Assembly (NCBI RefSeq): GCF_001592965.1
Contig: NZ_LRPC01000012.1
Span: 248,001 to 312,000 of the forward strand
DNA from: Roseivirga spongicola
GTDB lineage: Bacteria; Bacteroidota; Bacteroidia; Cytophagales; Cyclobacteriaceae
Length of the DNA: 64,000 nucleotides
Reading direction: 5' to 3'
In this document: piece by piece, positions 1 to 64,000 of the stretch
Position numbering within the stretch: the first letter of the stretch is position 1
How the letters are laid out: each line of letters starts with the position of its first letter
Translations under genes and position numbers: made by a program
Notes under the pieces: generated by a model
Databases searched by the model: none
Told to the model about the DNA's origin: nothing
The model's input: the letters and a program-made list of their open reading frames with translations, nothing else

Positions 1-1106
1 TCTAACAAAGCTTTGGAATGGAGTACCGCAGGGTTGAAAGATTTTACTGGAGCATTGGTTATAAAAAACATTACCACTGTAACATCAACCTTCTCTTGTA
101 TAAGCTTCTCATTGAGCTTTTTGAGAGCTTTTACTATTATATCGAAGCCTTTGTTTTCGTATTCATATCTACCACTTGTAAATAGAAACAGCGTTTTGTT
201 AAGGTCGAATGGAGTAGCGTTGAAGAAGTGTCCGATTACAAAATTTTCAATCTGTTTCTTATACTTCTCGTGCCTGATCTGAATACGATGCGGATCTTGA
301 AAGCGCTCAATATTGAGGCCATTGGGTGTTATCTGGTCAGGCAGTTTACCCAGTAGGGCTTCACATTCTAGACCGGTAATTTGACTTACGGTAGTAAAGC
401 AATCGGTTTTGTTAGCCCCTTGTCTTTCAAGTTGATGAATGGATGGAATTCCGAATTGCTTAGCAAGCTCTTGATCGTCCACTTCATACATCATGTCGTA
501 GAAGTTTTTATGGTTTACGGCAAGTACTCTTCCAAGCCTAGTGGCATGCGTAGTAAATATGGTTTTTACATTGCTATGAGCGCCAGTCGTATTCAATAAT
601 GCAGGGCAAACCATCCATTCATGGCCATGAAATAGAATGGTTCTTTTCTCATGCTTACTGAATAACGTAAAGAAAGTATCTACTAAGTCGCACCACTGTA
701 GGCTTATGTCGTAAAGAGAGTCATCAGTGCCAATGGGAATCTGATGATCTTCCCAAAGCTGTTTCTTTATATGCTGAAGTTTGCCAATGTTGTGGTCGGG
801 GTTCAGAAGAACAGTTTTGGGCCTGCCAGACACTAACCAAGTGCCATACCTTACTTCGATGCCCATGTTTTCTAGGGCTGCCACAGTTCTGCCAAGTGTC
901 GACTCTCTTTCGGCAATATCTTCAAATTCGGCATTCAGGCCTTTGTTCACCAATGGGCCAAGCAAGCAATAGTTTTTTCCCCAAGCTTCAATATTAGCTG
1001 GGAGCTTAGAGCGTATAACTGTATAAATTCCTCCCAACTGATTACATATTTCCCAAGAGGTTTCAACTAGAAAGTGTTTCTCGTAATCAATGGGTTGTGA
1101 GGTCAT
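1..1106 (-). CDS. Glycogen synthase, GT3 (eukaryote-type), partial
   Basis: Transfers glucose from a nucleotide sugar onto glycogen in the cytoplasm. About 368 residues are visible and the frame stays open to the window edge, so the C-terminal part is missing. The N-terminus carries a SWEICNQLGGIYTVIRSK block (residues 17-34), the family signature for nucleotide-sugar binding. A THATRLGR motif lies near residue 185 and a TTVSQITGLE...TPNGLN block near 236-265; both are typical of yeast/animal glycogen synthase (family 3) rather than bacterial GlgA (family 5). GT3 enzymes are known in Bacteroidota. The ATG at 1106 is the first in frame and directly precedes the conserved block. Family assignment is firm; regulation is not visible. 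Confidence 0.9.
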   Translation of the reverse strand, partial: MTSQPIDYEKHFLVETSWEICNQLGGIYTVIRSKLPANIEAWGKNYCLLGPLVNKGLNAEFEDIAERESTLGRTVAALENMGIEVRYGTWLVSGRPKTVLLNPDHNIGKLQHIKKQLWEDHQIPIGTDDSLYDISLQWCDLVDTFFTLFSKHEKRTILFHGHEWMVCPALLNTTGAHSNVKTIFTTHATRLGRVLAVNHKNFYDMMYEVDDQELAKQFGIPSIHQLERQGANKTDCFTTVSQITGLECEALLGKLPDQITPNGLNIERFQDPHRIQIRHEKYKKQIENFVIGHFFNATPFDLNKTLFLFTSGRYEYENKGFDIIVKALKKLNEKLIQEKVDVTVVMFFITNAPVKSFNPAVLHSKALL

Positions 1107-1258
1107 GGAGCTAAGTTTTTCTCAATATAGATTCAGCATGTTTTTAATCAAACCATCAGCTAGCTATACTAGGTTTTTCTTTTGTTAAATCTGCCTTTTA
1201 ACATTTCTAGGCTTTATAAAAGCGTCAAAATTTGTTACTTGAGATAAATTAGATCCTC

Positions 1259-1789
1259 ATGAAAAAGTATATCCTATTCATATTTTTAATCAGCTCTATT
1301 GGAATAAAGGCTCAGGAAATGGTGAACCCCGTGGTGAAAGGCTTTGCTGGTATTATGGATGCTCCTCACGCTACAGAAAAGCCAGACTCTAATATGGAAT
1401 ATAAAATAGTGATAGATGTAGCCACAGGGAGCAATAACCCTAAAGAGCCGATGTATTCTTTAGTGAATGTAGGAAGGCTGCTGAATTTGCATGCAATGGG
1501 TGGTGTGCCCGAAGAAAATATGCATGTGGTTTTGGCTATCCATGCAGGGGCAGTTTGGTCTGTTCTAGACAATGAAAGCTATAAGGCTAAGTATGGAGAA
1601 GATAACCCTCATATCAAAATCTTTAAGGAACTTGAAGAAGCTGGAGTAAAGATTTTTGCTTGTTCCCAATCACTTATGGGCAGAAGCATAGACCATAATA
1701 AGCTAGCACCTGGGGTAGAGGTGGCCACATCAATGCTTACTACCATGACTACCTATCAGTTGAAAGGCTATGCAGCATTAAAGTTTTAA
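1259..1789 (+). CDS. Exported DsrE/DsrF-like protein
   Basis: A 176-residue protein with a signal peptide (hydrophobic residues 4-17, cleavage near AQ at 18-19), so it should act outside the cytoplasm. The mature part has the DsrE-fold pattern: a strand starting IVIDVAT, a helix with GRLLNLHAMGG (about 68-78), a strand HVVLAIHAGAV, and a strand with a lone cysteine in KIFACSQS (about 131-138), the position where cytoplasmic DsrE/TusD relatives carry their reactive cysteine. Cytoplasmic homologues relay sulfur; whether an exported form does so is unknown. It stands alone, between a divergent glycogen synthase gene and a small membrane-protein gene. Confidence 0.75.
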   Translation: MKKYILFIFLISSIGIKAQEMVNPVVKGFAGIMDAPHATEKPDSNMEYKIVIDVATGSNNPKEPMYSLVNVGRLLNLHAMGGVPEENMHVVLAIHAGAVWSVLDNESYKAKYGEDNPHIKIFKELEEAGVKIFACSQSLMGRSIDHNKLAPGVEVATSMLTTMTTYQLKGYAALKF

Positions 1790-1888
1790 GAACTACAAGC
1801 CTTGAAGAACCCAGAGTGGAAGAAAAACGCCAACAATTAGGTATCTCAAGTAATTCTATAGTTTATTTGTGCTAACAATCATTCGCTT

Positions 1889-2326
1889 ATGTATTCAGGA
1901 CTACTTCATGCTCACTCAGGCCTCAGATGGCTAGTATTAATCTTCTTAATTGTTGCCATTGCCAACGCATTTTCAAAAAAGAAATCTGGCGTATGGACCC
2001 CAAAAGACAGAAAGCTTTCTGCCATGGCTATGGGGATGGTTCACCTCCAATTCGTAATTGGCTTGGTGCTATATTTCATTAGTCCAAAAGTAAGTTTCAC
2101 TGAAGGCTTCATGCAAAACGATGTGCTTAGATTTTATGCGGTTGAGCATATCTCAATGATGATTGTTGCCATTGCCCTCATCAGCATAGGCCACAGTAAA
2201 GCCAAAAAAGCAGCCATCGATTCAAAGAAATTTGGCGCTATTGCCACCTTCTACCTAATCGGACTAATCATTATGTTAGCCTCAATTCCATGGCCTTTCC
2301 GCAACTTAGGCGGAGCATGGTTTTAA
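1889..2326 (+). CDS. Small four-helix membrane protein, possible b-type cytochrome
   Basis: A 145-residue inner-membrane protein with four predicted helices (about 12-28, 48-65, 84-102 and 116-134). Histidines lie near the membrane: H8 and H10 in LLHAHSGLRW, H52 in MVHLQF and H87 in VEHISM. Paired histidines in a four-helix bundle suggest haem b ligation, and relatives in Bacteroidota are often labelled cytochrome b-like, but no cysteine or haem c motif is present and the electron partner is unknown. It is a single gene closed by a strong terminator. The haem role is inference. Confidence 0.55.
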   Translation: MYSGLLHAHSGLRWLVLIFLIVAIANAFSKKKSGVWTPKDRKLSAMAMGMVHLQFVIGLVLYFISPKVSFTEGFMQNDVLRFYAVEHISMMIVAIALISIGHSKAKKAAIDSKKFGAIATFYLIGLIIMLASIPWPFRNLGGAWF

Positions 2327-2347
2327 TCGATTTTTCTTAAGAGTTTT

Positions 2348-2386
2348 AAAAGCCTTTGGTAAATGCCAAAGGCTTTTTCTTTTTTG
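2348..2386 (+). terminator. Rho-independent terminator
   Basis: Perfect 12-bp stem AAAAGCCTTTGG / CCAAAGGCTTTT with a 6-nt loop, followed by a T-rich tract, 20 bases after the stop of the preceding membrane-protein gene. Confidence 0.9.
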
Positions 2387-2475
2387 GGCGTGCCCCTAAA
2401 GGGTCGGGCTATTCGCTTTTACTCCTCGGCTTCGTACCTCAGCCTGTGGGGTAATCGCTACTATCCCTCACGCAG
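2386..2475. repeat. GC-rich structured intergenic element
   Basis: About 90 bases, visibly more GC-rich than their surroundings, with nested inverted repeats (GGGC-GT-GCCC at 2386-2395, CCCTAAAGGG around 2394-2403) and a CTATCCCTCACGC end. It lies between the preceding terminator and the stop of the M20 peptidase gene. I recall similar GGGCGTGCCC...CCCTCACGC segments in intergenic regions of other Bacteroidota, but cannot check this. Only one copy is in the window. Confidence 0.45.
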
Positions 2476-2481
2476 TATCCG

Positions 2482-3936
2482 CTACTGATTGCTGTTTAAA
2501 ATTAACTGACGGTAGAATCTAATAGCATTCTTATAATCTTCCACCAAAATATGCTCATCAATACCATGGAAGGTATTGATGTTCTGCTCGTTGATGTGAT
2601 AAGGCACAAACCGATAAATGTTTTTGCTGATAGGACTGAAGTGTCTAGAATCTGTAGCCGCAATTACCAAGTTAGGAGCAGTAAAAGTAGCCTCAAAAAC
2701 CTGTTTTATACTTCTGTTGATGGTTTCATAACCCCAACTATCCATTGGCGAAACCGGTGAAGGGTTAGTATTGAATCCGTAAAACTTAGCTTTTACTCTT
2801 TCATCATCCATCACCGCCAAACAATGCTCCATAACATCTTCCGCTGTTTGGCCTGGAATAATTCTGAAGTTCACCAAAGCCCTTGCCGTAGTTGGAATTA
2901 CGTTCTCTTTAATGCCAGCCTCAAAAATAGTGGGTGCTGTGGTGGTTCTTATCAAGGCGTTGCCAGCATTACTAGCACCTTCATAAGTAGCAATAATGAT
3001 CGGCTTAAAGAGCGACTTATTAGCGAATGCCATTTTATTCACAAAGCCCATCTCTGGTCCTAACTGATTCATAAAGCCTTGCATAGCTTCAGAAAGTGTA
3101 GCTTCCATGGGTTCTTCTTTCAACCTTGAAATGGCCTTTGCCAAAACATCTATGGCCGTTTCAGGAGAAGGCTGAGAAGAATGGCCACCCTCCATGTCTA
3201 CTGTAAATTCTATGGTAGTTGAGCCTTTCTCAGCAATGCCAATCATGGCTACGTCTGTGTCAATTCCGGGAATCAGTTTTTGGGTTATGGCGTAGCCTTC
3301 GTCCAAAACATACTCTGCTTCAATACCCTTAGATTTTAGGTGCTCTACCATGGCTACAGCGCCAAAATCACCACCTACTTCTTCATCGTGCCCAAAGGCT
3401 AGGTAAATAGTTCTTTCTGGCTGAAAGTCCTCTTTGAGAAGCATTTCAACAGCTTCCATAATTCCGATAACAGAGAATTTATCGTCAATTGTGCCTCTTC
3501 CCCAAATCTTGCCATCCTTAATTTCTGCTCCAAACGGTTCAACCGACCATTTATCAGGAGAGGCTATAGGTACCACATCAATATGACCCATCAGAACGAT
3601 TGGCTTCAGTTCTGTATTGCTTCCTCTCCATTCATACAAATGGCTAAACTCATTGAATATTCGATGGTTCAATAGACTGTCTGATAAAGGGTATTCATCC
3701 TTCAGAAAGGTGTTGAATAGGTGGAATTGAGATGAATCGAATTCTGCCGGATCTTCAAATGAGATGGTCTTCAGTCTAAGGGCTGTCTGCAGGTTTGTTA
3801 CTGAATTATCCTCAATCTGTAATTTGTCAATCACAGCAACCTCAAGCTGCTGAGATTTAAAGGTGAACGTTTTAATCAAAACGTAAGCTACCAGTAGTAC
3901 AACTAGAGATAGTAATAGCAGGGCGACTTTCTTCAT
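2482..3936 (-). CDS. M20-family carboxypeptidase (CPS1-like), membrane-anchored
   Basis: A 484-residue zinc peptidase that removes C-terminal residues from peptides or N-acyl amino acids. An N-terminal hydrophobic segment (about 4-22) should anchor it with the catalytic part outside the cytoplasm. Metal and catalytic motifs are complete: GHID (H118, D120), GRGTIDDK (D151), and HDEEVGG with the general-base/metal pair E185/E186. A GGHSS segment marks the start of the dimerisation domain and a late histidine in STFHGID-like context (NTFHGIDE near the C-terminus) supplies the last ligand. Length and order fit the yeast carboxypeptidase S/PM20D1 branch. It is transcribed alone, towards the structured element at its 3' end. 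Confidence 0.88.
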   Translation of the reverse strand: MKKVALLLLSLVVLLVAYVLIKTFTFKSQQLEVAVIDKLQIEDNSVTNLQTALRLKTISFEDPAEFDSSQFHLFNTFLKDEYPLSDSLLNHRIFNEFSHLYEWRGSNTELKPIVLMGHIDVVPIASPDKWSVEPFGAEIKDGKIWGRGTIDDKFSVIGIMEAVEMLLKEDFQPERTIYLAFGHDEEVGGDFGAVAMVEHLKSKGIEAEYVLDEGYAITQKLIPGIDTDVAMIGIAEKGSTTIEFTVDMEGGHSSQPSPETAIDVLAKAISRLKEEPMEATLSEAMQGFMNQLGPEMGFVNKMAFANKSLFKPIIIATYEGASNAGNALIRTTTAPTIFEAGIKENVIPTTARALVNFRIIPGQTAEDVMEHCLAVMDDERVKAKFYGFNTNPSPVSPMDSWGYETINRSIKQVFEATFTAPNLVIAATDSRHFSPISKNIYRFVPYHINEQNINTFHGIDEHILVEDYKNAIRFYRQLILNSNQ

Positions 3937-3970
3937 ACTTCCAAAGTATCACATAATCGGTGTTGAATGA

Positions 3971-3995
3971 AAAGAAAAAAGCCGGTTTAACCGGC
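3971..3995 (-). terminator. Terminator of mscL
   Basis: On the minus strand a GCCGGTTTAACCGGC hairpin (3981-3995) is followed by a TTTTTTC tract, just past the mscL stop codon. Confidence 0.85.
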
Positions 3996-4000
3996 ATTTG

Positions 4001-4408
4001 TTATTTTTTTAGTAGATCTCTAATTTCTGTAAGCAGTACTTCTTCTTTAGTTGGTTTTGGGGGAGCAGCTGGCGCAGCTTCTTCCTTCTTCTCCCACCTT
4101 TCCTTCATTCTATTGTAAGACTTTACAATCATAAATACGGCAAAAGCAACGATGACAAAAGTAAGCACCGTGTTGAAGAAAATACCATAGTTGATTGCAA
4201 CCTCAGCAGTTGCTCCATCGGCAGAAGCTTCTTGTAGCACAACTTTCATTGTAGAAAAATCGACCCCACCTAACAAGAGCCCAATCGGAGGCATAATTAC
4301 ATCGTTAACTAACGATTTGGCAATGGCTCCAAAGTATGTAGCCATAATCAAACCAACGGCAATTTCTACCACGTTGCCCTTGGAGATAAATTTCTGGAAT
4401 TCTTTCAT
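4001..4408 (-). CDS. mscL: Large-conductance mechanosensitive channel MscL
   Basis: A 135-residue homopentameric inner-membrane channel that opens under high membrane tension and vents solutes during hypo-osmotic shock. The N-terminal amphipathic helix (KEFQKFISKGNVVEIAVG) leads into TM1 with the pore-lining stretch AVGLIMATYFGAIAKSLVNDVIMP. A periplasmic loop rich in small and acidic residues follows, then TM2 (about 72-95), then a charged cytoplasmic helical bundle ending in EVLLTEIRDLLKK. Length is normal for the family. It is a single gene with its own terminator. Confidence 0.97.
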   Translation of the reverse strand: MKEFQKFISKGNVVEIAVGLIMATYFGAIAKSLVNDVIMPPIGLLLGGVDFSTMKVVLQEASADGATAEVAINYGIFFNTVLTFVIVAFAVFMIVKSYNRMKERWEKKEEAAPAAPPKPTKEEVLLTEIRDLLKK

Positions 4409-4545
4409 GTTATTAGTATAGTTTAAGATTGTCGGTTGGCTCCATTAAGGAGAGAAGAATAATGGGGAACAATCTTTGGGAGGAATAGCAATATAGCTAC
4501 TTTTTTCCTTTCCTAAAAAACAATCAGAATTGGGTTAAGTGGAAG

Positions 4546-5574
4546 TTACGACCCTGACATGAGCTGGGCAATAACTCTTGTGTTCTTATACTGTTCCATT
4601 AAAATTTTCAAGAATACAGTAATTGGAATAGACATGATGAGCCCTGGGATTCCCCAAATGTAGCCCCAAAGCATCAGCGCTACTAGTATGGTTACCACAT
4701 TTATTGAGAACGATTTTCCCATAAAAATAGGCTCTAATACTCCTCCAATCACTGCTTGAACCCCTGTGGCGCTTAAGAAAAAGAAAAACAACATGGAAGA
4801 AGATTCTATTTCAACAAAAGCAAATATGGTGACTACCAGAACGCAAATTACTGAGCCTACCATTTGCACAAAGTTGATTAAGAAGGCAAACAAACCCCAG
4901 AATATTGGAAAGCTCACACCAAAGAATAAACAGATGAGCCCTGTTCCAAGACCTGTCAAAAAGCTTACAAAGAATTTAACTTTAATGAAGGTTAGAAGGT
5001 CTTTTTCGATCTTTCTAAATGCTTTTACCGATGTGAATTGTTGCTTAATTACGGTTGAGCGTAATACTTTCTGAACATCGAAAGACTCGGCCAATAGAAG
5101 CAAAACAAAGAAGATTGTAGTAAGTATTCCAGAAATTGTTCCGCTTACAAAATCTACGGTAGGCATAAAGTTTTTCATCACTGCCTCCTTACTTATCAGG
5201 CCTTTTAGGGTGTCTTCACCTTTTAAGAAGTCTACCCCGAAAAACCTTTCTAAGCTCGCTACAAGTTGACTTAGTTTTATTTTTGCTGCATCGAAATATT
5301 CGTTGTCAGTTTGGTTAAACTCTAAGCTAGATAATTGGATTACAGCTCCAAGCACTCGAAATGAAGCCGCCATAATCAGCACAACTAAAAGTATGTTGAT
5401 GAACTTTGGAACTCTCTTTTTCTTTAACCACCTCATCATTGGCAAGAATATCAATGCCAAGAACATGGATGAGACCAAAGGAATGAAAATGAAAGAAAGT
5501 GTTTTGAGAATGTAGAAAACCAATGGGACTACTATAAAAAGTAGCAGAATATTGGTGGTTTTACGGTCGTTCAT
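4546..5574 (-). CDS. AI-2E family transporter (PerM/YdiK-like)
   Basis: A 342-residue polytopic inner-membrane protein with about eight hydrophobic helices: a pair at residues 8-45, one at about 58-78, one around 145-165, and a cluster from 200 onward. The C-terminal helices carry the glycine-rich GGVLEPIFMGKSFSINVVTILVALMLWG-type block that marks this superfamily, here around residues 280-307. Members have been linked to autoinducer-2 export, Na+/H+ antiport or simple permease roles, and the substrate cannot be read from sequence. It is a single gene, 130 bases from mscL in the same direction. Confidence 0.85.
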   Translation of the reverse strand: MNDRKTTNILLLFIVVPLVFYILKTLSFIFIPLVSSMFLALIFLPMMRWLKKKRVPKFINILLVVLIMAASFRVLGAVIQLSSLEFNQTDNEYFDAAKIKLSQLVASLERFFGVDFLKGEDTLKGLISKEAVMKNFMPTVDFVSGTISGILTTIFFVLLLLAESFDVQKVLRSTVIKQQFTSVKAFRKIEKDLLTFIKVKFFVSFLTGLGTGLICLFFGVSFPIFWGLFAFLINFVQMVGSVICVLVVTIFAFVEIESSSMLFFFFLSATGVQAVIGGVLEPIFMGKSFSINVVTILVALMLWGYIWGIPGLIMSIPITVFLKILMEQYKNTRVIAQLMSGS

Positions 5575-5634
5575 AAAGTTTTAATACTAATCGTAAAGGT
5601 ATACTCAAAAGATGAGGAATAGTTTGAATTAGTA

Positions 5635-6489
5635 TTAATAAGTCTTTGTCATGTTATTATCTACACAGATAATAAAGTCTGCTTCTCCCAAAAACTCATC
5701 TTTTAGGCTGGTTATATCGGCCTGTTCTACCGTAGTAATGGTGAGCATGTTTAGACCAGGTTTGTATTGGTTCAAATACCATAATATGCCTTCGTGATAA
5801 CCGGAATGATAAGAACCATTGTAATGCATAAATAATTTTCCAGGCTGAAAATTGGAAGCAATGAAATGTCCCATAGTAGCATCTTTTGAGGCTTGAGCCA
5901 TCACCATTTTCGGAGTGCCGTGGCCAGCCATCATCTCTAGAATATTGGTATATCGTGGTAGATTAGCATCGTAAGGAAAGGGTTGAGGAGCGATCCACCT
6001 TTTATCTTCTGCGCTTAGCTTTTCCAATGCCTCAAAACCTTTTCGGTTTACCATGCTGGCATACCGCCTCGGAATGTTAGTGGCAATGAATTCTAGATTA
6101 TTGTCTTTCGCATAGTCTACTAAAGGTTTGTAGTCGGTTGCGTAATTGTTCCAAAGTCTGGCTAGGGTATCCAGAGCTTTTTGGTCAATCTTTCCACTGA
6201 GATAATCATTCAGTTCATCCTGATTATCAGCTTCCATCATTTCAGCTCCAAGAATTAAATCTCTTTTTGTTCCTAACTCAGCAGTAACTTCGTACTGAAG
6301 CCAATGCGAAATAGGGTTATTGTGTAACTCCCCGAAGAAGACCACATCTTGCTTGGCCAACTGCTTCATCATTTTCTTATAGCTAACCTTCTTTCCTTTT
6401 GCATTATAAATAATATAAGGGCCATTGTTTTGGGCCAATGAAAGAACGGTAAAAAGTGATAGGCTCAGGGTTAGTAAAAGTCTTTTCAT
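5635..6489 (-). CDS. ChaN-like secreted protein (Tiki/haem-binding uptake superfamily)
   Basis: A 284-residue protein with an N-terminal signal peptide (about 1-20, cleaved after LAQ). The motif GELHNNPISHW (53-63) and a later acidic GAEMMEADNQ segment (about 80-90) match the ChaN family, whose Campylobacter member binds haem as a dimer and is iron-regulated; related Tiki-type proteins are metalloproteases. Two more conserved blocks, AQASKDATMGHFIA and GSYHSGYHEGI, supply further histidines. Either haem handling or peptidase activity is possible. The next gene upstream starts 4 bases before it and probably shares its transcript. Confidence 0.8.
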   Translation of the reverse strand: MKRLLLTLSLSLFTVLSLAQNNGPYIIYNAKGKKVSYKKMMKQLAKQDVVFFGELHNNPISHWLQYEVTAELGTKRDLILGAEMMEADNQDELNDYLSGKIDQKALDTLARLWNNYATDYKPLVDYAKDNNLEFIATNIPRRYASMVNRKGFEALEKLSAEDKRWIAPQPFPYDANLPRYTNILEMMAGHGTPKMVMAQASKDATMGHFIASNFQPGKLFMHYNGSYHSGYHEGILWYLNQYKPGLNMLTITTVEQADITSLKDEFLGEADFIICVDNNMTKTY

Positions 6490-6493
6490 GCTA

Positions 6494-7255
6494 TTAGTTG
6501 GATACCCTGAAATATAGCTGATCTACTCCAGTATTCTTTGATATTCTGTGGTAGGCGGTGATAATTACTTCGTGATTTCCAGTTTTCTCTAAAGTAAGAT
6601 TGGCTGTGAATGTGTTTTCTGAAGGGTTTTGCATGGGGATGTTTTTCCAGAATTCACCATCTACATAAACCGATGCTTTAACATCCATATCGTTTGAATC
6701 CCATAGACCACCATCAGAAATAGTACAGCCACACATCATTACAATGTTGGCCTTCAATTCTACCGTCTTGTCCTCTTCAATGGAAAAGCCTTGATGTGTT
6801 TGAGGGTAAAGGCCATCTACTACAAAACCAGGGATCTCCAGAATCAGTCCCTCACCGTCAATATGTTTACCCGGAATAAGCCAAAGCTGTGTTTGGGCTG
6901 CCACTTTGGCTTCCTTGTGTGCAACAGGGCTGAGTGCTTCTACGGTCACGAATAAAGGTTTTTGCAGGCTGATATTCGCTTCAAAGGCCGCTGCTCCGTA
7001 GGCAATTGGAGTATACCTTTCATGAGCAGTTTTCATGATGGCGTCTGTGTTTCCCGTGCCACCTTCAGTGAGTCCCTTGGCCAATATCTCATTGGTCTGA
7101 GCATCTCTAATAATGATCATTGAACCACCCATGCTGGAGCCTATGAATTTAGCATCCTTGGCCTTGGTTCGAACAATGATTTTAGTGTCTTGAGGCTCCT
7201 GGCTGTATACAGTGAAACAGGAAATTAGAAAAACAGTGATCAGTAGATTTCGCAT
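6494..7255 (-). CDS. Secreted protein of unknown function
   Basis: About 253 residues. I chose the ATG at 7255 because the sequence from there (MRNLLITVFLISCFTVYSQ) is a complete signal peptide; an in-frame ATG at 7270 would add five residues. The mature part looks like beta-sandwich material, with alternating strands, repeated extracytoplasmic phrases such as IIVRTKAKDAKF, and a C-terminal block (VYVDGEFW...NHEVIITAYHR) like an immunoglobulin-type fold. A MMCGCTISDGGLWD segment (about 173-186) holds two cysteines that could bind metal or form a disulfide. Four bases separate it from the downstream ChaN-like gene, so the two are probably co-transcribed. I do not recognise the family. Confidence 0.7.
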   Translation of the reverse strand: MRNLLITVFLISCFTVYSQEPQDTKIIVRTKAKDAKFIGSSMGGSMIIIRDAQTNEILAKGLTEGGTGNTDAIMKTAHERYTPIAYGAAAFEANISLQKPLFVTVEALSPVAHKEAKVAAQTQLWLIPGKHIDGEGLILEIPGFVVDGLYPQTHQGFSIEEDKTVELKANIVMMCGCTISDGGLWDSNDMDVKASVYVDGEFWKNIPMQNPSENTFTANLTLEKTGNHEVIITAYHRISKNTGVDQLYFRVSN

Positions 7256-7407
7256 GGTTGAAGTTAACATTCTTGCCTAGAACTGTCGATCTCTTTTTTC
7301 TGAAAAGGATATTGGTTGATTTTGGAGATTCCCAGTCAAGCTCACTGTTGTCCGGGGAATGACGAATCCGCATCCTTTACGTCATCCCCGACCTGATCGG
7401 GGATCTC

Positions 7408-7533
7408 CTTAACGTACCAATAATTCAAGAGGGAGTATTGAAAAGATGGAATAGGCGATGGAAGGAAGAATTGATTACAGCTTTTAACCCAAAGTTGAGG
7501 GATTTGTGGGAGGAAATTGATGGCTTTAATTAA
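7408..7533 (+). pseudogene. GIY-YIG 3' remnant, copy 1
   Basis: Begins directly after a type-B hairpin and matches the last ~40 codons of the intact gene at 7709-8008, including GATGGAAGGAAGAATTGATT and the terminal TTTAATTAA. The 5' two thirds of the gene are absent and small indels break the frame. The last 90 bases are almost identical to the intact copy, so the duplication is recent. Confidence 0.85.
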
Positions 7534-7708
7534 GCTTTAGAGATTCCCAGTCAAGCTGGGAATGACGGATCCGTTAGGCTTGGCTCTCTAAGTTTGTATT
7601 GCATAAACAGGCAGCAGGGTAAAAGATTTAGATTCTGTATCGGTCACGTCATCCCCGATTTGATCGGGGATCTCATTCAGTTTTCGTATTTTCAATATAA
7701 ATACACAA

Positions 7709-8008
7709 ATGCCAAAAGGTGGATACGTATATATCATGTCTAATAAGACTCGAACGGTTCTTTACATCGGGGTCACTTCTGATTTAGAATCGAGAGTTTA
7801 TCAACATAAAAATGGAGAAGGGTCAAAGTTTACCAAACTCTATCGTTGCTACTTTTTAGTCTATTACGAAGTGTTTGATCATATCGAGTCAGCAATTGCT
7901 AGAGAGAAGGTGCTGAAAAAGTGGAATAGGCGATGGAAGGAAGAATTGATTACAGCTTTTAACCCAAATTTGAGGGATTTGTGGGAGGAAATTGATGGCT
8001 TTAATTAA
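7709..8008 (+). CDS. GIY-YIG nuclease (small single-domain, YhbQ-like)
   Basis: A 99-residue protein made of one GIY-YIG endonuclease domain. GYVYIMSN (5-12) and LYIGVTSD (18-25) form the GIY/YIG strands. The arginine in ESRVYQH (about R29), the glutamate-bearing helix IESAIAREKVLKKW and the C-terminal NP pair are the remaining expected active-site elements. It has no separate DNA-binding domain. It lies between inverted hairpins (7647-7674 and 8015-8042), starts 35 bases after the left one and ends 7 bases before the right one. About 63 of 99 residues are identical to the second copy at 9670. It may be a repair-type nuclease or the agent that spreads the surrounding element; the latter is inference. 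Confidence 0.9.
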   Translation: MPKGGYVYIMSNKTRTVLYIGVTSDLESRVYQHKNGEGSKFTKLYRCYFLVYYEVFDHIESAIAREKVLKKWNRRWKEELITAFNPNLRDLWEEIDGFN

Positions 8009-8085
8009 GCTTTAGAGATTCCCAGTCAAGCTGGGAATGACGAATCCGCATCCTTTACGTCATCCCCGACCTGATCGGGGATCTC

Positions 8086-8210
8086 TTTAATGTACCAGCA
8101 ATTCAAAGGAGAATATTGAAAAGATGGAATAGGAGCTGGAGGAAGAATTGATAACAGCTTTTAACCCAAAGCTGAGGGATTTGTGGGAGAAAATTGATGG
8201 TTTCAATTAA
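8086..8210 (+). pseudogene. GIY-YIG 3' remnant, copy 2
   Basis: Same architecture as copy 1: a type-B hairpin (8058-8085), then the last ~40 codons of the nuclease gene down to TTTCAATTAA, then a type-A hairpin at 8217. It has several substitutions and a short deletion after GATGGAATAGG compared with the intact gene. Confidence 0.82.
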
Positions 8211-8351
8211 GCTTTGGAGATTCCCAGTCAAGCTGGGAATGACGGATCCGTTAGGGTTGTCTCTCCAAGTTTGTGTTGCACGAAAAGGCAGTAGGGTACA
8301 GGTTTTAGATTCTGTATCGGTGACGTCATCCCTGACCTGATCGGGGATCTC

Positions 8352-8465
8352 TTTAACGTACCAGCAATTCAAGGGAGAGTACTGAAAAGATAGAAGGAAG
8401 AATTGATTTCAGCTTTCAACCCAAAGTTCAGGGATTTCTGGGTGGAAATTGATGGTTTCAATTAA
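8352..8465 (+). pseudogene. GIY-YIG 3' remnant, copy 3
   Basis: The shortest remnant. GTACCAGCAATTC aligns with the codons for SAIA of the intact gene, then about a dozen bases are missing around GAAAAGATAGAAGG. It ends in TTTCAATTAAG before a decayed type-A hairpin (8472-8497). Confidence 0.8.
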
Positions 8466-8605
8466 GATTTGGAGATTCCAGTCAAGCTGGGAGTGAGGAA
8501 TCCGTTAGGCTTGGCTCTCTAAGTTTGTATTGCATAAACAGGCAGTAGGGTACAGGTTTTAGATTTTGTATCGGTAACGTCATCCCCGACTTGATCGGGG
8601 ATCTC

Positions 8606-8731
8606 TTTTACGTACCAACAATTCAAAAGAGAGTAATGAAAAGGTGAAACAGGACATGGAAGGAGGAGTTGATTACAGCTGTCAGCCTAAGGCTTAGAGA
8701 TTTGTGGGAAGAAATTGATTGCTTTAATTAG
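8606..8731 (+). pseudogene. GIY-YIG 3' remnant, copy 4
   Basis: The most diverged remnant in sequence but close to full remnant length. It still shows GGAAGGAGGAGTTGATTACA and GAGATTTGTGGGAAGAAATT, and ends TTTAATTAG. It follows a type-B hairpin (8578-8605) and precedes a type-A hairpin (8738-8764). Confidence 0.78.
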
Positions 8732-8819
8732 GTTTTGGAGATTCCCAGTCAAGCTGGGAATGACAAATCCGCATCCTTTTCGTCATCCCCGACCTGATCG
8801 GGGATCTCAGTTTGAAAAC

Positions 8820-9608
8820 TCACCTCACCTTCGCTTTCTTAATCATTCTTGCAAATAGGCCTGGTAAGAAACGCTTCACAAAAGCACCATAAGATTCTCT
8901 ACCGATATAGACTTCTCTTTTTTCTTTCACCATTGCCTTAACAATGGCCTTCGCACATTCATCAGCCGTCAGACCATTGGCTTGAGCATTGTCCATGCTA
9001 CCCAATGCTGAGCCATCACCAATAAAAGCATTCACGCTGACATTGGTTTTTACAAAACCTGGAGCTGCGATGGTTACTTTGATTCCACTGTCCTCCAGTT
9101 CTGCTCGCATGCTGTCGTAAAATCCGTGCAGAGCATGTTTGCTTGCTGCATAACCAGATCGATAAGGAGTGCCGAAAACCCCAGTAAGGCTGGTGACTAC
9201 CACGAATTGACCGGAACCTCTTTCCAGCATATGAGGGAGAAGTGCCTTTGTAAGTCCAACTGACCCAAAGTAGTTGACTTCCATCAGGTCTCGATCTACT
9301 TGAAGAACCGTGTCTTTGACTAAAGATCTTTGGCTGCGTCCTCCATTGTTAATTAGAATGTTTACTTGGTCAAAGGCAGAAATGGCTTCCTGAACCTTCT
9401 TCTCGAAGGTTCCTGACTCTATCAAATCTAGTGGTAGAACTTTGATTCTGTCTTGGTTAGCACACTCTAACTTTACCCTTTCCAGTTCATCTTCTCTTCT
9501 TGAAGAAAGGATGAGATTAATTGGAAACAGGGAAAGCTGTTTGGCGAGTGCTTCGCCAATGCCTGAAGATGCGCCTGTGAGCCAGATGGTTTTGTTTTGA
9601 AGATTCAT
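8820..9608 (-). CDS. Short-chain dehydrogenase/reductase
   Basis: About 262 residues, classical SDR fold. The cofactor loop TGASSGIGEAL lies just after the start, followed by INNGG, a catalytic serine in VVTSLTGVF, and the catalytic pair in GYAASKHAL. The substrate is not evident; a C-terminal tail rich in basic residues (FLPGLFARMIKKAKVR) resembles membrane-associated SDRs. I use the ATG at 9608 because it gives the normal SDR N-terminus. The longer open frame to 9671 would add 21 residues, part of which (GIPAFAGMT) is only a translation of the hairpin repeat at 9619-9645. Its 3' end abuts the last hairpin of the tandem array. Confidence 0.88.
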   Translation of the reverse strand: MNLQNKTIWLTGASSGIGEALAKQLSLFPINLILSSRREDELERVKLECANQDRIKVLPLDLIESGTFEKKVQEAISAFDQVNILINNGGRSQRSLVKDTVLQVDRDLMEVNYFGSVGLTKALLPHMLERGSGQFVVVTSLTGVFGTPYRSGYAASKHALHGFYDSMRAELEDSGIKVTIAAPGFVKTNVSVNAFIGDGSALGSMDNAQANGLTADECAKAIVKAMVKEKREVYIGRESYGAFVKRFLPGLFARMIKKAKVR

Positions 9609-9618
9609 ATCGTTTATT

Positions 9619-9996
9619 GTCATTCCTGCGAAGGCAGGAATCCCCCCTTTAATTTGGCTAAATTTAATCATGGGTAAAAACGGTTATGTATACATCGTGT
9701 CAAATACTCATAGAACTATGTTCTATATTGGAGTCACTTCCGATTTGGAAAGCAGAGCTTATCAACATGAAAATGGTTTAATGAAGGGGTTTTCTAAGAA
9801 GTACAATTGTGTTGACCTGATTTACTACGAGGTTTTCAATCATATTGAGCCTGCAATTGCTCGAGAGAAAGTACTCAAGAAGTGGAAGCGGGAATGGAAA
9901 GAGAGAATCATTCTAGAAATGAATCCGGAAATGAGAAGGTTAAATGATGAGGTTTTTCGTTTCAATTAGGATATCCCTGCCTGCGCAGGAATGACA
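9619..9996 (+). mobile_element. Second GIY-YIG/hairpin element
   Basis: Left terminus at 9619-9645 (GTCATTCCTGC, GAAG loop, GCAGGAAT) and right terminus at 9973-9996 (ATCCCTGC...GCAGGAATGACA) are inverted copies of each other and each folds into a hairpin. They enclose one intact GIY-YIG gene with 24 bases on the left and 3 bases on the right. The CGTCAT/GTCATTCC ends match those of the 7.3-8.8 kb array although the stems differ. Mobility is inferred from architecture; no target-site duplication is obvious. Confidence 0.6.
9670..9969 (+). CDS. GIY-YIG nuclease (small single-domain), second copy
   Basis: A 99-residue single-domain GIY-YIG protein. Motifs are GYVYIVSN (5-12), FYIGVTSD (18-25), ESRAYQH, and the helix IEPAIAREKVLKKWKREWKE. 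All residues expected for catalysis are present, so it should be active. It is divergent from the dehydrogenase gene (start 9608) and is tightly enclosed by inverted hairpins. It ends MRRLNDEVFRFN, a C-terminus that drifts from the first copy, while the central half is almost identical. The two copies are therefore paralogues of some age, not a fresh duplication. Confidence 0.9.
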   Translation: MGKNGYVYIVSNTHRTMFYIGVTSDLESRAYQHENGLMKGFSKKYNCVDLIYYEVFNHIEPAIAREKVLKKWKREWKERIILEMNPEMRRLNDEVFRFN

Positions 9997-10115
9997 GGCC
10001 GGGAGTTGGTCACGTGCCGATAGTTGCCTGATGTTGGATCCCCACGCGCGGTTGTACCCAGACTTAAGTGAATCCATGTTTGCTTTTGATGCAGCACACA
10101 GATGGCACGAACTAT

Positions 10116-10153
10116 CTCCCTCTTTGAAGAGGGAGTGCCGAAGGCGAGGGAGT
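10116..10153. repeat. CTCCCTC-type hairpin repeat
   Basis: CTCCCTCTTTGAAGAGGGAG is a near-perfect inverted repeat, followed by GTGCCGAAGGCGAGGGAG, which pairs again with the CTCCCTC arm. It lies just beyond the folA stop. It may serve as terminator; T-runs are weak. The 188-base gap 9970-10157 holds nothing else that I can identify. Confidence 0.5.
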
Positions 10154-10157
10154 AGAT

Positions 10158-10664
10158 TTATTTCCTCAAATAAGTCACAAAGTCAAAAGCAAATTGATGC
10201 TTTTCGTCTGCAGGGTGGTGAACACGAGTTTCCTCTTTCCAGTTTTTGTGATCGAACTCGGGGAAGAATGTATCTGCCTCATCAATAATGGCGTTGACTT
10301 CCGTAATATACATTTTGTCTACCAAGCCTTTATCTAGTGAGTCTTTGTAGATTACCCCTCCACCAATCACAAAGACCTCTTCCACTTTAAGTTCATCTTT
10401 GGCTAATTCAAATGCAGCTTCCAGACTGTTGACAGCAAAGTGACCTTCAGGAGCTTGATAATCTTCTTGTCGGGTGACAATGATGAAGGTTCTTTTCGGA
10501 AGAAGTCCAGGTAAGGAATCGAAGGTTTTTCGACCTAAGATCACAGCATGATTCAGAGTGACTTGCTTGAAGAAGCGGAAGTCATCTGGTAATCGCCAAA
10601 GTAGGTCATTATCTTTTCCAATGGCATTGTTTTTCGATTTGGCTACTACTATAGTCCTGATCAT
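10158..10664 (-). CDS. folA: Dihydrofolate reductase
   Basis: A 168-residue enzyme reducing dihydrofolate to tetrahydrofolate with NADPH. It has the N-terminal strand TIVVAKSKNNAIGKDNDLLWRLPDD, where W23 and the acidic residue at about 27-28 sit in the substrate pocket, then GRKTFDSL (cofactor binding) and VFVIGGGVIY. Length is standard. Its ATG overlaps the fmt stop codon by four bases, so the two are translationally coupled; both depend on the folate one-carbon pool, since Fmt consumes 10-formyl-tetrahydrofolate. Confidence 0.97.
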   Translation of the reverse strand: MIRTIVVAKSKNNAIGKDNDLLWRLPDDFRFFKQVTLNHAVILGRKTFDSLPGLLPKRTFIIVTRQEDYQAPEGHFAVNSLEAAFELAKDELKVEEVFVIGGGVIYKDSLDKGLVDKMYITEVNAIIDEADTFFPEFDHKNWKEETRVHHPADEKHQFAFDFVTYLRK

Positions 10665-11581
10665 AAGCTATTTCCTCTTAAGAAGTCCTCTATATTCATG
10701 CGCTTTTTACCCTGCATCTGCAGCTCTTTGATAGACAAAGCACTACCTCCCGTTTGAATATGCAAATAGCTTTTGTTGTCCGTAGCGTAATCGCCTGGTT
10801 TTTCTCCTGCAGAAGTTAACTCGAGCTTTTCTGCTTTGTAAATCTTGAACTGTGTTCCGTTGATCATGGTCCAAGCCGCTGGATATGGAGAAAGCCCACG
10901 AATGAAGTTGTACACTTTTTCAGACGTTTTACTCCAGTCGATTTCACAGGTTTCTTTGAAGATCTTTGGTGCGTGCTTTATTTCTCCGCTTTGGTCTTGA
11001 GGGTCCTGCGGATAGTCATCTTCCTGAATGGCTTGAACTGTTTTGAGAACCAAACCGGCCCCTCTTTCCATCAATCTGCCATACAAGTCTCCCACATTAT
11101 CATCTTCCTCAATAGGCTCTTTTTCTTGGAAAATGATATTTCCCGTGTCGATTTCATGTTTGAGGAAGAAGGTGGTTACTCCGGTTTCTTTCTCTCCATT
11201 AATAATCGCCCAGTTGATAGGTGCTGCACCTCTATACTGAGGTAGGAGAGAAGCATGTAGGTTGAAAGTTCCGATTTCGGGCATATTCCAAACCATTTCT
11301 GGCAGCATACGGAAGGCTACTACAACCTGTAAATTAGCATTGTAGCTTTTCAGTTCTTCAATAAACTCAGGTGATTTTAGATTGGTAGGTTGAAGCACCG
11401 GAATATCTTGAGAAACCGCATAGTCCTTTACTGGAGAAGTGGCCAGCTTTTGTCCTCTGCCCTTCGGTTTGTCTGGTGCAGTGATGACGGCCACTACATT
11501 GAAGCCATTTTCAACTAGTATTTGCAAGCTTGGTACCGCAAATTCTGGGGTGCCCATATATATAATTCGGAGGTCTTTCAT
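10661..11581 (-). CDS. fmt: Methionyl-tRNA formyltransferase
   Basis: A 306-residue enzyme that formylates initiator Met-tRNA using 10-formyltetrahydrofolate. The N-terminal Rossmann-like domain begins IYMGTPEFAVPSL. The catalytic core shows FNLHASLLPQYRGAAPINW (Asn and His of the catalytic triad) and a later DTGNII (Asp). A C-terminal tRNA-binding domain contains FIRGLSPYPAAWT. Length is usual. It is the first gene of a two-gene unit with folA (ATGA overlap). Confidence 0.97.
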   Translation of the reverse strand: MKDLRIIYMGTPEFAVPSLQILVENGFNVVAVITAPDKPKGRGQKLATSPVKDYAVSQDIPVLQPTNLKSPEFIEELKSYNANLQVVVAFRMLPEMVWNMPEIGTFNLHASLLPQYRGAAPINWAIINGEKETGVTTFFLKHEIDTGNIIFQEKEPIEEDDNVGDLYGRLMERGAGLVLKTVQAIQEDDYPQDPQDQSGEIKHAPKIFKETCEIDWSKTSEKVYNFIRGLSPYPAAWTMINGTQFKIYKAEKLELTSAGEKPGDYATDNKSYLHIQTGGSALSIKELQMQGKKRMNIEDFLRGNSL

Positions 11582-11669
11582 TCAGAGATTTTCTGGTGAT
11601 AAAAATAGAAACAGAAAAAAGAAATGACTACTATTGAGTGTTAAAACCTCAAGGACTTCAATTGAAAGA

Positions 11670-12512
11670 CTAGTTTCTCGAAGTCCTAATTTTATTTTCA
11701 TTCATGGTTGCGAGCTTTGTTTTTAGTTCAGCTAATTCTTTGTTAACTTTTATTAACTCTTTGTTTTGCTGTATCATGTGTAAGGTAAGCTCTTCAATTT
11801 TTTGGAGGAGTCTTTTGTTCATATCACCTAATTCAATCCCACTGTTTATAACATCATCTTCCTTTGGGATATTTGGTAGATGCCCCTCTAACTCTATAAA
11901 TGCTTCTAGTTCCTCAAGGCTCATTAAGTTATAGGTTTTCCCAAAAACGAAGTCAGGCCAGCTTGTCATCTCAACTTTAATCTCTCTTGCACCAATAGAT
12001 CCATTTACAGCAAGTTTATGAGAACCGGTGGTAGTAGTTCCTATTCCAATATTTCCATTTGGTAAAATTCTCATTCTTTCCGTGACACTGCCTATTGTGC
12101 CCAAAGGAGATGTCCAAAAACTGATCCCGGTACCTTGCGAAGAAGTAGTAAAGTCTTCTGCCGCATAGCCTACAATAGCGGCTGCAGTGTAGTTAGAGAA
12201 TGAAGACCCTGCATATCCAGTGAAGTTCAGGCTTCCGAGCCAATCACCAGATAAGTTGGCACTTGGGGAGTTGAAGCTACCTCTTGCCGTTCTATATCTA
12301 AATGCTGCAGCGATAAAGCCATTACTCCCGACATACCTATCCATATAGTTTAGGGTATTGCCAGAGATATGCAATTGTGAATTAGGAGAGCTTGTTCCAA
12401 CTCCTACAAATCCGGATGATGGGAAATGGTTGGATTGGCTTTTACAAATTGATGTACTTACCAATAATAATAATAATAAGACTATTTGTTTAATTGGTTT
12501 GAGTGATGTCAT
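11670..12512 (-). CDS. Tail-fibre-like secreted protein with C-terminal coiled coil
   Basis: A 280-residue protein with a signal peptide (about 8-25). The mature part contains short glycine-rich repeats (VGVGTSSPNSQLHI, GNIGIGTTTTGSHKLAVNG) like those in phage tail fibres and trimeric beta-helix proteins. Then comes a conserved block SIGAREIKVE...WPDFVF...SLEELEAFI...GHLPNIP...GIELGDMN, and a leucine-rich coiled coil (about 228-270). This combination is common in Bacteroidota as predicted extracellular fibres. The C-terminal block resembles the intramolecular chaperone region of tail spikes, but the usual peptidase dyad was not recognised. It stands alone, without phage genes. Confidence 0.7.
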   Translation of the reverse strand: MTSLKPIKQIVLLLLLLVSTSICKSQSNHFPSSGFVGVGTSSPNSQLHISGNTLNYMDRYVGSNGFIAAAFRYRTARGSFNSPSANLSGDWLGSLNFTGYAGSSFSNYTAAAIVGYAAEDFTTSSQGTGISFWTSPLGTIGSVTERMRILPNGNIGIGTTTTGSHKLAVNGSIGAREIKVEMTSWPDFVFGKTYNLMSLEELEAFIELEGHLPNIPKEDDVINSGIELGDMNKRLLQKIEELTLHMIQQNKELIKVNKELAELKTKLATMNENKIRTSRN

Positions 12513-12668
12513 TGTAGATGATTAGTATAGTTTGATATGAATGAAGGAAATTTCAGATAGTATAAACTAAGTTGCTAGAATATTTTTTTGTTAAAGTGTG
12601 ATTGCAAGCCCAACAAAGTGAAATTAATCACTTTTATTTTATTTTTCAGAGTATTAATTGTGTTTTTT

Positions 12669-13817
12669 TTAGAAATCCTCATACAACAAATACTCCTTAC
12701 GCATAGCCTTGTAAGCATCAAGCTTCGGTTGCCAGGTGGCTCTAATTTGCTCTTCGCTTAAGCCAGACTCTACTTGCTTCCGGAACTCTTTGGTGCCAGC
12801 TAATAAGTCGATATAGTCTCTGAAGAAGGTGGTGTCATCTTTCAGTTCATGGTGATACTGAAGCAAATATTTGAGGGTAAATTCATAAGATGCCTCAGTA
12901 CCCACAAAACTCTGCCCGAAGCATTCTTTGCCTTCCATTGGGGGGTATTTCGACCCAGCATTAGGCTGTGGAGTAAATGAGTAAGACCCTAGCGTGTAGT
13001 TTGGATGGCCAATAACCTCAAAGGGATGGTCAGTACCTCGGCCTACGCTTACCACAGTGCCTTCAAACAGGGCTAGGCTAGGGTATAGGATAATAGAATT
13101 ATCTGTTGGAAGATTAGGCGATGGACTAATTGGCAAGGAATAAGTCTGAGAATGATCCCAGCCTTTCATGGGGATGACAGTCAAATCGGCCTTAACTCCA
13201 CCTTCTAGCCAGCCTTCTCTGTTGATCATATTGGCCAATTCTCCAACGGTTAGGCCGTGAACCACTGGGATTGGATGCATTGCCACAAAGCTGTTGATGT
13301 CGTCATCTTTGACGGGACCATCTACATACATACCGTTGGGATTTGGCCGATCGAGAACCAAAACTTTTTTGCCGTTTTCTGCTGCAGCTTCCATTACATA
13401 ATGCATAGTGCTGATGAAAGTGTAGAAGCGCACGCCAACATCTTGAATGTCGAAAAGGAGTATATCTACATCGGCTAGCATTTCGGCCGAAGGCTTTTTG
13501 GTTTTGCCATAAATAGAAATAATGGGTAAGCCAGTTTTAGCGTCTTTCGTGTTGTCTATGGTTTCTCCGTCAGGTGCTTCTCCTCTAAAGCCATGTTCCG
13601 GAGCCATTACCTTTACCACGTTTACGCCTCTGCTCACAAGGGTGTCTACTAAATGCGTTTTTCCTATGGTTGAGGTTTGGTTTACCACTAATGCCACTCT
13701 TTTGCCCTCTAAAAGTGGTAGGTATTTGTCCATTTTTTCGGCACCAAGCTTCAATTCTTGCGCTTCAGAACAGGCAAAACATGAAAAAATGAGAAGAGAT
13801 AGGAATAGGCGAATCAT
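12669..13817 (-). CDS. Exo-beta-N-acetylmuramidase NamZ-like (DUF1343)
   Basis: A 382-residue secreted protein with an N-terminal signal peptide (about 1-19). Conserved blocks are VALVVNQTSTIG (near 42-53), APEHGFRGEAPDGE with acidic residues near 93-104, LFDIQDVGVRFYTFISTMHYVMEA (about 125-148), LDRPNPNG, and FEGTVVSVGRGTDHPFEVIG (near 250). These define the family of NamZ from Bacillus and Tannerella, which removes terminal MurNAc from peptidoglycan fragments. Here it probably helps recycle or scavenge cell-wall sugars. It is divergent from an ABC permease gene, with the two starts about 45 bases apart. Confidence 0.88.
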   Translation of the reverse strand: MIRLFLSLLIFSCFACSEAQELKLGAEKMDKYLPLLEGKRVALVVNQTSTIGKTHLVDTLVSRGVNVVKVMAPEHGFRGEAPDGETIDNTKDAKTGLPIISIYGKTKKPSAEMLADVDILLFDIQDVGVRFYTFISTMHYVMEAAAENGKKVLVLDRPNPNGMYVDGPVKDDDINSFVAMHPIPVVHGLTVGELANMINREGWLEGGVKADLTVIPMKGWDHSQTYSLPISPSPNLPTDNSIILYPSLALFEGTVVSVGRGTDHPFEVIGHPNYTLGSYSFTPQPNAGSKYPPMEGKECFGQSFVGTEASYEFTLKYLLQYHHELKDDTTFFRDYIDLLAGTKEFRKQVESGLSEEQIRATWQPKLDAYKAMRKEYLLYEDF

Positions 13818-13862
13818 TTGCTTCGTTTATCTTTGAGAATTGGGGCTAAAATAACCATAATC

Positions 13863-15083
13863 TTGAACCTCCCTTACTTCGTTTCCAAAAGAATCAATAG
13901 TACCGAAAAAGGCAGCTTTTCTGGTACTATTCATAAAATAGCCATTGCCAGTGTGGCTTTGGGTATCGCTATTATGGTGGTGTCTTTTATGATTCTGGGA
14001 GGTTTCCAGAACAGTATCAAGGATAAAATTTACAGCTTTTCAGGTCATATTCAGATCAAGAAATTCACTCTGACCAATTCTTATGAAGAAGCGCCAATTG
14101 TGCTAGATGATGAACGAAAGGAGATGGTGCTCGCAGACCCTCATGTTCGGCATATCCAAGAATTTGCCCATAAGCCAGGGCTTATTTCTATGAACGATGA
14201 AGTCTTTGGACTGCTGTTTAAAGGCATGGGGCCAAGCTTCGATACCACTGCTTTTAAGCCTTATATGGTAGAAGGTACTTTCCCCGTGTTGTCTGATACA
14301 GGTCGGTTCACCAATGAGGTGATTATTAGTGAAAAGCAAGCCAGGCAAATGCAGGTGGGTGTGGGAGATAGAATTGTGTCTTACTTCATTATGGATCCGC
14401 CAAAAACGAGAAGTCTAACTGTTAAAGGAATCTTTAGTTCGGGGTTGGAAGACTTCGACTCTCAGATTGTTATTGGTGATATCAAGTTGATCAGGAGCCT
14501 CAATGCTTGGGAAGATAATCAGGTGGGAGGCTATGAAGTGTTTATCAATGACCTCGATAAAATAGAGGAGGCCGATGATGATCTCGTTCAATACTTAAGC
14601 GTTGAGCACTATACTGAACGAATGGATGTTAAGTTTTCCAATATTTTTGATTGGTTGAATTTACTGGCTCAAAACGTCCATATCCTTATCGGACTGATAC
14701 TTTTTGTAGCATGTTTCAACATGATTTCGGTGTTGTTCATTCTTATTATGGAACGCACTTCAATGATCGGTTCTTTCAAAGCATTCGGAGCTACTAACAA
14801 ACTCATCCGTAGAATTTTCACCTTTAACGGGGTGAGGTTGGTTTTGAAAGGCCTTTTGGTCGGAAATGCAATTGCCCTGCTATTTGGCTGGGTTCAGTAT
14901 ACCTACAAAGTAATTCCTTTAGAAGCTTCGACTTACTACATGGATCATGTACCGATTGATTGGGATTGGGTAAAGTTTGCTGGTCTCAACCTACTTACTT
15001 TGGTGCTTGTAGGTCTTACCCTGGTATTGCCTACCGCAATTATTTCAAGAGTTAGTCCCGTCAAGGCCATTCGCTTCGACTAG
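13863..15083 (+). CDS. ABC transporter permease, LolC/LolE-like (FtsX fold)
   Basis: About 406 residues with the MacB/FtsX-LolE topology: one N-terminal helix (near 25-45), a large periplasmic MacB-type domain with YSFSGHIQIKKF, then three C-terminal helices (LLAQNVHILIGLILFVACFN region, ~317-340 and ~370-395). LolCDE-type complexes move lipoproteins off the inner membrane. I chose the TTG at 13863 because it gives NLPYFVSKRI, the usual N-terminus; an upstream TTG at 13818 adds 15 atypical residues. No ATPase gene is adjacent, so its partner is encoded elsewhere. The 3' end overlaps the convergent glycosyltransferase gene by 39 bases. Confidence 0.83.
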   Translation: MNLPYFVSKRINSTEKGSFSGTIHKIAIASVALGIAIMVVSFMILGGFQNSIKDKIYSFSGHIQIKKFTLTNSYEEAPIVLDDERKEMVLADPHVRHIQEFAHKPGLISMNDEVFGLLFKGMGPSFDTTAFKPYMVEGTFPVLSDTGRFTNEVIISEKQARQMQVGVGDRIVSYFIMDPPKTRSLTVKGIFSSGLEDFDSQIVIGDIKLIRSLNAWEDNQVGGYEVFINDLDKIEEADDDLVQYLSVEHYTERMDVKFSNIFDWLNLLAQNVHILIGLILFVACFNMISVLFILIMERTSMIGSFKAFGATNKLIRRIFTFNGVRLVLKGLLVGNAIALLFGWVQYTYKVIPLEASTYYMDHVPIDWDWVKFAGLNLLTLVLVGLTLVLPTAIISRVSPVKAIRFD

Positions 15084-15833
15084 CCGAGGCTCTAGATTCA
15101 TTTCTTTGCGGAAGTTTCTAAAGAGGCTATTCAGCTTAATCTGAACAACTCCAAGCACTGCTTCTTTGATGATTCCACCACTCATTTTTGACTGACCACG
15201 AGTTCTGTCAGTAAAGATGATAGGCACTTCGGTAATGTTGAAACCGTACTTCCATGCCAAGAACTTCATTTCAATCTGGAAAGCATAACCCATAAAACGA
15301 ACCTTGTCTAGTTCAATGGTTTCTAGTACAGAACGATGATAACACTTGAAGCCAGCGGTGGTGTCATTAATTGGCATTCCAGTGATGATTCGAACATAAT
15401 GGCTAGCAAAATAACTGAGCATTACTCGGCTCATTGGCCAGTTTACCACATTTACCCCAGTCACGTATCGCGACCCGATAGACATGTCGTTTCCAACTTC
15501 GGTACAAGCCTTATAAAGTCTCAGTAAGTCTTCCGGGTTGTGAGAGAAGTCGCAGTCCATCTCAAAAATGTACTCGTAGTTTCTCTTCAATGCCCACCTA
15601 AAGCCATGAATGTAGGCTGTGCCTAAACCAAGTTTGCCTTTTCTTTCTTCTAGATGAAGCCTGTCTGGGAATTGAGCTTGCTTCTCTTTTACAATTTTGG
15701 CTGTGCCATCAGGAGAATTATCATCAATGATGAGCACATGGAAGTCTTTTTTGAGACTCATCACCTTGTCAATCATCAGGGCGATGTTCTCTTTTTCATT
15801 ATAAGTGGGGATTATTACGATACTATCACTCAT
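15045..15833 (-). CDS. Polyprenol-phosphate mannosyltransferase-like GT2
   Basis: About 262 residues, GT-A fold. IVIIPTYNEKENI opens the nucleotide-sugar site; DDNSPDGTA and EMDCDFSHNPED (DXD-type metal site) follow. GSRYVTG and GYAFQIEMKFLAWK match dolichyl-phosphate mannose synthase and bacterial relatives. It lacks the C-terminal transmembrane region of the larger forms, so it is a soluble or peripheral enzyme giving lipid-linked mannose or a similar sugar for glycan assembly. The ATG at 15833 starts immediately before the first strand; an ATG at 15845 is also in frame. Confidence 0.88.
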   Translation of the reverse strand: MSDSIVIIPTYNEKENIALMIDKVMSLKKDFHVLIIDDNSPDGTAKIVKEKQAQFPDRLHLEERKGKLGLGTAYIHGFRWALKRNYEYIFEMDCDFSHNPEDLLRLYKACTEVGNDMSIGSRYVTGVNVVNWPMSRVMLSYFASHYVRIITGMPINDTTAGFKCYHRSVLETIELDKVRFMGYAFQIEMKFLAWKYGFNITEVPIIFTDRTRGQSKMSGGIIKEAVLGVVQIKLNSLFRNFRKEMNLEPRLVEANGLDGTNS

Positions 15834-15978
15834 AGGAAGCTGCAAAACTAAACGATTTCCAATAATGAGCGATTCAGGGATGGAAATTAACTTTCCTTAT
15901 TTTAGCTCAAAATTGAATATAAAGAGAAACGACTGTTTGTACATAGAGTTAGACAGTGTTTCTGTAAAAGATGTTAAG

Positions 15979-16506
15979 ATGGGTGTGACGAAATGCGTTT
16001 TTCTTGATAGAGACGGGGTCTTGAATGAAGAATTGGGGTATCAAGTAACCAAGCCAGAAGAATTTAAGGTGAAGGAAGGAATTGCAGAGCCTTTAAAACA
16101 ACTGAAGGAAGCCGGTTATTTGCTTATAGTAATTACCAACCAAAGCGGAATTGCTAAAGGCAACTATACGGAAGACTTTGTTTTGGAGTGTCATGAGCGA
16201 ATTCAGCAGGCTTGTGGAGGAATATTGGATGACTTGTATTTCGCGCCAGGGCATGAGTCGGTAAGTAAGAGTTTGCTGCGCAAACCAGATTCTTTGATGT
16301 TCGAGAAAGCCATTGCGAAGTACAACATCGATCCGGCTCAGAGCTGGATGATAGGAGATAAGGAAAGAGACTTAATTCCAGCTAAAAAGCTTGGTATAGG
16401 TAGCATTCATTTGACAGACAAGGAAGTTTCTGAGTATGCCGACTTTAAGGTTTCTGACCTTACTGAAGCAGTCGCTGAAATTTTGAATGTTAAGGTTGAA
16501 GGATGA
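15979..16506 (+). CDS. HAD-IIIA phosphatase, GmhB-like
   Basis: About 175 residues. FLDRDGVLNEE near the N-terminus holds the nucleophile D10 and acid/base D12; VITNQSGIAKG supplies the second HAD motif and MIGDKERDL the magnesium site. GmhB removes the C7 phosphate of heptose bisphosphate in LPS heptose synthesis. The loop where GmhB carries its zinc-binding cysteines (LYFAPGHESVSKSLLRKPD) has no cysteine, so substrate choice may differ. I start at the ATG at 15979; the open frame reaches back to 15805 but would overlap the GT2 gene head-on with atypical sequence. A free-standing gene. Confidence 0.8.
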   Translation: MGVTKCVFLDRDGVLNEELGYQVTKPEEFKVKEGIAEPLKQLKEAGYLLIVITNQSGIAKGNYTEDFVLECHERIQQACGGILDDLYFAPGHESVSKSLLRKPDSLMFEKAIAKYNIDPAQSWMIGDKERDLIPAKKLGIGSIHLTDKEVSEYADFKVSDLTEAVAEILNVKVEG

Positions 16507-16540
16507 ATTGGTGTACTTTTTTCTATTTAAGTTTTTACCC

Positions 16541-16559
16541 CTGTCCCCTAAAGGGGCAG
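16541..16559. repeat. CCCCTAAAGGGG hairpin
   Basis: CTGTCCCCTAAAGGGGCAG is an almost perfect inverted repeat 35 bases after the phosphatase stop, without a T-tract. It resembles the CCCTAAAGGG core of the element at 2386-2475. The rest of the 16507-16684 gap shows no gene. Confidence 0.45.
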
Positions 16560-16684
16560 TACAATTTCAGTACAGATGCGCTCCATGAAAAACAGCTGCA
16601 GCAAAAGCGCAATACTCAATACCCACTACGCAATACCGGCTTTAGCCATGTTCATCCCGAAAATCACCTTGTTCACCGATAAAA

Positions 16685-16716
16685 TTTGAGTAGACCTACG
16701 AGTTCAAACACATTTG
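16685..16716 (+). promoter_or_regulatory. Bacteroidota-type promoter
   Basis: TTTG at 16685-16688, 20 bases, then CACATTTG at 16709-16716 (one mismatch to TANNTTTG). Transcription should start near 16723, after the ATG at 16721, which supports translation from the ATG at 16754. Confidence 0.6.
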
Positions 16717-16753
16717 GAGCATGAAAACGAACAACAATCAAAAACTCAAAATC

Positions 16754-17710
16754 ATGAAAAAGTTAAAAGTGTTTGTAGCCTTTGGGGCGCTATGTTTCTT
16801 AATGAGCTCTTGTGTGTATTCTCTGTTTCCAATTTATACCGAAGACACTTTGGTGTATTTGCCAGAGCTGCTGGGAAAATGGCAATTAGATGCTAATGAC
16901 CCGAATTCGTATATAGAATTTACACCTACCTCTGAAAAAGAAGATGCCACTGTTAAGTTAAACAATGTCACATCTAAGTTTGAAATGAATGATGATAGTG
17001 ATGGCGATAAAGAAACTTACTCTTACCAGCTTAGTGGTGACAGTTGGAGCATAAAGTCCGATGATCCAATCACAATCAAGAAAAATGGGGAAATTATCTC
17101 AGACCAAGCGGAGGTTAAGGCTCATTATGATTCATTGTTTGGAACGCTGAATTCTGACATGAAAAATGGACTAGGGAAAATGGTCAAAGAGCTAGATTCT
17201 GCGGCTAATTCTGAAGGATCTAAATTAAATAAGGCCTTGAACGATTTAGGTGACGGACTGGGTAAATTAGGTGATGCTTTAAAGAAAGCGGAAGCTAAGT
17301 TTAAAGGAACGGCCTACGTGAGTACTGAGGAGAGCTACAGAATGACCGTGTCTGATGATGGTACAATTCAGTCATATATGGTTCATATCGTAGAAATTGG
17401 AAGCGAATATTTCATGGATATGTATCCACTACCAGAATTTACTGATAACACCTTCAGCGAAAACTTATTTCCTGTTCATACCTTCATGAAGTTAGATGTA
17501 CAAGGAGATCGATTAAGCTTAATTCCATTTGACTTAGAAAAGTTGAATGAGCTCTTCGAAAGCAATCTTATCAGGCTTAGACATGAGTACGTGGATGGCA
17601 ACGTTGTAATCACAGCACAGCCGAAAGAGATTCAAAAGTTTCTGTCTAAATATTCAAATGATGAGACTGTCTTTGAAGAAGTAGAATCTTATAACAGACT
17701 TGTTCAATGA
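16754..17710 (+). CDS. Lipoprotein of unknown function in LytS/LytTR operon
   Basis: About 318 residues with a lipoprotein signal ending LMSSC (C20). The mature part starts VYSLFPIYTEDTLVYLPELLGKWQ, a phrase typical of lipocalin-like or ligand-testing lipoproteins. A charged helical middle (about 135-195, KALNDLGDGLGKLGDALKKA) may be a coiled coil. The predicted promoter implies the 16754 start, not the in-frame ATG at 16721. Its stop overlaps the start of the histidine kinase gene (ATGA), so the three genes 16754-19397 form one coupled operon. It could sense or report envelope state to the kinase, or be the kinase's target; neither is demonstrated. Confidence 0.7.
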   Translation: MKKLKVFVAFGALCFLMSSCVYSLFPIYTEDTLVYLPELLGKWQLDANDPNSYIEFTPTSEKEDATVKLNNVTSKFEMNDDSDGDKETYSYQLSGDSWSIKSDDPITIKKNGEIISDQAEVKAHYDSLFGTLNSDMKNGLGKMVKELDSAANSEGSKLNKALNDLGDGLGKLGDALKKAEAKFKGTAYVSTEESYRMTVSDDGTIQSYMVHIVEIGSEYFMDMYPLPEFTDNTFSENLFPVHTFMKLDVQGDRLSLIPFDLEKLNELFESNLIRLRHEYVDGNVVITAQPKEIQKFLSKYSNDETVFEEVESYNRLVQ

Positions 17711-18717
17711 GAATTTTTCTAAAGGTCATCAACTCAAAATGGTTTCAGCACCCGGTCTTCTGGGTGTTGTCCATTTATGCGATTGGGAATTATTTTGCCA
17801 TTTCCAATCTCTTCAAGTTTATAGATTTTTTCTACTCGCTCCTCTTTCATATCCCTTTGGTGTTTTTGGTTTACATCAATCTGAGGCTACTAATCCCTAA
17901 GTTTCTTCAAAAGGGTAAATACTTGTTATACGGACTTGCAGGGCTTCTGCTTCTTGCGGCTACTTATGGCATTCATGAGTTCACTTTTGAGCTTTTACTT
18001 CCAGTTTTGCCCACAGAGTTTTACATGGTGTCTTTCACTGATTGGGAAGTGCTACTCACCATTTTTTCAATCTATTTAGTGTTGACCACGCTACTTACAC
18101 TTTCTAAATCGTGGTACAGGCTACAGCAGGTCGAAAAGGAAAAGCTTTCTATTGAACTGAACTCTTTAAAAGCTCAGGTAAACCCACATTTCCTGTTCAA
18201 TAGTCTCAACAGTATTTATTCTTTGGCTCTCGCGAAAAGTGAGCAAACCGCAGAGACGGTGCTTGAGCTTTCCAACTTACTCAGATATATGCTTTATGAG
18301 GTTTCTGAGGAAAAAGTTGACTTGAGGAAAGAGGTTGAAATGATCGAAAATTACATTGAACTTCAAAAGCTTCGGGCCGATGATTCTACCGAAGTGAAGT
18401 TTGAAATAATGGGTGACCTAAACGAAACTAAAGTGGCGCCATTGCTCTTCTTCCCATTGATTGAAAATGCATTCAAACACGGAGTGAAAGGTGTTTCTGA
18501 GTCCGCTTTTATTCACTTGATGTTGAATGTAAAAAGAGGCATTGAGTTCACTATCGTTAATAACAAAGGTCAGGTTGACGATATGGAAAAAGGTAAGTTT
18601 GGTGGAATAGGTTTAGAAAATGTGAGGCGAAGACTGGAGTTGATTTATCCTGATGCTCATGAATTTGAAGTGATAGAAACGGAAGATGTTTTTGAAGTTA
18701 AATTGAAGCTGATATGA
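17707..18717 (+). CDS. LytS-family sensor histidine kinase
   Basis: A 336-residue inner-membrane kinase. Four predicted helices occupy residues ~12-135, then a short coiled linker (SKSWYRLQQVEKEKLSIELNS-like, ~140-155) leads to the His_kinase domain, with the phospho-acceptor in AQVNPHFLFNSLNSI (H about 161). The ATP-binding part shows LFFPLIENAFKHG (N box) and GGIGLENVRRRLEL (G box). It has no large periplasmic domain, so sensing must be membrane-borne or through a partner. It overlaps both neighbours by four bases: the lipoprotein gene before and the LytTR regulator after. Confidence 0.92.
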   Translation: MRIFLKVINSKWFQHPVFWVLSIYAIGNYFAISNLFKFIDFFYSLLFHIPLVFLVYINLRLLIPKFLQKGKYLLYGLAGLLLLAATYGIHEFTFELLLPVLPTEFYMVSFTDWEVLLTIFSIYLVLTTLLTLSKSWYRLQQVEKEKLSIELNSLKAQVNPHFLFNSLNSIYSLALAKSEQTAETVLELSNLLRYMLYEVSEEKVDLRKEVEMIENYIELQKLRADDSTEVKFEIMGDLNETKVAPLLFFPLIENAFKHGVKGVSESAFIHLMLNVKRGIEFTIVNNKGQVDDMEKGKFGGIGLENVRRRLELIYPDAHEFEVIETEDVFEVKLKLI

Positions 18718-19397
18718 TCAAGTGTCTAATCGTTGATGATGAACCATTGAGCCGTCAGGTGCTGAAAGGCTTTGTATCTGATCATCCAGATTTGGAGTTA
18801 GCCGGAGAATGCAAAGATGCTCTGGAAGCAATGAGCTTTCTGCAGAAGCATGGGGTGGATTTATTATTTCTGGATATCAATATGCCTAAACTCTCAGGGG
18901 TGAATTTCTATAAATCGCTACAGAATAAGCCGGAAGTAATCTTCACAACAGCCTATTCTGAGTTTGCGGTAGAAGGTTTTGAACTGAATGCCATTGATTA
19001 CCTAATGAAGCCAATTGCTTTCGAACGGTTTATCAAGGCCATACAAAAGGTAAAAGACAAGTTAGGGCAGAATAGCAGTAGTTCTCCAGTTCAGGATTAT
19101 ATCATGCTCAAGGCCGATAAAAAGATGTACCGAACCCCTTTTGAAGACATCCTCTTCTGCGAAGCTTTGGGTGATTATGTGAAAGTCCATTTGAGCGATA
19201 AGGTGCTGATTGTAACCACCACCATGAAGAAATTACTTACTGAATTGCCAGAGCAAATATTTCTTCGAACCCATAAGTCATACATCATCAATAAAACCAA
19301 GGTGGAGTATATTGAGGGCAATCAGATCAAGATCGGTGAGGGCATGGTCTCTATCGGGCAGAGTTATAGGGATGAAGTGATGAGGGCTTTGGGCTAG
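18714..19397 (+). CDS. LytTR-family response regulator
   Basis: A 227-residue two-domain regulator. The receiver domain has KCLIVDDEPLSR (acidic pocket, D8-D9), the phospho-acceptor D54 in LFLDINMP, and the lysine in YLMKPI (about K102). A linker is followed by a LytTR DNA-binding domain (about 130-227) with YIMLKADKKMYR and FLRTHKSYIIN. It is the partner of the LytS-type kinase, whose gene end it overlaps by four bases. Target genes are unknown, although LytTR regulators usually bind paired 9-bp direct repeats. Confidence 0.94.
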   Translation: MIKCLIVDDEPLSRQVLKGFVSDHPDLELAGECKDALEAMSFLQKHGVDLLFLDINMPKLSGVNFYKSLQNKPEVIFTTAYSEFAVEGFELNAIDYLMKPIAFERFIKAIQKVKDKLGQNSSSSPVQDYIMLKADKKMYRTPFEDILFCEALGDYVKVHLSDKVLIVTTTMKKLLTELPEQIFLRTHKSYIINKTKVEYIEGNQIKIGEGMVSIGQSYRDEVMRALG

Positions 19398-19457
19398 TTT
19401 TATTCAAGGCTTGACTTTGAGTCAAACCCTGATTATGTCTCATCAAATTTCGGTGCA

Positions 19458-19773
19458 CCGTCATTGCGAGAAGTGAAACCTACGTCAGCAAGGTTTCATG
19501 ACGAAGCAATCCGCCTGTTGCTTGCACAAAGGAGTGTCTATTGCAAATCGACTGCTCCAACATCATCGTTGCAAACGAAGATGAGTTAGGGGTGAGTAGT
19601 AGAACCAATCTATCTATCGGTTCCGTCATTACGAGGAACAATTAATGTGTAAACAATTAATTGTGACGTGGTAATCGATTAGTAGTGAAATACAAGTGCT
19701 GAAAACATTCTGACAATCTCTGTCTTAGGTTCGTTTCACTTACTTTTCTTTTGATTCTCCAAAAGAAAAGTAA
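19458..19773. repeat. Cluster of three imperfect palindromic repeats
   Basis: In the gene-free gap 19398-19913 three structured segments follow each other. First, 19458-19512, GTCATTGCGAG...GAAGCAATCC with an internal GAAACCT/AGGTTTC pairing. Second, 19623-19678, GTCATTACGAGG...GGTAATC around CAATTAAT/ATTAATTG. Third, 19740-19773, a perfect 14-bp stem TTACTTTTCTTTTG with a 6-base loop. The first two share the GTCATT...AATC ends of the hairpins linked to the GIY-YIG genes. No gene is evident here. Confidence 0.7.
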
Positions 19774-19913
19774 CAAAAGAAAAAGCGACCAACATCAAAA
19801 CCATCGAAGTGACATTGACAATCTTAGTTGTTATTCCAGTCGATGGTCACGTCCCGAAGGTTGTCGGGATTTGATCCCAGCCCTCTCGAGCATAGGTCAG
19901 TAGTTGTTAGCAA

Positions 19914-20252
19914 TTAATGCCAGTCATAATTACAAAATCTACATTGCTTAGCATATGGAGTTCGAGCGAGTTTCCCACATTTTGGACACTTGTTGATATA
20001 TACCTCCCTCGGGCTTTCAGACATTACTCTTTCACACACTTTCCTCTTAAAATTATCGTAACCACCTTCCAATAATTTTAAGGCATCTTTATTTGTTGTC
20101 CTCCATTTACTCATTAACATTTCTCTCAGCTTATGGCTAGAATCCATAGGTTTTTGCTGAGTCATATAATGTTTGTTAGCTAGGTTTTCTTCAAAAGTGA
20201 GAAGATTAGAATAGTAGGTTATTATATAGTCTTCAAGTGCTATCTCTTTCAT
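19914..20252 (-). CDS. Small zinc-ribbon protein of unknown function
   Basis: A 112-residue protein. The first 85 residues are helical and charged without recognised motifs. The last 25 form a zinc ribbon with two CxxC knuckles, CPKCGKLARTP and CRFCNYDWH, ending at the C-terminus. Such short ribbons bind nucleic acids or proteins. The gene lies 13 bases downstream of the GH109-type gene in the same direction and could be co-transcribed, but the functions do not obviously connect. It neighbours a repeat-rich gap. Confidence 0.65.
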   Translation of the reverse strand: MKEIALEDYIITYYSNLLTFEENLANKHYMTQQKPMDSSHKLREMLMSKWRTTNKDALKLLEGGYDNFKRKVCERVMSESPREVYINKCPKCGKLARTPYAKQCRFCNYDWH

Positions 20253-20265
20253 GTATCAGATGACA

Positions 20266-21663
20266 TTATGAGATAATCCCCAACTCCTTAGTCTCTTTCC
20301 AGCCACCACGGGTGAAGTCTGGGAAGGCTTGAGGTATACCGTCTTCAGCAACTGATTTTTCACTAAGTGGCCCAACGGCACTCCAGAAACAACCTTCATA
20401 CAGATTTTGGTCTAGTGGGGTTCCTGTTCGAAGTGACTCTACAATGCGATAACGCATAATGCCGTCCATGCCGCCATGGCCTGAGTTTTTAGTGCTTTCG
20501 TTCAGCTTTTTGTACAGCGGGTGATCGTATCTCTCATACAATGCAGCCAAAGCTTCCTGACCTTGTGCCCAAGAGTGGTGATTATAGGTAAATCCTTCAA
20601 CACCACCTTCTAAAGCCACTCTTGTTGGGAAGCCAGCCAAGCAACCTGTTGTTCCTTGAATAAGGTTCAGTCGAGAGTAAGGTCTTGGACTGGTTTCATC
20701 CCACTGCACCATTACAGTTCTCCCTAATTGGGTTTTGATGATGGAGGTGTTCAAATCTCCGCCTTTATAATCCAGTTGGTTCCACTTATGATCTTCAGCA
20801 TAATTCTCTTTGGCATATTTAGCTCTGCCCATTGCTGGGGTCGAATAAGAAACTAAGGTTCCAAATGTGTCATCTTTTCTGGCCAAGTTCATGTATTGAG
20901 CAACAGGGCCTAAACCATGGGTAGGGTAGAGGTTACCGTTTCGATTAGCATAGTGATGGGTTCTCCATGAACCTGTTCCACGCTCTTGCTCTTCCATCTG
21001 AAAGCGTAGTTCGTGAATGTATGAAGCTTCACCATGAAGAATGTCTCCAATCAATCCCTGACGGCACATATTGAGGAACATCAATTCATCCCGACCATAG
21101 TTCACATTCTCCATCATCATGCAGTGCTTTCCTGTAGCTTCTGAAGTGTCAACAATAGCCCACATTTCATCAAGTGTGGTGGCTAGCGGTACTTCTACAA
21201 ATGCATGAGCACCTTGTTTCATTGCTTCAATGGCCATAGGTGCATGGTTTGCCCAGTTGGTAGATATAATTACTGCATCAGGTTTCGTCTCAGAAAGCAT
21301 CTGCTTCCACTTGTTTTCATCACCATAATAGAGTTTGATATTCTGATGCCTCCCCTCGCCAACTTCCTTGCAGCGATCGGCAGAACGTTGAGCCCAGTCT
21401 TCGTATAAGTCGCTGATGGCCACTATTTCAGTCCCTTCTAACGAGGCAAAGTCTCTAGCGTGGCCACTACCTCTAGCACCAACGCCAATGAGGGCAATTT
21501 TTACTGTTTCGAGTTTAGGAGCGGCAAAGTCTCCCATGTATTGAGAGCCTGTAGGTCTTTCTTGTTCTTGTTCGGCACAGCTATCGAAAGCAGTGGCTGT
21601 GGCTAAGGCAGCTGCGGTAAGTGAGGTCTTCTTTAAAAAATTCCGTCTGTCTAGTTTGGACAT
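20266..21663 (-). CDS. Gfo/Idh/MocA-family protein, GH109-type glycosidase
   Basis: A 465-residue exported protein. The N-terminus has a twin-arginine motif DRRNFLKK (R6-R7), a hydrophobic stretch and a DSC lipobox-like site. The NAD-binding domain has VKIALIGVGARGSGH (about 54-68) and AISDLYEDW. Downstream blocks, ENVNYGRDELMFLNM, YPTHGLGPVAQYMN, RTVMVQWDETSPRPYSRL and SGHGGMDGIMRYRIVESLRTG, match glycoside hydrolase family 109, NAD-dependent alpha-N-acetylgalactosaminidases that cleave by redox-assisted elimination. Tat export fits a protein that folds around its cofactor first. Likely acts on GalNAc-capped glycans; substrate not proven. Confidence 0.85.
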   Translation of the reverse strand: MSKLDRRNFLKKTSLTAAALATATAFDSCAEQEQERPTGSQYMGDFAAPKLETVKIALIGVGARGSGHARDFASLEGTEIVAISDLYEDWAQRSADRCKEVGEGRHQNIKLYYGDENKWKQMLSETKPDAVIISTNWANHAPMAIEAMKQGAHAFVEVPLATTLDEMWAIVDTSEATGKHCMMMENVNYGRDELMFLNMCRQGLIGDILHGEASYIHELRFQMEEQERGTGSWRTHHYANRNGNLYPTHGLGPVAQYMNLARKDDTFGTLVSYSTPAMGRAKYAKENYAEDHKWNQLDYKGGDLNTSIIKTQLGRTVMVQWDETSPRPYSRLNLIQGTTGCLAGFPTRVALEGGVEGFTYNHHSWAQGQEALAALYERYDHPLYKKLNESTKNSGHGGMDGIMRYRIVESLRTGTPLDQNLYEGCFWSAVGPLSEKSVAEDGIPQAFPDFTRGGWKETKELGIIS

Positions 21664-21703
21664 AGTTAGTGAGTTATGCTTGAAGAAGCATATTGAAACC
21701 TTT

Positions 21704-21735
21704 TTTTCTGAAAGTCAAATAGAAGCTTACTTTTG
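21704..21735 (+). promoter_or_regulatory. Bacteroidota-type promoter
   Basis: Perfect -7 element TACTTTTG at 21728-21735, with only a T-rich segment (21704-21708) in the -33 position. It lies 23 bases before the VOC lipoprotein ATG. Confidence 0.5.
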
Positions 21736-21758
21736 GTGAATCGTATGATTTAAAGCCT

Positions 21759-22937
21759 ATGAAACTGAACTCTAAAATTTTGATTTTGGCACTTTTGCCA
21801 ATCCTTTTTTCTTGCTCTTCTGAAAAGGAAGAAACACTAGCTGCCTTTGAAGTCTATTGCGAGATGGTAGCAAATACTGCTAAACCCATAGCACTGAGCC
21901 CTATTTTTGAACCTGACGAAGCTGATGAATTGCAGGCCGATTTTAATCGAATAGCGGAAGCTAGCGGACTGAAGATTTTTCGTGAAGATGCCTTCCCTGT
22001 TACAGCTTTGTATGCAGGAGAGTTTACCGAAGGGAAAACCATTTTCGGTATTTATAAAGATGAAAATCGGTTTGTTCAGTATAAGCAACTTAAGGAAGAC
22101 GTAGTCAATGAAAACGGAACTCCTGTTGAGTTGGGTAGAAGAATGGGGAGGTTGCTTGGTTACAGCCCTCAAGGAATCAATGAGTTGTTAATGGATAATT
22201 CTGAAGTCGAAGTCTATTCAGCTTATCAAGTGGAGGAACAGATTACTCATTTGTACTACCAAAATGTAGAAAGAGCTAAAGCCTTTTATGCTGAAAAGCT
22301 AGGTTTACAAGCGAGAGGAGATAATCAATTCTTCATTGGTTCTTCCGCTTTAATACAAATTAATCCGGTTTCTGATGCTCACCCTGCTGGTCAGCCGAAG
22401 TCTACCGCTATTGCACTTTTAACTGATCAGCTACCAGAGTGGTACGCCCATGTTCAAGAGCAAGGAATTGAAATAAAGTATACTTACAAACCTAAAGAGG
22501 GTGGTCCGCACGATGGCTTTGTTGCTATTGACCCTGAGGGCTATTTGCTAGAATTCGAACAGTTTAAACAACATCCAGAAAATGAATTGTTTATGGCCGC
22601 TTTAGCTCAAACTCCTAAGATGGAAACTAAGATTGATGGATTAAACTTCTATGCTTCTATTACTTGGACTTATCATCAAGATTTACTCGCCATGGAAAAC
22701 TTTTACAATGAGGTTTTTGGCTATCAGATGGTTGCAGATCAGGGCTGGACAAAGATTTATCAGACGTCAGCTGACGGTTTTATTGGTTTGGTAGATGAAA
22801 GAAGAGGCATGGAAAACTATGCTGATGAAAAAGCGATAGAACTAGAGTGGGTAGTGAAAGACAAAGAACTTTTACAGAATGCTAAGCTTGAACAAGTTCT
22901 AATTGGTCCAGAAAAATATAGGTACACATTCAAGTAA
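21759..22937 (+). CDS. Surface-type lipoprotein with two VOC (glyoxalase-fold) domains
   Basis: A 392-residue lipoprotein: the signal ends in LFSC (C19), and SSEKEE follows, an acidic patch like the known lipoprotein export signal for the outer surface in Bacteroidota. After an N-terminal region of its own (~20-155) come two beta-alpha-beta-beta-beta modules: ITHLYYQNVERAKAFYAEKLGL...AIDPEGYLLEFEQF (about 165-270) and INFYAS-like WTYHQDLLAMENFYNEVFGYQ...LVDERRG (about 295-350). VOC proteins bind metal and include glyoxalases, dioxygenases and resistance proteins. The substrate is unknown. Transcribed alone, convergent with the orphan kinase gene. Confidence 0.75.
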   Translation: MKLNSKILILALLPILFSCSSEKEETLAAFEVYCEMVANTAKPIALSPIFEPDEADELQADFNRIAEASGLKIFREDAFPVTALYAGEFTEGKTIFGIYKDENRFVQYKQLKEDVVNENGTPVELGRRMGRLLGYSPQGINELLMDNSEVEVYSAYQVEEQITHLYYQNVERAKAFYAEKLGLQARGDNQFFIGSSALIQINPVSDAHPAGQPKSTAIALLTDQLPEWYAHVQEQGIEIKYTYKPKEGGPHDGFVAIDPEGYLLEFEQFKQHPENELFMAALAQTPKMETKIDGLNFYASITWTYHQDLLAMENFYNEVFGYQMVADQGWTKIYQTSADGFIGLVDERRGMENYADEKAIELEWVVKDKELLQNAKLEQVLIGPEKYRYTFK

Positions 22938-22983
22938 GTTGATTAGTTGGCTCTTTCTAAGAGTGCTAATTATTCACTTTTAG

Positions 22984-23019
22984 CGTCATTCTGCTTTGAG
23001 GCCTCAAAGCAGAATGACG
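22984..23019. repeat. Perfect 36-bp palindrome between convergent genes
   Basis: Two 18-base arms beginning CGTCATTCTGCTTTGAGG are exact inverted copies with no loop. It sits between the ends of the VOC lipoprotein gene and the orphan kinase gene and could terminate both, although T-runs are poor. The CGTCATTC ends are the same as in the hairpins flanking the GIY-YIG genes. Confidence 0.85.
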
Positions 23020-23041
23020 AACTCTATGCTGTTGACTGGCT

Positions 23042-24097
23042 TCAATCTTCCATTAAGTAGGAGATAGTGAATTTAGAGCCTTTGTCTATTCCCTCACTTT
23101 CAGCCTTAATTTCTCCCCCAATTCTCTTCATTAAATTCTGACACAGAAACATGCCTACTCCAGAAGAAGCCTCGTTGGCAGTTCCATTTCTCTGAAGAGG
23201 AGAGTTGTATTTAAAAATCTGGCTGGCCTCATCAGGTGGAAAACCTTTACCTGAATCTTCTACTATTATGTCTAATAGTCTGTCACGTTTTTCAATCTTT
23301 ATCTCAATAGTGTCTCCATTATGAGAGAACTTAATGGCATTGTCTAGCACGTTATGCAAAACCCGTTGCAACGAATGTTTAGGAATATTGGCACATTGTT
23401 GATAACCGCTAACTTTCAGCTTGATGTTCTTTTCTCTGAATGCACCTTTTAGTTCATCGGTTGTTTCTTTAATTAGCTCAGGTATTCCGATAGTGGATTT
23501 TTTGATGTCCCGATCTAGCTCTAGCTTTTGTTCCTTAATTAGGTTTAAATAGTACCTGAGCTGATTCAATTGGTTCTTGAGAGATTCCTCTAGCATAGAT
23601 ACAAGCTCATGATCGTCTATCTGAGATTTTCCCTCTTTCATTAATCCTGTAACTCCCAAGGCTGTTCTTACTGGACTTTGTAAGTCGTGAGATAAAATCT
23701 GAAGAATATTGGTTCTTTCTTCTTCACTTCGCCTTAATTCCTCTATAGATTTTTGAACATCTGCCATTAAAACTCCGGCTTCGTCTTTAAAATGTATAGG
23801 AAGCTTAGGCTCTTTGTTATACTCTATATAATCGTTCAGAGCCCTTTTTGCCAACATAACTGGTTTTAGCAGTTTGGTAAGGATTAATAAAGTGATTCCC
23901 GTGGCAATTAATGTAAACAGCAAAGTCAAAATAGCAATTGGTGTAGCTGTTTCAGGCGGCAGGTGAGTAATGAGTAGGTAACCAATAATTGCAAAAAGTG
24001 GAATATGGATACCCACAAAAGCCACTGCCAAGATTTTCAGAGTGAACCTGTTTTGTAAAACTGGAACCCTCGACAAAAAAGTATAGGTACGCATCAT
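23042..24097 (-). CDS. Orphan sensor histidine kinase
   Basis: A 351-residue kinase with two closely spaced helices (about 22-44 and 53-76) and almost no periplasmic loop, a HAMP-like linker (78-125), the phospho-acceptor H137 in QILSHDLQSPVRT, and a complete HATPase domain: VLHNVLDNAIKFS (N box), VEDSGKGFPPDEA (G1) and GVGMFLCQNLMKRIGG (G2). No response regulator is adjacent, so its partner lies elsewhere or it acts in a phosphorelay. The 293-base gap upstream (24098-24390) shows no gene or clear promoter. Confidence 0.9.
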   Translation of the reverse strand: MMRTYTFLSRVPVLQNRFTLKILAVAFVGIHIPLFAIIGYLLITHLPPETATPIAILTLLFTLIATGITLLILTKLLKPVMLAKRALNDYIEYNKEPKLPIHFKDEAGVLMADVQKSIEELRRSEEERTNILQILSHDLQSPVRTALGVTGLMKEGKSQIDDHELVSMLEESLKNQLNQLRYYLNLIKEQKLELDRDIKKSTIGIPELIKETTDELKGAFREKNIKLKVSGYQQCANIPKHSLQRVLHNVLDNAIKFSHNGDTIEIKIEKRDRLLDIIVEDSGKGFPPDEASQIFKYNSPLQRNGTANEASSGVGMFLCQNLMKRIGGEIKAESEGIDKGSKFTISYLMED

Positions 24098-24390
24098 GGT
24101 TAATGGATTGGTTTGAGTTGAACATAGTAAACATATTCAATCGCATCAACACGAATCGAAGAAAGATAATATTGAAATCATACTATTATATCTCCTCAGT
24201 CAGCGTATTGTTTAAGCTAAAAGTTGGTTTGTATATAGGGAAATGAAATTAGTACTCGGGTAATTGTAGTTGGTCTTTTTACGTGTTTTATGTGGAGGTG
24301 ATCTCTGCGAATTTTATGAACGGAAGAAGGTTCACAGCTTTCAGTATTGAAAATTTAGAATGGGTAATTACTGCTTAGTGTGTTCCGTTT

Positions 24391-25617
24391 TTAGAATTTG
24401 TCACCACTAATATAGACCTCATCTATCCAGTCTACTCCAAAGTTATAACTAATTGAGTTGAGGTTTTTACCAGCTTTAGCAATTATGAAATTGGCTCTTT
24501 TACCTTTAGTAATGCTACCAACTTCGCTTTCTAGCTCTAGCGCAAAGGCCGCGTTAAAGGTGGTGGCATTAAAGGCTTCTTCTGGTTGGAGCCCCATTTT
24601 AAGGCAACCCAAACTATTGGCAAAGCTGAGGTTGAAAGAAGGGGCTGAACCTGGATTGAAATCAGAAGCAATAACCAATGGCAAGCCATTGTCTATTATT
24701 TTGCGGCCAGGTGTGTAAGGAATTTTGATGAAAAATGAGCAACCAGGCAAAGCCACTGGTATGGTGTCAGAGTCTTTCAGTAGGCTTATTTCCTCATCAG
24801 TTAACACTTCCAGGTGGTCTACAGAAACAGCTCCATGCTCTATGGCTTTTTCAATGCCTCCAATAGAATTGAACTGGTTCACGTGAACTTTCCCTTTTAA
24901 GTCGAACTTTTCTCCAGCCTCCAATATTCTGTCCATTTGTTCAACAGTATAATAGCCTTCTTCACAAAAACAGTCTATGTAATCAGCTAACTGCTGAGAG
25001 TAGACCTCAGGGAGCATTTCCTGAATCATGGTGTTCATGTACTTCTCTTGGTCTCTATCTGGAAAAGCATGAGCGCCTAAAAACGTAGCCTTTATTGGTA
25101 TGGTGAATATCTCTGAAAGCCTACTGATTACCTGTAGCATTTTTATTTCTGCTTCCATGGTGAGCCCATAACCACTCTTTATCTCAATAGCACCTGTGCC
25201 AGAACGAATTACCTCGTTAAGCCGAATTGCTGCACGTTCAGTCAATTCTTCTAAACTCATGCGCTGCAGTTTTCTGGCAGAATTGAGTATGCCGCCCCCA
25301 GCTTCCGCAATAGACTGGTAGTCCATTCCTTTTATTTTCATCACATACTCTTCATCTCTATCTTCTGCAAAAACCAAGTGAGTGTGACTGTCCACAAAAG
25401 TTGGCGTAACCATTCTGCCTTTTAGATCAATTACTTCTTCACCAGCTTCAGGTTGAAAGGTATCCATTGTACCGAAGTCTGAGATTGTACCATCTTCTAC
25501 CTTAAGCCAGGCATTAGCAATGCTCGGAACATCGGCCATCATGGCGCCACGAAGAATATTGGTTCCTTGTTCTCTTACCTGAACAAGCTGCGAAATATTG
25601 ATAAAGGTTTTGGTCAT
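24391..25617 (-). CDS. hutI: Imidazolonepropionase
   Basis: A 408-residue amidohydrolase that opens imidazolone-5-propionate to N-formimino-glutamate, the third step of histidine degradation. It has the metal motif HTH in FVDSHTHLVFAEDRDEEY (about 78-95), GGGILNSARKLQ, the SGYGLTMEAE substrate block, HVNQFNSIGG, and the metal aspartate in VIASDFNPGSAP. Length is normal. It is the last gene of the hut cluster, 16 bases downstream of a DinD-like gene that separates it from hutU. Confidence 0.96.
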   Translation of the reverse strand: MTKTFINISQLVQVREQGTNILRGAMMADVPSIANAWLKVEDGTISDFGTMDTFQPEAGEEVIDLKGRMVTPTFVDSHTHLVFAEDRDEEYVMKIKGMDYQSIAEAGGGILNSARKLQRMSLEELTERAAIRLNEVIRSGTGAIEIKSGYGLTMEAEIKMLQVISRLSEIFTIPIKATFLGAHAFPDRDQEKYMNTMIQEMLPEVYSQQLADYIDCFCEEGYYTVEQMDRILEAGEKFDLKGKVHVNQFNSIGGIEKAIEHGAVSVDHLEVLTDEEISLLKDSDTIPVALPGCSFFIKIPYTPGRKIIDNGLPLVIASDFNPGSAPSFNLSFANSLGCLKMGLQPEEAFNATTFNAAFALELESEVGSITKGKRANFIIAKAGKNLNSISYNFGVDWIDEVYISGDKF

Positions 25618-25633
25618 GTTCTGGGTTTGTAGT

Positions 25634-26524
25634 TTATTTCTTCAATTTTTTCTGTACCGTGGATTGAACAATTTCTTTCTGTTTGGTGGCCGAATTGAGT
25701 TCTTTCATGTTCTTATGTGTCACCACTTTTTTGCCCGTCTCCTTTTCAATTTTCTCAACGGCTTCTTTTGTGATCTGACCTGCGATATGAATTTGATTTT
25801 GTGTTTCAACAAAACCTTGAGCGTCCGATTTGTCTATTAGTTCTTTAGCAGCAGTTTCACTAAAAAGAGTGGTGGCCAATTCCATTGGGGTCATATTATC
25901 GCGTAAGCTCTCTTTGGATGAAAGGCCTTTATGCTCTTTATATTCTTTAGCAGTGTAACCAGACCATGATTTGTACATTTCGTTGGTCAGCACAGCGTAT
26001 TCGTATCCTGGCTTAATGCCTCTTTCCTTTAATGAATCTGTTAGGCTTACCCTGGTATCAATTCCAGCAATTCTTGTTTGAACCCACTCTTGGGTATATC
26101 CCTTCTGTAAATAATAACCTTTTGCTCTCTCTATTGCTTTTGCAGGTTGTTCGATCTCTTCAATTCGCTCAGCCCCAAGTCTGGCTAGCCACCTTTTGAA
26201 TGGCTCTGCTTTTTTGGAAGGGATTTCTTGAATTATTCGAAGTAAGCCTTCATTATTAGCACAATTGACAGCTTGCCTGCCTCCTGTTGTTAAAATAGGA
26301 AGGGGGTGTACAATTTGTACCCACCCTTCTTTTAATGCCTCATTTCTTTGTCTTAGCTTTTTAATATACTGTTTTGGATCCTTTGAATCGGTTAAAGCCT
26401 TAACTACATCCTCGATGGAATAAAACCATTCTTCATCGAAAAGAACCCTTCTGATTTCCGTGTCTTCAAAAATTGCCAGCTTGTTGGAGTCTGCTGTTTT
26501 CGATAAACCTGTTTTCTTAGTCAT
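25634..26524 (-). CDS. BRO-N/DinD-like protein
   Basis: A 296-residue protein. Residues ~12-125 resemble a BRO-N domain as in phage antirepressors (LAIFEDTEIRRVLFDEEWFYSIEDVVKALT, split by normal variation). The C-terminal half matches the pattern of E. coli DinD: AVLTNEMYKSWSG, HKGLSSKESLRDNMTPMELATTLFSETAAKELI, and an IAGQITKEAVEKIEKETGKK helix. DinD is SOS-induced and modulates RecA. The gene sits inside the hut operon, 68 bases after hutU and 16 bases before hutI, same strand. No phage genes surround it. Whether it regulates hut expression or is a passenger is open. Confidence 0.8.
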   Translation of the reverse strand: MTKKTGLSKTADSNKLAIFEDTEIRRVLFDEEWFYSIEDVVKALTDSKDPKQYIKKLRQRNEALKEGWVQIVHPLPILTTGGRQAVNCANNEGLLRIIQEIPSKKAEPFKRWLARLGAERIEEIEQPAKAIERAKGYYLQKGYTQEWVQTRIAGIDTRVSLTDSLKERGIKPGYEYAVLTNEMYKSWSGYTAKEYKEHKGLSSKESLRDNMTPMELATTLFSETAAKELIDKSDAQGFVETQNQIHIAGQITKEAVEKIEKETGKKVVTHKNMKELNSATKQKEIVQSTVQKKLKK

Positions 26525-26592
26525 TTGGCTAATGAGTGTGTGATGGATAAACTGCTTGTCTCAATTTAGAGTTTTCAAGCGTTAATTCTAAA

Positions 26593-28584
26593 TCAAAACA
26601 GGTCGTTCAGCAATTCCTCATCTACCAAATTAGGCGTTGTTACTTTAAGTTTTGGTTCGGCTTTCATAGCCCTCTCAATACTACTCATAGCATGAGGGTT
26701 TCTGGCCCAATTTCTACGGGCAATACCGTTGTTAACATCCCAAAAAAGCATGCTTTTGAGCTTTGCTTCTGCGTCTTCAGAACCATCTAGTAACATGCCG
26801 AAACCACCGTTAATGACTTCACCCCAGCCAACACCGCCACCATTGTGTAACGAAACCCAGGTGGCACCTCGGAAAGCATCTCCCACAAAGTTCTGTACCG
26901 CCATGTCTGCCGTAAATTGAGAGCCATCGTAGATGTTAGAGGTCTCTCGGTAGGGCGAATCTGTTCCAGAAACATCATGATGATCTCTACCCAAAACAAC
27001 TGGGCCTATGGCGCCTTGCTTGATAGCATCATTAAAGGCAGAGGCTATGCGCATTCGGCCTTCAGCATCGGCATAGAGTATTCGAGCCTGAGAACCGACT
27101 ACTAGCTCGTTTTTCTTGGCCTCTTTTACCCAATGGAGGTTATCAGATAGTTGCGGTTTGATTTCATCTGGGGCCTCATTGAGCATTTCTTCTAGAACCG
27201 ATGCGGCAATGGCATCAGTTTTGTCTAGGTCTGCTGGTTTGCCAGAGGTGCAGACCCAACGGAACGGCCCAAAACCATAATCAAAACAGAGTGGCCCCAT
27301 AATGTCCTGCACGTAACTCGGGTACCTGAAATTTCCTTCATCAGTCATTACTTCTGCACCTGCTCTACTAGCTTCTAGCAAGAAAGCATTTCCGTAATCG
27401 AAAAAGTAAGTTCCTTTTGCTGTGTGTTTATTAATAGCCTTAGCATGTCTTTTTAGGGTGGTTTGAATTACATTTTTGAAGGTTTTAGGGTCTTCTGCCA
27501 TTAGTGTGTTTGCTTGGTCATAGCTCATGCCCATTGGGTAATATCCGCCTGCGTAAGGATTATGCAAAGATGTCTGGTCTGAACCAATATCTATTTTCAC
27601 GCCAGCCTCATCAAAGGCCTCCCATACCTCCACAATGTTGCCTATGTAAGCGAAAGAGATGGCTTTTCCTTCAGATACAGCCTTGCGTACTTTAACAATC
27701 AAATCTGAAATGTACTCAGTAACTACATCTACCCAGCCTTGCTCATGTCGTTTATAAGCAGCCTTTGGATTGATCTCAGCAGTAACGGAAACCAACCCTG
27801 CAATTTTAGCAGCTTTTGGTTGAGCTCCGCTCATGCCACCTAGCCCTGAAGTCACAAATAGCAAACCCTTGAAGTTTCCATCAGGTCTCTTCATTCTAGC
27901 TGCATTGAGCACAGTAATAGTAGTGCCATGAACAATACCTTGAGGCCCAATGTACATGTATGAACCAGCGGTCATTTGTCCGTATTGTGTTACGCCAAGC
28001 GCATTGAATTTTTCCCAATCATCTGGTTTAGAATAGTTCGGGATCATCATGCCATTGGTGGCCACTACACGAGGCGCATTTTTAGTAGAAGGAAATAAGC
28101 CCATTGGGTGACCTGAATACATCACTAAAGTTTGCTCATCGGTCATTTCTGCTAGGTATTTCATGGTGAGCCTATATTGTGCCCAATTTTGAAACACGGC
28201 TCCATTTCCACCATAGGTAATCAATTCATAAGGGTGCTGAGCAACTTGATGATCGAGGTTGTTTTGAATCATCAACATAATGGCCTTTGCCTGCTCCGAC
28301 TTCCCTGGGTATTCACTGATGCTTCTCGCCTTAATTTCGTGTTGAGGCATAAAGCGGTACATATATATCCGCCTGTGAGTCTTTAGTTCTTCTAAAAATT
28401 CTTGAGCCAACTCTTGGTGCCATTCTACTGGAAAGTATCGCAAAGCATTTTTTAGAGCAAGCTTTTTCTCTTCTGGGCAAAGCACCTCCTTTCTTTTAGG
28501 CGCTCTATTTGTTTTAGGATCGAACTTTGGTGGCTGGGGTAATTCCGAAGGTATTCCTTCTAATAGTTCCTCTTGAAAAGTCAT
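26593..28584 (-). CDS. hutU: Urocanate hydratase (long form)
   Basis: A 663-residue enzyme that hydrates urocanate to imidazolonepropionate with tightly bound NAD+ in histidine degradation. Conserved blocks are YGGNGAVFQNWAQYRLTMKYLAEM (about 124-147), MYSGHPMGLFPS, TAGSYMYIGPQGIVHGTT (about 207-224), LGGMSGAQPKAA with the cofactor-contacting GGMSGAQ, and SDQTSLHNPYAGGYYP. The well-studied enzymes have about 555 residues; this is the longer variant, with N- and C-terminal extensions. Its start is 11 bases after the hutH stop, so the two are co-transcribed. Confidence 0.95.
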   Translation of the reverse strand: MTFQEELLEGIPSELPQPPKFDPKTNRAPKRKEVLCPEEKKLALKNALRYFPVEWHQELAQEFLEELKTHRRIYMYRFMPQHEIKARSISEYPGKSEQAKAIMLMIQNNLDHQVAQHPYELITYGGNGAVFQNWAQYRLTMKYLAEMTDEQTLVMYSGHPMGLFPSTKNAPRVVATNGMMIPNYSKPDDWEKFNALGVTQYGQMTAGSYMYIGPQGIVHGTTITVLNAARMKRPDGNFKGLLFVTSGLGGMSGAQPKAAKIAGLVSVTAEINPKAAYKRHEQGWVDVVTEYISDLIVKVRKAVSEGKAISFAYIGNIVEVWEAFDEAGVKIDIGSDQTSLHNPYAGGYYPMGMSYDQANTLMAEDPKTFKNVIQTTLKRHAKAINKHTAKGTYFFDYGNAFLLEASRAGAEVMTDEGNFRYPSYVQDIMGPLCFDYGFGPFRWVCTSGKPADLDKTDAIAASVLEEMLNEAPDEIKPQLSDNLHWVKEAKKNELVVGSQARILYADAEGRMRIASAFNDAIKQGAIGPVVLGRDHHDVSGTDSPYRETSNIYDGSQFTADMAVQNFVGDAFRGATWVSLHNGGGVGWGEVINGGFGMLLDGSEDAEAKLKSMLFWDVNNGIARRNWARNPHAMSSIERAMKAEPKLKVTTPNLVDEELLNDLF

Positions 28585-28595
28585 ACTTTGCTGAT

Positions 28596-30152
28596 TTAAT
28601 ACTGTTCAAATTCTGCCTCGAAAGGACTTTCGATTTGGCTCATTTCAGCCGTGGTGCTCGAGCTTAATTTTCGCTCTACAATAATTTTGTGCGCTTTTTG
28701 AATGTCGTCTGCAAAAATTCTATCTACATCCGCATGGTCAATTTTAGTCCTTACGTAGGCATGGCAGGCTTCTAAAATTGGTCCTGATTTTAAAGGTCTT
28801 CGGAAGTCGAAGGCCTGAGCGGCACAAAGCAATTCAATGGCCAGTATGTTTTCCAGATTACCGATAATCTGTAGAGCCTTTCTTCCACTGATAGAACCCA
28901 TGCTGACGTGATCCTCCTGCCCAAGAGAGGTCGGAATGGAGTCTGCACTAGCAGGAAAACAAAGGCTCTTATTTTCAGACACCAAGGCTGCTGAAGTGTA
29001 TTGCGGAAGCATAAAGCCTGAGTTGATTCCCGTGTTGTTCATCAGCAACTGTGGAAGGCCTTCCACTTTGCCTTCAAGAGAAAGGTATATTCTCCTGTCG
29101 GAAATATTGCCAATTTCGGCAGCGGCCAAAGCAGCATAGTCTAATGGCAAAGCCATTGGCTGACCATGGAAATTTCCTCCGCTAATAGTTTCTTCAGCAC
29201 TTAGGATAATTGGATTGTCTGTGACCGAGTTAAGTTCAATTTCCAGGAGCTCTTTTAGGTGTAGCCAGGCGTTTCTAGAGGTTCCGTGTACTTGAGGAAT
29301 ACAACGCAAGGAATAGGGGTCTTGCACCCGCTCGCAGTTTAAGTGTGAATTGAGAATTTCCGAACCCTGCAATAGGTTTCGTACTCTCAAAGCCACATGC
29401 TGATTACCCTTGAAAGGTCTAATCTCATGAAGCTTAGGGGAGAATGGCTTGGCGCTTCCCATGAGTGCTTCAATCATCATAGCACCAATAATATCGGCAT
29501 GGCTCAGGCAATTGTGCAGTTTGTCAACCACCATTACGGCATGAGCAGCAATGAACTGAGTGCCATTGATTAATGCCAGACCTTCCTTCGGTCCTAAAGC
29601 AATTGGACCGAGATTGGTCTTCTGAAAAAGCTGTTCGGTGGTGATTCTTTCTCCCTCAAAAAATACTTCACCTAACCCGATTAGAGGGAGGAAGAGATGA
29701 GCCAATGGAGCCAGATCACCTGATGCCCCAACTGAGCCCTGCTCTGGAACTATGGGGGTTGCATTATTATCGATATGCCAGATAATTCTCTCTAGTGTAG
29801 AAAGCTGAATGCCGGAAAATCCTTGAGCCAAAGAATGCACCTTTAGAATTAGCATCAGTTTGGCAATGGTTTCATCTATTGGCTTGCCGACTCCTACACT
29901 ATGGCTTTTGAGGATGTTGTATTGAAGTTCTTTGGTGTCTTTAGCCGAGATTTTGGTGGTGCAGAGTGGCCCAAAACCAGTGTTGATACCATAAACGGTC
30001 TCGCTGCCGGAAACTATTTCTTCTACTGCTTGGGTACTTTTCTTGACTTGCTCAATGGAGGCTTCTGATAATACTCCTTTGATTTTCCCATTGGCTATCT
30101 GCAGCGCAATGCCTGTGGTTAGTTGATCTATTCCGTACCTGAATTGGTTCAT
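28596..30152 (-). CDS. hutH: Histidine ammonia-lyase
   Basis: About 518 residues. Converts histidine to urocanate and ammonia, the first step of the pathway. The signature GSVGASGDLAPLAHL contains the Ala-Ser-Gly that cyclises into the MIO prosthetic group. Further catalytic blocks are YGINTGFGPL, NGTQF, QDPYSLRCIPQVHG and SGGNFHGQPMALP. I chose the ATG at 30152 (MNQFRYGIDQ); the frame extends to 30179 but adds nine basic residues with no family counterpart. It is the first gene of the hut transcript, divergent from a LysR regulator. Confidence 0.96.
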   Translation of the reverse strand: MNQFRYGIDQLTTGIALQIANGKIKGVLSEASIEQVKKSTQAVEEIVSGSETVYGINTGFGPLCTTKISAKDTKELQYNILKSHSVGVGKPIDETIAKLMLILKVHSLAQGFSGIQLSTLERIIWHIDNNATPIVPEQGSVGASGDLAPLAHLFLPLIGLGEVFFEGERITTEQLFQKTNLGPIALGPKEGLALINGTQFIAAHAVMVVDKLHNCLSHADIIGAMMIEALMGSAKPFSPKLHEIRPFKGNQHVALRVRNLLQGSEILNSHLNCERVQDPYSLRCIPQVHGTSRNAWLHLKELLEIELNSVTDNPIILSAEETISGGNFHGQPMALPLDYAALAAAEIGNISDRRIYLSLEGKVEGLPQLLMNNTGINSGFMLPQYTSAALVSENKSLCFPASADSIPTSLGQEDHVSMGSISGRKALQIIGNLENILAIELLCAAQAFDFRRPLKSGPILEACHAYVRTKIDHADVDRIFADDIQKAHKIIVERKLSSSTTAEMSQIESPFEAEFEQY

Positions 30153-30195
30153 ATTTTTTCCTTTAACTCGTTTTCTCAAAAGTCCATCAGGAGTA

Positions 30196-30274
30196 CGTCA
30201 TTCCCGCGTAGGAGGGGATCTCCATGGATTTGTACCAAGGCCGATAAGGATTCCCGTATTCAGGGGAATGACGG
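30196..30274. repeat. Gene-less inverted hairpin pair (REPIN-like)
   Basis: Left hairpin 30196-30223 (CGTCATTCCCGCG...GGGGATCTCC) and right hairpin 30248-30274 (GGATTCCCGT...GGGGAATGACGG) are inverted relative to each other and separated by 24 bases, 79 bases in all. The ends match the termini of the GIY-YIG elements, but no nuclease gene is inside. It lies between hutH and lysR, probably within the hutH 5' leader. Confidence 0.8.
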
Positions 30275-30307
30275 CTTAGTGGCTTTGAGGTTAAAACCAG
30301 TTTCAAT

Positions 30308-30339
30308 CAAAATTACCGCTCTCGTTTAATTCATATAAA
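30308..30339 (-). promoter_or_regulatory. Possible hut promoter
   Basis: On the minus strand TAATTTTG (30315-30308) is a perfect -7 element. About 20 bases upstream is TTTA (30339-30336) instead of TTTG. Transcription would start near 30301 and give a leader of about 150 bases holding the hairpin pair at 30196-30274. Confidence 0.4.
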
Positions 30340-30346
30340 TGATTTA

Positions 30347-30363
30347 TTATTATTGAATAATAA
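30347..30363. promoter_or_regulatory. Operator-like palindrome upstream of lysR
   Basis: TTATTATTGAATAATAA is a perfect 17-base palindrome ending 13 bases before the LysR start codon. It contains the ATT-N-AAT type symmetry with T-N11-A spacing seen at LysR-family sites. Autoregulation, or shared control of the divergent hut operon, is inferred. Confidence 0.45.
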
Positions 30364-30376
30364 CTTTTGGTGATTA

Positions 30377-31252
30377 ATGGAATTGAGACATTTGCGATAT
30401 TTTGTGGTCTTGGGCAGGGAGCTTCACTTTGCCAAGGCAGCCGATAAGCTTTTTATAACACAGCCTGCTTTGAGTAAGCAGATTCAGCAATTAGAAGATG
30501 AGCTGAGTGTAAAGCTTTTTGAACGAACCAAGCGGAATGTAAAACTCACTGAAGCAGGAAGGTACTTACTAGACGAATCTCAATATATTCTTAATCATTT
30601 GGAGCAGGTGGTGGAGGCTACACAGCGCAAAGCTGAGGGAGAAGAAGGGGAGGTGAGGATTGGATTTGTTGGTTCGGCTATGCAGAACGTTATCCCCGAT
30701 TTATTAGAAAGATTGAATACAAAACATCCTAGCATTCATACCTCGTTGCAAGAGTTGAACAATAAGGATCAGCTAGATAATTTGTTGCATTATAAGCTCG
30801 ATATCGCTTTTGTAAGGCTAGAATCTGTGCCACGTGAACTAGAAAAGAAAGTGGTTTTTGAAGATTCTTTCTCCTTGGTTGTTTCAAAGGAGCATCCGAT
30901 TGTAAGTAGCAATTTTGAGAGCTTAAAACAGTTTCAGCGCGAAAAATTCATTCTCTTTTCCAACGACTACAGTCAGGAGTATTACGATAATATCATGAGC
31001 ATATTTATTGATCATGGTTTTCAACCGAAGGTTTCTCACAGATCAGTTCAGGCCAATAGTATTTTTCGTTTGGTAGAAAAGCAATTGGGTGTTGCCATTG
31101 TACCGAGTGCCATGCAAGACGGTGTAAACCTAGATATTGAGTTTATCTCATTAGCTCATCTCCGCCAAAGAACTCAACTGATGGCCGTTTGGCATAAGAA
31201 GAATAGAAACGAGGCTTTGGTGAAGTTTTTGGGGTTGATGGATAAGAACTAA
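30377..31252 (+). CDS. LysR-family transcriptional regulator
   Basis: A 291-residue regulator. The N-terminal winged helix-turn-helix (MELRHLRYFVVLGRELHFAKAADKL, ITQPALSKQIQQLEDEL) is typical. The C-terminal substrate-binding domain begins VRIGFVGSAMQNVIPDLLERL (about 93-113). The effector pocket cannot be read. Because it is divergent from hutHUI, a role in histidine-utilisation control is likely, with urocanate as the obvious candidate inducer; this is inference from position only, and the subgroup resembles CynR/BenM-like regulators as much as any hut regulator. A perfect palindrome lies just upstream. Confidence 0.92.
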   Translation: MELRHLRYFVVLGRELHFAKAADKLFITQPALSKQIQQLEDELSVKLFERTKRNVKLTEAGRYLLDESQYILNHLEQVVEATQRKAEGEEGEVRIGFVGSAMQNVIPDLLERLNTKHPSIHTSLQELNNKDQLDNLLHYKLDIAFVRLESVPRELEKKVVFEDSFSLVVSKEHPIVSSNFESLKQFQREKFILFSNDYSQEYYDNIMSIFIDHGFQPKVSHRSVQANSIFRLVEKQLGVAIVPSAMQDGVNLDIEFISLAHLRQRTQLMAVWHKKNRNEALVKFLGLMDKN

Positions 31253-31264
31253 ACCTCTAAATTC

Positions 31265-32014
31265 TCATCTATTTTCTTTAAGAAAAACGTTCAGATCTTT
31301 TACCATATGCGTAATATTTAACTTGAGACTTTCAGAGGCAGCTTCGACAAGGCTAGTATTGAAGTCTTTTCTTAATGCCTTACTAGTCTGATACATACTT
31401 TGTAAGATATCTGTTTGCATCGTTAAGTCTTTGTGGTTTTCGTATACTAATGTTCCCTTTTTATATAGCTTGTAACTAATCTTTGAAGATCCATTTCCAG
31501 GACCTGCATGTTGATTTTCAGAAATAGAATAAACTAAAAAAAGATATAAGAACATTCCATCAACCTTTAAAGGGCCTGAGGCTCCAAAACTATCGAGGGA
31601 CACAGATAGTTCGTAGTCTGAAATATCACTTTCTTCAAGAGTTAGATTGAAAACTCCGCTTCTTTGAATTTCTCTTTCAACATTTTCTTTAAAGAATAAC
31701 TCGATGTTTTCCCTGTAAGAGTTACTTCCTATTTGATAATTAAAAGTGTAATTCCAGCTATTAAAGAAAATAGCAGGTACAACTTTAGATTCAGTCTTGT
31801 CCAGTTTAGCAAGACTGTAAACTTCATACCAAACAGAAGATGAGTCAAGTTTTACCTTTATAGGTAGTTTGTCTAATTCCTTGGCAGATTCATTAAGGTA
31901 AGAAAGAGTGGCAGGTTCCTTGGTTAAATGTTTGTAAATAGATTTAGAGGAAGTACATGAAAGGCATGTTAAAAAAAATAGGGTGCAGCCTGCAAAAAGA
32001 ATTTTAGTTTTCAT
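31265..32014 (-). CDS. Lipoprotein of unknown function
   Basis: About 249 residues from the ATG at 32014, which gives a clean lipoprotein signal ending CLSC (C20). The mature part alternates short strands and helices: VWYEVYSLAKLDK, FFNSWNYTFNYQ, DYELSVSLDSFGA, KISYKLYKKGTLVYENHKD. It looks like an outer-membrane-associated lipoprotein that could pair with its neighbour. The start lies inside the end of the preceding gene (11-base overlap), so the two are translationally coupled. I do not recognise the family. Confidence 0.65.
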   Translation of the reverse strand: MKTKILFAGCTLFFLTCLSCTSSKSIYKHLTKEPATLSYLNESAKELDKLPIKVKLDSSSVWYEVYSLAKLDKTESKVVPAIFFNSWNYTFNYQIGSNSYRENIELFFKENVEREIQRSGVFNLTLEESDISDYELSVSLDSFGASGPLKVDGMFLYLFLVYSISENQHAGPGNGSSKISYKLYKKGTLVYENHKDLTMQTDILQSMYQTSKALRKDFNTSLVEAASESLKLNITHMVKDLNVFLKENR

Positions 32015-32534
32015 ACCGGGCAAATTTAAATCTTTCTACCAGTATTTTGCCCACAGTTTCATTGCTTGTGCGATCATAAATTTTCTGATATTCTGACAGA
32101 TAATTCAATGACTTTTTGAGCTCCATATAACAGTCAAGTTCCAGCATTCTTACTTGGTAATCGAATTTTGAGTCTTCTAAATTTTCTAGATATGACAAGG
32201 CATCCGCATACTTTTTTTTCCTCATTAGAAAAATAGCATTAATAAAGTCGCCCATTTCCTCTTCCTCTGAAAACATCGGGTCGTTTAGTATAAGCCTGTT
32301 TTGATTTATATGCTGAACTACTATGTTAGCATCAAGGTCATTTTTGAAGTAAGCATCTATTATTAATACTTCTTTATTTCTTTGAACCTGTGCCTTTTGA
32401 AAAGTATTACCATTGTATGTTACGGCTTCATAAACACTTTTCTGACAACTAGCCAAGGTTAAAAAACAAATGATCAAAATTGCGGGTGTTTTTGTTATAG
32501 TTTTCAACTGTGTCAAAATGGATTTTGACCGCAA
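32004..32534 (-). CDS. Lipoprotein of unknown function, helical
   Basis: A 176-residue lipoprotein with a long n-region and a lipobox LASC (C30). The mature part is helical and looks like tetratricopeptide-type repeats: AIFLMRKKKYADALSYLENLEDS (about 108-130) and VRMLELDCYMELKKSLNYLSEYQKIY (about 133-158). That suggests a protein-protein scaffold in the envelope. Its 3' end overlaps the start of the next lipoprotein gene, and it is 28 bases downstream of the ligase gene in the same direction. Function unknown. Confidence 0.65.
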   Translation of the reverse strand: MRSKSILTQLKTITKTPAILIICFLTLASCQKSVYEAVTYNGNTFQKAQVQRNKEVLIIDAYFKNDLDANIVVQHINQNRLILNDPMFSEEEEMGDFINAIFLMRKKKYADALSYLENLEDSKFDYQVRMLELDCYMELKKSLNYLSEYQKIYDRTSNETVGKILVERFKFARYEN

Positions 32535-32561
32535 ATATGATTAATGCTATGCTTAAATTCC

Positions 32562-34154
32562 CTATCGAGGGTAAGTTTTTAAAAGCCCTTTCAAATCTTC
32601 CAGCGTATTCGCTTCTTCTTTAGGTTTGTCTTTTCTCCAGCGACTGATTCTTGGAAAACGAAGTGCAACCCCAGACTTATGCCGAGTTGATTCATTGATG
32701 CCTTCAAAGGCAATTTCAAAGACCAATTCAGGGGTGACGCTTCGCACAGGCCCAAAACGGTCGATGGTATTTTTCTTGACAAAGCTGTCTACTTGACGCA
32801 TTTCGGCATCGGTAAGGCCAGAGTAGGCTTTAGTAAAAGGAACGAGCTGCTCACCATCCCAAACCGCAAAGGTGAAGTCGGTGTATAAGTTAGCCCTGCG
32901 TCCGTGGCCTTTTTGAGCGTATATCATCACGGCATCTATCACCAGCGGATCAACTTTCCATTTCCACCAATCGCCTTTTTTTCTACCGACTTGATACGCT
33001 GAATCTTTTCTTTTCAGCATTAAACCTTCGCAAAAGTGCTCGCGAGAATGTTCTCTGACTTCAGCGAGGTCTTGCCAATCATTAAAGTCTACCAACTCAG
33101 ATAGGAGAAGCCTTTCAAACTTTCGCTGACTTAGCAGATCTTCGAGTAATTCGCGCCTTTTGTGCATAGGCTCTTGCCGAAGGTCTTTGTCGTTATGTTC
33201 CAATAAATCATAGGCAATGAGGTGAATAGGAACCTCTTCCAATATTTTTTTCGAAACGGTTTTTCTACCTATTCTCTTCTGCATTAGGCCAAATGGCAAA
33301 GGGTGACCGTCTTTAATGGGGATGATTTCGCCATCGAGTACGGTGCCATCGGGTAGAATTTCTTTCAGTGGTTCGAACTCAGGAAATCGGTCTGTGACTA
33401 GTTCTTCTCCTCTCGACCAAACGAAGAGTTCTCCACCCCGAACAATGAGTTGGCCTCTAATGCCATCCCATTTTCTTTCAGCAAACCAATCTTTAGTATT
33501 ACCTAATTCTTGGGGTTCACCTTCCAGTTGATAGGCTAGGTAAAAAGGGTAGGGTTTGGATAAATCTGCAGCTGAGTCTTTGGAATAGATCAACTCATGG
33601 AAGCTGGTGGAGCTTGGTTCCCAATTTCCCATCAGCCGGTGAGCTAGTTCACTTTCTTCAATTTCTGTATGCTGAGCGAGTGCTCTAGTCATTAGTTTTT
33701 GAGAAACACCCATCCTGAACCCACCAGTAATCAGCTTATTAAATACAAAACGCTCGCTTGTATTCATGCTATTCCAAGCATTTAGGATGGTATTTTTCTT
33801 AGTTTCATCAGGTGCTTTATCTAGCGATTTGATGGTGTCGATCCACTCGCTGAGGCTTTTGCTATTGCTAGACTCAGCTTCAGGAACAATAAGAGCGATA
33901 GACTCTGCCAAATCGCCCACGGTGTGGTAAGCATCTTCAAATAGCCAATCGGGAATGCCTCCCAGTTCTGCTGCCCATTGGCGCAAGAAAGTGGTTTTTA
34001 CGGTTCGCTTAGGTCGTTTGTGACTAAGAATGGCGATGGTCCAAAGCTTATCAGAATCATCGCTCTTGTCGAAATATTCTTTCAGTGCGGCAACTTTTTT
34101 CAGCGTGGAGTTGGTCTGATCTAGCGCATTGAAGAGTTGGGCGAAGTCTTTCAT
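32562..34154 (-). CDS. ATP-dependent DNA ligase (ligase-associated repair cluster type)
   Basis: A 530-residue ligase. An N-terminal helical DNA-binding domain (1-200) contains FNKLITGGFRMGVSQKL. The nucleotidyltransferase domain has the adenylation motif ERKWDGIRGQL with lysine K228, followed by FVWSRGEEL, DGEIIP, a YDLLE motif, EGLMLKRKDS and WWKWKVDPL (motif V). The C-terminal OB domain ends at PRISRWR. This matches the ligase encoded beside an MBL-fold exonuclease in many bacteria, and the exonuclease gene overlaps its start by four bases. The Lhr-type helicase and PdeM phosphoesterase often linked to this pair are absent here. Confidence 0.93.
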   Translation of the reverse strand: MKDFAQLFNALDQTNSTLKKVAALKEYFDKSDDSDKLWTIAILSHKRPKRTVKTTFLRQWAAELGGIPDWLFEDAYHTVGDLAESIALIVPEAESSNSKSLSEWIDTIKSLDKAPDETKKNTILNAWNSMNTSERFVFNKLITGGFRMGVSQKLMTRALAQHTEIEESELAHRLMGNWEPSSTSFHELIYSKDSAADLSKPYPFYLAYQLEGEPQELGNTKDWFAERKWDGIRGQLIVRGGELFVWSRGEELVTDRFPEFEPLKEILPDGTVLDGEIIPIKDGHPLPFGLMQKRIGRKTVSKKILEEVPIHLIAYDLLEHNDKDLRQEPMHKRRELLEDLLSQRKFERLLLSELVDFNDWQDLAEVREHSREHFCEGLMLKRKDSAYQVGRKKGDWWKWKVDPLVIDAVMIYAQKGHGRRANLYTDFTFAVWDGEQLVPFTKAYSGLTDAEMRQVDSFVKKNTIDRFGPVRSVTPELVFEIAFEGINESTRHKSGVALRFPRISRWRKDKPKEEANTLEDLKGLLKTYPR

Positions 34155-35179
34155 GCGGCTTCTCCTTCTAGCTTGTCTTCTTCAGTACTGTCTATAGACT
34201 CACCCGTAAAGAGCGTTTTTTCTTCCATAGAACGAATACCAATTTCATTGAGATATTTACTGAAAACATTGGTATAGCCGTGGGTGGTGATCACGGTTTC
34301 GGCTTCAGTGGCCTTGATAGCCGAAAGCAAACCATTCCAGTCGGCATGGTCTGAGAGTGCAAAGCCTCGGTCTGCAGCTCTCCGCCTTCGGGTTCCGCGC
34401 AATTGCATCCAGCCTGAGGCGATACCGAGTGAAGCAGGCTTGAATTGTTTCATCCAAGGAGAGTTAATGGCCGAGGGTGGTGCCACAACGAGGCTGCCTT
34501 TGAATTGGTTTTTGTCCATTCCTCGCTCCACTCTTATGGTTTCTGGAAGCTTCAAACCACCAACTCTAAGTGCTTCATTGGTGTTTTCTACTGCTCCATG
34601 AGTAAAGATTTTCCCGATTGAAGCATCTATATTTTTAATTACTCGTTGCGCCTTGCCTAAGCTGTATGCTGTAATGAAAGTTGTTAGGCCTTCTTCCTTG
34701 TTTTTTTTCCACCAAAGGTTAATCTCATTAAAGATTTCCTCTTGAGGCTTCCAATGATAAACGGGTAAGCCAAAAGTACATTCAGTAATAAAGGTGTTGC
34801 ATTTCACTGGTTCGAACGGGGTTGAAATACCATCTGCTTCGGTCTTGTAATCGCCAGAGACTACCCAGGTTTCACCTTTGTAAGAAACTCTAATTTGTGC
34901 CGAACCCGGAATGTGCCCCGCAGGGTGTAAGCTAAATTCTACTCCATTGATAATCAGCTTCTCGCCATATTCAATGCCTTGAACAGAAATGTCCTGACCC
35001 AGTCTAAGCTTCATTACAGGAATACTCATGTGATGCGCCAAGTAATGCTTCATTCCCCACCGTGAATGGTCGGCATGGGCATGTGTGATAATGGCTCTAT
35101 CTACCTTCTTCCATGGATCTATGTATACATTTGCTTGCTCGCAGAATATTCCCGAATCATTAAATTGAAGTAATGGCAT
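34151..35179 (-). CDS. Ligase-associated DNA exonuclease (MBL/beta-CASP fold)
   Basis: A 342-residue metallo-beta-lactamase-fold nuclease. The dinuclear metal site shows HAHADHS (33-39), a histidine in HPAGHIPGSAQI (about 87-98), an aspartate in VVSGDYKTE and a late histidine in LSDHADWNGLL. The beta-CASP part is short, as in the SNM1-like family. It is predicted to trim DNA ends for the ligase that follows. Start and stop overlap (ATGA) with the ligase gene, so the pair is coupled. The gene is divergent from the desaturase gene, with a 200-base intergenic region. Confidence 0.9.
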   Translation of the reverse strand: MPLLQFNDSGIFCEQANVYIDPWKKVDRAIITHAHADHSRWGMKHYLAHHMSIPVMKLRLGQDISVQGIEYGEKLIINGVEFSLHPAGHIPGSAQIRVSYKGETWVVSGDYKTEADGISTPFEPVKCNTFITECTFGLPVYHWKPQEEIFNEINLWWKKNKEEGLTTFITAYSLGKAQRVIKNIDASIGKIFTHGAVENTNEALRVGGLKLPETIRVERGMDKNQFKGSLVVAPPSAINSPWMKQFKPASLGIASGWMQLRGTRRRRAADRGFALSDHADWNGLLSAIKATEAETVITTHGYTNVFSKYLNEIGIRSMEEKTLFTGESIDSTEEDKLEGEAA

Positions 35180-35283
35180 GGGGTTATAACAATTGCAAAG
35201 AACATGAGGTTTTCAGTTTCTAAATATTAAAGGGTTGATCAGCAACCTTATGTGATTGGTGAGTTTCTTTGAAAACTAATATT

Positions 35284-35305
35284 GACCAAAAATCAAATTT
35301 TGGTC
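35284..35305. promoter_or_regulatory. Operator-like inverted repeat before the desaturase gene
   Basis: GACCAAAA, six bases, TTTTGGTC: perfect 8-base arms located 76-97 bases before the desaturase ATG and overlapping its probable -33 region. Likely a repressor or activator site controlling fatty acid desaturation; the binding protein is not identified. Confidence 0.5.
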
Positions 35306-35335
35306 GTGATGAATGGAATCAACTGGCTAAATTTG
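35299..35335 (+). promoter_or_regulatory. Possible desaturase promoter
   Basis: Perfect -7 element TAAATTTG at 35328-35335 with TTTG at 35299-35302. The spacing (25 bases) is longer than the usual 19-21, which could mean dependence on an activator at the overlapping inverted repeat. Confidence 0.4.
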
Positions 35336-35380
35336 CTGTTGACATTACTGACAGAATACAAATAAGAATTACCCCGCTAC

Positions 35381-36430
35381 ATGCAGCATTCACCTTCGGA
35401 AAGAATTGAGTTGGCGAAAGAGAAAATCTTAGCACTCAAAAAGTACGCTCAGGAACACAAAGCGAAAGCTACAATTCAAATCATTAATTCCTTTTTACCC
35501 TTCATTGGAATCTGGACATTAATGTACATTAGCTTAGACTATAGCTATTGGATTACACTTGGTCTAGGCTTAGTCAATGCCTTTTTCTTAGTGCGAATTT
35601 TTATTATTCAGCACGATTGCGGCCATCAGTCGTTTCTCAGAAACAGAAAGGCACAGAAGATTATCGGTTATGTATGTAGCTATTTCTCTGCTATTCCATT
35701 CAATTATTGGTCTAAATCTCACAACGTGCACCATAAGCATAATGGTCAGTTAGAGATGCGAGATATTGGAGATGTTACCACCATTACTGTGGAAGAATTC
35801 AAGAAATTGAGCCGTTGGGGCAGGTTTAAGTATAGAGTTTACAGATCGCCAATAGTGATGTTCTTAATTGGTCCTGTTTACTACCTATTCATACACAACC
35901 GTATAGCATTTATTAAGATGCCTGCCTTTCAGAAAGCTAAAAAATGGTTGGTGTTGAATAACTTCGTTATGCTGGCCATCTTTCTATTCTTTGGTTTTTT
36001 ACTGGGCTGGGAGAAGTTTTTGATCGTTCATCTCACCATTTTGGTGCTTTTTTCAATTATCGCCATTTGGTTCTTTTATGTGCAGCATCAGCATGAGTAT
36101 ACCTATAAACAATGGATGAAGAACTGGGACTATGTGACTTCTGCATTAAGGGGAAGTACTTATTACAAAGTGCCAAAGATGTTCAACTGGCTAACGGGAA
36201 ATATTGGGATTCATCATGTTCACCATTTGAATCCGTTCATTCCAAACTATAACCTGAAGAAGTGTATTGAAGAGAACCCTTGGTTGAACAAATACACTAC
36301 AACCATCAATTTCAAGCAGAGTTTATCTTTAATTACAAATAAGCTTTGGGATGAAGCAGAACAAAGAATGATCAGCTTTAGAGAATTCTACAGGAAAGAA
36401 AAAATGCAACCAGTCAGAGTGAGGTCTTAA
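35381..36430 (+). CDS. Membrane fatty acid desaturase
   Basis: A 349-residue integral-membrane di-iron desaturase that introduces a double bond into acyl chains to adjust membrane fluidity. Hydrophobic segments lie at about 35-75, 95-110, 155-175 and 190-235. Three histidine boxes bind the irons: HDCGH (78-82), HNVHHKH (114-120) and HHVHH (about 276-280). It uses an HDCGH first box, as in the bacterial/plant delta-type acyl-lipid enzymes. It is a single gene closed by a terminator that overlaps its stop codon. Confidence 0.93.
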   Translation: MQHSPSERIELAKEKILALKKYAQEHKAKATIQIINSFLPFIGIWTLMYISLDYSYWITLGLGLVNAFFLVRIFIIQHDCGHQSFLRNRKAQKIIGYVCSYFSAIPFNYWSKSHNVHHKHNGQLEMRDIGDVTTITVEEFKKLSRWGRFKYRVYRSPIVMFLIGPVYYLFIHNRIAFIKMPAFQKAKKWLVLNNFVMLAIFLFFGFLLGWEKFLIVHLTILVLFSIIAIWFFYVQHQHEYTYKQWMKNWDYVTSALRGSTYYKVPKMFNWLTGNIGIHHVHHLNPFIPNYNLKKCIEENPWLNKYTTTINFKQSLSLITNKLWDEAEQRMISFREFYRKEKMQPVRVRS

Positions 36431-36448
36431 TAAGACCTCTTTCTTTTT
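36421..36448 (+). terminator. Terminator overlapping desaturase stop
   Basis: GAGGTCTTAATAAGACCTC hairpin (36421-36439) followed by TTTCTTTTT. The TAA stop lies in the loop region. Confidence 0.85.
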
Positions 36449-36457
36449 GTACCGAAT

Positions 36458-36916
36458 TTAGTCTGGAATCACGGCTATGCATTCTACCTCAACCGCTGCA
36501 CCTAAAGCCAAGCCCTCAACACCCAAGGCAGATCTTGCTGGTTTTTTGTTCGGGAAATATTCTACGTAAACTTTATTGAAATCGCTCCAGCGATTAATGT
36601 CATCTATAAAGATTGTGAACTTAATGGCATTTTCTAGTGAGCTGCCATTCGCTTGCAAAACCTTCTGGATATTCTCCATAATCTGTCTAGATTCTGCTTC
36701 TAATCCTCCTTCAACCAATTCCATTTTTCCTGGAATCATACCCACCACTCCGGACAGGTAAAGCATGTTGTCTACCCGAACGGCATCGCTAAAAGGCAGC
36801 CCCAAAGAAGCCATTTCATCCGACTGATAATATGTTATTTCGGTTTGATTTGGCTTATCACCGCAAGAGCATAAAAGTGTTACAATCACTAAGATAGAGT
36901 AGATAGTCTTTCTCAT
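36458..36916 (-). CDS. Exported RidA-family lipoprotein
   Basis: A 152-residue protein. The N-terminus is a lipoprotein signal ending LLCSC (C18), which is unusual because RidA enamine/imine deaminases normally work in the cytoplasm. The RidA fold is otherwise complete: PFSDAVRVDNMLYLSGVVG (about 42-60), VKFTIFIDDI-type strand, the catalytic arginine in KPARSALGV and the glutamate in VEVECIAVIPD. Trimeric RidA hydrolyses reactive 2-aminoacrylate-like imines. The substrate outside the cytoplasm is unknown. It is divergent from glpK and stands alone. Confidence 0.85.
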   Translation of the reverse strand: MRKTIYSILVIVTLLCSCGDKPNQTEITYYQSDEMASLGLPFSDAVRVDNMLYLSGVVGMIPGKMELVEGGLEAESRQIMENIQKVLQANGSSLENAIKFTIFIDDINRWSDFNKVYVEYFPNKKPARSALGVEGLALGAAVEVECIAVIPD

Positions 36917-36976
36917 TTTGCTGGGTTGATCCGATAAAAATGATAATTTAGGAAACTCACCAATTGGAAACTATCC

Positions 36977-38467
36977 ATGTCTAAATATATCATTACCATC
37001 GATGCCGGAACAACCAGTGAAAGAGCTATTCTTTTTAACAGAAAAGGAGAGTTAGTAAACGTTTCGCAAAGAGAATTTGAGCAGTTCTATCCCAAGCCTG
37101 GGTGGGTTGAACATAGCCCCTTAGAGATCTGGGAGACCCAAAAGTTTACCGTTAATGAAGTACTGGAGAAGCAAGGTGTTCATGCATCTGATATTGCGGC
37201 CATTGGTATTACAAATCAGCGGGAAACTACTATTGTTTGGGATAGAAAAACAGGTAAGTCTATTCACAAAGCTATTGTTTGGCAAGATAGAAGAACGGCT
37301 AAGTTTTGTGAAAAATTAAAGGCTGATGGTCATGCTGAAGCCATTCAAGATAAAACTGGGCTTCTGATTGATGCCTATTTTTCTGCCTCTAAAATTCGCT
37401 GGATTCTAGACCATGTTGATGATGCTCAGGAGAGAGCTGAAAAAGGAGAACTAGCTTTTGGAACGGTTGATAGTTGGTTGTTATGGAAGCTCACCAATGG
37501 GCAAGTTCATGCTACAGATGTAAGCAACGCCAGCAGAACTATGCTGTATAACATTCATGATCTGCAATGGGATAATGAGCTGTTGAAGCTTTTCAATATA
37601 CCTGAATCAATGTTACCAGAAGTCAAGGAAAGCAGCGCACTGTATGGGCATACAGATGCTGGCCATTTTGGTGCTGAAATACCTATTTCTGGGATAGCGG
37701 GCGATCAGCAATCTGCCTTGTTCGGGCAAATGTGTACAGAGCCAGGTATGGTGAAGAATACTTACGGAACGGGCTGTTTTATGGTGATGAACACAGGTGA
37801 TGAAGTCATTAAGTCGAAACATAAATTGCTCTCAACCATTGCTTGGCAAGTGAATGGTAAGGTGCAGTATGCATTGGAGGGAAGTATTTTTATTGGTGGA
37901 GCTATTGTTCAATGGCTTCGAGATAATGTCCACTTTGTTGAGAATTCACCTCAGATAGAGGCACTCGCCAGAACAGTTAAGGACAACGGAGGTGTATATT
38001 TTGTTCCAGGATTCGTAGGTCTTGGCGCTCCGCATTGGGACCAATATTCAACGGGCTTGATGATCGGGTTAACGCGAGGTACTCAAAAGGGGCATATTGC
38101 TAGAGCTGCACTTGAAGCCATGGCCTTGCAGAGTATGGACGTAATCAATACCATGGCCAAAGATTCTGGAATTGAGTTAAAAGAGTTGAGAGTTGATGGT
38201 GGAGCTTCTGCCAACAATTTGTTAATGCAAATACAATCGGATGTTACTGATTTAGACATTGTTCGTCCTGAAATTGTGGAGACAACCGCTCAGGGCGCTG
38301 CTTTCTTGGCAGGTCTGGCTGTTGGTTATTGGGAGGATATGGAGGAAATCAAATCCATCTGGAAAGTTGATAAGAAGTTCAGTCCTTCGGGCAAAGACAT
38401 TAGCCAATTAAAACACAATTGGGCGCGCGCTGTTGAAAGAGCAAAGGCTTGGGTTGAAGAAGAGTAA
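36977..38467 (+). CDS. glpK: Glycerol kinase
   Basis: A 496-residue FGGY-family kinase that phosphorylates glycerol to sn-glycerol 3-phosphate. It has the phosphate-binding TIDAGTTSERAILF (8-21), GITNQRETTIVWD, VWQDRRTA, a GIAGDQQSALFGQ loop with catalytic aspartate, KNTYGTGCFMVMNTG, and LRVDGGASANNLLMQ. Length is standard. It is the first gene of glpK-unknown-glpD. No glycerol facilitator gene is in the window. Confidence 0.97.
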   Translation: MSKYIITIDAGTTSERAILFNRKGELVNVSQREFEQFYPKPGWVEHSPLEIWETQKFTVNEVLEKQGVHASDIAAIGITNQRETTIVWDRKTGKSIHKAIVWQDRRTAKFCEKLKADGHAEAIQDKTGLLIDAYFSASKIRWILDHVDDAQERAEKGELAFGTVDSWLLWKLTNGQVHATDVSNASRTMLYNIHDLQWDNELLKLFNIPESMLPEVKESSALYGHTDAGHFGAEIPISGIAGDQQSALFGQMCTEPGMVKNTYGTGCFMVMNTGDEVIKSKHKLLSTIAWQVNGKVQYALEGSIFIGGAIVQWLRDNVHFVENSPQIEALARTVKDNGGVYFVPGFVGLGAPHWDQYSTGLMIGLTRGTQKGHIARAALEAMALQSMDVINTMAKDSGIELKELRVDGGASANNLLMQIQSDVTDLDIVRPEIVETTAQGAAFLAGLAVGYWEDMEEIKSIWKVDKKFSPSGKDISQLKHNWARAVERAKAWVEEE

Positions 38468-38469
38468 TT

Positions 38470-38967
38470 ATGTGGAGATACACGTTGATTTTGATTTTTC
38501 TTACTACGTTTTCTGTTCATGGACAGACAATTGAGGCTGAAAAATTCAAATTTGGAGACTTGGGTTTTCGGTCTTCTAAAGAAGAAATAGTTAAAGTGTT
38601 TGGAGAACCAAAGCGGATCAGTGAGCCTAATTATGAGTGCGGATTTCTGTCTAGTTCTGAACAAGGCAAGACCTTTTATCTCTTAGATTATAAAAAAATA
38701 CAGTTTGTAGGTAATGAAAAGGATGGCTACGTTATAGACAAATTTAATCTGACTTATGGAATGTCATTTACCTATGATGGTGTAAAACTGGATATGGATA
38801 GTGATCTCGATAAACTTATTGAGGTTTTTGGAATGGAATTGTTTGGTTCGTTTCATGACTCTTCAACGGATAGTAAGCTCATAAGATTTCAAGACTCTGA
38901 CGATGGAATTATATTCTATTTAAAAGATGGAAGGCTTAGTAAATTAAGTTATTGGTCACCTTGTTAA
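38470..38967 (+). CDS. Secreted protein of unknown function within the glp operon
   Basis: A 165-residue protein with a signal peptide (about 1-18, cleaved after VHG). The mature part reads as alternating strands: FKFGDLGFRSSKEEIVKVFGEPK, where GxRSSKEEIxKxFGEP is like the small SmpA/BamE-type lipoprotein fold, then YVIDKFNLTYGMSFTYDGVKLDMDSDLDKLIEVFG, a second similar half. It lies 2 bases after glpK and 9 bases before glpD, so it belongs to the operon. A link to glycerol uptake is possible but not shown. Confidence 0.65.
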   Translation: MWRYTLILIFLTTFSVHGQTIEAEKFKFGDLGFRSSKEEIVKVFGEPKRISEPNYECGFLSSSEQGKTFYLLDYKKIQFVGNEKDGYVIDKFNLTYGMSFTYDGVKLDMDSDLDKLIEVFGMELFGSFHDSSTDSKLIRFQDSDDGIIFYLKDGRLSKLSYWSPC

Positions 38968-38976
38968 GGAGATGAT

Positions 38977-40554
38977 ATGAAAAGAGAGAAAATGCTGAAA
39001 AGGCTCAAGAAAGAAAAAGGGCCATGGGATATAGTTGTTATTGGAGGAGGAGCCACTGGATTGGGGATAGCGGTAGATGCTGCCTCACGTGGTTACAAAA
39101 CGCTTTTGCTTGAACAGCATGACTTTGCTAAAGGTACTTCAAGCAGAAGTACTAAACTGGTACATGGTGGAGTGCGATACCTGCAGCAAGGCGATATTTC
39201 TCTCGTGCTAGAAGCCCTAAAAGAAAGAGGGCTGATGATTAAAAACGCTCCCCATTTGGTGAAAAATCAGGCTTTTATCATTCCGAACTATGAGTGGTGG
39301 GATGGCCCATTTTATCAGGTAGGCCTCAAGGTTTACGACCTCATGTCTGGTAAGCTGGGTATTGGTTCGTCCAAAAAGCTATCTAAAGAAGAAACCATTG
39401 AACATATTCCGACAATCGATCAGAAAGGCCTTAAGGGTGGAGTAGTTTATTACGATGGGCAGTTCGATGATGCTCGAATGGCACTTTCATTGGCCAAAAC
39501 CGCAAAGCAGTTCAACGCAGTAGTACTCAATTACTTTGAGGTGATAGAGCTTAAGAAAAATGAAGAAGGCATTATTTCAGGTGTTAAGGCGAAGGACCTA
39601 GAGAGTGGCAAGGTTCATAATATAGAGGCCAAAACGGTAATAAATGCGACAGGTGTTTTTGCCGATCGGATCAAGAAAATGGATGAACCTGACATTAAGG
39701 AGATGATTCAGCCAAGTCAGGGAATTCACTTGGTGGTTTCTAAAGAGTTTTTGCCAGATAAATATGCCATAATGGTGCCTCAGACCAAAGATGGACGTGT
39801 GATGTTTGCTGTGCCTTGGCACGACAAAGTAGTTTTGGGAACTACGGATACCATGAAAGAAAGGCCTGAACTTGAGCCAGAAGCTTTGCCAAGTGAAGTA
39901 GATTTTATCCTAGAAACAGCAGGTCAGTATTTGGCCAAACAACCTACTCGAGAAGATGTGTTGGCGGTGTTTTCTGGGCTTCGGCCTTTGGCTAAACCAG
40001 AAGGGGAGGGCAAGTCTACTAAAGAGATATCTAGGCACCACAAGGTGATGATTTCTCAGTCTGGACTAATTACAATTATTGGTGGTAAATGGACTACCTA
40101 CCGAAAAATGGCAGAAGATACTGTAGACAATGCTATTTTAATTGGTGCATTACCAGAAAGAAAATGTATTACCTCTAACCTGCCAATTTATGGGTATGAT
40201 CAAAATTTAGATATCACAACTGATCACTTGGCTGTGTATGGTACGGAAAAATATCAATTATTAGAGCTAGAAGAAGAGGAGCCAGCTTTGGCAGAGTTCT
40301 TAAGTGAAGATATTCCTCTGAGAAAATCTCAAGTAGTTTGGGCTGTAAGAAATGAAATGGCCAGAACTGTTGAAGATGTTCTGGCCAGAAGGGTAAGGGG
40401 TTTGTTTTTGAATGCTGAAGAATCACTCAGGATTGCTCCAGAAGTAGCATCGATTATGGCTGCTGAGCTGAATAAAGAAAAAGACTGGGTTGAAGATCAG
40501 CTAGCATCTTTTAAAGAGGTAGCGGCCCATTACACAATTGATGTAGGTTATTAA
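38977..40554 (+). CDS. glpD: Aerobic glycerol-3-phosphate dehydrogenase
   Basis: A 525-residue FAD enzyme that oxidises glycerol 3-phosphate to dihydroxyacetone phosphate and passes electrons to quinone at the inner membrane. The N-terminal FAD site is DIVVIGGGATGLGIAVDAASRG (split: DIVVIGGGATGLG then IAVDAASRG, about 19-40). It has SSRSTKLVHGGVRYLQ, a VINATGVFAD segment, and LITIIGGKWTTYRKMAEDTVD for the substrate phosphate. The C-terminal helical domain (about 420-525) is complete. It is the last gene of the glpK operon. Confidence 0.96.
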   Translation: MKREKMLKRLKKEKGPWDIVVIGGGATGLGIAVDAASRGYKTLLLEQHDFAKGTSSRSTKLVHGGVRYLQQGDISLVLEALKERGLMIKNAPHLVKNQAFIIPNYEWWDGPFYQVGLKVYDLMSGKLGIGSSKKLSKEETIEHIPTIDQKGLKGGVVYYDGQFDDARMALSLAKTAKQFNAVVLNYFEVIELKKNEEGIISGVKAKDLESGKVHNIEAKTVINATGVFADRIKKMDEPDIKEMIQPSQGIHLVVSKEFLPDKYAIMVPQTKDGRVMFAVPWHDKVVLGTTDTMKERPELEPEALPSEVDFILETAGQYLAKQPTREDVLAVFSGLRPLAKPEGEGKSTKEISRHHKVMISQSGLITIIGGKWTTYRKMAEDTVDNAILIGALPERKCITSNLPIYGYDQNLDITTDHLAVYGTEKYQLLELEEEEPALAEFLSEDIPLRKSQVVWAVRNEMARTVEDVLARRVRGLFLNAEESLRIAPEVASIMAAELNKEKDWVEDQLASFKEVAAHYTIDVGY

Positions 40555-41010
40555 TTACTCTTTGATTTCTACTAGATTCACCATGTCTGTAGTGCCAAGC
40601 CTTTTCACCGTTATTTGATCTCCTTCAAATTGTAAAAGAACAATTACTGAGATTTTATCCTCTTGGCCTTTCCACTTTAAGTTGTTGTCAATGTTTTCAT
40701 TGAGTTTCATCTTTTTGAGCTTCATGTTCGTGTCGTTTCTCACACTCATTAGGCAAGATTTCCCTCTTCTGTCTACCAAAATTTGAAGTCCTAAATAACC
40801 CTCAGCTTTTTTGAGCATTTTATCGTCCCAACCCTCAGTAATTACTTGAGTTAGAACTTTGTCTTCTATCTCGGCAATAATGCTGGTCTCTTCAAATTTG
40901 AATTCATCCAAATAGCAATTGTCGAATTTTTCTGGATAAACATGCTGCGCATTTAAGCTTCCTGTTGCTATAAATGCAATTAGCATACAAATTACAGTAG
41001 TTGGTCTCAT
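40555..41010 (-). CDS. Secreted protein of unknown function
   Basis: A 151-residue protein with a signal peptide (cleaved after LNA at about 21). The central part, EGYLGLQILVDRRGKSCLMSVRND, resembles the beta-strand with DxxG turn of TonB C-terminal-like domains, but the fold is incomplete. Two cysteines (in FDNCYLDEF and KSCLMS) may form a disulfide. Its stop codon touches the convergent glpD stop. No firm family. Confidence 0.6.
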   Translation of the reverse strand: MRPTTVICMLIAFIATGSLNAQHVYPEKFDNCYLDEFKFEETSIIAEIEDKVLTQVITEGWDDKMLKKAEGYLGLQILVDRRGKSCLMSVRNDTNMKLKKMKLNENIDNNLKWKGQEDKISVIVLLQFEGDQITVKRLGTTDMVNLVEIKE

Positions 41011-41341
41011 GATATGAATTTCAGAAGAATCAGTAAGGTCACAAAATCATCAACCGATTTTCTAGCTGGCACGATTGTATTTTTCTACTAAAACCTGTCC
41101 CCTTAATAAAACTCAAATCGCTCATGGTTATGATTTTTATAGGTGATATAAAATTCTTTGTTCTGTCAGTTAAACATTAGGAATAGGTGGTCTTTTCCTG
41201 TTTTTATTTTATTGAGGAGTGTTTTTGTTGCGTGGATAAGAATTATGTATGGCTGTAGAAAACGTTTGCAAAGAAAAATTTTGAAAAAAAATCTTGAAGT
41301 CTTTGAACTATTTATGACTTCGTTACGTCTATCTTGCAGTC

Positions 41342-41369
41342 GGAAACTCCGAGTAATTCTAAAGTTTCC
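41342..41369. promoter_or_regulatory. Operator-like inverted repeat before tetR
   Basis: GGAAACT (41342-41348) and AGTTTCC (41363-41369), perfect 7-base arms over 28 bases, end 14 bases before the regulator ATG. Size and place suit a TetR-family operator for autorepression of the efflux operon. The rest of the 41011-41383 gap has no supported gene. Confidence 0.5.
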
Positions 41370-41383
41370 TCGGTTTAATTAGG

Positions 41384-42016
41384 ATGGAAGTAAGAGATAA
41401 AATAATTGAGAAGGCGGGAGAACTAATGCTTCAGTATGGAGTGCGGACGGTAACCATGGACGATATTTCCAGAGACCTCGGTATTTCCAAAAAGACGATC
41501 TACCAGTATTTCAAAGACAAGAAAGACCTTATAAATCAAATTACTGACTCTTTTTTGAGTATGGAACGCGATAGGTTCGGTTCTGTAGAAACTGAATGTG
41601 TAGACAGCGTGCATTCACTCATGCTCATTTCACAGTGCCTGAGAGAGTCTATGAAAGACATGAAGCTGAATGTGCTCAACGACCTTCAAAAGTTTTACCC
41701 AGAAGCGTGGAAAATGTATGAGTCTTTTAAGAAAGACACCATGCTTTGCTCTATTACTAGGGTAATTATTAGAGGTCAGGAAGAAGGATACTTCAGAAAA
41801 GAACTAGACCCTGAATTGATGGCTTATGTGAGGATTGAGCAGGTTCAGGCAGTAATGTTAAATCAACACTCTCTTCCGAGAGAAAAATATACCCTTACAG
41901 AGGTGCAAATGCAGTTGTTCGATCACTTCGCGCACGGTTTGTTCACCATAGAAGGTCATCAACTTTTTAACCAGTATACAAAAGAAAAACTCAAACAAAA
42001 TGAAACGCTCAATTAG
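41384..42016 (+). CDS. TetR/AcrR-family repressor of efflux operon
   Basis: A 210-residue regulator. The N-terminal helix-turn-helix is clear: IEKAGELMLQYGVRTVTMDDIS, RDLGISKKTIYQYFKDKKDLI (about 8-50). The C-terminal helical part binds an unknown ligand; two cysteines (VETECVD, MLCSIT) lie in it. The gene overlaps the following tolC-like gene by 17 bases, so the repressor is produced with the pump. This is the usual arrangement for multidrug or envelope-stress efflux. Confidence 0.93.
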   Translation: MEVRDKIIEKAGELMLQYGVRTVTMDDISRDLGISKKTIYQYFKDKKDLINQITDSFLSMERDRFGSVETECVDSVHSLMLISQCLRESMKDMKLNVLNDLQKFYPEAWKMYESFKKDTMLCSITRVIIRGQEEGYFRKELDPELMAYVRIEQVQAVMLNQHSLPREKYTLTEVQMQLFDHFAHGLFTIEGHQLFNQYTKEKLKQNETLN

Positions 42017-43343
42017 GAGAGTAAACGCTTTACTTCTGTTGCTGCTAACCACAGTTTCGGTTAGTGCTCAGGAACTATTTTCTCTTGAAGAGGCCATAAA
42101 GTATGCGCTTGAAAACAACGAGAATGTAAAAATAGCCAGAGTAAACACCAGTGATGCAGAGTCTCAGGTTGGGGAAACCCGAGCTGACGGACTTCCACAG
42201 ATCAATGCTCGTTTTGGCTATACGAATAATCCTACTTTGCAAAGTTCAATTTTAGATATCAGTAGGTTCGACCCTACGGTTCCTGAAGGAACTGAAGGCC
42301 GAATCGCTTTTGGAATAAAGAATCAAGGAGACTTGAATATAAATGCAACGCAAATGATTTGGGATGGATCATTCTTTATAGGATTAAAAGCCGCCAAAAT
42401 GCTCAGAGAAAAAGTTTTGGTAGACGAACAAAAGGCTGAACAAGACGTGCGTGAGCAAGTAATGAAGGCCTACTATATGGTTTTGGTGAATCAGGTGAGA
42501 ACCGAGCTTATCGAGATCAACATGACTACGCTCGATTCAACTTTAAGAGATACAAGGTTGCTTTATGAAAACGGATTTGCAGAGAAGATTGATGTGTCTC
42601 GTCTACAAGTTCAGTTAAACAATTTGGAGTCTGAAATGAGTGGGGTAGAACAGGCCATTTTGGCTAGCAAGAATATGCTAAAGCTTACAATGGGTATGCC
42701 TGTTGACTCTGAAATTGAATTGTCAGACGACCTAGAGACTTTCGACTTTAATTACTCTGCAGCAGAGATAGATGCTTACACTGTAGCCGATAGGTTGGAG
42801 GTTCAGCAGCTTGAATATTTGAAGCGACTGGCCGAACTGGATGTGAAGAACGTAAGGTCTCAGTATATCCCTAAAGTAAACTTAAGTGCTGCTTGGGGTA
42901 GAAATACTGGTAGTTCAACGTTTAGTGGTGTTTGGGAGTCTGACAGGTGGTTTTCGTATTCCAGTGTTGGGGTCAATGTTAGTATTCCGGTTTTCGATGG
43001 TTTGAGAAAGAAGTACACTGTTGAAAGAAAGCGCTATCAATTAGAAACGCTCAACTATCAATCTTCACTATTAACTAATAGCCTAAGACAGCAACTAATA
43101 GACGCTAAGAAGGCCCTAGATGTGAACCTTGAGAGACTTTCTGTTCAAGAAGATAATATGGAACTGGCTCAAGAAGTAGCTGATGTAACACGTGCAAAAT
43201 TTACGGAAGGAGTAGGTTCAAACTTAGAGCTGATAGATGCCGATCAGGCCTATAAAGTAGCTGAGATCAACTACTTAACCGCTTTATACGATGCCATTGT
43301 AGCAAAAATAGATTTAGACAAAGCCCTGGGCAAACTCAACTAA
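42000..43343 (+). CDS. TolC-family outer-membrane channel
   Basis: A 447-residue outer-membrane efflux protein with a signal peptide (about 1-23, cleaved after VSA). Two OEP repeats of long helices are visible, beginning LFSLEEAIKYALENNENVKIA (about 25-45) and the second half from VADRLEVQQLEYLKRLAELDVK (about 260-281). SAAWGRNTG-type strands form the barrel. It forms the trimeric exit duct for the RND pump encoded downstream. The start overlaps tetR by 17 bases, and 25 bases separate its stop from the adaptor gene. Confidence 0.94.
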   Translation: MKRSIRRVNALLLLLLTTVSVSAQELFSLEEAIKYALENNENVKIARVNTSDAESQVGETRADGLPQINARFGYTNNPTLQSSILDISRFDPTVPEGTEGRIAFGIKNQGDLNINATQMIWDGSFFIGLKAAKMLREKVLVDEQKAEQDVREQVMKAYYMVLVNQVRTELIEINMTTLDSTLRDTRLLYENGFAEKIDVSRLQVQLNNLESEMSGVEQAILASKNMLKLTMGMPVDSEIELSDDLETFDFNYSAAEIDAYTVADRLEVQQLEYLKRLAELDVKNVRSQYIPKVNLSAAWGRNTGSSTFSGVWESDRWFSYSSVGVNVSIPVFDGLRKKYTVERKRYQLETLNYQSSLLTNSLRQQLIDAKKALDVNLERLSVQEDNMELAQEVADVTRAKFTEGVGSNLELIDADQAYKVAEINYLTALYDAIVAKIDLDKALGKLN

Positions 43344-43368
43344 AACAACAACTAGAAAAACTAAAGAA

Positions 43369-44508
43369 ATGAAATCATTAAAAATCTCCACGCTAATCAT
43401 GCTAGCCACTCTAGTTGTAGTGAGCTGCGGAAAAGATACCGACTCTTTGGAGGGTAAAAAAGCTAGACTTGAGGCTGCTCGTACTGAAATGAGGGCTTTA
43501 GAAACTGAGGTAAAGGAGCTAGAAAAGGCTATTGCGGCTGAAGATCCTTCTTTTGGAAAAGCTGAAGAGGCTTCTGAGCTTGTAACCACAGTGCCAGCAA
43601 CAAAGACCGATTTCGAACATAAAATTGAGGTAAGAGGTAATGTACAGTCTAGAACCAATGTTTACATCAGTGCGGAAACAATGGGCCAGCTTACAGCACT
43701 CAATATTGTAGAGGGACAATACGTGAACAAAGGTCAGGTATTGGCAACCATAGATTCAGAGTCTATAGAAAAGAATATAGCAGAGGTTGAAAATCAGTTG
43801 GAGTTTGCTACTACAGTTTTCGAAAAAAGAGAAAGACTTTGGAAGCAAAATATCGGTACCGAGATAGATTATCTGCAAGCCAAAAACAATAAAGAGTCTT
43901 TAGAAAAGTCTCTCGAAACGTTAAATACTCAATTAGATAAGACTAAGATTAAAGCTCCATTTTCTGGAACCGTAGAAGAAGTGCCTGTAAGTGCGGGTCA
44001 AATTGTTCAGCCAGGAACTCCAGTAGCATTCTTAGTGAGTAATCAGAATATGTATATCAACGCAGAAATTTCTGAGGCTTACATCGGCAAGTTCGAAAGA
44101 GGCGATGAAGTAACTGTTTCATTTCCGTCTCTAGGAAAGACATACCAGTCTACTATTGCTTCAATTGGTAGTGTTATCAATCAGGCTAGCAGAACTTTTA
44201 CTGTAGAAGTAAAGCTGCCTAACGATAAAGATTTGCTTAAAACTAACTTGGTAGCAGTACTAAAAATGACCGACTATGAGGCAGAAGATGCTGTGGTAAT
44301 TCCATCTAGAATTATTCAAGAAGACCTAGACGGCAACTTCGTTTACCTAGTAGAAGGTGGTAAAAAGGCCAAGAAAGTACACGTAAAACTTGGTTACTCA
44401 TATGACAATAAAACCGAGGTACTTTCAGGATTGTCTGGTGGAGAAGCTGTTGTAGATAAGGGCAATAGAATTATTGCAGACGGAACGGTTGTAAGTGTTC
44501 AAAACTAA
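43369..44508 (+). CDS. RND periplasmic adaptor (membrane-fusion protein)
   Basis: A 379-residue lipoprotein adaptor: signal ending VVVSC (C20). An unusual coiled segment directly after the anchor (about 25-60, LEGKKARLEAARTEMRALETEVKELEKAI split by normal text) precedes the lipoyl half GNVQSRTNVYISAE. The helical hairpin spans about 128-185 (ENQLEFATTVFEKRERLWKQN), followed by the second lipoyl half KAPFSGTVEEVPVSAGQIV and a beta-barrel. It links the RND permease to the TolC channel. 25 bases from tolC, 21 bases from the pump gene. Confidence 0.94.
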   Translation: MKSLKISTLIMLATLVVVSCGKDTDSLEGKKARLEAARTEMRALETEVKELEKAIAAEDPSFGKAEEASELVTTVPATKTDFEHKIEVRGNVQSRTNVYISAETMGQLTALNIVEGQYVNKGQVLATIDSESIEKNIAEVENQLEFATTVFEKRERLWKQNIGTEIDYLQAKNNKESLEKSLETLNTQLDKTKIKAPFSGTVEEVPVSAGQIVQPGTPVAFLVSNQNMYINAEISEAYIGKFERGDEVTVSFPSLGKTYQSTIASIGSVINQASRTFTVEVKLPNDKDLLKTNLVAVLKMTDYEAEDAVVIPSRIIQEDLDGNFVYLVEGGKKAKKVHVKLGYSYDNKTEVLSGLSGGEAVVDKGNRIIADGTVVSVQN

Positions 44509-44529
44509 TTGGGAGTTAACCATTAAAGT

Positions 44530-47500
44530 ATGTCAAACGAAAATCAAAACAGAGTCGTAGACAAAGAGTTTGGCTTAACCTCCTTGTCTTTAAGAAATAA
44601 GATTACGGTCTATGTGCTGACTCTTATTATTGTGGCTGCTGGTGTGTATTCATACATTACTCTACCAAAAGAAAATTTTCCGGAAGTAGAGCAGCCAACT
44701 GTTTACGTGAGTACAGCTCACCCCGGTAACTCTCCAGAAGATATTGAAAGTCTCATTACTAGAGAGTTAGAGAAAGAAATCAATACTATTGAAGGAGTAG
44801 ATAATATTCAATCTACTTCAGTTCAAGATTTCTCCGCCATTGTTATCGAGTTCCAAGTGGGAGTAGATGTAGATGAGGCCGTAATAGATGTGAAAGATGC
44901 GGTAGATAGAGCAAAGTCTGAGCTTCCGAGCGATTTGAAAACTGACCCTTCAGTAATCAAATTTAGTTTTTCTGAGAACTTCCCAATTCTGAATATCAAC
45001 CTAACCGACCCTAGCAAGAGCTTAGATGAGTTAAATGATATTGCTGAATATCTGGAAGATGAGATTGAGGAGCTAGGTGAAGTGTCTAAAGCTAACATTG
45101 TTGGAGTAGATGAGAAGGAAGTTGAAATTAAGGTAGATCCATTCAAGCTTGAGGCAAGAAAAGTAACCTTTGCCGATATTGAGAATGCCATTTCTGCTGA
45201 AAATCTTACGCTTTCTGGTGGTAATGTGGTTGCCGATGGCTTAAGGAGAAACGTGAGAATTATTGGTGAGTATGATGATCCATATGAAATGGAGGATCTC
45301 ATTATCAGTAATGAAAACGGGAATATTGTATACCTAAAAGATGTGGCATCAGTTGAGTTTGGTTATAAAGACAGACAGAACTATGCTCGTTTAGATCTTA
45401 ACCCTGTAGTGAAGGTTGACGTGATGAAGAGAAGCGGTGAAAACCTGCTTACTGCTACAGATAAAATCATGGCTATTATTTCCGATGCGCAGGAGAGTGG
45501 CCAAATTCCTGAAACAACAACGGTTACCATCACAAATGATCAGTCTAAAGATACAAGGGAGCAAGTAAGTAGTTTGGGTAATAACATCATTTTCGGTGTT
45601 ATTCTAGTAGTAACTGTATTGCTTTTCTTCTTAGGAACTAAGAACTCACTCTTTGTGGGTATGGCCATTCCGTTGTCAATGTTCATGGCCCTAATGATCT
45701 TAGGTCTTGCCGGAATTACCATTAACACCATGACGCTCTTCGGTCTTATTATGGCCCTTGGTATGTTGGTAGATAACGGTATTGTGGTTGTAGAGAACGT
45801 TTACCGTTTGATGGAAGAAGGACTAAGCCCAATGGCTGCTACAAGACGTGGTGTGGGTGAAGTGGCACTTCCTATTATTTCATCTACTGCAACAACTTTG
45901 GCGGCCTTTATTCCTTTGGCGTTCTGGCCAGGTATTATCGGTGAGTTTATGTTGTACTTACCATTGACGTTGATTATTACTTTAGGCTCATCATTGTTCG
46001 TTGCCCTGGTAATTAACCCAGTGTTCATCTCAAGCTTTATGAGGCTCGATGGTAAGAGGGTTTATAATCATAAGAAAATTATTATCAGGTCGGGTATAGC
46101 TATTGTTGCTGGTTTAGTATTCGCATTTGTAATAGGTGTTATTCCATTCGGAAACTTGCTAATGCTAATTGGTGTCATTACCCTTCTAAATGTTTACGTC
46201 TTAGGGCCTATTTCTAGAAGGTTCCAAGCGGGTTTCTTACCTGCTATTGAATCTAGATACGAGAAAATTCTTAAGTCAGCAGTTAGAAATCCAGGGTGGT
46301 ATTTGTCAGGTTCATTTGTGTTGCTTTTTGTATCACTGGGAATTTTTGCGGCTAACTCGCCAAACGTGTTGTTCTTCCCTGAGAATGAGCCGAAGTATGT
46401 AAATGTTTTTGTTGAATTCCCCGTAGGAACCGATATTGAAACCACTAACGATTTCGCTAAAGACATAGAAGCTCAGGTAATTGAGATTGTAAAGCCTTAT
46501 GAAAGCGTAGTAGAGTCAGTGTCTACAAACGTAAGCCAAGGAGCTGCAGACCCGAACGACCCAACCGCAGTTGGTCAGTCGGAAGAGCCTCATAAGGCGA
46601 GAATCACTGTGAACTTTATTGAGAGTAAGCTAAGAGGTGATATCGATACGAAAGACGTAATGAACGATATCCGATCTCAGGTAGACCTTCAGCCAGGTGT
46701 TACCTTAACGGTTGATAAAGATGCGGCTGGTCCACCTACAGGTAAGCCAATTAACCTTGAGCTAATTGGTGAAGACTTAGAAACTCTCATTAGACTAAGT
46801 GAAGATATTCAGCAAGAAATTGCAGCTTCAGGCATTAGAGGAATTGAGAGACTAAAGAGTTCTCTTGAGTTAGGCAAGCCTGAGCTTATCGTAGATATTG
46901 ATAGAGACAATGCTAGAAGATTCGGCCTGTCTACTTATTCAATAGCCAATGAAATTAGAACAGCTCTTTTTGGTAAAGAGGTTTCTAAGTTCAAAGAAGG
47001 TGAAGATAGCTATGAGGTAAATATTCGATTGAATCAGGACTACAGATATGATATCGATGCTTTAATGAACAAAAATATCACTTTCCGTGATCAAGGTTCA
47101 GGAAAGCTAGTACAGGTGCCAATTTCTTCTGTTGCCGATGTTCGTTATGGTTCTACTTACGGTTCAATCAAAAGAAAGGACTTAGACAGAGTGGTAACCT
47201 TGAGTTCAAACGTGCTAGCTGGTTACAACGCAACTGAAATTACTTCAGAATTGGAGGTGCTAATGGCCGATTACGATATGCCTTCTGGTTATAGCTATGC
47301 CTTTACTGGTGAGCAGCAAGAACAGGCAGAGAACATGGCCTTTCTTTCGAAAGCACTTTTAATTGCAGTGTTCATGATCTTCTTAATCATTGTTTCTCAG
47401 TTTAATAAGATCACCGCTCCTTTCATTATTATGGTTTCGGTACTATTGAGTACAGTTGGTGTATTCCTTGGCTTGGTTATCTTCAATATGGAATTCGTAG

Positions 47501-48006
47501 TGATTATGACTATGGTTGGTATTATCGCTCTGGCAGGTATTGTGGTAAACAATGCTATCGTACTTATTGATTTTATTGAGCTAACAAGGAAAAGAAGACG
47601 TCAAGAATTGGGGCTTGAAGAAGATGCGAGACTACCAATGAATGAGATATTAGACTCTATTATTATTGCAGGTAAAACAAGGCTACGTCCGGTAATTCTT
47701 ACTGCAGTTACTACAATTCTTGGTCTAGTGCCTTTGGCAGTAGGTTTGAATATAGATTTTATAGGCGCTTTCATGACCTATAATGCCGATTTCTATGTTG
47801 GTGGAGATAATGTGATCTTCTGGGGTCCAATGTCTTGGACTATAATTTTCGGACTTACGTTTGCCACTTTCTTCACACTAATTATTGTGCCTACAGCTTA
47901 TTTAATAGCAGATAAAATGATGGTACGAATTGATAAGTGGAGAGGAAAAGTAACGGTTGTAGATATGACTGATCATTCTGGCGACTCGAAAGAGGTTTTG
48001 GCCTGA
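44530..48006 (+). CDS. RND-family efflux permease
   Basis: An 1158-residue inner-membrane proton-driven pump, longer than AcrB (about 1050). It shows 12 helices in two halves, each with a large periplasmic porter domain (TAHPGNSPEDIESLITRELE early in the first). TM4 has LGMLVDNGIVVVENVYRLMEE; AcrB has two adjacent aspartates here and this protein keeps the first and has Asn next. The second half repeats the pattern with VGIIALAGIVVNNAIVLID. An insertion with a soluble tail (KRRRQELGLEEDARL) lies in a C-terminal loop. Substrate unknown; drug, lipid or metal export all possible. Confidence 0.93.
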   Translation: MSNENQNRVVDKEFGLTSLSLRNKITVYVLTLIIVAAGVYSYITLPKENFPEVEQPTVYVSTAHPGNSPEDIESLITRELEKEINTIEGVDNIQSTSVQDFSAIVIEFQVGVDVDEAVIDVKDAVDRAKSELPSDLKTDPSVIKFSFSENFPILNINLTDPSKSLDELNDIAEYLEDEIEELGEVSKANIVGVDEKEVEIKVDPFKLEARKVTFADIENAISAENLTLSGGNVVADGLRRNVRIIGEYDDPYEMEDLIISNENGNIVYLKDVASVEFGYKDRQNYARLDLNPVVKVDVMKRSGENLLTATDKIMAIISDAQESGQIPETTTVTITNDQSKDTREQVSSLGNNIIFGVILVVTVLLFFLGTKNSLFVGMAIPLSMFMALMILGLAGITINTMTLFGLIMALGMLVDNGIVVVENVYRLMEEGLSPMAATRRGVGEVALPIISSTATTLAAFIPLAFWPGIIGEFMLYLPLTLIITLGSSLFVALVINPVFISSFMRLDGKRVYNHKKIIIRSGIAIVAGLVFAFVIGVIPFGNLLMLIGVITLLNVYVLGPISRRFQAGFLPAIESRYEKILKSAVRNPGWYLSGSFVLLFVSLGIFAANSPNVLFFPENEPKYVNVFVEFPVGTDIETTNDFAKDIEAQVIEIVKPYESVVESVSTNVSQGAADPNDPTAVGQSEEPHKARITVNFIESKLRGDIDTKDVMNDIRSQVDLQPGVTLTVDKDAAGPPTGKPINLELIGEDLETLIRLSEDIQQEIAASGIRGIERLKSSLELGKPELIVDIDRDNARRFGLSTYSIANEIRTALFGKEVSKFKEGEDSYEVNIRLNQDYRYDIDALMNKNITFRDQGSGKLVQVPISSVADVRYGSTYGSIKRKDLDRVVTLSSNVLAGYNATEITSELEVLMADYDMPSGYSYAFTGEQQEQAENMAFLSKALLIAVFMIFLIIVSQFNKITAPFIIMVSVLLSTVGVFLGLVIFNMEFVVIMTMVGIIALAGIVVNNAIVLIDFIELTRKRRRQELGLEEDARLPMNEILDSIIIAGKTRLRPVILTAVTTILGLVPLAVGLNIDFIGAFMTYNADFYVGGDNVIFWGPMSWTIIFGLTFATFFTLIIVPTAYLIADKMMVRIDKWRGKVTVVDMTDHSGDSKEVLA

Positions 48007-48082
48007 TGTTTGTAACTAAAAATAACGTGGTGATTAGATTCCCTGAAAATGGGAATCGTTCATAGTTAAGGTTGATTTGGTG

Positions 48083-48115
48083 GCTCCTGGGGTGGTTCCC
48101 AGGAGCTCTTTTTTT
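48083..48115 (+). terminator. Terminator of the efflux operon
   Basis: GCTCCTGGG, six bases, CCCAGGAGC (48083-48106) followed by TCTTTTTTT. Nothing else recognisable lies in the 289-base gap 48007-48295. Confidence 0.88.
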
Positions 48116-48295
48116 GCTTTTTAAGCCTTACTTATGAAGATATCTCAGATTTGACCAGATTAGGATTTGGTTTGGAGTGAGGATTTAGGGTATATCACTT
48201 CTTAGCCTTTTGTTCTAAAGCTGCTAGTGGCTTCCAGTGTCTATTAAGTGAAGTGCTAGAAATGAATTTTTACAGTGATGTCAGTTCTTTGTTGA

Positions 48296-48622
48296 TCACT
48301 CACTATACTTCTTCCTAAACTCTACTTTAAGTAACTGGCGCTCAATAATCATTTTAGTGATAACAGATGCCGGGTTGTCTGTTGAGGCTGCCAAAGCTTC
48401 TTTTAACTTGTCTTCAGAGACATCTATCCTGTAAAGTGCGTTAACCAATTGCGGGAAGTCTTTTGCTAATAAGTTTTCTACCACACGCATAATGCTTAGA
48501 AAAGCTTCATCGTAGGTATAGTCTTTCTTATTTGCCAATTGCAAATAGTCTTTATCTAGCTGAAAATCTTTCTCAAAAAGCTTGAGTCCTTGTTTGATGT
48601 CTTTAGGATTGTGCATTTCCAA
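48296..48622 (-). CDS. Small conserved helical protein of unknown function
   Basis: A 108-residue cytoplasmic protein, highly charged and mostly helical: IKQGLKLFEKDFQLDKDYLQLANKK, then VVENLLAKDFPQLVNALYRIDVSEDKLKEAL. No catalytic motif and no signal peptide. The ATG at 48616 two codons later is equally possible. I recall short proteins of this type in Bacteroidota but no function. It is separated by a terminator from the DUF5606 gene upstream. Confidence 0.6.
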   Translation of the reverse strand: MEMHNPKDIKQGLKLFEKDFQLDKDYLQLANKKDYTYDEAFLSIMRVVENLLAKDFPQLVNALYRIDVSEDKLKEALAASTDNPASVITKMIIERQLLKVEFRKKYSE

Positions 48623-48670
48623 AATTAGGCGATAGGTCTTTTTTGTTGATTAGGTCTGTATTAAGAAAAC

Positions 48671-48696
48671 GAAAAATGCCACCGATTGAGGTGGCA
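48671..48696 (-). terminator. Terminator of the DUF5606 gene
   Basis: TGCCACC, six bases, GGTGGCA stem (48677-48696), followed on the minus strand by TTTTTCGTTTTC. Confidence 0.85.
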
Positions 48697-48750
48697 CTTG
48701 CTGATTTTTCTTTTTTAAGTGACCTTAAATTTGCTTTAAGGTATGAGGTA

Positions 48751-49212
48751 TTACTCCGCTTCTTTCTCTTTAGAAGCTTCTTGATTCTCTTCATCTTTCA
48801 TGAAAGAGTCTGGGTCAATCTCAGCCAAAAGGTTATACCAAGTGATCAATTTCTTGATATCAGAAACATACACCCTGTCCTCATCATAATCAGGTAAAAT
48901 GTGCTTAAGGAATGACTTTAACTCCTCTGCATCAGAGTTTTTAGTCAAGCCAGTGTCACCATCAAACTCCTCATGAATCTTTCTCATTACATCAATAAGT
49001 GGGGTAGAACCCTCTTGTGTATGAGTGTAGATCGAAATCTCAGAAAGAATTGAAACTCGGGCATCGGCACCAACTACCAATTTGGTCTTTTTACCGTCTA
49101 ACGATTCTAGAATAACTCCGGCTTTCGATGGTTTCAGTACTTTAAACAATCCACCTTTTCCGGCAACTGCTGCTATCTCTCCAAAATTCATATTATATAT
49201 ATTTTGCGGCAA
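48751..49212 (-). CDS. DUF5606 family protein
   Basis: A 153-residue cytoplasmic protein. The N-terminal ~55 residues form a small beta barrel (FGEIAAVAGKGGLFKVL, GVILESLDGKKTKLVVG), then a linker with YTHTQEGSTPLIDVMRKIHEEF and an acidic helical tail (PDYDEDRVYVSDIKKLITWYNLL, ending in EAEs). The pattern is that of a conserved Bacteroidota family whose function is unknown. It is a single gene with a strong terminator, oriented like engB. Confidence 0.75.
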   Translation of the reverse strand: MPQNIYNMNFGEIAAVAGKGGLFKVLKPSKAGVILESLDGKKTKLVVGADARVSILSEISIYTHTQEGSTPLIDVMRKIHEEFDGDTGLTKNSDAEELKSFLKHILPDYDEDRVYVSDIKKLITWYNLLAEIDPDSFMKDEENQEASKEKEAE

Positions 49213-49248
49213 AGTAAGTTTTAGTCTTTCCGAAATTCAAACAAAAAC

Positions 49249-49839
49249 TCAATTTTCAAGAAGAGTCTGAATGTATTCGGTCAATTCATCTTTACCATGT
49301 CCTGTTTCTGAGGAAGTTAAGAAGAACATAGGTAACTCTTCCCAGGTCTGTTTCATCACTTTCCTAAACTTAGCCATGTTCTGTTGGCCTTTGTTTATAG
49401 ACTGCTTGTCGGCTTTAGTGAAAACCAAAGCGAAGGGTACTCCATTTTCTCCCAACCAATTGATGAATTCCAGATCAATCTTCTGAGGGTCTAATCTTGA
49501 ATCTATCAATACAAAAACGATTTGAAGACTTTCTCTATGTACCAGATAATCTTCGATCATAATGGCCCATTCGCTACGAGTTTTTTTGCTCGTTTTAGCA
49601 TAGCCATAACCAGGTAAATCAACCAAGTACCACTCTTCATCTATCAGAAAATGGTTTATTAACTGTGTCTTTCCAGGTTTTCCAGAAGTTTTGGCCAAGC
49701 CTTTTCTTCCCGCCAACATGTTAATGAGTGATGATTTACCCACATTCGAGCGGCCTATAAAAGCTATTTCGAACTTATCTGGTTTTGGGCATTGGTTGTA
49801 GCTCGGGCTACTGATTAGGTATGTTGCTTTTTCAAACAT
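49249..49839 (-). CDS. engB: Ribosome biogenesis GTPase EngB (YihA/YsxC)
   Basis: A 196-residue GTPase needed for assembly of the large ribosomal subunit. The G domain has GRSNVGKSSLIN (29-40), the switch with KPGKTQLINHF, the G3 motif DLPGYGYAK, and the base-recognition TKAD. EngB is normally about 200 residues. I start at 49839 (MFEKATYLIS), which matches the family; the open frame reaches 49941 but the added 34 residues look like non-coding sequence. Confidence 0.95.
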   Translation of the reverse strand: MFEKATYLISSPSYNQCPKPDKFEIAFIGRSNVGKSSLINMLAGRKGLAKTSGKPGKTQLINHFLIDEEWYLVDLPGYGYAKTSKKTRSEWAIMIEDYLVHRESLQIVFVLIDSRLDPQKIDLEFINWLGENGVPFALVFTKADKQSINKGQQNMAKFRKVMKQTWEELPMFFLTSSETGHGKDELTEYIQTLLEN

Positions 49840-50027
49840 GCTGCAATTTAGGGCTATTAATCGTTTTAAATGAATAATTGTACTCCGATAGCTTTGAGGA
49901 ACTCTATTCATAATGCATTCTATAGAAAAGCCTTGATTCAAAGCTGCTATACAGGTCTGGCAGAGGTAGATAGAAATCTATCGGGCTGACGTCTCCCAAA
50001 GAGGTCACAGCCTTAATCGCTCTCAGT

Positions 50028-50057
50028 TTTGCTTTCCTTCTTAAACCTGTACCTTTG
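50028..50057 (+). promoter_or_regulatory. Bacteroidota-type promoter of the FKBP gene
   Basis: TTTG at 50028-50031, 18 bases, perfect TACCTTTG at 50050-50057. Transcription should start near 50064, 34 bases before the ATG at 50098, which excludes the longer reading frame from 50029. Confidence 0.75.
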
Positions 50058-50097
50058 CAAATCCTTGATATTGAGGAGAAATCAAAAACAGATAATT

Positions 50098-50526
50098 ATG
50101 CCTAAAGCAAAAGCAGGTGATAGTGTTAAAGTTCACTATACCGGTAAGTTAAAAGACGGAACCGTTTTCGATTCATCAGAAGGAAGAGAGCCATTGGCTT
50201 TCCAGGTTGGCGCTGGTCAGATGATTAAGGGATTCGATGCCGCAGTAGACGGAATGGAAGTAGGAGATACCAAAACAGCTGAAATACCTGCAGCTGAAGC
50301 ATATGGCGAGGCTCGTCAAGATTTAATCTTTGATGTGCCGAAGAGCAATTTGCCTGAAGATTTAAAGCCTGAAGTAGGTCAGCAATTGGCAATGAGCCAG
50401 CCAAATGGTCAGCAAGTACCTGTTACAGTAAAGGAAGTTGAAGAAGATAAAGTAATCATTGATGCTAATCATCAATTAGCGGGTAAAGACTTGATTTTCG
50501 ATATCCAGTTGGTGGAAATTGGTTAA
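50098..50526 (+). CDS. FKBP-type peptidyl-prolyl isomerase (SlyD-like)
   Basis: About 142 residues. AGDSVKVHYTGKLKDGTVFDSS (split reading: AGDSVKVHYTGKL, KDGTVFDSS) opens the FKBP domain, and GAGQMIKGFDAAVDGMEVGD is the proline-pocket motif. An inserted flap-like segment (AEAYGEARQDLIFDVPKSN to QVPVTVKEV, ~65-120) matches SlyD-type chaperone-isomerases. It lacks the His-rich metal tail. The start at 50098 is set by the promoter; the frame upstream would translate the promoter. It has its own terminator. Confidence 0.93.
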   Translation: MPKAKAGDSVKVHYTGKLKDGTVFDSSEGREPLAFQVGAGQMIKGFDAAVDGMEVGDTKTAEIPAAEAYGEARQDLIFDVPKSNLPEDLKPEVGQQLAMSQPNGQQVPVTVKEVEEDKVIIDANHQLAGKDLIFDIQLVEIG

Positions 50527-50550
50527 GTCTAGCTTAAAACAGATATGACT

Positions 50551-50578
50551 AAAGCTGCTATTTTATGGCAGCTTTTTC
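50551..50578 (+). terminator. Terminator of the FKBP gene
   Basis: AAAGCTGC, nine bases, GCAGCTTT followed by TTTC, 25 bases after the stop. Confidence 0.85.
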
Positions 50579-50586
50579 TATGCGCT

Positions 50587-51183
50587 TCACTTATACTTTT
50601 TTTGAAATTCGCTAATCATGGTGTGAAGCGTTTCCTCTTGTCCAACCATCTCATTTATAATTAAATTCAATTGAATTAGGGTGGTTTCTAGGTTTTCAAT
50701 TTTGTGAGTGTCTCTGTCCATATAAATGTCAAGGAATTTACCCGTTATGTTCTCCATCAGAATATCTTGGAGGCTATAAATTCTGGTAAGCTGTTGAACT
50801 TGTTCAAATTCAATTTCAGAGGCTATGTTTGTGGACTTTGCTGCCTCCCAAGCGGTTTTGGTAAGTAATACGTCTATCAAATTATTGCCATCAGTTATAA
50901 TTTCAAAGTCTATTCTGCCAGAGGCCTTCAACTCACTTCTAACACTATCATTTGGATCAGATACCATTTTTCTTAGCCTCTCTCTTGCTTTGCCGTGATA
51001 ATATATCCAGCTAGTAAGTATGTCTTTATTATCAGATAATTCTTGGTGTATGTATTCCAAGGCTTTTTCTTTCTCTTTTCTAGTTTTTTGATTTTCAGCT
51101 ACTTGGCTTAAGAATAGGGCAAAAAGAACACTGAAAACAATAAGCACTCCTTCGATAAACAGCTTTTTGGTCTGAACTTTCAT
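50587..51183 (-). CDS. Single-pass membrane protein of unknown function
   Basis: About 198 residues from the ATG at 51183. The N-terminal KKLFIEGVLIVFSVLFALFLSQ is a single membrane helix (about 5-26) followed by basic KTRKEKEKALEYIHQELSDNKD. That order, helix, RxxKEKxxALxxI-EL, resembles DUF6090-type Bacteroidota membrane proteins, but I cannot confirm it. The rest is helical with no catalytic motif. An in-frame ATG at 51216 would add 11 residues. Convergent with the FKBP gene, divergent from ubiE. Confidence 0.65.
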   Translation of the reverse strand: MKVQTKKLFIEGVLIVFSVLFALFLSQVAENQKTRKEKEKALEYIHQELSDNKDILTSWIYYHGKARERLRKMVSDPNDSVRSELKASGRIDFEIITDGNNLIDVLLTKTAWEAAKSTNIASEIEFEQVQQLTRIYSLQDILMENITGKFLDIYMDRDTHKIENLETTLIQLNLIINEMVGQEETLHTMISEFQKKYK

Positions 51184-51317
51184 GTACCTGAATATAATAT
51201 TAATAGAGGAATGCATTCAAAGATATTCCGTCTAATGGCATTTTACCTTAAGCTTTTCCTAACAATCTTCTTAATCCCCCTGTTTCCTTCGTATTATTGC
51301 ATCCTAATTTGAGGCAG

Positions 51318-52040
51318 ATGGCGGTTGTACCCTACAAAGAGAAAGAAACAGGTAAAAAAGAGCAGGTAGCAGAGATGTTTAACAACATCAGCAAACGCTA
51401 CGATTTTCTTAATCACTTCTTGAGTTTAGGTATCGATATTCTTTGGAGAAAGAAGGCCATTCGTTTGCTCAAAAAAGATCAGCCAAAGCAAATTCTAGAT
51501 GTAGCTACTGGAACAGGTGATTTTGCCATTGAGGCACTAGCCCTTAATCCTGATAGAATTGTGGGTGTAGATATTTCTTCTGGTATGCTGGAAATGGGTA
51601 GGCAGAAGATGAAAAAGAAAGGGGTAGACCACATCATCGATATGCAAATGGGTGATAGTGAAAAGCTACTTTTTGATGACAATACCTTCGATGCTGCAAT
51701 CGTTGCTTTTGGTGTAAGGAATTTCGAAAACCTTAAAAAGGGGCTCAGCGATATGTGCAGAGTGCTCAATACGGGAGGTAAAATTGTGGTCATTGAGTTT
51801 TCTAGGCCAAGACGCTTCCCAATGAAGCAACTTTACAATTTTTATTTTAAGTCGATTCTGCCGATCATTGGCAAGGTAATTTCCAAGGATCAATCGGCTT
51901 ATACGTATCTGCCAGAGTCTGTGGAGGCTTTCCCTGACGGGCAAGACTTTCTCGATATCCTTACAGAAGTTGGATTTAAGAATGTAGAATGCATACCACT
52001 GACGTTTGGCATCAGCTCAATATACATCGGGCAAAAGTAA
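51318..52040 (+). CDS. ubiE: Menaquinone/ubiquinone methyltransferase UbiE/MenG
   Basis: A 240-residue SAM-dependent methyltransferase that methylates demethylmenaquinone in quinone synthesis. The N-terminal VAEMFNNISKRYDFLNHFLS precedes the SAM motif LDVATGTGDFAIEAL (about 65-79), then GVDISSGMLEMGR and FGVRNFENLKKGL. The C-terminal signature SAYTYLPESVEAFPDG matches the family. ATG at 51318 chosen because it gives the standard N-terminus. The porT start lies within its last 52 bases. Confidence 0.94.
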   Translation: MAVVPYKEKETGKKEQVAEMFNNISKRYDFLNHFLSLGIDILWRKKAIRLLKKDQPKQILDVATGTGDFAIEALALNPDRIVGVDISSGMLEMGRQKMKKKGVDHIIDMQMGDSEKLLFDDNTFDAAIVAFGVRNFENLKKGLSDMCRVLNTGGKIVVIEFSRPRRFPMKQLYNFYFKSILPIIGKVISKDQSAYTYLPESVEAFPDGQDFLDILTEVGFKNVECIPLTFGISSIYIGQK

Positions 52041-52729
52041 TTTTTCTCTTAGTTTTTCTTGGCGCTACTAGCCTTTATGCTCAAACTAGAACTCCTGGTG
52101 TAACACTCCATAGGTTGGATAGTGATAAGAAGAAAATTCAATACGGGTTCTTTTTAGGCGCTCATCAGAATTACTATGGGGTGAAATATTCAGAGGCCTT
52201 CGATACACCTCAGTATGAGGAAATTTCCTCAATTACTTCGCAGAAAAGCGCTGGTTTTAACTTAGGTTTTATGGTGAATTTTAGGCTAGACGATCAGTTT
52301 ACCATTCGAACTGTTCCGGTCAAAATTGGTCTATATCAAAATACCATGGAGTATAATTATACGGATGGGACTGTAGATGAACAATTGATTGAGTCCACCA
52401 GAATTGAGCCAGGTATTTATCTGAAGTATAGATCCATTAGAAGGAATAACTTTAGAATGTACATGGTCTTTGGTGGTAGCGCATCTTTAAGAGCCGGTAA
52501 AGACGATTTAGTAACTAGCTCCGACAGATTAGAAATTAGAAGAATGAACGCCAAAATTGAGTTTGGAATTGGCTTAGAAAGGTATTTTGAGTTCTTCAAA
52601 TTTGCTCCAGAAATACGGTATGCAAGAGGTTTAATGAATGTAATGAACAACTCTAGCAATATTTACCATGATGGGCTTACTCGAATTACAACCCATAACT
52701 TCACCTTATACCTTCACTTCTCGGACTAA
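51989..52729 (+). CDS. porT: PorT-like outer-membrane protein (type IX secretion)
   Basis: A 246-residue beta-barrel protein with a signal peptide (cleaved at about 31, SLYAQ). The mature part has alternating hydrophobic strands typical of an eight-stranded barrel: YGFFLGAHQNYYGV, FNLGFMVNFRLDDQF, GLYQNTMEYNY, FRMYMVFGGSASLRAG, KFAPEIRYARGLMN and FTLYLHFSD. PorT/SprT is a component needed for type IX secretion and gliding, and its gene typically follows ubiE in Bacteroidota, as here. The ATG overlaps ubiE by 52 bases; no nearer in-frame start is visible. Confidence 0.82.
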   Translation: MHTTDVWHQLNIHRAKVIFLLVFLGATSLYAQTRTPGVTLHRLDSDKKKIQYGFFLGAHQNYYGVKYSEAFDTPQYEEISSITSQKSAGFNLGFMVNFRLDDQFTIRTVPVKIGLYQNTMEYNYTDGTVDEQLIESTRIEPGIYLKYRSIRRNNFRMYMVFGGSASLRAGKDDLVTSSDRLEIRRMNAKIEFGIGLERYFEFFKFAPEIRYARGLMNVMNNSSNIYHDGLTRITTHNFTLYLHFSD

Positions 52730-52804
52730 TCATTTTCTAGGATAATTTCTTTCTGCCATCTGTCCGATTTCTTTTAACTTGGCTTTTCCGAAAAAGTAGA
52801 AGAA

Positions 52805-53554
52805 ATGCAAAAAATAGCTTTGGTAACAGGTGCAACGTCTGGCATTGGCTGGGCAACAGCAGAGGCACTTGCCGATAAAGGGTTCGACCTGATTATTTGT
52901 GGAAGAAGAAAAGAGAGGTTGGAAGAGTTGGCTTCTAAACTTTCCGTAAAAACACTTCAGTTGACTTTTGATGTACGCGACAGAAAAGCAGTAGATGAGG
53001 CTTTGGGTTCCATTCCAGAAGACTGGAAAAGCATAGACGTTCTCATCAATAATGCTGGTAACGCCCATGGCTTGTCTAAAATTCAAGATGGCAATGTCGA
53101 TGATTGGGATGCCATGATAGACATCAATGTAAAGGGATTATTGTATGTTACTAAGGCCTTGGTGCCTCAAATGATTGAGAGAGGATCTGGTCATGTAGTG
53201 AACGTGGGGTCTATTGCTGGCAAGGAGGTTTATCCGAACGGAAATGTTTATTGTGCTTCTAAACACGCTGTAGATGCCATAAATAATGGCATGCGTTTAG
53301 ACCTCATGGGTACTGGAGTAAAAGTTTCTCAGGTTTGCCCAGGATTGGTTGAGACTGAGTTTTCTTTAGTTCGCTTTAAAGGTGATTCGGGTAAGGCAGA
53401 TACGGTGTACCAAGGTTATGATCCTCTTACAGCTCAAGACATTGCAGATCTTATTCAGTTTATTGTTACCCGACCGGCTCATGTAAATATTGCCGATACG
53501 CTAATCTTACCAACAGCCCAAGTAGCATCAACCATGGTGCACAAAACTCTTTAG
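52805..53554 (+). CDS. Short-chain dehydrogenase (YdfG-like)
   Basis: A 249-residue SDR. The cofactor loop is TGATSGIGWATAEAL (8-22), followed by a basic NADP-type segment CGRRKERLEEL, INNAGNAHG (about 88-96), a catalytic serine in VNVGSIAGKEVYP and YCASKHAVDAIN for the Tyr-Lys pair. This resembles YdfG/serine-3-dehydrogenase, which oxidises 3-hydroxy acids with NADP+. It is the first gene of a three-gene run; the next gene starts 2 bases after its stop. Confidence 0.9.
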   Translation: MQKIALVTGATSGIGWATAEALADKGFDLIICGRRKERLEELASKLSVKTLQLTFDVRDRKAVDEALGSIPEDWKSIDVLINNAGNAHGLSKIQDGNVDDWDAMIDINVKGLLYVTKALVPQMIERGSGHVVNVGSIAGKEVYPNGNVYCASKHAVDAINNGMRLDLMGTGVKVSQVCPGLVETEFSLVRFKGDSGKADTVYQGYDPLTAQDIADLIQFIVTRPAHVNIADTLILPTAQVASTMVHKTL

Positions 53555-53555
53555 A

Positions 53556-54131
53556 ATGGAAGAAAATCAACAGCAGGAGGGTTTGCCAATCCCTTCAATT
53601 TTTAAGAATACCGATACTGGAGCACCTTTAGATAAATGCATTGACTGTGAGTACCCAGTTTTGGAAGGCGACAGGTACTACATGATTGAGAAGGTTTTCA
53701 AAAAGTATCCTGAACTAGATAAAACCGAAGTGCTTTTCGAATATGCTATTTGCTCTAATTGCTATGAGAAAATGAAAGATGCTATGTCGCAAGAAAGCAT
53801 GCAAAATCTTTCCATGTACATGATGGAGAATACCGATTTTCAGAAGCTTCAAGATAGAATTGAAGAAAAGCCAGATGATCCAGAGCATTGGTTGTCGCAT
53901 TGCCTTATAAAAGGAACGGCTCAAGATGAAATGAAGGAGTACCAGATGGGTGCTTGTTTTAAAGGAGATAAGCTAGTGACCAATTTTATGCCTCCATTTA
54001 TGGTGGGTGAATTGGCTATGGAAGAAATGAACGCACTACTCTCTAAGGAAACTAAAGATGAAATGGATGGCTTTATGGACGATCATTTTGGTATTCCTCC
54101 TGAACTAAGAAAAGACTTAATACTAATCTAA
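53556..54131 (+). CDS. CxxC-rich protein of unknown function
   Basis: A 191-residue cytoplasmic protein. Two metal knuckles, CIDCEYPV (about 28-35) and CSNCYEKM (about 66-73), look like one split zinc ribbon. Later cysteines lie in SHCLIKG and GACFKGD. The rest is acidic and helical with many methionines (MEEMNALLSKETKDEMDGFMDDHF). No signal peptide. The gene lies between an SDR gene and an M1 peptidase gene, with 2 and 1 bases spacing, so the three form an operon. I do not recognise the family. Confidence 0.6.
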   Translation: MEENQQQEGLPIPSIFKNTDTGAPLDKCIDCEYPVLEGDRYYMIEKVFKKYPELDKTEVLFEYAICSNCYEKMKDAMSQESMQNLSMYMMENTDFQKLQDRIEEKPDDPEHWLSHCLIKGTAQDEMKEYQMGACFKGDKLVTNFMPPFMVGELAMEEMNALLSKETKDEMDGFMDDHFGIPPELRKDLILI

Positions 54132-56726
54132 ATGAGAAGATTTGCGCTACTCGCCACTTTAGTGGTTTTAATGTTTTCGTGTAATTCTGAAAAGGAAACT
54201 ACGGCTATTGAGCCTGGTGTGGCCTTAGATATGGCCGAATACAGGAAGTCGGTGATATCTATGGTCAATTATAGGCTGGAGTTTAGAGTTCCAGAAAATT
54301 TCGACCAGAAAATTCAGGCTTTAGAAGAGTTGACCTTCAATTTGATGGACAATTCGAAAGACATTCCACTAGATTTTAAAGTAGCGCCAGATCACTTAAA
54401 GGGAGTGATTGTTAATGGAAAGAGTCAGCCTACAGAGTTGGTCAACGAACACATTATTCTCAAAGCGGAAAACCTGAAAAAGGGATTCAACCGAGTAGAG
54501 GTGAACTTTTGGGCGGGAGAAACATCCCTCAATAGAAAAGAGGAGTTTCTCTATACATTATTTGTTCCAGACAGAGCCAGAACGGCTTTTCCGTGCTTCG
54601 ATCAACCTAACATCAAAGCAAATTTTGAGCTAATATTAGACTTGCCGAGTGATTGGAATGCGGTGTCAAACGCACCAGTAACTTTGGCGAAGGTGCTGAA
54701 CAATCGCAAGAATATTCAATATGAAAAGTCTGACCTCATCAGTACCTATCTTTTTTCTTTTGTGGCTGGTGAGTTCGAAACCATTAGTCAAAGCGTGGAA
54801 GGAAGAACGTTTACCATGCTTCACAGAGAAACTGATGAGGAGAAAGTTCAGAGAAATAAAGACTTCATTTTCTACCTACACAACGCTTCAATTAAGTGGT
54901 TGGAGGAATATACAGGGATTAAGTACCCATTCAAAAAGTTAGACTTTGCTCTGATTCCTAGTTTTCAATATGGAGGGATGGAGCACGTTGGTGCTATTCA
55001 GTATAGGGCGAACTCATTGTTTCTAGATGAAGATCCTTCACAGAGTCAATTATTGAGTAGAGCTAGTCTCATTGCGCATGAAGTAGCTCATATGTGGTAT
55101 GGAAACCTAGTAACTATGGACTGGTTCAACGATGTGTGGACCAAGGAAGTGTTTGCCAATTTTATGGCCGCCAAAATGGTGAATCCTAGTTTCCCTGAAA
55201 TCAATCACGACTTGAATTTCCTTGTTCGTCATTACCCTTCGGCTTATGGGGTAGATAGAACTGAGGGAGCTAATCCAATTCGTCAGCATTTACCTAACCT
55301 CAACGAGGCTGGTCAGATGTACGGTGCCATCATTTACAACAAAGCACCAATTATGATGAGGCAATTAGAGTCGCTTTTGGGTGAAAGAGCCTTTCAAAGT
55401 GGTATGCAGGAATACTTGAGTACTTTTTCTATGAAGAACGCTACCTGGCCAGATCTGATTAATATTCTAGACAAACGAACACAAGTAGATCTAAAACGCT
55501 GGAGTGATGTTTGGGTGAATACGCCTGGCAGACCTGTTTTCGACCTGAAAGTAGAAGAAGGCTCTGAGGGTGTCACTGCTTCATTGAAGCAGATTGATAT
55601 GAGTGGAGAAGGAAGGTCTTGGCCGCAAAGCTTTAGGTTGAAACTATATAACACAACCAAGAAAGATAGAAAGGAATTGCAGGTGGTTTCTGCCGATCAG
55701 GTTTATGAAGTTAAAATGGATGAGTCTTGGAAGGACTTCAATCTGCTGGCCAATTCCAATGGTATGGGCTACGGACTTTTCCCTGTTTCTTATGACTTGC
55801 TGGCTAGTCAGTGGGCAGGGCTTTCTGAGCTTGAAAAGGGAGCTCAACTCATCAATATGTATGAAGCACTGTTGGAGCCTAGAAATGTAGGTCAGGAAGG
55901 ACAGTACACTCCAACAGAATACCTTGAACTGCTCAAATGGGTTTTGGTGAGAGAGAAAAATCAGTTACTAATTAGCCAGGTACTAGGTCAGCTGAGGTCA
56001 GTTTATTGGAATTTACTTTCAGCAGATCAAAGACAAAATGTAGCTCCAGATTTAGAGAGGACACTTTTCCACTGCTTGAACGATTTGCATGATGATCCTT
56101 CCATCAAGAAAACCTTTTTCGGAACATTGAGCAGTGTAGCAATCACTGATGCCAATCTTAAAAGACTGTATAGCATTTGGGCTGAAGAGTTGTCTATTGA
56201 TCAATTGAAGCTGTCTGAAAATGATTTCATTGGTTTGGCATCAAATCTAGCGATTAAGATGCCGGAGAAATCTGCTGAGATAGTGGACAGTCAGATGGGA
56301 CGCATTCAGAACCCAGACTCAAAGAGAAGATTCGAATTTATTGCTCCGACTTTGTCTAATGAGCAAGCAGTCAGAGATGACTTCTTTGAAACACTGAAAG
56401 ACGAGAAAAACAGGGAAACTGAATCATGGGTACTCGGTGCTTTGGGTAATTTACATCATCCGCTGAGAAGAAAAGAGTCAATTAAATACATTGAACCAAG
56501 CTTAGAGTTGCTACAAGAGATTCAGCAAACAGGAGATATTTTCTTCCCAACGCGTTGGCTAGATCAAACCTTAGGAGATCACAACTCTGTGGAAGCGGTA
56601 GAGATTGTCGGGAACTTTCTAGTGGATAACCCTGATTACAATGCCCAGTTGACTATGAAGATTCTTCAGTCGGTTGATATGGCTAAGAGAGCGAGCAAGA
56701 TACTTGAGAAAACGGCAAAAAAATAA
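54132..56726 (+). CDS. M1-family aminopeptidase, surface-type lipoprotein
   Basis: An 864-residue zinc aminopeptidase. A lipoprotein signal ends FSC (C17) and NSEKET follows, an acidic stretch like the outer-surface export signal. An N-terminal beta-saddle is followed by the exopeptidase motif GGMEHVGAI (His in the usual Asn place; about 280-288), the zinc site HEVAHMWYGN (about 316-325) and the third ligand in WTKEVFANFMA (E about 339). The C-terminal superhelical domain is present. It trims N-terminal residues from peptides, consistent with protein feeding. Third gene of an operon. Confidence 0.92.
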   Translation: MRRFALLATLVVLMFSCNSEKETTAIEPGVALDMAEYRKSVISMVNYRLEFRVPENFDQKIQALEELTFNLMDNSKDIPLDFKVAPDHLKGVIVNGKSQPTELVNEHIILKAENLKKGFNRVEVNFWAGETSLNRKEEFLYTLFVPDRARTAFPCFDQPNIKANFELILDLPSDWNAVSNAPVTLAKVLNNRKNIQYEKSDLISTYLFSFVAGEFETISQSVEGRTFTMLHRETDEEKVQRNKDFIFYLHNASIKWLEEYTGIKYPFKKLDFALIPSFQYGGMEHVGAIQYRANSLFLDEDPSQSQLLSRASLIAHEVAHMWYGNLVTMDWFNDVWTKEVFANFMAAKMVNPSFPEINHDLNFLVRHYPSAYGVDRTEGANPIRQHLPNLNEAGQMYGAIIYNKAPIMMRQLESLLGERAFQSGMQEYLSTFSMKNATWPDLINILDKRTQVDLKRWSDVWVNTPGRPVFDLKVEEGSEGVTASLKQIDMSGEGRSWPQSFRLKLYNTTKKDRKELQVVSADQVYEVKMDESWKDFNLLANSNGMGYGLFPVSYDLLASQWAGLSELEKGAQLINMYEALLEPRNVGQEGQYTPTEYLELLKWVLVREKNQLLISQVLGQLRSVYWNLLSADQRQNVAPDLERTLFHCLNDLHDDPSIKKTFFGTLSSVAITDANLKRLYSIWAEELSIDQLKLSENDFIGLASNLAIKMPEKSAEIVDSQMGRIQNPDSKRRFEFIAPTLSNEQAVRDDFFETLKDEKNRETESWVLGALGNLHHPLRRKESIKYIEPSLELLQEIQQTGDIFFPTRWLDQTLGDHNSVEAVEIVGNFLVDNPDYNAQLTMKILQSVDMAKRASKILEKTAKK

Positions 56727-56926
56727 GCCCTATTTCTAGCGGCTCTTTTGTTCATCTGATTTTTCTGACTAGATGATGTCTCTTATTTATACTATTGCCC
56801 CATTTTATAGCGACTCGGGTTTGTCATTTCGGTTGTAAAACTAGTAGGAAGAAAGATTAGTTCAATGCAGTTAGCATTAATTATTTGTGAATAGATTATT
56901 TCCTCAGAGCGGAGTATTTAAATGTC

Positions 56927-57144
56927 GCTCCGCTGGAGCTTAGCTTTCGGAGTGCTTGTTTGTTATGACATTAGGCTCCTCTGGAGCCAGGTCAAAGAGA
57001 TTTTTTATCTTGCGATACTAGGCTTCGATAAAACGAATTTGTCTGTTCTGTTTCTAAGGATAATGCCATGGTTTAGCCACAGCGTGGCGAAATGACGTAA
57101 CCAAATGCTGCCTCGGAATAGTTAAGCTTCATTGTAGCAAAATG
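56927..57144. repeat. Direct repeat R1 (~217 bp, three hairpins)
   Basis: Starts GCTCCGCTGGAGC and contains the hairpins GGCTCCTCTGGAGCC and GCCACAGCGTGGC plus the shared block TACTAGGCTTCGATAAA. R2 at 57817-58032 has the same order in the same orientation, with most of the sequence conserved. The gap 56727-57173 holds only this repeat. Confidence 0.85.
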
Positions 57145-57173
57145 GGCAATTAACCCAAATACCCTGTTCATTT

Positions 57174-57785
57174 CTACATACGATCTCTTCTTTTGATTCT
57201 GTCGTTCAAAGTGAGATAGTGGAGTGTAATCAAAATCCTTAATTCGAGATTTTGTTGATGTTCTAGAGGGATGAATGAAGCCATGGTACCGGCCATTGAA
57301 GGGCTAATATCTCCAGCAGCCTCAAGTGTATCTAAGTATTTGGTGACTACTTTTACTTTTTTTGATCTCTTTCTTAAGTATTTAATTAGTGGACTGTTTG
57401 CTTTTAAATTGATAGAGATATAGGTTGTCTGATCTTCCCCTCTCGTTAAAAGTCCATAGCTCCAAGTCTGAATAAAGAAATACGTTCTTAATTTTTGATA
57501 TAGTTCTTGTTGTGCGGTAAAATCTAGAGGTATCTCAAAGTCAGGGTAATTCTCTTCTGTATACTCTATAAACTTGGCTATTGGGTCTTCGTCTGAGTTT
57601 TTACTGAGGTTGAAAAATGTCTTAAGTTGGTTTTCAAAGAACTCCATACAAAGCAGTATGCTTTCCACGTCATCATCTTTAAATTCTGTAGAAAGACTTT
57701 CTCTCAACTCTTTTTCCATGAGTTGTGCAGAGGCCTGAAAGGAGGTAATTGTTAAGAGTGTGATTATTAGTATGCGATTGATCAT
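57174..57785 (-). CDS. Secreted helical protein of unknown function
   Basis: A 203-residue protein with a signal peptide (cleaved at about 21, ASA-Q). The mature part is mostly helical and charged (LMEKELRESLSTEFKDDDVESILLCMEFF; TAQQELYQKLRTYFFIQTWSYGLL) and ends RIKRRDRM. One cysteine. No recognised motif. It lies between two ~217-base direct repeats in the same orientation, an arrangement compatible with mobility or duplication of the flanks. Confidence 0.6.
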   Translation of the reverse strand: MINRILIITLLTITSFQASAQLMEKELRESLSTEFKDDDVESILLCMEFFENQLKTFFNLSKNSDEDPIAKFIEYTEENYPDFEIPLDFTAQQELYQKLRTYFFIQTWSYGLLTRGEDQTTYISINLKANSPLIKYLRKRSKKVKVVTKYLDTLEAAGDISPSMAGTMASFIPLEHQQNLELRILITLHYLTLNDRIKRRDRM

Positions 57786-57816
57786 ACACCAATATAATAA
57801 GGCTAAGGGGAATTTT

Positions 57817-58032
57817 GCTCCGCTAGAGCTTGCTTTTCAGTGATATAGAGTTTTTATGACATTAGGCTCCTCTGGAGCCAAGGTCAAGGTGGTTTTTTTG
57901 TCTTGCAATACTAGGCTTCGATAAACAAGCTATCTGTATTGTTTTTGAGGATAATGCCAGACTTAAGCCACAGCGTGGCGAAATGTTATAACACAATCTT
58001 TGTAACAAATCAAGCTTCGTAGAAGCGACATG
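57817..58032. repeat. Direct repeat R2 (~216 bp, three hairpins)
   Basis: Copy of R1 in the same orientation: GCTCCGCTAGAGC, GGCTCCTCTGGAGCC, TACTAGGCTTCGATAAA and GCCACAGCGTGGC in the same order and spacing. Both end in AAGCTTC...GTAG(A/C). The gap 57786-58105 holds only R2 and the gap terminator. Confidence 0.85.
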
Positions 58033-58050
58033 AGCTTTGACATTCTTAGC

Positions 58051-58085
58051 AACAAAAAAAGCCTTGACGTTTCCACCAAGGCTTT
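58051..58085 (-). terminator. Terminator of gap
   Basis: AAAGCCTTG, ten bases, CAAGGCTTT stem (58058-58085), followed on the minus strand by TTTTTTTGTT. Confidence 0.88.
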
Positions 58086-58105
58086 CTAATGAAATTATCT
58101 TTTAA

Positions 58106-59107
<1,002 letters not shown>

Positions 59108-59136
59108 TTACGGTTTTATTAGTGATTGTTGTGCCG

Positions 59137-59167
59137 CAAAACTAGTAAAGCCCGGCACCATTTCAAA
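59137..59167 (-). promoter_or_regulatory. Consensus Bacteroidota promoter of gap
   Basis: On the minus strand TTTG (59167-59164), 19 bases, perfect TAGTTTTG (59144-59137). Transcription should start near 59130, about 30 bases before the gap start. Confidence 0.8.
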
Positions 59168-59232
59168 TATAAATGAATGCTTACAGAAAAGGGTTCCCTG
59201 GGAAACGTTTGAAATAATTCGTTCAAAAAGTT

Positions 59233-59263
59233 TTTGGAATTAAAAATGTGAAATCTATATTTG
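59233..59263 (+). promoter_or_regulatory. Consensus promoter of tRNA-Glu
   Basis: TTTG (59233-59236), 19 bases, perfect TATATTTG (59256-59263). Predicted start near 59270, nine bases before the mature tRNA. Confidence 0.8.
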
Positions 59264-59278
59264 CACACCGTAAAAAAT

Positions 59279-59350
59279 GGTCCGTTCGTCTAGGGGTTAG
59301 GACGCCAGGTTTTCATCCTGGTAACAGGGGTTCGATTCCCCTACGGACTA
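59279..59350 (+). tRNA. tRNA-Glu(TTC)
   Basis: A 72-base cloverleaf: acceptor GGTCCGT pairs with ACGGACT (one wobble), D arm GTC...GAC, anticodon stem CCAGG/CCTGG with loop TTTTCAT and anticodon TTC, T arm GGGG-TTCGATT-CCCC, discriminator A. No CCA is encoded. It reads GAA and GAG glutamate codons. It is a single tRNA with its own promoter and terminator. Confidence 0.97.
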
Positions 59351-59352
59351 CG

Positions 59353-59385
59353 AAAAAAGCTCGACTGTGTCGGGCTTTTTTTATT
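59353..59385 (+). terminator. Terminator of tRNA-Glu
   Basis: AAAAAGCTCGAC, TGT loop, GTCGGGCTTTTT with a long T-tract, just past the tRNA. Confidence 0.85.
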
Positions 59386-59528
59386 TCATTTGAAGACTGA
59401 TTCTAGTCTGAAATATCCCTTATAAGGTGTTGATAGATAGATGTTTGCCTGTAGGTTTTTAGGCTCAAAAATTGAATCCTTAGTAAACCTTATTCACATG
59501 GTTTTGAATAATTCCCTATCTTTTATCT

Positions 59529-60659
59529 ATGATCCAGAATCCGCTGTACATTCTCACAGTGCTTTGTGGGCTGATCTTTGTCAGTGAGTGGTTAACAAAG
59601 AACACCTTTCTTAAACATATCAGTGGTTCGTTATTGGTGATTATTTTAGGAGCCATTTTAGCCAACTTTGGTTTCATACCTTCGGCATCTAATGCTAGCC
59701 CTGTTTACGATTCCATTTTTACATACGTAGCTCCAGCAAGTATCTTTTATTTATTGTTAGGGGTAAACCTAAAGGAACTAAGGAAGGCCGGACTTCCTAT
59801 GCTTATCACTTTTGTGCTAGGGTCTGTTGGGACCACATTGGGGGTGTTGTTGGCATCACAGGTAATAGACTACCAAGCTGTGTTTGGAGAAAACTACCAA
59901 GCCATTGCCGGAATGATGACTGGAACCTATACGGGTGGTAGTGCAAATTTCAACGCAGTGGCACTGCATTACGATGTGGTAAGAGAGGGAGCGGTTTATA
60001 CGGGAATAGTTGTGGCTGATAATATTGTTACTGCTATTTGGATGTTGGTAACCTTGAGTCTTCCTGCACTGATGATGAAGCTCAGGCCACATAAGGAGTT
60101 AAAAATGAAAAATGGGGGAGAAATGAACCAATATGCTGAACGAGAGCATGTTGGTCCATTGCGACTTGGTTTGATGCTTTTTATAGGATTGGCAGCAATG
60201 ATGGTGTCCGATTTGCTGGCTGAGCAAACCGCTATTCCTTCCGTTCTGATTTTAACAACCATAGCTTTAATTCTCGCCCAGATAAAGGCAGTTCAAGACA
60301 TTCCTGGAGCTAAAATGTTAGGAATGTTTGCAGTCTATTTGTTTTTGGTGGTAGTAGGAGCTTTCTGTGAGGTAACCGCTTTGGTAGAAGTAGGTGAGCA
60401 TGCGGTGAGTATTCTTCTGTTTACCGTCACCATTGTATTGGTTCATGGCGCTTTTCTGCTGTCGATGGCCCTCATGCTGAAATTTGACTGGTCTATGGTG
60501 GCTATTGCGTCACAGGCTAATATTGGAGGAGCAAGTACTGCACTGGCTCTAGCAAAGAGCTTTAAGCGAAATGATTTATTGCTTCCAGCGATTTTAGCGG
60601 GTTCACTCGGAACTGGCTTAGGAACTTATCTGGGCTTTTTGATAGCAGGATTGGTTTAG
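59529..60659 (+). CDS. DUF819-family membrane protein (YjcL-like)
   Basis: A 376-residue polytopic inner-membrane protein of about ten helices, with glycine-rich internal motifs: GMMTGTYTGGSANFNAVA (about 136-153) and SQANIGGASTALALAKSF (about 328-345). These related segments lie in the two halves, as in sodium:carboxylate or CPA-type transporters with inverted repeats. The family is thought to be a transporter, but the substrate is unknown. Single gene after the tRNA; its stop touches the convergent SUMF1-protein gene. Confidence 0.85.
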   Translation: MIQNPLYILTVLCGLIFVSEWLTKNTFLKHISGSLLVIILGAILANFGFIPSASNASPVYDSIFTYVAPASIFYLLLGVNLKELRKAGLPMLITFVLGSVGTTLGVLLASQVIDYQAVFGENYQAIAGMMTGTYTGGSANFNAVALHYDVVREGAVYTGIVVADNIVTAIWMLVTLSLPALMMKLRPHKELKMKNGGEMNQYAEREHVGPLRLGLMLFIGLAAMMVSDLLAEQTAIPSVLILTTIALILAQIKAVQDIPGAKMLGMFAVYLFLVVVGAFCEVTALVEVGEHAVSILLFTVTIVLVHGAFLLSMALMLKFDWSMVAIASQANIGGASTALALAKSFKRNDLLLPAILAGSLGTGLGTYLGFLIAGLV

Positions 60660-61469
60660 TTATTCAATAATCTCAAAGATCATCCTTATGCCAACTGCCG
60701 CAGAGGCACCTTCGTACGAAAAACTTTGGGCGAAAGCTTTTGTTGAATTCGGAACTTTCCAACTGCCGCCCATGGCTACACCTTCGGTTGATGTCATTTC
60801 TGCTACGTTTCCGAATACGTTGTAAAAGCCAATGTCTTCAGCAGCCTCGAAGTATACAGGTTTAATTTTTGGATTGTCTTTTAGTAGGTCGCTTTTAGAA
60901 AGCTTGAAGGATGATTCGTTGGTCTTGGCAATTTTCTCAAGTTGCTTAAGCATTCGCTTGTCTTGAATTAAAAAGCGGATTCTTGCCCACTCATTTTCCG
61001 AAGGCAATCTGAACTTGAATTTTTTCGGAAATGCAGCGCGATCATTTTTGCTCATCTCGTTTAGGTAGGTGTGCATGGTTTCGGTTCTCCAGGCGGCAAA
61101 GTTCTTGGCCTGTTCATAGCTTATCCCCATAATTGGCATTAAAGCCAGTTCGTCCGAAGCAATAAATTTTTCCTTTAATTCCTCTTCTGAGTGTCCTTCA
61201 AATACTTCTGCCCAAAGTGAGTAGTTAGGTTCGGCATTTTTAAATTCAACGCTTTCTCTTCCGTGTTTTTGAGCTAATGAGGCCAGATAGTCTTTATATA
61301 CGTAGGCTGGTACTTCAGTAATATCTATGCACAACCTTGAATTTACTGGTAGCGTGTTAGAGGCACATAAATATTGAGTGTCTTGTCTGTTGCAGGGAGC
61401 ACACTCTTTGAAGTCTCCAGCGAAAAACATAGGTACTAGAGAGAAAAACCATAAGGCAATAGCTTTCAT
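60660..61469 (-). CDS. SUMF1/formylglycine-generating-enzyme-like secreted protein
   Basis: A 269-residue protein with a signal peptide (1-17). The sulfatase-modifying-factor fold is visible: CIDITEVPAYVYKDYLASL (about 48-66), MPIMGISYEQAKNFAAWRT (about 131-150), FRLPSENEWARI (about 168-179) and GNVAEMTSTEGVAMGGSW near the C-terminus. The tryptophan-rich and cysteine residues used for catalysis in FGE are not evident, so it may be structural, like the gliding-motility lipoproteins GldJ and GldK, which share this fold. No lipobox. Confidence 0.8.
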   Translation of the reverse strand: MKAIALWFFSLVPMFFAGDFKECAPCNRQDTQYLCASNTLPVNSRLCIDITEVPAYVYKDYLASLAQKHGRESVEFKNAEPNYSLWAEVFEGHSEEELKEKFIASDELALMPIMGISYEQAKNFAAWRTETMHTYLNEMSKNDRAAFPKKFKFRLPSENEWARIRFLIQDKRMLKQLEKIAKTNESSFKLSKSDLLKDNPKIKPVYFEAAEDIGFYNVFGNVAEMTSTEGVAMGGSWKVPNSTKAFAQSFSYEGASAAVGIRMIFEIIE

Positions 61470-61526
61470 GAATAGGAAATTAGGGTCATGAATTTATGCT
61501 TTTAAACCTATAATAGAAAATATCCG

Positions 61527-61898
61527 CTACTCGTGCTCAAAGAGGGTGCATACCGCCCCAGCTGGGTCTTCAATCATGCAGAATTTGCCATAACCCGTCA
61601 TGCTTTTTACTTCTGTAAGAAGCTTACCGCCCTTTTCTTTTACAGCCTTGCTACTGGCTTCAATGTCAGCAACATTAATGTACATCATCCATTGAGAAGG
61701 GATGTGCGCATTAGGTCCCTTCTTATGGCAGATGCCTGCTTTGGGAGTGCCTTCCATTGTCATATTAAAGTCTTCATAATCTCCCATAGAGAGTCCTTCA
61801 GGTTTCCACCCAACTACTTCAGCATAAAAGTCTTTGACTTCTTCTGCATTATTGACGGTTAGGTCTATCCAGCCAATTGATCCTACTGATTTATCCAT
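61527..61898 (-). CDS. VOC-family protein (glyoxalase-like)
   Basis: A 123-residue single VOC module made of two beta-alpha-beta-beta-beta halves: GWIDLTVNNAEEVKDFYAEVVGW (about 9-31) and WMMYINVADIEASSKAVKEKGGK (about 70-92), ending CMIEDPAGAVCTLFEH. The histidine in GICHKK and the terminal EH pattern may bind metal. Similar proteins are CFP32-like VOC proteins of unknown substrate. Single gene. Confidence 0.85.
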   Translation of the reverse strand: MDKSVGSIGWIDLTVNNAEEVKDFYAEVVGWKPEGLSMGDYEDFNMTMEGTPKAGICHKKGPNAHIPSQWMMYINVADIEASSKAVKEKGGKLLTEVKSMTGYGKFCMIEDPAGAVCTLFEHE

Positions 61899-62034
61899 GT
61901 TCTTTTATTTCAAATGAAGTCTTTTCAAGGAATAAGGTACTCATACTTTAGTATGATATTGCGATTTAGTACTGTCGGTATGAGGTTCTTTTAAATATTT
62001 ACTTCACTATAAGTCCCAGTAATCGAACATCGAA

Positions 62035-62928
62035 TTAAGGAACACTCTGCCCTTTTGAGGCTACCCAAATCTCAAACCATTCTTGGCGGCTAAGTTTAAT
62101 TTCTACAGCATCGGCTGCAGCCTTTATTCGTGCCAATTTACCGGAGCCAATAACTGGAATAATACCTGCCGGATGTGCCAATAGCCAGGCGTACATTACT
62201 TGGTCTATAGTTGCTCCATGATTATCTCCAATTTTATGGAGTACATTTTTCAACGTCATCATTCTGTGTGTCTGAGCATTGAAAATACTACCGCCACCTA
62301 ATGGAGACCAAGCCATTGGGTGCATGTTGAGTTCTTGGCATAAGTCTATGCTACCGTTGTCGAATTCGTGTAGTGCAATTGCCGATATTTCTATCTGGTT
62401 GGTAACTAATTTGAAATCTAGAGCGGCTTGAAGTGCCTTGAATTGTGACGGAAGAAAATTACTAACACCAAAGTGTTTTACCTTTCCTTGAGCTTTAAGT
62501 TGGGAGAATGCTCTGGCTACCTCATTTGGATTTATAAAAGGATCGGGTCTGTGAATGAGCAGTACATCTATAGCCTCAATGCCCATAGCTTTTAAGGAGT
62601 TTTCGGCAGACCAAACTATGTGTTCAAAACTAGTGTCGTAATGCTTTACATAGTGATCTGGTCTTTTGTCAGAAACCAGCTTGATGCCACATTTGGTGAC
62701 AATCTTAAGTTTTTGCTTCAGGCTGCTTGGTAAGGCTTTGCCAAAAAGTTCTTCGCAAGCATAATCTCCATATATATCTGCATGGTCAAAGGTGTCAATA
62801 CCTAGCTCTAGGCACCCCTCAACAAGCTCTTCAACTAGTTTCTTAGAATAGTCCCAATCGGCTAATCGCCAAACACCTTGAACCAACCGGGAAATACTTA
62901 ACTCATTATTCAACTTGATTTGCTCCAT
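62035..62928 (-). CDS. Aldo/keto reductase (YdhF-like)
   Basis: A 297-residue NADPH-dependent oxidoreductase. GVWRLADWDYS then DTFDHADIYGDYACEE with the catalytic aspartate and tyrosine (about D43-Y53), KTKCGIK-type lysine in LKIVTKCGIK, the histidine in DVLLIHRPDPF (about 120-130), FGVSNFLPSQF, NQIEISAI, and the C-terminal PVIGSGKLARIKAA cofactor loop. Acts on carbonyl compounds in the cytoplasm; physiological substrate unknown. Divergent from the arsC-like gene, about 60 bases apart. Confidence 0.92.
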   Translation of the reverse strand: MEQIKLNNELSISRLVQGVWRLADWDYSKKLVEELVEGCLELGIDTFDHADIYGDYACEELFGKALPSSLKQKLKIVTKCGIKLVSDKRPDHYVKHYDTSFEHIVWSAENSLKAMGIEAIDVLLIHRPDPFINPNEVARAFSQLKAQGKVKHFGVSNFLPSQFKALQAALDFKLVTNQIEISAIALHEFDNGSIDLCQELNMHPMAWSPLGGGSIFNAQTHRMMTLKNVLHKIGDNHGATIDQVMYAWLLAHPAGIIPVIGSGKLARIKAAADAVEIKLSRQEWFEIWVASKGQSVP

Positions 62929-62990
62929 CTGAATCGTTTAGTTTGTCAATCTCTAGAAATGCCCAATTATAACAAAATACAGAGTTAGAT

Positions 62991-63335
62991 ATGTTGAAAA
63001 TTCTTCACAATCCGAGATGTCAAAAGAGTAGACAAACCCTTCAGCTGATAGAAGAGAGCGGTGAAATGGTAACCGTAGTAGAGTACCTAAAAACAGTTCC
63101 AACAAAAGATGAGCTAAAAGGTATTATCAATATGTTGGGAATAGAGCCTTTAGATTTAGTGAGAAAAGGGGAGGCTGTTTACAAGGAAGAATTTAAGGGT
63201 AAAGACTTAGATAATTATCAGTGGATTGAAGCAATGGTTCAAAATCCGAAGTTGATCGAACGCCCTATTGTTATCAAGGGTGATAAAGCTATTATTGGCC
63301 GACCGCCAGAAAAGGTAAAGGAGCTATTGGGGTAA
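62991..63335 (+). CDS. ArsC/Spx-family protein, arsenate reductase-like
   Basis: A 114-residue thioredoxin-fold protein. The catalytic cysteine C10 lies in HNPRCQKSRQTL with the helix arginine R14, and the downstream arginines R91 (ERPIVI) and R104 (GRPPE) sit where E. coli ArsC binds arsenate. That pattern fits a glutaredoxin-linked arsenate reductase. Only one cysteine is present, so it needs an external thiol. No arsR or arsenite pump gene is nearby, so arsenic resistance is not proven; a YfgD-like role is possible. Confidence 0.88.
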   Translation: MLKILHNPRCQKSRQTLQLIEESGEMVTVVEYLKTVPTKDELKGIINMLGIEPLDLVRKGEAVYKEEFKGKDLDNYQWIEAMVQNPKLIERPIVIKGDKAIIGRPPEKVKELLG

Positions 63336-63423
63336 TTGGCCGGTCTGGCTTTCATGCTTGATAATTTGAATAATCGCTCTGATTGAAGGGTGAAGCTTAA
63401 TACTCCGTTTGTATGGTCATAAA

Positions 63424-63466
63424 AAAGAAAGGCTAATTCTCACCAAGCGAGGATTAGCCTTTCTTT
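63424..63466. terminator. Bidirectional terminator
   Basis: AAAGAAAGGCTAAT and ATTAGCCTTTCTTT form a perfect 14-bp stem around a 15-base loop, with A-runs on one side and T-runs on the other. It serves the convergent arsC-like and PepSY genes. Confidence 0.88.
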
Positions 63467-63484
63467 ATTCGATTTAATTTAGTC

Positions 63485-64000
63485 TCAAATAGTACTGAGT
63501 TTACTAGGTTGTTCAGTGTAGCTTGGCTCAATTTTTCCACGCTTCTTTCTAGACTTCTTTTTCTTTAGCTTATTCACCCAAATAATGGTGCCAGTTACTG
63601 GCAAACTAGTGGCAATTAAACAGGTGATAAAGTAGATGATTTTAGAGAAGGTACCGAAAACATAACCCATGTGAAGTGCCTTTATAGAGCTACCTACGCG
63701 TTCATTAAATGGTTTCTCAGAGAAAATATTTTTTTGTTCAACTGTGCCAGTGTATTTGTTTAATGTGATTCTGTCGCTGCCAGATGGTGCAAAAAAGCCA
63801 ACTTTAGCTTTAGAAATAGATATGGAAGTTGCATCATCGTTTGGAATTGTGATGCTGTAGTTTCCATCGTAATCTAGCACTTCGCCTGCTTTGGCCAAAG
63901 TAGCATCTATGGTTAGAGGAGTTTGGCCTTCATAAGAAACTTCTGGTTTCTGTTCTTCCTGCGGTGCTTGTCTAGACCTGTCTACGCCAAGAACATTGTA
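63485..64000 (-). CDS. PepSY-associated membrane protein, partial (C-terminal part)
   Basis: About 171 residues are visible, and the frame is open at the right window edge, so the N-terminal part is outside. A periplasmic segment (strand-rich, YNVLGVDRSR...DYDGNYSITIPNDD) precedes the family signature ALHMGYVFGTFSKIIYFITCLIATSLPVTG then TIIWVNKLKKKK. This His-x-Gly...Gly...Phe...Thr-Gly...Trp pattern marks PepSY_TM proteins, membrane proteins often linked to iron-siderophore reduction. A basic cytoplasmic tail follows. Its partner may lie further right. Confidence 0.85.
   Translation of the reverse strand, partial: YNVLGVDRSRQAPQEEQKPEVSYEGQTPLTIDATLAKAGEVLDYDGNYSITIPNDDATSISISKAKVGFFAPSGSDRITLNKYTGTVEQKNIFSEKPFNERVGSSIKALHMGYVFGTFSKIIYFITCLIATSLPVTGTIIWVNKLKKKKSRKKRGKIEPSYTEQPSKLSTI

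Follow-up and report, generated by a model that had tools for sequence, protein, structure and literature searches.

A small gene for a GIY-YIG nuclease in Roseivirga spongicola lies between two inverted hairpins with CGTC tags, and relatives of this gene in many bacterial phyla are accompanied by hairpins of the same general type. The nuclease family is probably a dedicated, type-matched partner of the CGTC-tagged REP palindromes (the probability is put at roughly 0.6), and it is a strong candidate for the missing enzyme of these repeats.

CGTC-tagged REPs, as the main text of PMC3733652 describes them, have a CGTC tag (also TGTC or CCTC), a stem of 8-9 bp that starts with AT and a loop of 4-5 nt. 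They occur predominantly as HH dimers, with the tags outside, are known from five phyla and include the dRS3 repeats of Neisseria and the RPE-4 and RPE-6 repeats of Rickettsia. This 2013 survey (Di Nocera et al.) concluded that there is apparently no dedicated transposase; its main text contains no occurrence of 'GIY' and reports that no associated transposase gene was found. Passages of PMC1564403 and PMC12306157 likewise make no link between GIY-YIG proteins and REPs. No earlier report of such a link was found in the full-text literature other than subscription papers and preprints, and priority is not certain.

The elements of the window and their protein

The window, which is the whole stretch of 64,000 nucleotides that was analysed, belongs to a genome of 4.48 Mb in 33 contigs. 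The intact gene (7709-8008, + strand) encodes 99 amino acids and matches PF01541 with an E-value of 1.7e-18. Its left hairpin (7647-7674, + strand, strict detector) and its right hairpin (8015-8042, - strand), an inverted copy of the left one with 21 of 28 positions identical, both carry the CGTC tag at their outer ends. An intact nuclease gene between inverted hairpins, the right one diverged, is what the earlier note had described, and the REPIN-like layout it had recognized is also borne out: with the tags pointing outwards and the gene inside, the arrangement is that of an HH REP dimer. As part of the preferred reading, the gene and its two hairpins probably constitute one small genetic element of about 400 bp. 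The strict detector, which looks for a tag plus a stem, has 15 matches in the window, 12 of them inside 7380-9996, compared to a total of 2 matches in 20 first-order Markov sequences of 64 kb. An Rfam scan of positions 7000-10300 gave no family reaching its gathering score.

Beyond what the earlier note had described, the intact element is surrounded by an array (7328-8808) of 12 hairpins, 11 called by the detectors and one seen by eye, and four truncated copies of the 3' end of the gene. The outermost hairpin on the left is degenerate (7328-7364, - strand; L233 1829-1865). The first truncated copy, about codons 69-99 (7439-7533, + strand; L006), lies between a CGTC-tagged hairpin (7380-7407, + strand) and an inverted one (7540-7567, - strand). 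To the right of the intact element, the hairpins at 8058-8085 (+ strand) and 8217-8244 (- strand, inverted), both CGTC-tagged, enclose the second copy (8115-8210, + strand; L009). The third (8385-8465, + strand; L010) is positioned between a CGTC-tagged hairpin (8324-8351, + strand) and the degenerate inverted hairpin that was seen by eye and missed by the detectors (8472-8498, - strand; repeat family D4). The fourth (8621-8731, + strand; L008) is positioned between a CGTC-tagged hairpin (8578-8605, + strand) and an inverted, TGTC-tagged one (8738-8765, - strand), and a final CGTC-tagged hairpin (8781-8808, + strand) forms the right end of the array. All CGTC- and TGTC-tagged hairpins of this paragraph were called by the strict detector.

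A second GIY-YIG gene (9670-9969, + strand; ORF and profile match) also encodes 99 amino acids, 64% identical to those of the first. It has its own TGTCATTCCTGCG hairpins, which differ in sequence from those of the first element; both are TGTC-tagged and were found by the strict detector (left, 9618-9645, + strand; right, 9969-9996, - strand). Elsewhere in the genome three further homologues (L003-L005) and a disrupted one (L007) are flanked, as judged by eye, by yet other GTCA-type palindromes, and two more distant GIY-YIG matches (L011, L012) had no GTCA-type palindromes on the same inspection. A perfect double-tagged palindrome with CGTC at both ends, like those at unoccupied element sites of other genera, is located at 22984-23019 of the window.

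The hairpins of the window agree with the published CGTC-REPs in the unpaired terminal CGTC, TGTC or CCTC tag, the stem with a complementary AT start, the stem length of 8-9 bp and the loop of 4-5 nt (one window copy was counted as 9/3). Several hairpins that flank the relatives differ from them in having loops much longer than the published 4-5 nt.

The protein belongs to the GIY-YIG superfamily by its PF01541 match and by a GIY...YIG core with the catalytic Y, R, E and N. Pfam and NCBIfam scans of the protein returned GIY-YIG only, with no HUH/Y1 tyrosine transposase domain. The catalytic positions Y8, Y19, G21, R29, H33, E66 and N85 are conserved in 127-128 of 128 homologues. The closest solved relatives by sequence are PDB entries 1zg2 (E 1.2e-7) and 1ywl (E 1.8e-6), which are UPF0213 or small stand-alone GIY-YIG proteins. 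The predicted fold is confident (pLDDT 92.4), and in a fold comparison UPF0213 (1zg2) comes first with an E-value of 1.1e-3, no match being at or below 0.001, followed by structures of Slx1, which are branched-DNA enzymes. The link to REPs was seen for the subfamily of the window, but not for the UPF0213 proteins. With GIY-YIG homing endonucleases such as I-TevI the protein shares the catalytic domain and, in the scheme proposed below, a split-target logic. However, there is no intron, the 99 residues contain neither NUMOD nor another DNA-binding domain, and I-TevI resembles it weakly in fold (rank 19, E 1.6).

Association of the nuclease subfamily with CGTC-type hairpins

Relatives were collected by a search with five proteins from the same genome, which confirmed at least 576 of at least 585 candidate stretches, and the best 80 were kept. 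The record titles of these best 80 span many phyla and groups, for example Bacteroidota, Proteobacteria, Leptospiraceae, Nitrospirae, Thermotogae and Patescibacteria. A general detector, defined by a GTCA(T/C) tag, a 5-bp stem and a longer loop, found a hairpin within 200 nt of 75 of the best 80 homologues, compared to 86 of 862 control ORFs taken from the same DNA. Hairpins were present on both sides of 58 of the 80 but only 12 of the 862, and pairs with outward tags at 42 and 6, respectively; five of the 80 had no called hairpin. The strict detector gave the same picture for the best 80 at the same distance (51 of 80 against 41 of 862 other ORFs; on both sides, 31 against 4). Upstream, the closest hairpin lacks the tag-outward orientation in 18 of 65 cases, and downstream in 19 of 68. 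In an unsupervised test of the same 80 loci the most enriched 6-mers were GTCATT, CGTCAT and TGTCAT.

The earlier note had predicted that homologues would be enriched beside such hairpins, as is the case here, and had named hairpins equally common next to any gene as the contrary outcome. Strict hairpins are instead concentrated near the gene, with 4.9 per kb up to 100 nt away from it but 0.05 per kb at distances of 2-10 kb. The enrichment at the homologues also supports its suggestion that something other than a RAYT may mobilize these units, insofar as movement can be deduced from it.

The association is specific to this GIY-YIG subfamily. In related genomes, 37 of 43 homologues have a hairpin within 250 nt (the limit for the best 80 was 200 nt), 27 of them on both sides, whereas hairpins accompany only 2 of 22 weakly related GIY-YIG paralogues from the same genome group, one of them on both sides. 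The homologues are 43 of 61 strong matches from outside the genome of the window, and the paralogues 22 of 28 listed weak matches. In a phylum-wide sample a hairpin was found at 26 of 29 homologues and on both sides of 19; hairpins on both sides occurred at 3 of 45 neighbouring ORFs, and any hairpin at 25 of the 45, a count that is no clean control because those ORFs adjoin elements. Nine of ten elements with known gene positions in records of a plasmid collection have a hairpin within 300 nt, and a further element (L194) has hairpins on both sides. In one record of N. gonorrhoeae the homologue lies among CGTCATTCCCGC hairpins, which are of the CGTC-1/dRS3 kind by sequence resemblance. On a Planktothrix plasmid (L330) a homologue with clusters of hairpins has a type IIL restriction enzyme gene on one side and drmA, from a DISARM system, on the other.

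Within a locus, the hairpins on the two sides match each other in type. Their first 8 stem bases are identical in 53% of the 91 loci that have both, compared to 3.8% between loci. Hairpin type also tracks the relatedness of the protein between genomes, but not among the paralogues of one genome. Protein identity predicts hairpin similarity in the set that crosses phyla (rho.40, permutation p.003, 2775 pairs), as it does in comparisons between related genomes (rho.24, p.003, 854 pairs). When the host is kept the same, hairpin similarity is higher for the closest protein of another genome (.78 vs.64 in 219 comparisons, which are not independent of each other). Within one genome the two similarities are uncorrelated (rho.055, p.40, 49 pairs of paralogues).

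The hairpins could in principle be ordinary terminators or structures that stabilize RNA, the nuclease having an unrelated housekeeping role, and some dispersed copies do lie inside terminator-like stems. Such an explanation is very improbable. Tag-outward pairs on both sides are far above those of other ORFs, and this extends to small ORFs, of which 3 of 222 have hairpins on both sides, compared to the 58 of the best 80 among at least 576 relatives; moreover, the type matches between the two sides of a locus. Terminators alone are set aside as the main explanation, because the hairpins are both paired and type-matched.

Hairpins without the gene and unoccupied sites

Of the 32 genomic copies of the window's hairpin type, 10 belong to the array and 22 lie outside it; the reversed control pattern has none. 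The type is dispersed and multicopy like the CGTC-REPs, and 9 of 20 inspected copies outside the array have a called opposite partner with an outward tag within 100 nt; for some of the others a degenerate partner is recognizable by eye. Many of these dispersed dimers (L234-L263) are enclosed by common terminator-like arms (GGCTGTCTCAAAAGC ... GCTTTTGAGACAGCC), and in G016 such arms at one site enclose a different hairpin type. Comparison with G015, G016 and G018 gave neither clean empty sites nor boundaries for the dimers, the intergenic DNA being too diverged.

Copies with an internal deletion, in which roughly the last 25-30 codons survive, were found in the window, in an element of the same genus with another hairpin type (L175), in Sinorhizobium (L183) and in a gammaproteobacterium (L050), and they retain both hairpins. 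No cis-acting role is claimed for the deletion point near codon 70 in these four elements, since remnants that retain the 5' part also exist (L268, L269, L139).

One hairpin type was surveyed in 148 genomes of the phylum: it is present in 26 of the 66 that have a homologue and in 9 of the 82 that do not (Fisher p 7e-5, ignoring phylogeny). Three of these nine, G040, G144 and G170, have no GIY-YIG homologue at an E-value of 0.001, and the other six have weak matches only. G040, which belongs to the same class, contains 438 copies of a GTCATTGCGAG...GAAGCAATC hairpin. Within the genus the ATTGCGAG type occurs in 16 of 19 genomes and the ATTCTGAG type in 7 of 19; by a hand tally, genes flanked by the ATTCTG/ATTCTA type are present in 5 of the 7 genomes with the ATTCTGAG type and in 3 of the 12 others.

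The element is present in some genomes and absent from others at orthologous sites: fnrL-regulator in Sphingobium, sufB-sufC in Azospirillum, gltA-lpxB and a second site in Sinorhizobium (all from the plasmid collection), and the fol-SDR interval of the genus. The last of these holds an element in 3 of 13 genomes (G000, G003 and, decayed, G016); without it the interval measures 52-123 nt in nine genomes and 747 nt in one. In the interval between the left gene and SDR, G018 has just one element, which is frameshifted, and G000 has the array. Between sufB and sufC, elements with different hairpin types were found in Azospirillum lipoferum (L186 2876-3384) and Shinella (L194 1154-1580), which suggests that this is a recurrent site for GIY-YIG elements.

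The earlier note had looked to orthologous loci for precise empty sites. Presence and absence were found, but simple clean empty sites were not: at 3 of the 5 sites that could be compared, a gene-free allele has a single double-tagged palindrome, and the remaining alleles examined have none. Of the 10 unoccupied alleles in the plasmid collection, 4 contain the palindrome, representing 3 of the 4 sites, and six do not; in the fol-SDR interval it is present in 0 of 10. Its outer pairs are perfect in Sphingobium TYG64 (12/12), with 10/12 in TYG74, 10/12 in K101 and 9/12 in Ak57. The background is 8 double-tagged palindromes in the 1,225,006 bases of the 80 loci. In Sphingobium the palindrome is equal to the outer halves of the two hairpins, left and right, fused to each other. 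The single palindrome may be an insertion target, or what a deletion between stem repeats left behind. Neither element ends nor a target-site duplication could be delimited, as the flanks have diverged too far or have a palindrome in common.

In one alternative, the REPs are insertion targets only, and the gene is a free-standing passenger of the homing type in palindromes spread by other means. GIY-YIG domains are known from homing enzymes (parts of PMC1564403), REPs have been reported as targets of IS elements (PMC1525189), G040 has many hairpins without the gene, and three unoccupied sites carry the double-tagged palindrome. Even so, this is unlikely, as a pure passenger need not keep both hairpins in its internally deleted copies, nor need the hairpin type follow the protein between genomes.

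Possible modes of spread

The RAYT/REPtron and REPIN system of GTAG REPs has a comparable organization: inverted palindromes flank a small enzyme gene, and dimers of the same palindrome that lack the gene are scattered through the genome. The two systems differ in their enzyme, an HUH/Y1 transposase there and a GIY-YIG nuclease here, and in their tag, GTAG there and CGTC here. The resemblance of the outward-tagged dimers, with and without the gene, to REPIN and REPtron layouts would fit a RAYT-like process without homing, in which the nuclease excises and inserts the hairpin-ended unit in the manner of a transposase and single palindromes are scars left by loss of the unit. A deletion between the stem repeats of two hairpins would yield exactly the single palindrome seen. 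Nevertheless, such a process is doubtful, and more so than a passenger gene: no target duplication is definable because the flanks diverge, and no GIY-YIG enzyme is known to act as a transposase of this kind.

In the preferred reading, a type-matched partnership of nuclease and palindrome, the element probably spreads in a homing-like or REPtron-like mode. The nuclease would cut the palindrome, as a duplex, a hairpin or a cruciform, and repair anchored on the REP arms would spread the element together with derivatives that lack the gene. The best fit is a homing-like cycle, in which the double-tagged palindrome would be the intact target; in the occupied state the gene would separate the two tags, and the element is therefore proposed to be immune to its own enzyme. 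If correct, this unproven version would account for three things: the outward position of the tags and their separation by the gene when an allele is occupied, the pairing of each hairpin type with its enzyme, and the presence of palindromes in unoccupied alleles of three sites.

Several observations count against the preferred reading: the hairpins of G040 without a homologue, the palindrome-free unoccupied alleles, the uncorrelated paralogues within a genome, the nearest hairpins that lack an outward tag, the tally of hairpin types in the genus, which gives no clear answer, and the five homologues with no called hairpin; movement, too, is only deduced. A tentative generalization, at less than even odds, is that throughout the bacteria CGTC palindromes serve as homing sites, and as split-target ends, for tiny self-spreading GIY-YIG elements, in parallel to RAYT/REPIN with an unrelated enzyme, the double-tagged palindrome being the target and tag separation the basis of immunity.

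A gene family physically and evolutionarily tied to the CGTC-REPs would answer how these repeats arise, and the tie to a nuclease makes their origin directly testable with an enzyme of 99 residues. It would also mean that the lifestyle of a REP plus an enzyme was invented at least twice, by unrelated enzymes, and would supply a function for the many genes annotated merely as 'GIY-YIG nuclease family protein'.
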